26,889 nt of DNA from a virus: IMG/VR virus record IMGVR_UViG_3300023176_000798, positions 1 through 26,889 of that record; one strand, given 5' to 3'. Shown here piece by piece: positions 1-26,889 of this stretch. The notes beneath the pieces were generated by a model. The model had not been told where the DNA came from and made no database searches. It worked only from the letters and a program-made list of their open reading frames with translations. Position numbers and translations under genes: made by a program. Every line of letters starts with the position of its first letter. Positions within the stretch are counted from its first letter, which is position 1.

Positions 1-570
1 TAATTCCTTAACGCCCATGCCTGACCTAACCGCAGAAAAAACATTTTCCCATTCTGATTGTATTCTTTTTGGTAATCCTTGTGCAAATGCTTCTTTGTCT
101 CCTGCTGCGGCTGCTGCTCTCATTTTTGAAGCACTCATACCCTCAGCACCATCCGCATCTGGATCACGCTCGCCTGCACTAACTACTTTAATAGAATTAA
201 AATTATACTCTTTACCGTTATAATCGTTAAACAATTTTTCAAATTGTTCTACTCTGTCGCTACCTGCAATATAGATAACATCAGTATAACCTAGTTTTTC
301 AAGCATTTGCAACATCTGTATAGGTGTACGCACACTTTCGTGTCCTACATTTACATCAGGAAATGCTGCTTTTGCAAATTCTTTTTTAATATCAAACGGG
401 AGCGGATTGTCTTTGGGTTTTTGTGTTTGTGATAAAAATAGATAGTGATCGCCATCTTGTGATCTAATAGCATCTACAAGTTTTTCGTGTCCTATAGTAG
501 GAGGATTCATTCTGCCAAAAGCAGCAACAGCAGTTTTTCCTGGTGCCTCAAACAGTTGTCTCAGTTTCAC
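1..570 (-). CDS. NMNAT/cytidylyltransferase-like nucleotidyltransferase (3' end beyond window)
   Basis: This open frame runs without a stop from a GTG at 570 to the window edge, giving 190 residues. After a short leader, residues 14-28 contain GRMNPPTIGH, the N-terminal nucleotide-binding motif ((T/H)xGH) of the HIGH nucleotidyltransferase superfamily. MSASKMR at 145-151 matches the second motif, ISxTxxR. Proteins of this family join a nucleotide (AMP or CMP) to a phosphorylated acceptor, for example NMN to NAD; the substrate here cannot be read from sequence. Similar domains occur in marine T4-like phages, usually annotated as cytidylyltransferase. The GTG overlaps the TGA of the gene before as GTGA, so translation is probably coupled. 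The protein may continue into another domain outside the window. Confidence 0.8.
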   Translation of the reverse strand, partial: MKLRQLFEAPGKTAVAAFGRMNPPTIGHEKLVDAIRSQDGDHYLFLSQTQKPKDNPLPFDIKKEFAKAAFPDVNVGHESVRTPIQMLQMLEKLGYTDVIYIAGSDRVEQFEKLFNDYNGKEYNFNSIKVVSAGERDPDADGAEGMSASKMRAAAAAGDKEAFAQGLPKRIQSEWENVFSAVRSGMGVKEL

Positions 571-908
571 TTGTATTCTCCCTCTCTAATTCTAGGCATT
601 TCTTCAGATGCTATTTTACGTGCAATACTTTTTCTATCTTCTAGGCTAATTACATCATTTGAACTTCGACCTAAATTAAATCTTTTACAATAACCTTCGG
701 CTGCCTTATCTATCATTGGCATAAGAACTTTTGCTAGATTTTTTCCGTGCATTTCAGAAACATTATCTGATATTGAACACATAGTAGGATAATAACATTT
801 ACGATAGAACATAGGATCATTCCTCATAAACACATGAAGGTCGTCGACTACATCAAAATTTAATTTTGTATCAGTATCTAGTTTACTATCTAACTCTGTT
901 AGTTTCAT
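567..908 (-). CDS. Conserved-type phage hypothetical protein, 113 aa
   Basis: I do not recognise this protein. The frame could be opened from 980, but that would overlap the conserved C-terminus of the preceding gene. The ATG at 908 lies one base past that gene's TAA, so the protein most likely begins MKLTELDSKL. It is soluble and mixed in charge, with three cysteines in the middle (YRKCYYPTMCSIS, then YCKRF) and a basic helical C-terminus (DRKSIARKIASEEMPR). No membrane segment or signal peptide is visible. It sits between a DUF5872-like protein and the nucleotidyltransferase and overlaps the latter's GTG start. Position alone would suit a virion or assembly factor, but this is a guess. Confidence 0.7.
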   Translation of the reverse strand: MKLTELDSKLDTDTKLNFDVVDDLHVFMRNDPMFYRKCYYPTMCSISDNVSEMHGKNLAKVLMPMIDKAAEGYCKRFNLGRSSNDVISLEDRKSIARKIASEEMPRIREGEYK

Positions 909-909
909 A

Positions 910-1479
910 TTACCACTTCCTACACGACCAATAACGTGCCTTGTGTCTTGGCCCTGGATTATCGCAGTTGTGTCTAGCACGGAATGAACGTCTACGTGCT
1001 GGGTTAGACTTTTTAATCTTCATGTTAGGATCACCAAAATTAACTTTAACTACGTTGCCTTTTGGATTCTTTACATATACTTTAAATTTCTTAACATCGC
1101 CTTGCATAGGTTTGCCTAGTTTAACTTTGCGACCTTGATATTCTGCTTCGTCGATTTCGTCGTCTTCATTAAACCACATAACGCCATATTCTTCAAAAAA
1201 TTCATCACCGTCATATGTTTCTTCATCTTCGGCTACATCTTCAATGTCGGTGCTGACCTGTATATCAAAATCATCGTAACCTTGATCAAATACATATTCT
1301 GCTAGACGATTAGCAAAATCATCTGCTTCTTGTTCGCTTAATGCTTTAGGCAGCGGCATCTCAAAAACAGTTGCTTCTTGCTCTGTTTCATAAACTATAC
1401 TTCCAGGAAATACATCTTGATTTAATGCTTCACTAAGTGTTTCCTGTTTTTCCATTACTACTCTTATAAAATGTTCCAT
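910..1479 (-). CDS. Phage protein with C-terminal DUF5872-like domain
   Basis: This 189-residue protein has two parts. Residues 1-115 are strongly acidic, with a D/E-rich run around 80-112. Residues 116-189 are basic and resemble the DUF5872 family as I remember it: a KVYVKNPKGNVVKVNFGDPN strand pair, then an Arg/Lys-rich tail with RRRSFRARHNCDNPG and a closing KARYWSCRKW. The two cysteines and one histidine of the tail could bind a metal. The function is unknown, although such domains recur in tailed-phage genomes. The ATG at 1479 has AGGAAA upstream; an internal ATG at residue 9 is also possible. The opposite charges of the halves suggest self-masking or binding to nucleic acid or capsid, which is inference. 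Confidence 0.8.
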   Translation of the reverse strand: MEHFIRVVMEKQETLSEALNQDVFPGSIVYETEQEATVFEMPLPKALSEQEADDFANRLAEYVFDQGYDDFDIQVSTDIEDVAEDEETYDGDEFFEEYGVMWFNEDDEIDEAEYQGRKVKLGKPMQGDVKKFKVYVKNPKGNVVKVNFGDPNMKIKKSNPARRRSFRARHNCDNPGPRHKARYWSCRKW

Positions 1480-1488
1480 TTATATTTC

Positions 1489-1854
1489 CTAATTATTCAT
1501 GTATATACTTTTTACAGTACCATCAGTCCAATCAGACACTAATGTCCGTATCCAAACGTAATTTCCTGTAAAATTGTATATAAACCCGCCAGAGGAATTT
1601 GAATCACTTGTACTTGTGCTTGTATGTGAAATACCGTTTAATGTAAACCAATCAGAATCTACAGGATCTACCGCAAGTGTTGCTTGAATATCAACTGTGC
1701 CTATAAATCCATTTAGATTAATTTGCACAGTATGTAACCCGTCTACTCTGCTGTAATAGCCGTCCCCTTTAAATTTTTCTCCTGTTATTGTTTCTACAGT
1801 AGAATCACCGGGATGCGTCTGAGTTGCTAATAATGTTTGGCTGTTTCTTGACAT
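1489..1854 (-). CDS. Small beta-rich virion-type protein, 121 aa
   Basis: The protein begins MSRNSQTLLATQTHPGDSTV at the ATG at 1854; the frame can be opened earlier only from a TTG. It is rich in Ser, Thr and Gly and looks all-beta. The pattern GFIGTVDIQATLAVDP...DWFTLNG, followed by NFTGNYVWIRTLVSDWTDGTV, is of a kind I associate with small structural or decoration proteins of marine phages. There is no signal peptide or membrane segment. It follows the unknown 224-residue gene by four bases. A GATAAATA box overlaps that gene's stop codon only six bases before the ATG, too close for an ordinary leader. Confidence 0.7.
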   Translation of the reverse strand: MSRNSQTLLATQTHPGDSTVETITGEKFKGDGYYSRVDGLHTVQINLNGFIGTVDIQATLAVDPVDSDWFTLNGISHTSTSTSDSNSSGGFIYNFTGNYVWIRTLVSDWTDGTVKSIYMNN

Positions 1855-1858
1855 ATAG

Positions 1859-2533
1859 TTATTTATCAAGATCTTGTTTACATATTAATTTGTCGATACG
1901 CCGTATGTTAACGCCCATTAATGTAATTAACTGCAAGATTTTTTTATCTCTCGCATAAAAATACATCCCTGTCCCGCCGAAATTTTTGCTGGCGTCTAGA
2001 AAAGTTTTGCCGGCCTTAACTTTATCCGGATTGTCTTTAATCCAATTAACAAACTCGTTATTTGTTTGTATACCTAGTGTTACTTTATATTTAAATTCTG
2101 GAGGAGTTGTAACAACTATTACATGATTTGAGTTTTGAAGTAACGGAATACACTCGTCACTTGGCCCGCTAAAAGAACATTCATTTCCTGGGTTAATTTC
2201 TAATTTCTCTCCAAGGTCTAACAGCCAGTTTTTGTCGTTAGAATAAAGAGAAATTTTCGGATGTTCTATTCTTAAAACATAATCAGAACGGGTTGATAAG
2301 TGACTATATACTGTTTTAGCATCGTTGAGAGACTGAACCTTAATAGGAACTTCTCTTAAAAAATTACGCATGAATAACGGCTGATCATTATCAGCCGCAT
2401 ATTGTAATTCATCTAATCTCTGTCGAGCATGATATAAGTTTTTATTCCTAAATATCGTTGCAAGTATATTTGTAAAAGTTAATCGATATAAAAATTTATC
2501 ATAGAATAACTTAGTAGACTCATGTGTTTCCAT
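1859..2533 (-). CDS. Hypothetical protein, 224 aa
   Basis: I do not recognise this protein. It is soluble, with a helical, basic N-terminal third (KLFYDKFLYRLTFTNILATIFRN, then a YHARQRLDEL helix) and a central part of alternating strands around EHPKISLYSNDKNW and HVIVVTTPPEFKYKV. The C-terminal part reads GTGMYFYARDKKILQLITLM. The middle resembles a small alpha/beta domain that positions or reads out a ligand, but no catalytic motif stands out. It starts three bases after the stop of the ClpA-like gene and so is probably co-transcribed with the unfoldase, which makes an adaptor or substrate role worth testing; that link rests on position only. Confidence 0.7.
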   Translation of the reverse strand: METHESTKLFYDKFLYRLTFTNILATIFRNKNLYHARQRLDELQYAADNDQPLFMRNFLREVPIKVQSLNDAKTVYSHLSTRSDYVLRIEHPKISLYSNDKNWLLDLGEKLEINPGNECSFSGPSDECIPLLQNSNHVIVVTTPPEFKYKVTLGIQTNNEFVNWIKDNPDKVKAGKTFLDASKNFGGTGMYFYARDKKILQLITLMGVNIRRIDKLICKQDLDK

Positions 2534-2536
2534 AAA

Positions 2537-4774
2537 TTAATCAATTGGTACCTCTTCTTTCACAGTCTCTAACACTATCTCTTTATTTAACACATTTACG
2601 TTCACCTTGCCGCCGTCTTTTAGGCTACCAAACAGTAATTCTTTGGATAGCGGTCTTTTGATTTCTCTGTCGATGACTCTCTGCAAAGGTCTTGCACCCA
2701 TTCTTTTGTCAAAGCCTTTGTCTACTAGATAATCAAGAGCCTCGTTTGTGATGGTGATTTCTACACCTTTGCTAGTTACCATTGTTTTTAGTTCTACTAA
2801 GAACTTACCAACAATCTTAAGCATAATTTCTTTGCTTAGTTTACCAAAGGTAATTACGCCATCTAATCTATTACGAAATTCTGGAGCAAAATATTTTTTA
2901 AGTTCGGCATCCTCATAATCTTTTTCAAGTTCATCATTAAATCCGATAGCATTTTGCTCTGCTTCCTTAGCACCTAAGTTAGTTGTGAGAATTAGTACAC
3001 AGTTGCGAGCGTCTGCTGTCTTACCATTTGAACCTGTGATAAAACCATTGTCCATTATTTGTAGCAAAATTGTAGAAACATCTGGATGGGCTTTTTCAAT
3101 CTCGTCAAGTAATAGTACGCAGTTAGGATTTTCTTGAATCTTTGTAATTAACAATCCTGCATTTTCTTCAAAACCGACATAACCTGGAGGAGAACCAATT
3201 AGTTTCGATACTGCGTGTTTTTCTTGATATTCTGACATATCAAAGCGTACAAGTTCTACACCTAGTTGTTTACTTAATTGCTTTGCAGTTTCTGTTTTAC
3301 CTACACCGGTTGGACCCATAAAAACAAACGAACCAATTGGCTTATCGTCTGGTTTTAATCCTGCTTGTGCAACAAGAATTTTATCTACAATATCTTCAAT
3401 AGCCTTATCCTGTCCGTAAACTGTCTTTTTAAGATTTGTTTCTAAGTTAGCAAGATTTTCTGTTTCTCTTTCTGCAACCTGCTCTGAAGGCAATTTAAGT
3501 ATTTTAGATAACTCAAATTGTATTTCTTCCTCTCCTACAACTTTATTATCTGTAGGATCTTTTAGATTAAATCTTGAACAAGCAACGTCGATAAGATCGA
3601 TTGCTTTATCTGGAAGTTTTTTATCTGACTGATATTTAACACTTAACTTAATTGCAGCCGCAATTGCTTCGTCAGTAATAGTAGTTGCATGATAACTTTC
3701 GTAATACTTTTTAATACCGTTTAAGATATCTTTTGAAACATCTGGACTTGGCTCGTCTACAGTTACACGTTGGAATCGACGCATAAGAGCACGATCCTTT
3801 TCAAAGTATTTGCGATATTCTTCCCAAGTAGTGCTTGCAACTACTTTTAGGTTCCCCTTTGTTAGTGCAGGTTTTAGCATATTAGCCATATCATTAGCAC
3901 TGTTCTGTCCGCCAGCACCGGCTCCGCTCATCATGTGTGCTTCATCAACAAACATAATAGTTTTACCTTTTTTCTGGAGTCCACTAATTACTAGTTTAAA
4001 ACGTTCTTCAAAGTCTCCGCGATATTTTGAACCTGCAATCATACTGCCAATGTCTAGCATATAAACTTCATATTCTTTTAAGAATTCTGGTACATTTCCC
4101 TGTACAATATTAAACGCCATTCCTTCTGCAATAGCAGTTTTACCCACACCAGGATCACCTACAAGCAATACATTATTTTTGTTTCGACGGCCTAATGCAA
4201 GTGCGATAGAATCTAATTCTTCACTTCTACCAATTACAGGGTCTATTCTTTCTGCTTTTACTTCTTCGTTTAGATTAGTAGTAAATGCACGAAGTGCTTT
4301 TTGTGCGGCACCAGAAACTTCTTCGTCTTGAGCAACTTCGTCCAATTCGGTATTAATGTACTCGCCAAATTTTTCTTTTTCGATTCCAGCCTTTTCTAGA
4401 TAGTAAAGACTAATTGCTTTTTTCTCAGCCAGCATACTAACTAGTACATCGGCTAAACTAATTTCAGAACGTCCAGCAAAAAGAACCTGTGTAAACGCAC
4501 GATTAAGTACACGCTCTACTGCTTGAGTCTTTTTAGGCTTAAATTTGTTTGCTTCTATTTTTAATTCATCAGAATTATTTTTTAAGTGATGTTCTAAATT
4601 GCTTTTTATATAATCTGTGTCAGCGCCATATCCTTTAAGAAGATTGACAAAGTTATCTTCACACATCATTGCGAATAGTAGATGTTCTAGTGTCAAGTAT
4701 TCGTGTTTTAATTTTTTTGCATCTTGAAAAGATTTTTCAAAAACAAGTTGTAGTTCTTCGCTAGGCTCAACCAT
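2537..4774 (-). CDS. clpA: ClpA-like AAA+ protein unfoldase
   Basis: At 745 residues this has the size and layout of ClpA (about 758) rather than ClpB: an N-terminal Clp_N repeat domain (1-145), two AAA+ modules, and no long coiled-coil middle domain. Module 1 has Walker A GDPGVGKT (206-213), Walker B FVDEAH (275-280) and pore loop KYRG (250-253). Module 2 has Walker A GPTGVGKT (487-494), Walker B LLDEIE (555-560) and pore loop GYVG. The tripeptide IGF (610-612), just before YFAPEFRNRLD, matches the IGL/IGF loop by which ClpA and ClpX dock on ClpP. No clpP is in the window, so the likely partner is host ClpP. The start overlaps the end of peptide deformylase by 8 bases, and AGAGGAAA precedes the ATG. 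Confidence 0.93.
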   Translation of the reverse strand: MVEPSEELQLVFEKSFQDAKKLKHEYLTLEHLLFAMMCEDNFVNLLKGYGADTDYIKSNLEHHLKNNSDELKIEANKFKPKKTQAVERVLNRAFTQVLFAGRSEISLADVLVSMLAEKKAISLYYLEKAGIEKEKFGEYINTELDEVAQDEEVSGAAQKALRAFTTNLNEEVKAERIDPVIGRSEELDSIALALGRRNKNNVLLVGDPGVGKTAIAEGMAFNIVQGNVPEFLKEYEVYMLDIGSMIAGSKYRGDFEERFKLVISGLQKKGKTIMFVDEAHMMSGAGAGGQNSANDMANMLKPALTKGNLKVVASTTWEEYRKYFEKDRALMRRFQRVTVDEPSPDVSKDILNGIKKYYESYHATTITDEAIAAAIKLSVKYQSDKKLPDKAIDLIDVACSRFNLKDPTDNKVVGEEEIQFELSKILKLPSEQVAERETENLANLETNLKKTVYGQDKAIEDIVDKILVAQAGLKPDDKPIGSFVFMGPTGVGKTETAKQLSKQLGVELVRFDMSEYQEKHAVSKLIGSPPGYVGFEENAGLLITKIQENPNCVLLLDEIEKAHPDVSTILLQIMDNGFITGSNGKTADARNCVLILTTNLGAKEAEQNAIGFNDELEKDYEDAELKKYFAPEFRNRLDGVITFGKLSKEIMLKIVGKFLVELKTMVTSKGVEITITNEALDYLVDKGFDKRMGARPLQRVIDREIKRPLSKELLFGSLKDGGKVNVNVLNKEIVLETVKEEVPID

Positions 4775-5273
4775 TCTGTAATTTCCTCTGTAGTTTTAGT
4801 CTTTTTTTCCTGGCCATATCAAGTTTTAGTTTGCTTACTCTATTTGTAAACTCTATTCCTTGCAAATGATCGTACTCATGTAAAAAACATCTAGCATCTA
4901 GATCATATAGTTCTATTGTACACTCTTTAGCATTAATGTCAAGGTATTTGGCTATTATACCCCTTGGACGTTTTACCGATAGATATAAATCAGGGTGACT
5001 TAAACACCCTTCGGGCATTTCTTCATTATTAATTGTTACACTTTCAATGTGCGGATTTATTATTACTAGTGGAGATTTATCTTCTAATAAATGAGGCTTC
5101 ATTACAAAAATCCTAGCATCTAACGCTACTTGATTTGCACTTAGTCCTATGCCGCCTTTCTGTTTCATTAAATCTATCATATTTTCACTAATTTCTTTAG
5201 CATCTAGATTTACAAAATCAAAATCTTTAACTACAGTTTGTAACCATTTGTTTGGCGATTTAACTAATTGCAT
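4767..5273 (-). CDS. def: Peptide deformylase
   Basis: This 168-residue enzyme removes the formyl group from the N-terminal methionine of new proteins. All three family motifs are intact: GIGLSANQ (41-48), EGCLS (88-92, metal-binding Cys90) and HEYDH (132-136, two metal-binding His and the catalytic Glu). It is close to bacterial enzymes in length and carries a basic tail (ARKKRLKLQRKLQ). Peptide deformylases are known from marine cyanophages, where they are usually shorter. The start lies 14 bases inside the end of dnaJ and the stop overlaps clpA, so the three genes form a tightly coupled block for protein maturation and turnover. Confidence 0.95.
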   Translation of the reverse strand: MQLVKSPNKWLQTVVKDFDFVNLDAKEISENMIDLMKQKGGIGLSANQVALDARIFVMKPHLLEDKSPLVIINPHIESVTINNEEMPEGCLSHPDLYLSVKRPRGIIAKYLDINAKECTIELYDLDARCFLHEYDHLQGIEFTNRVSKLKLDMARKKRLKLQRKLQNG

Positions 5274-6069
5274 CTTTTATCTCTCTTAATTTTGTTCTTA
5301 TTTCTTCATTATTAATTTTAGGAATAGTTGTCTCTACTTGTATAAAAACATTTCCGCGGCGTCTATGATTTACATTAGGCATACCATATCCTTTAATACT
5401 AAATTTACTTCCTGGTGCTGTTCCAGGTGGTACTGTTACTTTTAGATCTTTGTTATCTAATGTTTTTATTATTATAGCAGTTCCTAGTAATAAGTCAAAT
5501 ACATCTACATATTTTACTACATAAAGATGATCGCCGTCTCTAATCCATTCCTTGTGATTATCTACTTGTACTACAACATGCAAATCTCCTCTAGGGAAAC
5601 TTGGATGGGTATTATCTCCAAGGCCACTATACCTTATAGTATCTCCACTTTTCGCTCCTGGCGGAACGTCAACACTTACACTTTCTTGACTACCGTTTGA
5701 TAAACGATAACTTATTACAAGTCCTTTACCAAAAAAACTATCTTCTAGTGTTATTCGGGCACCTACTCGTATGTCTTGATTTCTTTGTCTAGATCGTCGA
5801 GCACCTTGACCAAACACACTGCCCATAATATCTTGAAAGTTAGAAAAATCATTAAAACTATTAGCATTAAAATTGAATTCTTGAGGATTATCGTATTGAC
5901 TTTTTTTACTAGGATCGCTAAGAATGCTATACGCCTCCTGCAATTTTTTAAATTCAGCCTCACTTCCTCCTTTGTCAGGATGATGCTTGCTTGCAAGTTT
6001 TTTATATGATTTTTTTATTTCTTCTGGTGTAGCATTTCTTGATACACCTAAGATAGAATAATAGTCCAT
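5260..6069 (-). CDS. dnaJ: DnaJ/CbpA-type co-chaperone
   Basis: The 269-residue protein starts with a J domain (residues 1-65) carrying the HPD signature at 30-32, which stimulates the ATPase of Hsp70 (DnaK). A short Phe/Asn/Gly-rich linker follows (about 62-98), then two beta-rich substrate-binding domains like the DnaJ C-terminal region, with VDVPPGAKSGDTIRYSGLGD and VTVPPGTAPGSKFSIKGYGM. There is no CxxCxGxG zinc finger, so it is a type II, CbpA-like J protein. No DnaK is in the window, so it probably acts with host DnaK. The start is secure because MDYYSILGVS is the canonical beginning of the J domain, yet no ribosome-binding site precedes it. The ATG instead lies inside a perfect inverted repeat. 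Confidence 0.95.
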   Translation of the reverse strand: MDYYSILGVSRNATPEEIKKSYKKLASKHHPDKGGSEAEFKKLQEAYSILSDPSKKSQYDNPQEFNFNANSFNDFSNFQDIMGSVFGQGARRSRQRNQDIRVGARITLEDSFFGKGLVISYRLSNGSQESVSVDVPPGAKSGDTIRYSGLGDNTHPSFPRGDLHVVVQVDNHKEWIRDGDHLYVVKYVDVFDLLLGTAIIIKTLDNKDLKVTVPPGTAPGSKFSIKGYGMPNVNHRRRGNVFIQVETTIPKINNEEIRTKLREIKDAIS

Positions 6070-6097
6070 GTAATTACTTATCGCATGGACTATTATT
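6057..6097 (-). promoter_or_regulatory. 14-bp perfect inverted repeat enclosing the dnaJ start codon
   Basis: The arms 6057-6070 and 6084-6097 are exact reverse complements (AATAATAGTCCATG and CATGGACTATTATT), separated by 13 bases. In the mRNA the downstream arm holds the AUG and codons 2-4 of dnaJ, so the start codon would be paired. The upstream arm contains its own AUG followed by CGA UAA, a two-codon open frame. No U-run follows, so it is not a standard terminator. The stem has 4 G-C and 10 A-U pairs. Confidence 0.75.
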
Positions 6098-6115
6098 TAA
6101 GGGTTGGTAGTGATA

Positions 6116-6445
6116 TTACTTTTTATTGGCTAATGCTTGGCCACCAAAGAATGCAGCAACAATAGCAGCAACAGAAACAAAGTATGTAGCAGCCATATCG
6201 CCTAGTATTTTTGCAGCACCGTCAAGATTAACAAAGTCTGCAAGTACAACAGCAAAAGGATACAACAACATGCCAAATAGAGCAAACCAGGCCATGCTAC
6301 GTTGTGCATCACGCATAGCGTCTGCATCTTCTAGTTCCTTACGCTTGAACTCCATATACATCTTGTGCTCTTCATCAGACACCTTACCGTCACCGTTAGT
6401 ATCTGCTGGATGGTATGTTTCTGGTTTTTTATCTTCGTCAGACAT
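6116..6445 (-). CDS. EF-hand membrane protein with two transmembrane segments
   Basis: I chose the ATG at 6445 because GAGGGAG lies just upstream; the protein is then 109 residues. A full EF-hand calcium loop, DTNGDGKVSDEE, sits at residues 15-26 with acidic or Asn ligands at positions 1, 3, 5 and 12 and Gly at 6. A charged helix (about 27-50) follows, then two hydrophobic segments (about 52-72 and 84-104) and a basic end (ALANKK). There is no signal peptide. Two close membrane spans and a charged tail suit a class II holin, and the gene lies downstream of the lysozyme-spanin genes, but holins cannot be called from sequence alone. A late-type promoter box lies 45 bases upstream. Confidence 0.8.
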   Translation of the reverse strand: MSDEDKKPETYHPADTNGDGKVSDEEHKMYMEFKRKELEDADAMRDAQRSMAWFALFGMLLYPFAVVLADFVNLDGAAKILGDMAATYFVSVAAIVAAFFGGQALANKK

Positions 6446-6489
6446 ATTAAACTCCCTCAAAATTTAAAACGTGCCCTTCACGTTACTAG

Positions 6490-6497
6490 TATTTATT
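6490..6497 (-). promoter_or_regulatory. Late-type promoter box (AATAAATA)
   Basis: Minus-strand AATAAATAC, one mismatch from the T4 late consensus TATAAATA, lies 45 bases before the EF-hand gene's ATG. It overlaps the stop of the radical SAM gene, where tandem stops TAATAA form part of the box. Confidence 0.45.
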
Positions 6498-8052
6498 AAA
6501 AAAATGGTTGTAAATGATCTAGCAAAGGTCGAACATAGTGATTTTGTATCATAGCATCAAATTTTCCTTGACTTTGCTGACAGTCTTGTAAAAATGCTAT
6601 CTTATTTGCTCCTGTAAAATTTCTTACGTCATCGTAAGAATATCTTTTTGCAAAGTCTAAACTGCTTTCAAAAAATAGTTTCATGCGTTTTTTATAATCA
6701 GGTCCGTATATTGAATGTGCATTGTCCATCAAGTCAACAGTTTTGCCATTTGCTACTTCACTACAAAAGTGAAATGCTTCTTCAAAAGATCTTATATCAG
6801 TTCCGTCATCTTTGATCCAAGAATAATTTATATCTGACTGCATAGTTAAACCGTACTTCTCTGGATTTCTTTCAAAGTCGGAAACATATGGGTCCGCACC
6901 TATCAGATTTTTTCCGCGCAATACCAACGGAACAAGTTGTGCTTCGTCTACAGGACTTCCTGGTCCTGTTATAAAGTCAACAGTGTTTTGTATACTTTCT
7001 TTATCTTCATAGGGTAATCCTACAATAAGTCCTTGCTTTAGATAAACATCGTCCTTCCATACTTCTCGAGCACGGTGTAGCATGTCTTTTATCCTGTTAG
7101 GATCGATACCTTTTCCTACTACTTTACCTGCTTTTTGATTGTAAGTTTCTATCCCCATAAAACAGTACGACAAGCCCATCTCGTGTAATAAATTAATTTG
7201 TTCAGGATTTGTAATTAATAAATCTCCTCTAATATAAGCCCAAAAATATACTTTAAATGGTAAACTGCTTATTACATCTGCATACAGTTTTAGTTTATTA
7301 TTATCGTCATTAAAGGTGTCGTCTTGTATAGAGTATTTTTGAACTCCAAAATTTTCGTAATTATATAAAAGTTGGTCCCTAATTACATTGCTATCTTTAA
7401 TATAACTAGCCGCGTCCTTATTTCCAATTAGAGGATGAGTGCAGAACGCACATTTAAATCTACAACCTCTTGCAGTTTCTAACGGAAGGACTTCTAAAGG
7501 AGTAACAAAACTATGTAAAGGAATTCTTGGATTGGCATTTGCAAAATCAAAATCTGTATGTGTTGCATATGCTTTAACATCGTGATTTATAATTTTTTCA
7601 TATCTGTCTGGATCTTTTAAAAAATCTACAAACTGCGTTTCGCCGTACCCGTAAAATATATGATCAACACTGTTTATTACAAACTTGTTTGCATGTACAG
7701 CATTACTGCCACCACAAATAATTTTTATATTTGGATTTTTTGTTTTTGCAAAATTTATTAAAGTATTAAAATTATTGTTTAGCAAGTAGTCGCCTACATG
7801 ATGCGGTTTATAGCGTCTTGGTGTATCTGTTCTTGCCCATGATAGAGAGAATGCAAGATATTTGGTTTCTGCAGTGATTACGTAATCAAAGGCTTCTCTA
7901 ACACTGTCCAAAGTCCAAGATTCTATAAAGTCAAAGACTATCCCAGTGTAATTGTGTTTTTCTGCTTGCTCTAGTAAATTGTAAGGAGCCAGTCCTCTTA
8001 CTTTCTTTTTGTCATACGGAGTACTATTTAAAAAGATTATATTGTATGTCAT
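6496..8052 (-). CDS. Radical SAM protein with B12-binding-like N-terminal domain
   Basis: This 518-residue protein has the iron-sulfur motif CxxxCxxC of radical SAM enzymes (Cys197, Cys201 and Cys204 in GCRFKCAFC), preceded by ETARG. Downstream are features of the (beta/alpha) barrel, including SIQDDTFNDD, YCFMGIETYNQ and LIVGLPYEDKES. Residues 1-150 resemble the Rossmann-type cobalamin-binding domain of B12-dependent radical SAM proteins, including a GGSNAV segment (114-119) like the usual GGPHAT. I see no clear DxHxxG cobalamin ligand motif, so B12 binding is doubtful. The substrate is unknown. The gene follows the lysis genes with a one-base TAATG overlap and so is probably made late; a phage ferredoxin at 15034-15387 could supply electrons. 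Confidence 0.88.
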   Translation of the reverse strand: MTYNIIFLNSTPYDKKKVRGLAPYNLLEQAEKHNYTGIVFDFIESWTLDSVREAFDYVITAETKYLAFSLSWARTDTPRRYKPHHVGDYLLNNNFNTLINFAKTKNPNIKIICGGSNAVHANKFVINSVDHIFYGYGETQFVDFLKDPDRYEKIINHDVKAYATHTDFDFANANPRIPLHSFVTPLEVLPLETARGCRFKCAFCTHPLIGNKDAASYIKDSNVIRDQLLYNYENFGVQKYSIQDDTFNDDNNKLKLYADVISSLPFKVYFWAYIRGDLLITNPEQINLLHEMGLSYCFMGIETYNQKAGKVVGKGIDPNRIKDMLHRAREVWKDDVYLKQGLIVGLPYEDKESIQNTVDFITGPGSPVDEAQLVPLVLRGKNLIGADPYVSDFERNPEKYGLTMQSDINYSWIKDDGTDIRSFEEAFHFCSEVANGKTVDLMDNAHSIYGPDYKKRMKLFFESSLDFAKRYSYDDVRNFTGANKIAFLQDCQQSQGKFDAMIQNHYVRPLLDHLQPFF

Positions 8053-8279
8053 TAAACTAGTTTTATGATTGTTGTAACAGCGGATACTAGCAGTGCTTTG
8101 GTTTCTATATCGTCTGCTTCTTTATCTAAAGCATCTGTCCTTACTAAATCTTCTAGTAGTTCTCGTGCTTCGTCTTGTGATAAGTTACCAACATTTAATT
8201 GTTCTTGAATTTCTAAAGCCATGCGAGCACGTTTAGCAGCCCAAGACTTGTTTGACTTGGCTAGATCACTAAGTGTCAT
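8052..8279 (-). CDS. Small phage protein of the lysis operon, 75 aa
   Basis: The protein starts MTLSDLAKSNKSWAAKRARM, is helical and charged through residue 60 (DEARELLEDLVRTDALDKEADDIET), and ends in a short hydrophobic stretch (ALLVSAVTTIIKLV). I believe similar small proteins accompany lysozyme and spanin genes in marine phages, but no function is known to me. It is joined by one-base TAATG overlaps to the lipoprotein gene before and the radical SAM gene after. The hydrophobic C-terminus could touch a membrane, though it is short for a full span. Confidence 0.7.
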   Translation of the reverse strand: MTLSDLAKSNKSWAAKRARMALEIQEQLNVGNLSQDEARELLEDLVRTDALDKEADDIETKALLVSAVTTIIKLV

Positions 8280-8662
8280 TAAAATCTCCTCATAATTGCT
8301 TTTGCAGCAGTGCTTGATTGCTCTTGTAATATCTGTTTCTTGCTGTTACAGTAAAATGTTCCACCCGGTTTTTCAGATGTGCTTCGAATATAGAAATCCT
8401 CAACAGTCTCCGTCATAGGAGAAATTAAGTCTCTAACATCCTGTTGTCTTGATCCTTTACTTTCGCTGTAAAGGTCAAACCATTCAATTTGTTTTTTTAT
8501 AATGTAAATTTGAGGGACGTAATTATTACTACAATCTAGTTCGTTTATAGACTGTCTAACATTTATTATCGCAGCACTTTGATTGTCGTCCCAAAAACTT
8601 GGTAAAGAGGCATTGCACCCTGTTAGTAATACTGCTATTAGTATTAACCATTTATTAATCAT
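8279..8662 (-). CDS. Small lipoprotein of the lysis operon
   Basis: The 127-residue product begins with a lipoprotein signal peptide: MINKWLILIAVLLTGC, with lipobox LLTGC and Cys16 as the lipidated residue. The mature part is short and helical, with two cysteines that could form a disulfide in the periplasm (LDCSNN and TFYCNSK) and the segment QIEWFDLYSESKGSRQQDV. Its start overlaps the end of the larger lipoprotein gene by 8 bases. Having two lipoproteins after an i-spanin is unusual; this one could be the o-spanin, a second outer-membrane factor, or a superinfection-exclusion protein. Position in the lysis block is the main support. Confidence 0.8.
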   Translation of the reverse strand: MINKWLILIAVLLTGCNASLPSFWDDNQSAAIINVRQSINELDCSNNYVPQIYIIKKQIEWFDLYSESKGSRQQDVRDLISPMTETVEDFYIRSTSEKPGGTFYCNSKKQILQEQSSTAAKAIMRRF

Positions 8663-9155
8663 CTTTGCCGGTTAATCTCTCAATTAAGTTAGGCTTGTCT
8701 TCTTGCTGTTCTTTTATTGCTTTTGCTTCGTCAGCAGTTTCTGCAATTTCTGCATTTGCTGCATCTAATGCTTTTTCAGACTCTTTGTAGTATGCATCAT
8801 AAGCAGCAATAATTACTTGCTGTTGTTGAATGTATGCTCTTAAACTAGATAAATTTTTTGCAAGTGCTTCGTACCCGTTATCTGTTAGTCCAAATAATAC
8901 CACAGGCCTACCGGTTGCAGACAATTTTTCAAAAACTTCTTCATAGTTGTCCGGTGTTATTAAAATCCATTCTACTTTAGAGAAAAATAACTCATCTGCA
9001 TTAGGTAGTTCTAACTTAGGTTTTTCAACTGGCTTAGCAGATATTTCTATCTGCTTTGGCATCGGTCCGCCAAATATAGAACACCCACTAAGGAGTGCTA
9101 TTGCCAGGCCACAACCAAGGACATTCACTATTGAACGCTTTTGCACTTGTTGCAT
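8655..9155 (-). CDS. Outer-membrane lipoprotein, probable o-spanin
   Basis: The 166-residue product has a type II signal peptide with lipobox LSGC (Cys25) followed by SIFGGPMPK. The mature protein has a proline-rich linker (about 32-50), a compact domain (KVEWILITPDNYEEVF...PVVLFGLTDNGYEALAKNL), and a long C-terminal helix with coiled-coil character (about 105-155). Its first 68 bases lie inside the end of the i-spanin gene in another frame, the overlapping arrangement typical of Rz/Rz1 pairs. O-spanins bridge to the inner-membrane partner and disrupt the outer membrane at lysis. It is larger than classical Rz1, so the role is inferred from lipobox, coiled coil and gene position. Confidence 0.75.
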   Translation of the reverse strand: MQQVQKRSIVNVLGCGLAIALLSGCSIFGGPMPKQIEISAKPVEKPKLELPNADELFFSKVEWILITPDNYEEVFEKLSATGRPVVLFGLTDNGYEALAKNLSSLRAYIQQQQVIIAAYDAYYKESEKALDAANAEIAETADEAKAIKEQQEDKPNLIERLTGKDD

Positions 9156-9549
9156 TTTTCTCTGTCTCCGTTAATTCTGCACCAGATAGTAGTTCAAAGC
9201 ACCTACCTGCTTTTTCGCTTGCGCGGTTAATTGTTCTTTCTACCAAGCCAGGTTTAGCATTTCCTAAAACTCCAAGATCATGTCTAGCAAGTTTATCGCT
9301 TAGTACATTGTTTTGTGCTCTAGTTTTTGCAAATTCTGCGTTTACTAACTGTAATTGTTCATTAGCCCGTGCATAGTCTGCTTGTAAAGTCTGTATTGCT
9401 TCTTCCTGAGTATGCACCGCAGTTTCTAGTTTTGCATTGTTTTCTGTTAAAATTGCCATTCGCGCTTGGGTATCGTCATAGTACCATTTTCCTACAGCAG
9501 CCATTCCGATCATTCCTAAAAACATTATAAATGCTAATTTGAAACCCAT
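9088..9549 (-). CDS. Inner-membrane spanin (Rz-like)
   Basis: The 153-residue protein has one N-terminal membrane anchor (residues about 4-20, KLAFIMFLGMIGMAAVG) followed by a periplasmic coiled coil (about 28-90: TENNAKLETAVHTQEEAIQ and onward). The C-terminal part has two cysteines, GRCFELLSGAELTETEKNA and FNSECPW. This is the plan of an i-spanin: type II membrane orientation, coiled coil, and short C-terminal contact region. It starts 17 bases after the lysozyme stop, with AAGGAAC as ribosome-binding site, and its end overlaps the lipoprotein gene. Together with that protein it would fuse or disrupt the outer membrane after the lysozyme has cut the wall. Confidence 0.8.
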   Translation of the reverse strand: MGFKLAFIMFLGMIGMAAVGKWYYDDTQARMAILTENNAKLETAVHTQEEAIQTLQADYARANEQLQLVNAEFAKTRAQNNVLSDKLARHDLGVLGNAKPGLVERTINRASEKAGRCFELLSGAELTETEKNATSAKAFNSECPWLWPGNSTP

Positions 9550-9566
9550 ACTGATTGTTCCTTATG

Positions 9567-10010
9567 TTATAGTTTTTCTAAACGTTCCATTAAACGTTCT
9601 GCACGATTTCCTACTTGTCTGTACCATAAAGAATCTCTTCCTTCCGGCGCAGCACCTGCCCAGTCGTGTTCTTCTAGTTTTGCGTTAAAATTCTTAAACT
9701 TGCTTAATCTAGTACGCCCGAGATTAAACATCATATTAACTAGTATTTCCTGTACTTCTCCGGGGAACGCTTCCCATGCATCTCCGTATAAAGCAATACA
9801 TTCATTAATTGAGGTGTCAAGGTCACGTTCAAAGCATTCTCGTACTCTTTCTTCAGACACTGGAGTTCCGACATCTTGTCCATGTTCCGGGTCGGATTCG
9901 AGTACCAAGTGGCCCACTCCGAAAGTAGGATATCCAAGGTGATCTTTGTAGACTTCATAGACAACGCCCTCATCAATTTTTAACTGCTCGAATACTGCTT
10001 CTCTGTTCAT
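9567..10010 (-). CDS. T4-type lysozyme (endolysin)
   Basis: This 147-residue glycoside hydrolase cleaves the N-acetylmuramic acid to N-acetylglucosamine bond of peptidoglycan. The catalytic triad of T4 lysozyme (Glu11, Asp20, Thr26) is present shifted by three residues: Glu14 in KIDEG, Asp23 in YKDHLGY and Thr29 in PTFGVGH. The helix with VNMMFNLG and the closing WYRQVGNRAERL match the C-terminal lobe. It has no signal peptide, so it would need a holin to reach the wall. It is shorter than T4 gpe (164). It heads the lysis genes and shares one base (TAATG) with the gene before. Confidence 0.95.
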   Translation of the reverse strand: MNREAVFEQLKIDEGVVYEVYKDHLGYPTFGVGHLVLESDPEHGQDVGTPVSEERVRECFERDLDTSINECIALYGDAWEAFPGEVQEILVNMMFNLGRTRLSKFKNFNAKLEEHDWAGAAPEGRDSLWYRQVGNRAERLMERLEKL

Positions 10011-10729
10011 TAATTTTTCCTTTTTAAAACTAACGCTTTTCCTGCGTTTTCTAAAACTATCTTATCTCCATACTTAGAAATATTATAGTCTCCTATATAC
10101 TTAGTTAGATATAATATTTCAGGATAAGACTCCATCAAATCAAATGTTCCAGTAACATTTGGTAATACATCTTTTATGTCACCAAAGTCTAAAAATTCAA
10201 AATATAACGGATCTGCATATTTTTTCTTTAGTACAAGTGTGTTTTCTAAAAGATCTGAGAAATCTAAATAACTTTTATTAAAAAAGTTTTTGTAGTTTTC
10301 CATTTGTGTTTCGTTAACTTTAATACCGTAATCAGATGCATGAGTAGGAATCATTTCTTCTAAAGTTGCGTCATTAGCATCCATGGATCTAAAGTTTTTG
10401 TAGTATCTAAATTTAAAATTTTCTCTGCCGGTTAAACTTTTAACACCGTCAAGAATTTCCATGATTTGTCCAGGTACTTGTCTATCTCTTTCCATTTCCA
10501 CAAATACTTTGTAAGTGCCGTCACTTTGTTCGCCGACAGTGTAATCTGCATCTAAAACAAATGTATATCCATTTTCAATAAACGACATTAAATCTTTCGC
10601 GGCATTCTGCTCTTTGACAGAAAAACTTAATGTTACAATATCCTCGTCACTACCCATTTTAGACGCAAAAGAATCGACTTCGAAAATATCGTACACAAGA
10701 TCTCTTAAGTCTTCATTTCGTAAACCCAT
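10010..10729 (-). CDS. Conserved marine T4-like phage protein, 239 aa
   Basis: This protein resembles a family found in T4-like marine phages, but I know no function for it. It begins MGLRNEDLRDLVYDIFEVDS and includes FASKMGSDEDIVTLSFSVKE and an aromatic-rich middle (FKFRYYKNFRSMD). It is acidic and soluble, without a membrane segment. It lies between the first gene of the late operon and lysozyme, joined to both by one-base TAATG overlaps. The late-type promoter at 11294-11301 and the company of lysis genes point to a late, probably virion-related role. Confidence 0.75.
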   Translation of the reverse strand: MGLRNEDLRDLVYDIFEVDSFASKMGSDEDIVTLSFSVKEQNAAKDLMSFIENGYTFVLDADYTVGEQSDGTYKVFVEMERDRQVPGQIMEILDGVKSLTGRENFKFRYYKNFRSMDANDATLEEMIPTHASDYGIKVNETQMENYKNFFNKSYLDFSDLLENTLVLKKKYADPLYFEFLDFGDIKDVLPNVTGTFDLMESYPEILYLTKYIGDYNISKYGDKIVLENAGKALVLKRKN

Positions 10730-11265
10730 TATATAGTCGCTCCCTGATCAGTAGCCGGTGTTTCAGCATTTGCAAGAGTGTCTGCAGGTTGTACTTCTTG
10801 TGCGTCTGCTTTTTGATAGTTTGCAGGTTGACTTAGTAGATCTTGTTCTTCTGCATATCCTGTGTGAATATCTGCTATTAGTTTCTTTGGCATTTGTATT
10901 TCAACAACCCAAATAGGTTTGCGATCTAATTTACCTTTTTTAGTTCCCGGTCTTATATCGCCAGGTTCTCGTATTTTACGAGGCTCTACAAGATGATCTT
11001 TTTTATAGTAAACTTTACAGTCGTAATCTAGTAATCTCTTGCCGCCCATTGGATCAGGCATTTTATTGTGAGGCCACATAAAGGAACATGTAACCCAATG
11101 TCTTTCAATTTTTGGTCCTTCTGCTAATTCGCCATCAGACCAATTTTCGTAAACGTAAATATCAAGTTCATCTAGTACACGCTCAAAATCTTTAAGAATG
11201 CTAAAAGAAGTCTCCCCCTCATAAATTGATTCGACGTTTTTAATTAGATCATATATATCATACAT
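10729..11265 (-). CDS. Conserved marine T4-like phage protein, 178 aa
   Basis: The first gene of a late-type operon. Residues 1-140 form a folded domain with HWVTCSFMWPHNKMPDPMGG, RLLDYDCKVYYKKDHL and KPIWVVEIQMPKKLI. Residues 145-178 are a low-complexity Ala/Asp/Gln/Pro tail that is probably disordered. I think relatives exist in T4-like cyanophages next to the 239-residue gene, but the function is unknown to me. The ATG at 11265 follows a GATAAATA box by 28 bases, with a 14-bp palindrome in between. No strong ribosome-binding site is visible. Confidence 0.75.
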   Translation of the reverse strand: MYDIYDLIKNVESIYEGETSFSILKDFERVLDELDIYVYENWSDGELAEGPKIERHWVTCSFMWPHNKMPDPMGGKRLLDYDCKVYYKKDHLVEPRKIREPGDIRPGTKKGKLDRKPIWVVEIQMPKKLIADIHTGYAEEQDLLSQPANYQKADAQEVQPADTLANAETPATDQGATI

Positions 11266-11278
11266 TTTTTTTGATTCC

Positions 11279-11292
11279 GTATATCGATATAC
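11279..11292. repeat. 14-bp perfect palindrome between late-type promoter and start codon
   Basis: GTATATCGATATAC is self-complementary and begins one base downstream (minus strand) of the GATAAATA box, so it covers the predicted transcription start. It could be a protein-binding site or chance in AT-rich DNA. Confidence 0.4.
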
Positions 11293-11293
11293 T

Positions 11294-11301
11294 TATTTAT
11301 C
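11294..11301 (-). promoter_or_regulatory. Late-type promoter box (GATAAATA) of the lysis operon
   Basis: Minus-strand GATAAATAAGTATAT is one mismatch from the T4 late box TATAAATA and lies 28 bases before the ATG at 11265. The box at 18690-18697 shares GATAAATAnGTATAT, which supports a real signal. Confidence 0.55.
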
Positions 11302-11314
11302 CGTGACACTAACA

Positions 11315-11320
11315 TATAAT
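11315..11320 (+). promoter_or_regulatory. Possible phoH promoter -10 (TATAAT)
   Basis: A perfect TATAAT lies about 100 bases before phoH in the divergent intergenic region, but the -35 position at a 17-base spacing (CTTATT) is poor. A TGTAAATA box at 11345-11352 is an alternative late-like start. Either would give a leader containing the hairpin at 11359-11389. Confidence 0.3.
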
Positions 11321-11358
11321 AGTATTTTTTATTTTGCGTAAAGGTGTAAATACTTTTG

Positions 11359-11389
11359 TAGGGCAAATGCGTTCTACGCATTAACCCTA
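11359..11389 (+). promoter_or_regulatory. Leader hairpin upstream of phoH
   Basis: An outer stem TAGGG/CCCTA (11359-11363 with 11385-11389), a 2+2 internal loop, and an inner stem AATGCGT/ACGCATT (11366-11372 with 11376-11382) with a 3-base loop form one long hairpin 30 bases before the phoH ATG. No T-run follows, so it is more likely a leader structure than a terminator. Confidence 0.6.
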
Positions 11390-11418
11390 TTTCCATTTTC
11401 CAATAAGGAGGAATATAA

Positions 11419-12132
11419 ATGGGTGCAAAACGAAAGGCTCGACAGAGACAAGATAACTTTCAAAATGTTGTTGATTTCAACAATTTCAAAAAAACCAATC
11501 AAGTAACAATACTTCCAAGAAATAGAAACCAAGAAACTTACGTGTTAAAACTGCTGGATCAGCAAAAAGACATAGTCTTTGGAATAGGTCCGGCGGGAAC
11601 AGGCAAAACTTTATTGGCTGTGCAAGTAGCGGTGAAAATGTTTAAGGAAGGAAAAATAGACAAAATTATTGTAACTAGGCCAGCAGTATCAGTAGATGAA
11701 GATTTAGGATTTTTACCTGGTACATTGGAGCAAAAAATGGCTCCCTGGACAAGACCTATTTTTGATGTGTTACGAGAGTATTTTAATGCAAAAGATATAG
11801 AAGGCATGATAGAAGAAGGCATAATAGAAATTGCTCCCCTAGCATATATGCGAGGAAGAACATTTAAAAATGCTTTTATACTTGCAGACGAAATGCAAAA
11901 TGCAACACCCAGCCAAATGAAGATGTTGTTAACAAGATTAGGCGAAGGCTCTATGATGGCAGTAACAGGCGATTTAGCACAAGCAGATAGGCTTAAGGAT
12001 AATGGTTTAATAGATTTTACTAAACTATTAGAAACAACAACTACATCTTATTTGGACATAGTCCACTTTGAAAAAGGAGATATAGAAAGACACGAGGCAG
12101 TAAAAGAAGTTCTAAAAGTATATGGTGATTAA
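11419..12132 (+). CDS. phoH: PhoH-like ATPase
   Basis: The only plus-strand gene in the window encodes a 237-residue PhoH-family P-loop ATPase. Walker A is GPAGTGKT (57-64) and Walker B ends LADEMQNATP (Asp157, Glu158). TRPAVSVDEDLGFLPG and MRGRTFKNAF are further family signatures. PhoH genes are very common in marine phages; in bacteria the family is linked to phosphate starvation and, in some members, to RNA metabolism, but the phage role is unsettled. AAGGAGG (11405-11411) is a strong ribosome-binding site seven bases before the ATG. The leader carries a hairpin. The last four bases overlap the end of dCMP deaminase tail to tail. I see no clear Pho box. Confidence 0.95.
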   Translation: MGAKRKARQRQDNFQNVVDFNNFKKTNQVTILPRNRNQETYVLKLLDQQKDIVFGIGPAGTGKTLLAVQVAVKMFKEGKIDKIIVTRPAVSVDEDLGFLPGTLEQKMAPWTRPIFDVLREYFNAKDIEGMIEEGIIEIAPLAYMRGRTFKNAFILADEMQNATPSQMKMLLTRLGEGSMMAVTGDLAQADRLKDNGLIDFTKLLETTTTSYLDIVHFEKGDIERHEAVKEVLKVYGD

Positions 12133-12566
12133 TTATCTGTACAGATAGTAGCCACGCCTGACTTCTTTAAAAAGTCAACGCCCTGTGTACTACGATATTC
12201 TGTTTTGTAGTACACAGTGGCGATGCCGCTCTGATAAATTAATTTTGCACATTCTATACAAGGAGAGTGCGTGATAAACATTGTTGCATCTTGACCGCTT
12301 TCGAGTGACCGTGCTAGTTTAGCAATTGCGTTGCTTTCAGCATGTAGTACTTCTGGTTTAGTTACAGTTTCGGTTATACCTAGTTCGTGACAGTTAACAG
12401 TAATCTCACAACAATTATCCCAACCTGAAGGCATACCATTATATCCAATTGAGATAATACGATCATCTTTTACAACAATCGCACCTACTTGCAAACGCTG
12501 TGCTGAACTTAGTTGTGCAAAACGTTCAGCAACATCCATAAATGCATCAATAAACTTACGCTTCAT
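12129..12566 (-). CDS. Deoxycytidylate (dCMP) deaminase
   Basis: This 145-residue zinc enzyme converts dCMP to dUMP, the substrate of thymidylate synthase. It shows the cytidine-deaminase motifs HAESNA (His75 zinc ligand, Glu77 proton shuttle) and SPCIECAK (Cys103 and Cys106 zinc ligands). An extra Cys/His-rich segment (DNCCEITVNCHELG, about 50-63) corresponds to the second zinc-binding insert of T4-type enzymes. It belongs with thyX two genes upstream: the pair makes dTMP from dCMP. The end overlaps phoH on the other strand by 4 bases, leaving no room for separate terminators. Confidence 0.95.
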   Translation of the reverse strand: MKRKFIDAFMDVAERFAQLSSAQRLQVGAIVVKDDRIISIGYNGMPSGWDNCCEITVNCHELGITETVTKPEVLHAESNAIAKLARSLESGQDATMFITHSPCIECAKLIYQSGIATVYYKTEYRSTQGVDFLKKSGVATICTDN

Positions 12567-12574
12567 AAATTAAA

Positions 12575-13129
12575 TCATCCATAAGGAAAAATCGGAGTGT
12601 CAATTACAATTTCACGTACAAACATTTTGTCTCGCATTTCAAATAAATCTTTGATAATGTTGGCTAGATCTGTTGTGTTTATTTTACTTTTAGCAACTAC
12701 ATCTTTAACCATGTCTGTATCAACAAAACCTGGTAATACGTTCATAATCTTAGGAGCAAACATTGCTGCCTGAATTTTTTCTTTAACAAAATTGTTTTGA
12801 TGTATTTTTTCTTTCCGATATTGCTGTATAAATTCGTGTGGATGATCGTAGTAACACCACATACTACTAATATTAATTACAACCTTATCTTGTTTTTCCC
12901 ATTGAAAAACTGATTTTATTAATAATTGTGTTTGATTATCGGGTGCATAAGCATTGTTAATAAAAACGTCACAATCCTTTATCTCGTGTATAATTTTATC
13001 TACAATTTCTTGTTTAGTAATATCGTAACCGTTGCTTCTGCTAAATCCTATAATTTCGTGATCTTGCCCAAACACTTCAGAAAGGGCCTTGCCGATACCT
13101 TTTGTATGTCCAGTAATTGCAATTTTCAT
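12575..13129 (-). CDS. Short-chain dehydrogenase/reductase (SDR)
   Basis: At 184 residues it is shorter than most SDR enzymes (about 250) but keeps the core: the cofactor-binding TGHTKGIG (6-13), NNAY (58-61), an ISSM serine region (87-90), and a YxxxK pair, Tyr104 and Lys108 in QYRKEK. PGFVDTDM follows, as in classical SDRs. An Arg at about position 31 in GFSRSNG suggests preference for NADP(H). The substrate is unknown. It lies between thyX and dCMP deaminase, sharing one base (TAATG) with thyX, so a role in nucleotide or cofactor metabolism is possible; NADPH supply or use near ThyX is speculation. Confidence 0.88.
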   Translation of the reverse strand: MKIAITGHTKGIGKALSEVFGQDHEIIGFSRSNGYDITKQEIVDKIIHEIKDCDVFINNAYAPDNQTQLLIKSVFQWEKQDKVVINISSMWCYYDHPHEFIQQYRKEKIHQNNFVKEKIQAAMFAPKIMNVLPGFVDTDMVKDVVAKSKINTTDLANIIKDLFEMRDKMFVREIVIDTPIFPYG

Positions 13130-13833
13130 TATAACTCTGCCGCTAAAGGGAAAATTTTTGCAATTACTTCTGCACAGGCTTTTGCTATTTGCATGTGTTC
13201 TTTTTGTGTACCATTAGCACCGCGAAGTTCGATATAATGGATCCACGATCTTATTGTACCGTTCATGTATAGTCTGCTTACAGTATTTCCTTCCGGTAGT
13301 ACTGCTCTAGCCTGTTCTTTTGCAATGCCGTTATTTACAGCCCAAGTGTATGCATCACGAGCGGCTCGTATTACGTCTTTTTGTTTTTCATTCCATTGTA
13401 TAAAAAGTCTTTCTTCGGGGGTACTGACAGAAGCCTCGCCACCTTTGCCAATGTCCTCTATATTGAGTGATATACTATTTTGTCTATTTTTAGGATCTTG
13501 AAGTCTTGCTTCTCTTAGAGTAAATTCAAGATCTTTAGTAGGATCTGCATAACGTTGACTAAACTCTTGAAAACTAAAACTTCTATGACGTAAAATTTGT
13601 CGAGCAATATCTCTAGTAGTTTCAATTTCTAGGCAAGCACTTACCATTTCAAAGGGTGACCAATGGGCGTGTTTTGCCAAATAGTTTAACAGTTTAGTAG
13701 ATGTTTCCGTGTTAAACTGATTGCTCGGATTGCTAACTCTTGCACAATATGCAATGAGGTCCTGTACATCCTCTAATCCTTCATTTAAAAAGTCGTCTGA
13801 AGGCTGTGAGTAACTCACAAGTTTAATTTTCAC
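13129..13833 (-). CDS. thyX: Flavin-dependent thymidylate synthase ThyX
   Basis: The 234-residue enzyme makes dTMP from dUMP using methylene-tetrahydrofolate, FAD and NADPH. The ThyX motif RHRxxSxxxxSxRY is complete at 82-95 (RHRSFSFQEFSQRY), and YLAKHAHWSPFEMV (51-64) and ARAVLPEG...YMNGTIRSWIHYIELR match other conserved blocks. The start is GTG at 13833, with AAGGAG six to seven bases upstream. Marine T4-like phages commonly carry thyX where T4 has td. It feeds on the dUMP made by the dCMP deaminase in the same gene run. Confidence 0.96.
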   Translation of the reverse strand: MKIKLVSYSQPSDDFLNEGLEDVQDLIAYCARVSNPSNQFNTETSTKLLNYLAKHAHWSPFEMVSACLEIETTRDIARQILRHRSFSFQEFSQRYADPTKDLEFTLREARLQDPKNRQNSISLNIEDIGKGGEASVSTPEERLFIQWNEKQKDVIRAARDAYTWAVNNGIAKEQARAVLPEGNTVSRLYMNGTIRSWIHYIELRGANGTQKEHMQIAKACAEVIAKIFPLAAEL

Positions 13834-13846
13834 CTGTTTCTCCTTG

Positions 13847-14356
13847 TTATTGAACCCGCAGGCTTACGGGTATGTAGTCGCCAACACGTGGCTGATATTG
13901 TCTAGTGACAACAAACTGCGAACCTTCCATTTCTACAGTAACTCTATAGTTTGAAATTTCTTGAACAGTATAAGGCTCTTGTCGTTCTATATCTTCGAAC
14001 TCGCATTGTGCACGTTTGCTATCAGCAATATCATTGCCTATTTTATTTCCGATAAGTCCGCCAATAATTTTTGCCGCATCGTTTCCACGGCCGCCGCCGA
14101 TCTTATCACCGATAGCAACTCCGGCAGCAGTACCAATAAGTCCTTCGGTGCTTCCGAAACCTCCGTCAACTACTCGCTCCAGTAAACCATTAGAACGATT
14201 TTCTCGATAGCAAACTTTGCGTGTTTCAACAACGGTTTGATACCTTGTGACATTTTTATAAACAGGGTCAACATTAACAACTTTTAAACTTACACCCTGA
14301 GCATGCACCAATGATGTTATAGAAAGTGCCGTTACAAATAAAATAAAATTTTTCAT
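13847..14356 (-). CDS. Exported glycine-zipper protein
   Basis: I chose the ATG at 14356, which follows AAGGAG by 8 bases. The 169-residue product has a Sec signal peptide (MKNFILFVTALSITSLVHAQ, cut after HA). A glycine-zipper region of the 17-kDa surface antigen type follows (GLIGTAAGVAIGDKIGGG, then KIIGGLIGNKIGNDIA), with beta-rich flanks and two cysteines (KVCYRE, RAQCEF). Such proteins sit in the periplasm or outer membrane of proteobacteria. In a phage this could be a host-derived envelope protein or one that blocks superinfection; no direct evidence chooses between them. Its location among nucleotide-metabolism genes is unusual. A candidate sigma70 promoter lies within mazG upstream. 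Confidence 0.8.
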   Translation of the reverse strand: MKNFILFVTALSITSLVHAQGVSLKVVNVDPVYKNVTRYQTVVETRKVCYRENRSNGLLERVVDGGFGSTEGLIGTAAGVAIGDKIGGGRGNDAAKIIGGLIGNKIGNDIADSKRAQCEFEDIERQEPYTVQEISNYRVTVEMEGSQFVVTRQYQPRVGDYIPVSLRVQ

Positions 14357-14377
14357 AATATACTCCTTGTAGTACAA

Positions 14378-14698
14378 TTATATGTCATCTGCTTCTTTAA
14401 CAAAAACACCGTCAACCATTTTTCCTTTACGGTCTTTAATATCATTATATGCTACTTTTAGGCATTCTGTCAATGAAATTTGGTTTCTTTCTGCAATATT
14501 GATTAAAACAACCATCATATCTCCGATATCGTCTTTGATATCTTTTCCTTTGCAGATATTATCGCTTAATTCTCCTGCTTCTTGAATAAGTTTAGCAAAT
14601 TGAGTTTTGTCATCAGCACCGTCTATAAGGTTACGATCATAATGCCATTGTTTGACCGCATGACTAAGTTCGATTAATTCTTGTGTTTCTGTTTTCAT
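14378..14698 (-). CDS. mazG: MazG-like nucleoside triphosphate pyrophosphohydrolase
   Basis: The likely start is the ATG at 14698, which shares one base with the parvulin stop (TAATG) and follows AAGGACAGG; the product is 106 residues. The MazG helix motif is clear: KLIQEAGELSDNI followed by DIKDDIGDMMVVLIN, giving the ExxE...ExxD-type acidic cluster that binds magnesium. MazG enzymes hydrolyse NTPs or dNTPs to monophosphates. In marine phages they were once proposed to lower ppGpp, but measured activity on ppGpp has been weak, and dNTP housekeeping is now favoured. A second, shorter MazG-like gene lies at 16298-16555. Confidence 0.88.
   Translation of the reverse strand: MKTETQELIELSHAVKQWHYDRNLIDGADDKTQFAKLIQEAGELSDNICKGKDIKDDIGDMMVVLINIAERNQISLTECLKVAYNDIKDRKGKMVDGVFVKEADDI
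14444..14473 (-). promoter_or_regulatory. Candidate sigma70 promoter inside mazG
   Basis: Minus-strand TTGACA (14473-14468), an 18-base spacer and TATAAT (14449-14444) lie within mazG, about 90 bases before the glycine-zipper gene. Both hexamers are perfect, but the site is inside coding sequence and the leader would be long. Confidence 0.4.
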
Positions 14699-15027
14699 TA
14701 TCCTGTCCTTGTAATGATGTGTACACCATATGGTGATTCTATTGGCTCGTCTAATAGTTCTCCTATTGGACATGCTAAAGTTGAGTAATAAAGTTCTGGT
14801 GTTACTCCGTCATTTAAATCAAACCACCCCAAGTCTCCGTCGGCTATATAACTATGAGGACATGCACTGTGTTCTTTTACAGCAGTTCCCCAACTATAGC
14901 CACCCGACTTCAATGATTGTATAATCTGTTTTGCCTCCCACACTGCAAAGACTAAATCTCGAGAATGTGTAGATTCAAATGCACCATCCCAACTTAACAA
15001 TATATGGCTGCATCTAACTTTCTGCAT
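14698..15027 (-). CDS. Parvulin-type peptidyl-prolyl cis-trans isomerase
   Basis: This 109-residue protein is a single parvulin (PpiC/rotamase) domain. Hallmarks are the N-terminal RCSHILLS strand, the helix EAKQIIQSLKSGGYSWGTAVKEHSAC, the central GDLGWF, and the closing GELLDEPIESPYGVHIITRTG, in which the YGxHII strand completes the active site. Parvulins speed folding by isomerising bonds before proline. There is no signal peptide, so it works in the cytoplasm or in the virion. It lies between ferredoxin and mazG with almost no gaps. Stand-alone parvulins are not standard T4 genes, and this one adds to the window's protein-folding set. Confidence 0.9.
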   Translation of the reverse strand: MQKVRCSHILLSWDGAFESTHSRDLVFAVWEAKQIIQSLKSGGYSWGTAVKEHSACPHSYIADGDLGWFDLNDGVTPELYYSTLACPIGELLDEPIESPYGVHIITRTG

Positions 15028-15033
15028 GTTTTT

Positions 15034-15387
15034 TTAATCTCCCTTTCCGGGATTAGGCGAAAAATGATTTTCATACTTATTTTCTACATAAGCCCATTCT
15101 TCAGAATCGTTAGGAACTTCCTCTGGTTCGAAATCAGTCTTGTTCGGCCATTTTGTACTGTAGATCAAATTAACATCATACCATTTCTCTCTTTCTTCCG
15201 GAGAAAGCCTTGATTCTGGAACAATTGCTTCAACTGGGCACTCTGGCTCACATACTCCGCAATCGATACAAACGTCTGGATCAATAACGAGCATGTTTTC
15301 TCCTTCGAAAAAACAGTCTACTGGACAGACTTTAACACAATCCATGTGTTTGCATTTTATGCAATTATCTGTTACTAGATATGTCAC
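15034..15387 (-). CDS. fdxA: 7Fe ferredoxin (FdxA type)
   Basis: The 117-residue protein matches the two-cluster ferredoxin of the Azotobacter FdI/FdxA type. Cys9, Cys17 and Cys50 fit the ligands of the [3Fe-4S] cluster, and Cys21, Cys40, Cys43 and Cys46 those of the [4Fe-4S] cluster; Cys12 and Cys25 match the free cysteines. The spacing is that of FdI shifted by one. A long acidic C-terminal extension (about 60-117) follows, as in bacterial FdxA. It starts with GTG, overlapping the clamp-loader stop by one base (TAGTG). It is a low-potential electron carrier; the partner is unknown, but the phage radical SAM enzyme is a candidate. The gene is probably host-derived. Confidence 0.93.
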
Positions 15388-16301
15388 TATAGTCTTGCCA
15401 ATCTAATTAGTGTTGCCGCTAGGTTAATTTCTGGATCTGCAACTAGTGTATGATCTACTAACCCTTGTTTAATAATTAGCACTGCTTGATCCTGTTGTTC
15501 TTCATTTCCGAACAATTCGATGTTGTCGTACAGCCAGCGATATACTTCTTCCATTTCTTCTGGACGAATTGCACCACATAATAGTTTACGTGCTTCTTGA
15601 ATCTTGCCTGCTTTAAACAGTTCAACCATATCCAGTTTCCAGTCACTTTCGCCTGTGTCACCTTCGTTAGGTTTTAATAAACTGCTGTCTTGCACATTCA
15701 TCTGCACCATATTGATACATTTACGCAGATCCGGATAAGTTGCTTTTACGTATGTGTCAAGTGTATCTAGATCAGGAGTAACACCTTCAGTGATAAGAAT
15801 TTCAGCAACACGAGCAGTAAACTCTGTTTGATCGATCTTAGCAATATGGAAGCCTTGACAGCGACTGTGAATAGCAGGAATAATCCTGTTAGGATAGTTA
15901 CAAGTAAGTATGAAACGTGCTGTACTGTGATATTCTTCCATAACGCCACGCAGTGCCGCCTGAGCGTTTGGCGATAAGTAGTCAGCCTCGTCTAGCAGTA
16001 CAACCTTAAAGTCTCCGAATGGGATCATCTGCACAAAGTTTATAATTTTATCACGGACGTCATCCACTGAGTTTGTTCGCGATGCGTTAATTTCTAGTAT
16101 GTCTAGATCATTTACATCAAGTTCGTTAAACAATAATTTTGCAAGTGTTGTTTTGCCGATACCTGCGTTACCACTAAACAACAAATGCGGAATAGTTTTT
16201 TCTTGAATCCACGTATTTACTTGGTTGCGTTGTGCTTCATCTCTAAACACATATCCGTCTACAGTCTTAGGACGATATTTTTCTACCCAAAGTTCTTTCA
16301 C
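15387..16301 (-). CDS. 44: Sliding-clamp loader ATPase, T4 gp44-like
   Basis: The 304-residue protein loads the ring-shaped sliding clamp on DNA for the replicative polymerase. It opens with [11 protein letters not shown], typical of gp44/RFC small subunits. Walker A is GNAGIGKT (44-51), the DEAD-type Walker B is LLDEAD (102-107), and the SRC arginine-finger motif is at 146-148. Sensor 1 is in LTCNYPNRI and the C-terminal collar is helical. The start is GTG at 16301, overlapping the previous TGA as GTGA. In T4, gp62 follows gp44; here ferredoxin follows instead, so the gp62 partner must be elsewhere or absent. Confidence 0.94.
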
Positions 16302-16555
16302 AGAATTTTACTCCACTTTTTTAATTTCTCACGTTTATATTGTACACGATCTTCAATATTTTGCCAAGATATAATTTTCTTTTCGTCTAGCAATCTTAGC
16401 ATACATAAAACATCCCCGGCCTCTTCTTCGAGAGATTGTAACCACTTTTTAGTTTTTATTTGGTCGCCGCCGTGTCGTATGACTTTACTACAAGCCTGTG
16501 TAAGTTCTCCACATTCTTCCATAGTAATTACTAGGAGTTCATCTTGTTTCTTCAT
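16298..16555 (-). CDS. Small MazG-like pyrophosphohydrolase, 85 aa
   Basis: This short protein keeps the acidic motif of the all-alpha NTP pyrophosphohydrolase group: MEECGELTQACSKVIRHGG, then SLEEEAGDVLCMLRLL, giving the ExxE and ExxD pairs. At 85 residues it is near the minimum for a MazG fold and would need to dimerise or tetramerise to act. It has a basic C-terminus ([11 protein letters not shown]). It overlaps psiE by 17 bases and the clamp loader by 4. It differs in sequence from the larger MazG at 14378-14698, so the two probably act on different nucleotides. Confidence 0.8.
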   Translation of the reverse strand: MKKQDELLVITMEECGELTQACSKVIRHGGDQIKTKKWLQSLEEEAGDVLCMLRLLDEKKIISWQNIEDRVQYKREKLKKWSKIL

Positions 16556-16961
16556 TCTTAGCCTTGCGAAATACGTCTTTTTCTAAACTTAGTTTATCTT
16601 TTGCACTCATAATCCAAGCACTAACGGCAAGTATTAATATACCAGCAGTTTCATATAATATGTACTCGGGTTGTGTGCCTTTTGTAGTAAGTACAATCAT
16701 TCTAGTTAATGCAGTAATAGCAATAATGATAGGAAGTGTAACTGGTATGCGGTGATCGTTATAAAACGCACCAACCATGCCAAGTATTTCAGCATAAATG
16801 AACAGCAGGAATAAATCTGCCAGCGCCATCTTGCCTTGTGTGCTGAACATATCCACAATGTCAAACCCTGCGGCCCACACTGTGCCTGCTACAATAAACA
16901 GTAGCAATCCCTTTTCTAAATGCATGATTGTTCTATGCACAGTTTTTTTAAAAGTATTCAC
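16539..16961 (-). CDS. psiE: PsiE-like membrane protein
   Basis: The 140-residue product resembles the phosphate-starvation-inducible PsiE family of inner-membrane proteins. Four hydrophobic segments are visible: about 18-36 (LLLFIVAGTVWAAGFDIV), 46-65 (LADLFLLFIYAEILGMVGAF), 73-90 (VTLPIIIAITALTRMIVL) and 100-118 (YETAGILILAVSAWIMS). The short HRIPVTLP linker before the third is typical of the family. PsiE's role is unknown. The GTG at 16961 has GGAG five bases upstream, in the end of the preceding gene. With PhoH this is the second gene here whose family name refers to phosphate starvation. Confidence 0.82.
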   Translation of the reverse strand: MNTFKKTVHRTIMHLEKGLLLFIVAGTVWAAGFDIVDMFSTQGKMALADLFLLFIYAEILGMVGAFYNDHRIPVTLPIIIAITALTRMIVLTTKGTQPEYILYETAGILILAVSAWIMSAKDKLSLEKDVFRKAKNEETR

Positions 16962-16962
16962 T

Positions 16963-17124
16963 TTAACTCCAATGTCTTATAGTATTTGCCATAATAAAGA
17001 AACAGGTAATAAAATTAACACCAACAATCATAGTTCTAACCAATGCTACTATGTCGGCTTCCCTGTCATCCTCTGTCGCTTTTTCACCTAACGCCTTTGC
17101 CCAAATTCTCCAAGCAGTTTTCAC
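16963..17124 (-). CDS. Small membrane protein, 53 aa
   Basis: A short gene starting with GTG at 17124, overlapping the exonuclease TGA as GTGA. Residues 1-29 are charged and helical (VKTAWRIWAKALGEKATEDD), and residues about 30-48 form one membrane segment (RTMIVGVNFITCFFIMANT), ending IRHWS. The pattern, with KALGEKA followed by EADIVALVRT, looks familiar from small conserved proteins of marine T4-like phages, but I know no function. The tight overlap with both neighbours and the clear membrane segment make it a real gene. It ends two bases before the psiE GTG and supplies the psiE ribosome-binding site. Confidence 0.75.
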   Translation of the reverse strand: MKTAWRIWAKALGEKATEDDREADIVALVRTMIVGVNFITCFFIMANTIRHWS

Positions 17125-17666
17125 CTTTCTGTAACTCCAAAATGTTTATATGATTGTTGTACACACTTTGCTTGATAATAACAATCTGCTAGTGCGTTGT
17201 GAAGACTTTCCTGTATTGCTTTGCGTGGATCGCTCGGCATCATAGCAAACAGAGTACGACTATCTCTAATTTGCCAGTAGTTCCAAGGTGCAGGTTTTTC
17301 TGCTTCTTTGTATAAGTGTTGTAGGATAACAAAGTCAAAGGTAGGGCCTTGGCACCAAATATAATCTAAGCCCACGCACCACTTGTTGAGTTGACGCAAC
17401 ATTTCTTGTACACTTACACGTTCGTGTTCGTCACCAAATGCTTCGTCTTGAATTTCTTGTGGTTGCTTGCTCCACCATGCAAGGGTATTGTCGTCAATAC
17501 TACGATTATAATCTGTAGTTTGTTCTTCTACATCGCCACGTAGATATAATGGACTATGCGGTTCTGTATCTGAAAATGGATCAAACTTGATAGCACCTAG
17601 GGTCATTACAACACTGTCAGGCTCGACACCTAATGTTTCAAGATCAACCATGCCATGAGTAGCCAT
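17121..17666 (-). CDS. DEDDh 3'-5' exonuclease (DexA/Rv2179c-like)
   Basis: The 181-residue protein has the full DEDDh set of the RNase H-like exonucleases: Asp8 and Glu10 (MVDLETLG), Asp111 (GPTFDFVIL), and His156 with Asp161 (SLHNALADCYYQ). DNTLAWWSKQ in the middle is characteristic of the Rv2179c-like/DexA group. T4 DexA degrades single-stranded DNA, whereas Rv2179c-type enzymes trim RNA, so the substrate is open. It starts inside the stop of the 56-residue membrane protein (TAATG) and is served by the consensus promoter at 17862-17890, as expected for an early gene. Confidence 0.88.
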   Translation of the reverse strand: MATHGMVDLETLGVEPDSVVMTLGAIKFDPFSDTEPHSPLYLRGDVEEQTTDYNRSIDDNTLAWWSKQPQEIQDEAFGDEHERVSVQEMLRQLNKWCVGLDYIWCQGPTFDFVILQHLYKEAEKPAPWNYWQIRDSRTLFAMMPSDPRKAIQESLHNALADCYYQAKCVQQSYKHFGVTER

Positions 17667-17836
17667 TATTTTGCCCTACGATTCTCTTGTCCAATACCAG
17701 TTAAAATTAAGAATATGTATAGAATAGGCCAGCCCCAGCCTGTGATTTGTCCTGTTAAGTGAAGTATCATTAAAGCAACACCGGTAGCCCCGGTTGTGCC
17801 TATACCAGTGGGTTTACTCAATTCAGGGAACTTCAT
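17666..17836 (-). CDS. Small membrane protein, 56 aa
   Basis: The frame from the ATG at 17836 begins MKFPELSKPTGIGTTGATGV and has two short hydrophobic stretches, about 18-28 (TGVALMILHLT) and 34-49 (WGWPILYIFLILTGIG), ending QENRRAK. AAGGAG lies six bases before the ATG, and a perfect sigma70 promoter begins 54 bases upstream, so expression as the first gene of an early transcript is well supported. I do not recognise the family. A two-helix early membrane protein could modify the host envelope, but nothing in the sequence shows this. Confidence 0.78.
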   Translation of the reverse strand: MKFPELSKPTGIGTTGATGVALMILHLTGQITGWGWPILYIFLILTGIGQENRRAK

Positions 17837-17861
17837 ATAGACTCCTTTTGTATAAAATTTT

Positions 17862-17890
17862 ATTATACACGAAGTCTATATGAGTGTCAA
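17862..17890 (-). promoter_or_regulatory. Consensus sigma70 (early) promoter
   Basis: Minus-strand TTGACA (17890-17885), exactly 17 bases, then TATAAT (17867-17862). It lies just after the GroES stop and about 20 bases of leader precede the ATG at 17836. It shares TCATAT in the spacer and TGTATAAT at the -10 with the promoter before groES, so the two look related. Confidence 0.85.
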
Positions 17891-17891
17891 G

Positions 17892-18236
17892 TTATTCTTG
17901 TCCAATATTTACGCTATTTGGTTTTTCGTTTGAATATGCAAGAATTGCATCATTATCGATCATTCTGATTTCGTGTTCAGAGCCATCTACGTCAACTGAA
18001 AATCCTCTGGTCCAGCGACCGTGTTCAATCAACACCCAGTCTCCTACACTAAACGGATCCTCGTTCTCTGGGCCTTTTGCATATACCTTAGCCCATCGAG
18101 GATATATACCTCGGGTTTTACCGTTATCGTTTGTTAAAACAATACCGCTTTTAGTTGTTTGTTCGCCAAAATACATATCGCTTACTAACACACGATCATT
18201 GATCGGACGAACACTACTTTTAATTGAGTTTGACAT
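17892..18236 (-). CDS. GroES-like co-chaperonin (gp31 role)
   Basis: The 114-residue protein has the GroES pattern: VRPINDRVLVSDMY at the start of the barrel, a mobile-loop region with KSGIVLTNDNGKTRG (about 29-43), AKVYAKGPENEDPFSVGDWVLIEHG, and the closing IRMIDNDAILAYS. T4 gp31 replaces host GroES so that GroEL can fold the large capsid protein, and this gene probably does likewise. The C-terminus extends beyond typical GroES by about 10 residues. AAGGAA precedes the ATG, and a consensus sigma70 promoter starts 72 bases upstream, consistent with early synthesis before capsid protein appears. Confidence 0.88.
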   Translation of the reverse strand: MSNSIKSSVRPINDRVLVSDMYFGEQTTKSGIVLTNDNGKTRGIYPRWAKVYAKGPENEDPFSVGDWVLIEHGRWTRGFSVDVDGSEHEIRMIDNDAILAYSNEKPNSVNIGQE

Positions 18237-18279
18237 TAATTTTTCCTTACAGTAGATACTTTGTATTTAAAATAATCAT

Positions 18280-18308
18280 ATTATACAGGAATCTAATATG
18301 AATGTCAA
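18280..18308 (-). promoter_or_regulatory. Consensus sigma70 (early) promoter of groES
   Basis: Minus-strand TTGACA (18308-18303), exactly 17 bases, then TATAAT (18285-18280), about 44 bases before the groES ATG. Both hexamers are perfect. The region downstream is AT-rich with AAGGAA before the ATG. Confidence 0.85.
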
Positions 18309-18317
18309 TCTTAATTT

Positions 18318-18662
18318 TTATTCGTCTTTAAGAACAAAATTCCCATCTGCATCTTCAACCCACTCTTCGTCTATTTGTTCAAACTGAGCAAGTTCTTCAG
18401 CAGTCGGTTCTGTTGTAGGTTGAGTAGCAGGAGTTGTTGCATCCTGGTCAATTACTGCTGACGTGTTGCCGTAGTAATCTTTTACAACATCTTCTCTTTT
18501 GCGTATTATTTTGCCACCTGGTCCTAACTCATCGCCGCGAGCATTTACACGAACGTTGCCAACTGCTGGAGTTAGTTCGTGCTTTTTGCGCAACATATCC
18601 ATGTCTATTTGTTTACCTTGATAAGAGCGGTATACTTTCCGTCCACCTTTTCTCATTGCCAT
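18318..18662 (-). CDS. Late-type phage protein with acidic tail, 114 aa
   Basis: Residues 1-63 are basic and resemble a conserved marine-phage protein: MAMRKGGRKVYRSYQGKQID, then LTPAVGNVRVNARGDELGPG and KIIRKREDVVKDYY. Residues 64-114 are Thr/Pro/Gln-rich then strongly acidic (TPATQPTTEPTAEELAQFEQ, ending DADGNFVLKDE). The function is not known to me. The basic head and acidic tail recall scaffold or internal virion proteins, and a late-type GATAAATA box 27 bases before the ATG, with AGGAG as ribosome-binding site, supports a late virion role. Confidence 0.75.
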   Translation of the reverse strand: MAMRKGGRKVYRSYQGKQIDMDMLRKKHELTPAVGNVRVNARGDELGPGGKIIRKREDVVKDYYGNTSAVIDQDATTPATQPTTEPTAEELAQFEQIDEEWVEDADGNFVLKDE

Positions 18663-18689
18663 TTTAGTATCTCCTAAAAATTATATACG

Positions 18690-18697
18690 TATTTATC
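18690..18697 (-). promoter_or_regulatory. Late-type promoter box (GATAAATA)
   Basis: Minus-strand GATAAATACGTATAT lies 27 bases before the ATG at 18662. The TAA stop of the preceding gene (18695-18693) is part of the box. It shares GATAAATAnGTATAT with the box at 11294-11301. Confidence 0.55.
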
Positions 18698-19253
18698 TCA
18701 AGAATTCACGCCAATCGAGGCCATATTGGATTGAATTTATTCTATGCACACCGATCAAATACAGCACATAACTGGCTACACTTGATCCACGTCCTACACC
18801 CCATACAATGTTATTTTCACGCATAAAGTCTACAAGATAAATCATATAACGCAACAGAGGAAACATGTCTTTATTGTGATATGCTTCTAATTCGTCGTTA
18901 ACACGTTTTACTTCTTTAAAGTTTGCTTCAGTTACTTTTTCTGGATCAACCTGTAAAGTTTCTGCTAGTTTTAGTATTAGGTATTGTGTAATGTCTAATT
19001 TCTTATACTCTTCGGGCATAAACCATTCACTTTGACATACACCGTCAAAGGTCTTTTGATCTACGTCTAGTGGAATATATTTTTGTAGTGGGTCTACGCC
19101 TTGCTCTGCTAATGCCTCATTAAACTTATCTACGTCATCAGATTCGTCGCATAGTACAACATGTACTTTATCAGCATGACCTGAATAGATCATATCGATA
19201 AGATCGCGATTAGAGAATCGTGGAATACCTAGTTCATCTGTTTTCATAAGCAT
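18693..19253 (-). CDS. DnaE-like (PolIII alpha) GRGS-region protein, 186 aa
   Basis: The last 45 residues, with NNIVWGVGRGSSVASYVLYL followed by IGVHRINSIQYGLDWREFL, match the start of the palm of bacterial DNA polymerase III alpha, where GRGS(A)GS...YLLGIT..DPL.Y.L.F.RFL leads into the catalytic PDxDxDF. Here the protein stops at exactly that point, so both metal-binding aspartates are missing and it cannot be a polymerase by itself. The first 140 residues (TDELGIPRFSNRDLIDMIYS...) loosely resemble DnaE sequence before the palm. Similar short proteins are annotated as PolIII alpha in marine T4-like phages. ATGs at 19253 and 19247 are both possible; no strong ribosome-binding site is visible. 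Confidence 0.82.
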   Translation of the reverse strand: MLMKTDELGIPRFSNRDLIDMIYSGHADKVHVVLCDESDDVDKFNEALAEQGVDPLQKYIPLDVDQKTFDGVCQSEWFMPEEYKKLDITQYLILKLAETLQVDPEKVTEANFKEVKRVNDELEAYHNKDMFPLLRYMIYLVDFMRENNIVWGVGRGSSVASYVLYLIGVHRINSIQYGLDWREFLR

Positions 19254-19259
19254 TGCGTT

Positions 19260-19288
19260 ATTTTAACTTATATTGATAAGATTGTCAA
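19260..19288 (-). promoter_or_regulatory. Candidate sigma70 promoter before the DnaE-like gene
   Basis: Minus-strand TTGACA (19288-19283), 17 bases, then TAAAAT (19265-19260; one mismatch from TATAAT). Transcription would begin at about 19253, on the first ATG, giving a leaderless or nearly leaderless mRNA. It lies in the end of the preceding gene, so it may be chance. Confidence 0.35.
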
Positions 19289-19493
19289 GATCGTCGTCAG
19301 TGTTTTGGTTAATTTTAGAATAGGCTATTGCTTGACGAGTCCTTGCTTCTTCCTTAAAGATTTCAAGAACATTTGCGATCTGCATTTGTAGATCTGTATT
19401 TCTTGTTGCAAAATATTTACGTTGCAATTCTACAACCTTTGCCTCTACTTCTGAGTCTGATAGGTCTGGAAGGGTGTCGATTAACGGGTGCAT
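19263..19493 (-). CDS. Small conserved-type phage protein, 76 aa
   Basis: The protein is entirely helical: MHPLIDTLPDLSDSEVEAKV, then ELQRKYFATRNTDLQMQIAN and VLEIFKEEARTRQ, with an Asn/Asp-rich end. It resembles small conserved proteins of T4-like cyanophages that lie next to fibre and DnaE-like genes, but I know no function. It starts inside the stop of the fibre-like gene (TAATG), so it is translated from the same late transcript. No membrane segment or cysteine is present. Confidence 0.75.
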   Translation of the reverse strand: MHPLIDTLPDLSDSEVEAKVVELQRKYFATRNTDLQMQIANVLEIFKEEARTRQAIAYSKINQNTDDDLDNLINIS

Positions 19494-20065
19494 TACGTAG
19501 TACTAAAAGATCCTAAATACTTTCCAAATACTGTAACACCGGCATTATAAGTCCAAAGTTCTATTATATGGGGATTAACACTGCTGTTTACAACTATCGA
19601 ATCTTTTGTTGCTCCGGGCCAATCGTTATCAGTTTTAATGTCTCCGCCTGACGTAGTTAGCGTTACAGTTCTGTCACTATTATCACCGTATAATTCAATC
19701 GTTATTTTACTTAATTTTTCTGCAGGAAATCCTGTTAATGATAATGTAAGATCAAAATTTTCTATAGTAAAGGTTTGGTAATGGCCGTTTGTAAAGTTCA
19801 CTTCAACACTAGACGATATTGATCCTCCAGGATAAAAAGTAGAACTTACACTTTGAAATTCCGCATTAGTAATCTTATTACTTAAAAAGTTGTTATCAGT
19901 GTTTAGTTTTGCAGTGTTAGTTTGTAGATCAGTAATTTCAGATCCAGCAGTTGCTAGACCGGCTTTGATAATTCCAAAATTATCACGAAATCCTTGCGAA
20001 TCATTATCTTGACCTGCTACAGGATAATCACTATCTATTGTTTCACTTACAATGTTACTTGCCAT
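19493..20065 (-). CDS. Fibre-associated structural protein, 190 aa
   Basis: The N-terminal segment DSDYPVAGQDNDSQGFRDNF, followed by GIIKAGLATAGSEITDLQTN (residues 12-51), is a recurring opening of tail-fibre or adaptor proteins in marine T4-like phages: a short beta motif then a coiled coil (about 30-70). The rest is beta-rich (TFTIENFDLTLSLTGFPAEK, KITIELYGDNSDRTVTLTTSGG, IELWTYNAGVTVFGKYLGSF) and resembles a small C-terminal head domain. A GATAAATA box lies 21 bases before the ATG and GAGGAATT serves as ribosome-binding site. It is probably a virion protein at the distal tail or fibre; the exact position is unknown. Confidence 0.8.
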   Translation of the reverse strand: MASNIVSETIDSDYPVAGQDNDSQGFRDNFGIIKAGLATAGSEITDLQTNTAKLNTDNNFLSNKITNAEFQSVSSTFYPGGSISSSVEVNFTNGHYQTFTIENFDLTLSLTGFPAEKLSKITIELYGDNSDRTVTLTTSGGDIKTDNDWPGATKDSIVVNSSVNPHIIELWTYNAGVTVFGKYLGSFSTT

Positions 20066-20085
20066 TTTAATTCCTCACTTTAGTT

Positions 20086-20093
20086 TATTTATC
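20086..20093 (-). promoter_or_regulatory. Late-type promoter box (GATAAATA)
   Basis: Minus-strand GATAAATAAAC lies 21 bases before the ATG at 20065, in the 32-base gap after the He_PIG-like gene. It is one mismatch from the T4 late consensus. Confidence 0.55.
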
Positions 20094-20097
20094 GCAT

Positions 20098-23000
20098 TTA
20101 AGCATTGTATTCATAATTTGCGAATAAGATATATTGTTCTTCAGACGTTCCTGTAGTACTGTCAATTATATATCTGTCTACTTCTAAATCTAATTGCTTA
20201 AAGTCGTATTGTGTATTACGTACATTTAGTATAATTTGATCTGCACCGCCAGGCTTTGTGTAACACAATGGTATGGCTAATGTAAATCCTAATTCTTTAA
20301 CTCCGCCCTCTTGAGGAGTTCTCATCCATAACGGTAAAAATTCTCTTTCTGTTACGCCAATATTACGTATTTCGTCACGCATATTAGTTATATTGCTTAT
20401 ATATTTCCCTGCATCTGCCCCGTCACTCACGTTTATTGCATCTGAATCTGCTTTTATAGTATTTGCTCCGGGTTCGGGTCTATACTTAAAAGGATCGCTG
20501 TCTGTTTCTCTTGTTACAGTTATTTCATCACCTTCTTCAGTTAATACATCGACTTCATTTGCAAGTAAAGGAATTTGTTCACCATCTCTAGTTTCAACAT
20601 AATAAGTATCGTCGATCCATTGTACAGTGCCAACTGTGAGGCTTGGTATACCAGTATTTGTTTTAAATTGATCTTCTTTCACAGCATACGTCATACTGTC
20701 TACAGTTATTTTGTCTGTATTTTTGACTTGAATTTTTTTACGTGTTTTACCTTCAGCCGGCTCAGCAGGATCTATAATTTCAAGATACACAACTTCGTAT
20801 ATTACATTGTTTGTGCCTGGCTCTTTTGCTTCGGCTTTTTTAAGTTCCCCAACTTTATATCTACGTTTTTTATGATGCTTTGTTGCTGCTGCTACATATT
20901 CATTAATGTTTTTAGTCTCTATACCAGCATAAGACAACATTTTTGCATCAGACTGTAAACCAAATTCAGGATCATTTGGTCTATAAATCAAACTAGGTGG
21001 AAAAACTGTGCTATCGCTTACTAAAGATCTTAGTGAATCTCTCTGTACCTGTTTAAGTAAAGGCTTTAAGAACAAGTTACTGTATAATAAGTCATTTGGA
21101 TCTATTACTGTAATTGTGAATGTACGTTGTATAGCAGAGTAACCGAATCTATCTCTTGCGTCAACAGTAAAACTAAACTGTCTATCAATAGTAGTAGTTG
21201 CACTGTCGAATGTACACTCACCCTGATCAAATATTGTTAATCCTTCTACTACTCCGTCTCCGAATTGTCTTACTTTGCCTACTATTTCGCCGTCATATAA
21301 TAAATCTAAACCTGGAGGAAGTCTGCCTTCAGTTAGTGTATATACAAGTTTTGCATTAGGTATAGTTGTTGTTGCTGATACTGCAAATGTACTTTGAAAG
21401 TTTGCACTAATAATACCAAGGTCACTAGGCGTGTTCCATGTAATAGTTGAATCGACTTCACCTAACACATTCAGTGTAAATGTTTTTTTACTGCTAGGTA
21501 TAGTAGTTTCGTCCTCGCTAGTTGCTGTAAGTTCTTTTTCAAATGACTCCTCTGAAAATAAAGAAATGCCAATGTTATTTCCTTGCGGAACTGTACGACT
21601 TACTTCACTATCTAAAAATATTCTATCTCGATTATTTGCTATTTCAGTAATCCGGATGTCGTTTGCAGTACTGTCAGCACTTACAAAAACTTTTTCGAGT
21701 ATATTAATTGTAGAGTTGCTAGTTACAGGAGTTGTTATTCTTATTAGACTTTCATCACTTGCATCAACATACGTTGGCCCAAGAACATTAGAAAACAATC
21801 TTTGTATCTGTTCTTCTAAAGTTTCTCCTGAACTAGGTTGATCTATGCCTGCTGCTCCAAAGTCAATTGCAATTGTTCCTCCTGATCGAGATTTTACTTC
21901 CCAAATTATGTAAGGTACTACTTTTTGTATTTGATGACTTTCATCGCTATCAAAGTTTATAAATCTATCTTGTAATTTTTCTCGTTGAGGCTGTGTAAGT
22001 CTTGCAACATACATAAAATCATCACCAGGAGATACTGTTGTTACTGGTATTAATGATATTTGAGGATTAAGAGTTCTGTCTAAGAAAATTTCATCATACT
22101 CTTCGCTTGTCCCTTCAGCAGCAATAACCTGATAACTAAAGCCATTTAGATCAATAAATCTTCCTACTAATTCCTGCAAATCGTCGATTCCGTCTGCAAG
22201 AGAACGATCTAGTTTATAAACTTTAAACGAACTTTTACCCATTAGAGTATCTTCGTAAATTATTCCTGTAATAAAGAGTACTTCTACTTCGCCTGTAAAT
22301 CTTGTTGCATTTAAAGTAAACTTGTATTCTTTTGTAACAGCAGGCTGATAAGGAACTCTACCAGCAAGTTCTCCAGTGTTTTGATCTAATCGCAAACCTG
22401 GGGGCAGTGTGCTAACTGTACCATCGTTATTGAAATCTTCTAGAGTGTATAAAACTTTACCAACAAGGTACGGACTGTCTACAACATCAAAAAACAGTGT
22501 TAAATAATTGTTTGCACGACGAAATCCTAAATTTGCAGGAGTAAGCCAGATAGGTGTACGCACATGAGTGTTATCTGCTGTAAAAAGAGATGTTGAACCT
22601 TTCATAATTGTATTATCGGCTCTTAAAAAATCATCTCCTACAAGATAAATTTGAAATTTTCGATCAACGTTTGTTTCGCCATCGGAAACTGTTACAATAA
22701 ATTCATAGTATCGATTTAGTTTCCTAGGCGACCTAGTGTTGATACTCAAATCATAAGTGAACGAATCGTAATAAAAACTAGAAAATCCGTTGTCTGGAAG
22801 TATTCCAAAATCATAAGGATAACCTGCATACTTGTTAGAATCATACTTTCCAGTGCCTGCTGCTACATCTAGAGATATTAAAGGTTCTACAATACCAACA
22901 ATCCTTCCATCAAGAGTTAATTCTAATCCTGGAGGTAAAACACCATTACCGTCTTTGATAAAGTATTCTAGTTCATCACCGGCTGCTAGATCAGTATCAG

Positions 23001-23376
23001 ATGCTTGTAATTGATAATCAACAGGACTTGTGTCTATTATGAATAGAGTATTATTAACACCAATGTCTAATAATCCTTCTTGAGTTATCCACTGCGGTTC
23101 GTCTGCACCTATTACAGTTAAACTAAATGTTCTATCTTCGAAGTAATTTCCACTAGTTGCCCGGATTGCAAATTTGTATACTGTAGTACGAACAACTTCA
23201 AATGGTGTTCCGACGATATTTTTTCCTTCTAATCTTAGACCAGAAGGTAGGTTACCGCTAATTTTTGTTATTGAGGAGTAAACAAAACTATCGTTGAGTG
23301 GTAAAGGTACGCTGGCCGTTATCCTTTCAGGAATAATGCCCAGGGATGTGTCTGTAATCTCTGTCCATAATCTCAT
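20098..23376 (-). CDS. Large virion protein with putative Ig (He_PIG-like) repeats
   Basis: At 1092 residues this is the largest protein of the window. At least four segments follow the He_PIG signature LPPGLxLxxxGxIxGxP: near residues 44 (LPSGLRLEGKNIVGTP), 147 (LPPGLELTLDGRIVG), 323 (LPPGLRLDQNTGELAGRVP) and 683 (LPPGLDLLYDGEIVG). Each is followed by a cadherin-like strand such as YKFAIRATSG, YEFIVTVSDGETN, YKFTLNATRF or FSFTVDARDRFG. The C-terminal 250 residues are of a different, mixed type (KHHKKRRYKVGELKKAEAKE and a long beta region). Such chains form fibres or baseplate spikes that bind carbohydrate or the cell surface. It starts within the stop of the gene before (TAATG), so it is co-translated with it. 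Confidence 0.85.
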   Translation of the reverse strand: MRLWTEITDTSLGIIPERITASVPLPLNDSFVYSSITKISGNLPSGLRLEGKNIVGTPFEVVRTTVYKFAIRATSGNYFEDRTFSLTVIGADEPQWITQEGLLDIGVNNTLFIIDTSPVDYQLQASDTDLAAGDELEYFIKDGNGVLPPGLELTLDGRIVGIVEPLISLDVAAGTGKYDSNKYAGYPYDFGILPDNGFSSFYYDSFTYDLSINTRSPRKLNRYYEFIVTVSDGETNVDRKFQIYLVGDDFLRADNTIMKGSTSLFTADNTHVRTPIWLTPANLGFRRANNYLTLFFDVVDSPYLVGKVLYTLEDFNNDGTVSTLPPGLRLDQNTGELAGRVPYQPAVTKEYKFTLNATRFTGEVEVLFITGIIYEDTLMGKSSFKVYKLDRSLADGIDDLQELVGRFIDLNGFSYQVIAAEGTSEEYDEIFLDRTLNPQISLIPVTTVSPGDDFMYVARLTQPQREKLQDRFINFDSDESHQIQKVVPYIIWEVKSRSGGTIAIDFGAAGIDQPSSGETLEEQIQRLFSNVLGPTYVDASDESLIRITTPVTSNSTINILEKVFVSADSTANDIRITEIANNRDRIFLDSEVSRTVPQGNNIGISLFSEESFEKELTATSEDETTIPSSKKTFTLNVLGEVDSTITWNTPSDLGIISANFQSTFAVSATTTIPNAKLVYTLTEGRLPPGLDLLYDGEIVGKVRQFGDGVVEGLTIFDQGECTFDSATTTIDRQFSFTVDARDRFGYSAIQRTFTITVIDPNDLLYSNLFLKPLLKQVQRDSLRSLVSDSTVFPPSLIYRPNDPEFGLQSDAKMLSYAGIETKNINEYVAAATKHHKKRRYKVGELKKAEAKEPGTNNVIYEVVYLEIIDPAEPAEGKTRKKIQVKNTDKITVDSMTYAVKEDQFKTNTGIPSLTVGTVQWIDDTYYVETRDGEQIPLLANEVDVLTEEGDEITVTRETDSDPFKYRPEPGANTIKADSDAINVSDGADAGKYISNITNMRDEIRNIGVTEREFLPLWMRTPQEGGVKELGFTLAIPLCYTKPGGADQIILNVRNTQYDFKQLDLEVDRYIIDSTTGTSEEQYILFANYEYNA

Positions 23377-24104
23377 TAAACACTTCCAAAGTCCAAACTT
23401 GCTTCTGATGGATCAGCAAAAGATCCCATATCTACTTCGTACGATGCAGTAATATAATCTATCCAGTTAGTAATGTTTCCTGTAAAGTCGCCAAAATCTA
23501 AACTTGAAAAAGGCTCGTCATGATCTCTTATATCTATATCATATACAAGTCCTTCTAAGGGACCAATAAAAATATCAGACTGTGCAGAACCTGAAGTAAT
23601 ATTACCAGTTGCTGTAAAGTTACTGACATTTAAAATATTAAAATTGTTTGCGTCTAGTGTGCCGCCTAGTTGAGGTGTGCTGTCTGACGAAAGTTCTGTA
23701 ATAGCATTTATTAAGAGAGTGTTTGTAGGTGCATCTAGTGAAGTATTTGCATTAGATCCGCCCTGTATGCGTAACGTATCACCATCTTCTAATATTGTGC
23801 TGCCGCTGTCACTTATAATATTAAGATTTTGTAAGCCGCCAGTAGAGTTAATTGTAATAGTATTACCGTTTACTGAAAGTGTCGTATTTTCTCCGGCTGC
23901 AATTTTCTTAAACTGTAAGTCTGAACCAACTTTTTGTCCAAATACGCCTTCACCTACTGAACCTAAATTAGACGCAGTAGTAGATTCAGGCTCTCTAAGA
24001 TCTAGTTCTTCAAAGTTAGAATTTACTTTAATAAATGCTTCTCGTAAATCATCTCCAGTGCCATCGTTTGCAATAGCGCCAATATTAATTAATTCAACAG
24101 CCAT
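23376..24104 (-). CDS. Tail-fibre-like protein, 242 aa
   Basis: The opening MAVELINIGAIANDGTGDDL followed by REAFIKVNSNFEELDLREPE is the common N-terminal motif NDGTGDxLRxAFxKVNxNFxEL of phage fibre proteins, which probably anchors them to the virion. A beta-structured middle (TTLSVNGNTITINSTGGLQN, ILEDGDTLRIQGGSNAN) and a C-terminal part rich in Asp, Ser and aromatic residues follow (SLDFGDFTGNITNWIDYITA). The final DFGSV ends at the start codon of the He_PIG-like gene. A GCTAAATA late-type box overlaps the protease stop 22 bases before the ATG, with GAGGAC upstream. Confidence 0.82.
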   Translation of the reverse strand: MAVELINIGAIANDGTGDDLREAFIKVNSNFEELDLREPESTTASNLGSVGEGVFGQKVGSDLQFKKIAAGENTTLSVNGNTITINSTGGLQNLNIISDSGSTILEDGDTLRIQGGSNANTSLDAPTNTLLINAITELSSDSTPQLGGTLDANNFNILNVSNFTATGNITSGSAQSDIFIGPLEGLVYDIDIRDHDEPFSSLDFGDFTGNITNWIDYITASYEVDMGSFADPSEASLDFGSV

Positions 24105-24125
24105 AGTTTTGTCCTCTAATATGTA

Positions 24126-24133
24126 TATTTAGC
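24126..24133 (-). promoter_or_regulatory. Late-type promoter box (GCTAAATA)
   Basis: Minus-strand GCTAAATATAC lies 22 bases before the ATG at 24104 and contains the TAA stop of the protease gene. It keeps the TAAATA core of the other boxes but has two mismatches to TATAAATA. Confidence 0.42.
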
Positions 24134-25682
24134 CCTTTGTTATTTTAAAGACTGAGGAGCGTGTAAACGGATTGTATAAAAAATTATTTCCACTATTTTG
24201 TATCGATCTAGTATCAGTGTGATCGTCGTCTAATCCAGTTGAATAAATTTGATTCTTCGCAGATGTATTTGCTGAAATTCTACTACGTAGTTGAGCAGTT
24301 GTTGCTCCTGGATTTAATTGTAAATATAGTGCTCCTACTCCGCAAACTTGCGGTGATGCCATTGAAGTTCCACTTATATTACAAATTCTATAATCAGGGT
24401 TAGAAGGATAATCTCCGTCTGTAAATTTATTAGTAGTACTTGTACAACTCATTATATCTGTACCTGGTGCCCAAATATTTACGCCAGGGCCACATTCAGA
24501 ACTTACTGCTTTTTGTTCTAAACCTCCAGCATGAATGTCACTATCTATATTTCCTACTATAAATGCTTCATCGTCAAAAGGACTGCTCCCTCGGTTATAA
24601 TATTTTGTTCCACCATTAGTTACTGCTCTATTATCGTAGTCACCGTCACCAGGAAATGTGTCTATTTTATGATACCTGTTACCTGCAGCAATACACACAT
24701 GTATGCCAGCATCGATCATTTCTTGAACATCTGTATCTACACTAGCGATTCTTACATTTGTAATATAAGATGCAACGGGGGCACCGCTGGTTGGCACTAG
24801 TCCAAATGCCCATCTCTCGTTAGCACTGTCAATGTCAGTACCAGTGTACGATACTCCTCTATATACAATTTCACTAACTGAATCGTAGTAAGTTCCATAT
24901 CCCCAACTCATGTTGACAATAGTCGGTCGTTTAAACCCTGTTGCAGGATCTACAGGTTTATTATTATGCCATTCTTTAATAACATCGAAACAGTCTGAAA
25001 TAGGAATGCCACTGTTAGGATCCGAAGATCCTTGAAGACCGTTTACTTTAACTGCGTAAATTCGTGAACCTTTAGCCCAACCATAAGTTTTACCTGCTGC
25101 TATGCCAGCACAATGTGTGCCGTGTCCGTCATAATCTGTGTAATGCCCATTAGGCATAGACCCTGGTAAACCGCTTTCTGTATACCAGTCAATTTCTTGT
25201 ACACGACTAGTCCCAGATCTGTCTCTAAATTCTGGGTGATCGGCTTGTATACCACTATCTTGAATCACAACATCTACACCAGTACCGTCTAGAGTATAGT
25301 TGTATGTGCCTGTAACTGTTTCGTTAGTGTAAGGATTTGTTGTTTCGTTGCACCTACGCAGTCCCCAGTTGACAAAATCGCCTGAGTCTAGTGTAGTCTT
25401 TGTAAAGTTACTTGTTTGAGACGAATGATGTATTATTACAAGGTCATCTCTTTGTTCAGGCGGTATTTCAACACCATACACTCGAGGATCACTTTTTAAT
25501 GCTTCTGCTTCTTCGTCAGTTAAAGAATAGTGTGTATTGCGTCTTGATCCTGGTCTAGCATTTACAACATCCACAGATCTATTAGGTATATCCCCTGCAC
25601 CTGTTGTGGCAATCATGTCTTGATTGAATTGTTCGTAATCTACATCTCTGTTAAGACTTACTACGTATTCTCTTTCGCTCAT
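24129..25682 (-). CDS. Subtilisin-like serine protease (S8 family) in the virion gene block
   Basis: I chose the ATG at 25682, behind AGGA; a TTG two codons earlier is less likely. The 517-residue protein has the complete subtilase triad: Asp142 in VIQDSGI, His187 in DGHGTHCAG and Ser440 in SGTSMASP, with the oxyanion Asn335 in CIAAGN. Residues 1-75 (REYVVSLNRDVDYEQF... and YSLTDEEAEALKSDPRVYGV) resemble an inhibitor I9-type propeptide. There is no signal peptide or membrane segment, so it is not a Sec-secreted enzyme. Its place among fibre genes suggests it is carried in the virion or matures tail proteins. Proteolysis of host surface or sibling proteins is inference. Confidence 0.92.
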   Translation of the reverse strand: MSEREYVVSLNRDVDYEQFNQDMIATTGAGDIPNRSVDVVNARPGSRRNTHYSLTDEEAEALKSDPRVYGVEIPPEQRDDLVIIHHSSQTSNFTKTTLDSGDFVNWGLRRCNETTNPYTNETVTGTYNYTLDGTGVDVVIQDSGIQADHPEFRDRSGTSRVQEIDWYTESGLPGSMPNGHYTDYDGHGTHCAGIAAGKTYGWAKGSRIYAVKVNGLQGSSDPNSGIPISDCFDVIKEWHNNKPVDPATGFKRPTIVNMSWGYGTYYDSVSEIVYRGVSYTGTDIDSANERWAFGLVPTSGAPVASYITNVRIASVDTDVQEMIDAGIHVCIAAGNRYHKIDTFPGDGDYDNRAVTNGGTKYYNRGSSPFDDEAFIVGNIDSDIHAGGLEQKAVSSECGPGVNIWAPGTDIMSCTSTTNKFTDGDYPSNPDYRICNISGTSMASPQVCGVGALYLQLNPGATTAQLRSRISANTSAKNQIYSTGLDDDHTDTRSIQNSGNNFLYNPFTRSSVFKITKG

Positions 25683-25690
25683 AAACAATC

Positions 25691-26548
25691 CTAGTGTAAA
25701 TCAGCCCACGTTGAGTTTGCATAGTATCCTTGGAATTTATTTGTATCTGTGTTGTAAATCATATCGCCGTTGCTAGGGGACAGTGCATCTCTTTCTGCTG
25801 TAGAAAAACTTGCAATCCTAAAAGGAGCATTTTGTACAACAACAGCATTTACAGCATCTAGTAATATATTAGTGGCTGCTTCTATCGTAACTGAACCTGT
25901 ACTAGTAACATCAAGTACATCAAAAAATACAGTATTTGCAGTTAAATTGCCTACCGTTAAATCGTTGTCTGTTGTGGCTCCTCTAGAAGTTACTGAATCT
26001 AAAGTATCAGTTTCGGTTACTAATATATCTCTATTAGTCCAAACTTCATTGAGAGAATCAAACACAAGTGCCTGGCCGTCAGTTGGTGCTGTAGAATCTA
26101 TACTTAATTCTACATCGATTAAATCATAAATGCTTTCAGCGCCAATACCTGTAAGATATCCTGCATCGTTTGTAAAACTTGTTATGTTTGTAGGTATAAT
26201 AGGAGCAAGGTTAATAGTATTGCCTCCTGAAATACTTAAACTATTTCCTACAAGTCCAAGTGTTTGAGAATCTGTTTCTGATGTAATAAATCCTACATCG
26301 TTTGCTAGATCGCTTAGATTAACTGGAATAGTTGGTTTATTTGTAAGATCTTCATAGTCGCCGCTAAATGCATTTGTTCCTACAGGAACACCGTTAACAG
26401 TAAGCGAAGCAGCGTCAATTGTACCAGATGCTGTAATGTCTGTGACACCTATAACAGAATTACCAGTTAAGTCTAGATCATCACCATTAGGAAGTTCTTC
26501 TAATTGTTTATTATTTGCATCAAGTACCAGTGGAGTTCTATTTGCCAT
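25691..26548 (-). CDS. Tail-fibre-like protein, 285 aa
   Basis: The protein begins MANRTPLVLDANNKQLEELP and has fibre-type repeats: YEDLTNKPTIPVNLSDLAND with FTNDAGYLTG, the common YxxLxNKP and TNDxGYxT motifs, and ATDNDLTVGNLTANTVFF strands. The C-terminal 40 residues (FSTAERDALSPSNGDMIYNT followed by DTNKFQGYYANSTWADLH) form a small tip domain seen in many fibre proteins. The gene upstream ends with a relative of this domain. It is beta-rich and probably trimeric. A late-type ACTAAATA box lies 23 bases before the ATG and AGGATTTT upstream may be the ribosome-binding site. Confidence 0.82.
   Translation of the reverse strand: MANRTPLVLDANNKQLEELPNGDDLDLTGNSVIGVTDITASGTIDAASLTVNGVPVGTNAFSGDYEDLTNKPTIPVNLSDLANDVGFITSETDSQTLGLVGNSLSISGGNTINLAPIIPTNITSFTNDAGYLTGIGAESIYDLIDVELSIDSTAPTDGQALVFDSLNEVWTNRDILVTETDTLDSVTSRGATTDNDLTVGNLTANTVFFDVLDVTSTGSVTIEAATNILLDAVNAVVVQNAPFRIASFSTAERDALSPSNGDMIYNTDTNKFQGYYANSTWADLH
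25692..25709. repeat. Direct repeat copy 1 of 2 (fibre gene 3' ends)
   Basis: TAGTGTAAATCAGCCCAC occurs identically here and at 26575-26592. It covers the codons for WADLH and the stop of two neighbouring fibre genes, showing their 3' ends are duplicated or recombined at DNA level. Confidence 0.8.
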
Positions 26549-26570
26549 TCTTCAAAATCCTATTGTTATA

Positions 26571-26578
26571 TATTTAGT
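26571..26578 (-). promoter_or_regulatory. Late-type promoter box (ACTAAATA)
   Basis: Minus-strand ACTAAATATATAAC lies 23 bases before the ATG at 26548 and contains the TAA stop of the gene before. It matches the box at 24126-24133 in CTAAATATA. Confidence 0.42.
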
Positions 26579-26889
26579 GTAAATCAGCCCACCCTGCTGT
26601 GCTGTCATTATTTGCATCAGCAGCGTATCCTTGAAATTTACCTGTTGTGGTATTATAAATCATCATACCTAGTGTAGGTGTAAGTGCGTCTATCTCTGCT
26701 TGTGTTAGCATTGGAGGTGTAAATGATCCCTCCATTGTTACATCACCGTACATTGCAGTTTGTATTCCACTTGTACTGTTAAGTGTAATGTGTGTGCTTT
26801 CTGCACCTGTTGTTTTACTTGACAGATACATTGTTTCATCTGCGTGACCTATAAAGGTTGCTGCTTCAACAATACCAAATGCACCATCA
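26574..26889 (-). CDS. Tail-fibre-like protein, C-terminal part (start beyond window)
   Basis: The frame is open to the window edge, so only about the last 104 residues are seen; the ATG at 26831 is internal, because codons upstream (FGIVEAATFIGHADET) read on without a stop. The C-terminus, MLTQAEIDALTPTLGMMIYN followed by TTTGKFQGYA and ending GWADLH, is the same small tip domain as in the next gene, with a six-residue insertion (ANNDST) before the end. The part before it (STHITLNSTSGIQT, DVTMEGSF) resembles fibre beta structure. It is probably a fibre or baseplate-linked protein. Confidence 0.78.
   Translation of the reverse strand, partial: DGAFGIVEAATFIGHADETMYLSSKTTGAESTHITLNSTSGIQTAMYGDVTMEGSFTPPMLTQAEIDALTPTLGMMIYNTTTGKFQGYAADANNDSTAGWADLH
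26575..26592. repeat. Direct repeat copy 2 of 2 (fibre gene 3' ends)
   Basis: Identical to 25692-25709 over 18 bases. Here the same sequence also contributes the stop codon and part of the ACTAAATA late-type box of the following gene. Confidence 0.8.

Follow-up and report, generated by a model that had tools for sequence, protein, structure and literature searches.

How can a gene be translated when its start codon lies in the stem of a hairpin and no ribosome-binding site precedes it? This question is raised by a dnaJ-like gene in the 26,889-nucleotide stretch of viral DNA analysed here (the window), whose product carries a J domain (Pfam E value 2e-23) and a DnaJ_C domain (2.4e-35). The gene stands in a series of minus-strand genes, as follows.

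2537..4774, minus strand: clpA-like gene (ClpA-like ATPase), further downstream in the direction of dnaJ (domain search)
4767..5273, minus strand: peptide deformylase gene, next downstream of dnaJ and in the same direction (domain search)
5260..6069, minus strand: dnaJ-like gene with J domain and DnaJ_C, 269 aa (Pfam)
6104..6113, minus strand: TCACTACCAA, the window's form of a conserved TCAnTACTAA element 3' of the EF-hand stop codon (relatives, at -43 to -34 from the dnaJ ATG)
6116..6445, minus strand: gene for an EF-hand-like small membrane protein, upstream of dnaJ, whose transcript would carry the hairpin (ORF list, protein search)
6490..6497, minus strand: probable late promoter of the EF-hand gene, AATAAATA, 44 nt before its ATG (box search)

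The hairpin is encoded by two arms, 6057-6070 (AATAATAGTCCATG) and 6084-6097 (CATGGACTATTATT), which are 100% complementary and separated by 13 nt. As the initial annotation had described, the repeat is exact and spans the dnaJ start, and the window has no other perfect inverted repeat of at least 14 nt with a loop of 3-30 nt. In 300 dinucleotide shuffles of the window such repeats occurred at a mean of 0.010 (about 1% of shuffles); these shuffles, together with the pairing observed among relatives, rule out a chance repeat as the origin of the hairpin. In RNA read through from upstream, its parts are the following.

6084..6097, minus strand: hairpin 5' arm in the dnaJ read-through mRNA, AAUAAUAGUCCAUG (conserved and covarying in 65 relatives)
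6071..6083, minus strand: hairpin loop, CGAUAAGUAAUUA (sequence and alignment of relatives)
6057..6070, minus strand: hairpin 3' arm, with the dnaJ AUG (6069-6067) and codons 2-4 (sequence, relatives)

Relatives were gathered by an EF-hand protein search, a DnaJ alignment search and a DNA pattern, yielding 142 distinct dnaJ junctions, and a hairpin was called when at least 10 of 15 positions paired in exactly the register of the window. The hairpin is present in 65 of the 74 distinct junctions that have an EF-hand gene upstream of dnaJ (26 of 34 in the subset retrieved without the DNA pattern) and is absent from dnaJ junctions with other genes upstream. Nine junctions depart from this pattern: L286 keeps the helix but has a shorter loop, L051, L056 and L069 form another strong helix around the AUG, L062 forms a weaker one, and in the remaining four no helix at the AUG is clear. 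Thus the same gene order lacking upstream complementarity, the observation that would speak against sequestration of the start codon, is found in at most 4 of 74 junctions, five of the nine exceptions having a shifted or alternative helix. The non-hairpin dnaJ group as a whole shows no excess of alternative helices over swapped arms, despite the clear cases of L051, L056, L069 and L095 and the shifted helix of L286. L095 itself has a 13-bp perfect helix (ACGCCCAGCGTAC/GTACGCTGGGCGT) of other sequence and register that encloses the dnaJ AUG and the promoter-like box discussed below, apparently an independent solution.

The element occurs once per genome: no convincing further copy was found in the hairpin-bearing contigs beyond weak, chance-level matches, and the second strong genome match is the same site read on the opposite strand. 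The AUG-CGA-UAA mini-frame in the upstream arm, which had been singled out as a decoy, is kept in only 28 of 65 homologues and therefore looks incidental.

The pairing itself bears the marks of selection. Partner shuffling among sequences never attains the observed pairing (0 of 5000 trials, and 0 of 500 in a second test), and controls in slid registers are 23-52% paired, compared with 95% in the true register. Within the stem core, 38 of 195 positions of the 5' arm opposite G or U vary in a way that keeps the pair by wobble, whereas opposite A or C only 1 of 260 varies (Fisher p 2.6e-14). Compensatory changes at the junction recur on independent branches of the DnaJ tree: of 6 independent pairs with a T-to-C change at codon 3 (TAT/TAC), 5 show the mirroring A-to-G change in the 5' arm and none is opposed, TAT/TAC changes at codon 4 are mirrored in the upstream arm in about 6 of 12 versus 0.5 opposed, and changes of the first base of codon 3 (TAT/CAC) are mirrored in 2 of 2; each of these counts is too small for significance alone, and the direction agrees in all. 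Codon 2 is GAC in 65 of 65 hairpin loci, versus 35 GAC and 21 GAT elsewhere. The predicted probability that the AUG is paired averages 0.999 over the 65 read-through RNAs, and is 1.00 with a locus's own upstream arm versus 0.40 when the arm of another locus is swapped in. Substitutions confined to those that wobble tolerates, and covariation, argue that RNA pairing is under selection and are not expected of a DNA-binding site. Judged from these alignments, the hairpin is almost certainly a selected RNA structure, and the sequestration of the start codon proposed in the initial annotation is well supported.

A way for dnaJ to be expressed at all is offered by the loop. In hairpin loci its sequence GATAAGTA is almost invariant and lies exactly at -13 to -6, counting the A of the AUG as +1; the T4 late box TATAAATA occupies the same -13 to -6 interval relative to the transcription start (PMC1524935). 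Two further features of the window follow.

6075..6082, minus strand: late-promoter-like -10 box GATAAGTA, exactly -13 to -6 from the A of the dnaJ ATG (T4 late box position, PMC1524935)
6069, minus strand: predicted transcription start at the A of the dnaJ AUG, giving a leaderless mRNA (box position and bimodal box-to-ATG distances)

The earlier remark that no ribosome-binding site is visible was borne out, there being no Shine-Dalgarno-like tetramer at -20 to -4 of dnaJ in any of the 65 homologous junctions, but it overlooked this box. The box is also present without the hairpin: where dnaJ is preceded by other genes and has no hairpin, TAAGTA stands at the same -11 to -6 spot, and hairpin-less dnaJ junctions have AATAAGTA or GATAAGTA in the same position. 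All 109 late-type dnaJ starts are ATG.

The box also belongs to a wider family. In a survey of 196 non-redundant loci, 357 genes had a NATAAATA box (pattern [ACGT]ATAAATA) on their own strand in the 100 nt before them, and the antisense control gave 19. The counts of GATAAGTA in this survey are inflated because loci were retrieved by that very string, and the unbiased figures are those of the junction alignment. The distance from box to ATG is bimodal, being 4-5 nt in 96 cases and 17-35 nt in 188, with only 12 at 6-16 nt; the longer class has room for a leader with a Shine-Dalgarno sequence and the shorter class has none. The dnaJ -10 box ends about 5 nt before the ATG, as for a leaderless gene. 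A late sigma factor (PHROG 12791, E value 1.6e-77) is encoded in the hairpin-bearing 147-kb contig G007, one of six large contigs searched, and was not found in the five other hairpin-bearing contigs, which are possibly incomplete. From the position and distribution of the box, we consider it quite probable that the hairpin loop contains a late promoter. The usual form, GATAAATA, differs from GATAAGTA by one base: dnaJ uses TAAGTA and most other late genes TAAATA, with the G nearly fixed (TAAATA is seen in a few dnaJ loci); one reason could be that it weakens the promoter.

What comparative sequence shows directly is a conserved, covarying hairpin and a box at fixed spacing, and from these we infer promoter activity, start site, leaderless translation, read-through repression and purpose in the following way. 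In any transcript from the EF-hand gene or further upstream, the RNA hairpin would cover the dnaJ AUG. The same segment, as DNA, would present a T4-type late promoter in the loop, from which the late RNA polymerase (host core with a gp55-like sigma factor) would begin at the A of the AUG. The product would be a leaderless dnaJ mRNA, which, lacking the untranscribed 5' arm, could not form the hairpin. With the read-through form locked, dnaJ would be translated only from its own late transcript and would be insulated both from read-through and from ribosomes finishing the EF-hand gene. Repression of read-through translation by the hairpin, which draws on predicted folding, is quite likely; transcription start at the AUG with leaderless translation is likely; and the model taken as a whole is probable. 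In the predicted leaderless RNA the AUG is partly paired in weak structures (mean probability 0.66 at 20 °C). A ribosome ending the EF-hand gene would probably not open the stem, since its stopping point is 43-46 nt short of the AUG and about 15-18 nt short of the stem.

A late-type box lies within 800 nt upstream in 37 of the 55 hairpin loci with enough upstream sequence (a few are coding or junction matches). Since the upstream gene set of most loci thus has its own late-type box, T4-style early/late timing is less secure, and as the purpose of the hairpin it is somewhat doubtful. Given the late-type box upstream in many loci, the gain may lie in insulating dnaJ from a strong late neighbour no less than in delaying it.

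The hairpin might instead be a temperature- or protein-responsive switch on a single dnaJ message, either a thermometer or an operator for a phage protein or DnaJ, with GATAAGTA as its recognition loop. The AUG is covered by the stem, the loop is nearly invariant and the gene encodes a heat-shock-type chaperone, all as such a switch would have it. However, the stem, with a predicted energy of -25 kcal/mol at 20 °C, would remain closed far above any sea temperature: the probability of a paired AUG is predicted as 1.00 from 0 to 30 °C and still as 0.95 at 75 °C. On this predicted stability we reject the RNA thermometer that the initial annotation had entertained; of the heat-shock link it drew, the identity of the gene stands and nothing beyond that. 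What the dnaJ hairpin has in common with ROSE and fourU thermometers is that the start region of a heat-shock-type gene is folded into a structure, but it has no Shine-Dalgarno pairing, no marginal stability and no match to a known family (no Rfam family was matched in the window at gathering scores). Nor does the conservation of the loop need a ligand, because TAAGTA occurs at the same spacing before hairpin-less dnaJ and ATAAATA at that spacing before unrelated genes. A responsive switch is therefore improbable.

The loop could also be an RNA processing site, in which an endonuclease cuts polycistronic RNA near the AUG, with GATAAGTA as the cleavage signal. Such a cut would likewise yield a leaderless dnaJ mRNA, and both the invariant loop and the spacing from the EF-hand stop to the dnaJ ATG (43 nt in 49 of the 65 hairpin loci) are in keeping with it. 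Against this, the box stays in place where the hairpin is missing, and by position and strand it matches the NATAAATA family before many other genes; we regard processing as quite unlikely. A DNA-level operator, in which a dimeric repressor bound to the inverted repeat overlaps the late promoter, would have the usual layout of a dyad around a promoter box and a precedent in I-TevI, which binds an operator over its own late promoter (PMC2988022), but the confinement of changes to positions where G-U pairing survives and the covarying pairs described above reflect a requirement of RNA rather than of a DNA site, making this reading very improbable. Hardly more credible than the operator is that the hairpin is real but mainly a 3'-end or stability element of the EF-hand message, with the cover over the dnaJ start a side effect: it lies 15-18 nt after the EF-hand stop, beside the conserved TCAnTACTAA element, but no U-tract follows it, EF-hand genes without a downstream dnaJ lack it and often have an ordinary terminator instead, and its 3' arm lies inside the dnaJ coding region, a costly site for a stability element.

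The TCAnTACTAA element directly after the EF-hand stop is present only when dnaJ follows. A kissing contact between the loop and the TACT of this element, judged by eye, was unsupported by two loci with an altered loop. Where no dnaJ comes next, the terminator U-tract of the EF-hand gene merges into the following late-type box in eight loci (L010, L011, L014, L016, L018, L025, L049 and L052), for example GGCGGGTTTTTTTATAAATA.

A late promoter in the loop of a start-codon hairpin is closest to an arrangement known from T4. For T4 e, soc, 49, I-TevI and segB, and mobE of phage Aeh1, a helix in RNA initiated upstream hides the initiation region, and RNA from the late promoter lacks the 5' strand (PMC3014915; PMC2988022). 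Like e, soc, 49 and I-TevI, dnaJ has a predicted helix over its translation start in the read-through RNA, and its candidate late promoter is downstream of the whole 5' arm, so that the transcript would lack the 5' strand. Unlike them, its box sits in the loop and the predicted transcript starts at the AUG itself, and in 65 of 65 junctions there is no Shine-Dalgarno sequence to hide or retain. The dnaJ hairpin is thus a variant of T4-type control, and not a plain member, because the retained Shine-Dalgarno sequence is missing. It differs further in that the gene is dnaJ, in its conservation across dozens of divergent uncultured phages, and in that the upstream unit often has its own late-type box, which makes an early-to-late timer as in T4 less secure. 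With leaderless phage mRNAs it shares a promoter box placed such that the message would begin with the A of the AUG; unlike in other such cases, a T4-type late box serves several gene families in one phage group, and dnaJ adds a hairpin predicted to silence the leadered form. The J-domain protein of phage RB43, cited in PMC12619734, offers the likeness of a T4-related phage with a J-domain gene, and that work concerns the protein. A literature search of incomplete coverage found no description of a start-codon hairpin enclosing a late promoter.

In T4, hairpin control is known from a few genes whose leaders carry a Shine-Dalgarno sequence. At the dnaJ junctions a related logic extends to dozens of divergent environmental phages, where covariation testifies to selection; the gene concerned encodes a host-facing chaperone, and the control is, as predicted, coupled to leaderless initiation. 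A broader generalization is slightly favoured: that one widespread group among uncultured marine T4-like phages starts several late genes leaderless, from a box 4-5 nt before the ATG, and that the dnaJ segment combines this promoter with a loop that locks the AUG in every leadered message, leaving leaderless translation as the sole route of expression. The presence of NATAAATA or GATAAGTA 4-5 nt before an ATG provides a sequence rule for finding leaderless late genes and correcting starts in marine phage genomes, and at the dnaJ junction nature offers a clean comparison of leaderless and leadered translation from one AUG.

A rule that leaderless late genes generally bear start hairpins was rejected, as two other leaderless families and the remainder have no excess of structure over swapped upstream arms. 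Nine dnaJ loci of the AATAAGTA/GATAAGTA group that lack the main hairpin (L112, L121, L128, L131, L132, L124, L139, L232 and L265) have GTAATAGT-AUGG-ACTATTAC, from which leadered RNA could form a stem of 8 bp that presents the AUG in a 4-nt loop. The dnaJ genes of other relatives (L134, L156, L158, L163 and L167) are preceded by TTGAC...TATAAT ending 4-6 nt before the ATG and are apparently leaderless from host-type (sigma70-like) promoters. One of the short box-to-ATG genes lies in the window itself.

1489..1867, minus strand: probable leaderless late virion gene (GATAAATA at 1867-1860, then 5 nt, ATG at 1854)

This gene (1489-1854) belongs to a virion-like family of about 77 loci in the short-distance class. 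The ORF caller takes an upstream TTG (1869) over the ATG at 1854, and since about 77 loci share the layout, the start of this family is probably mis-called in general.
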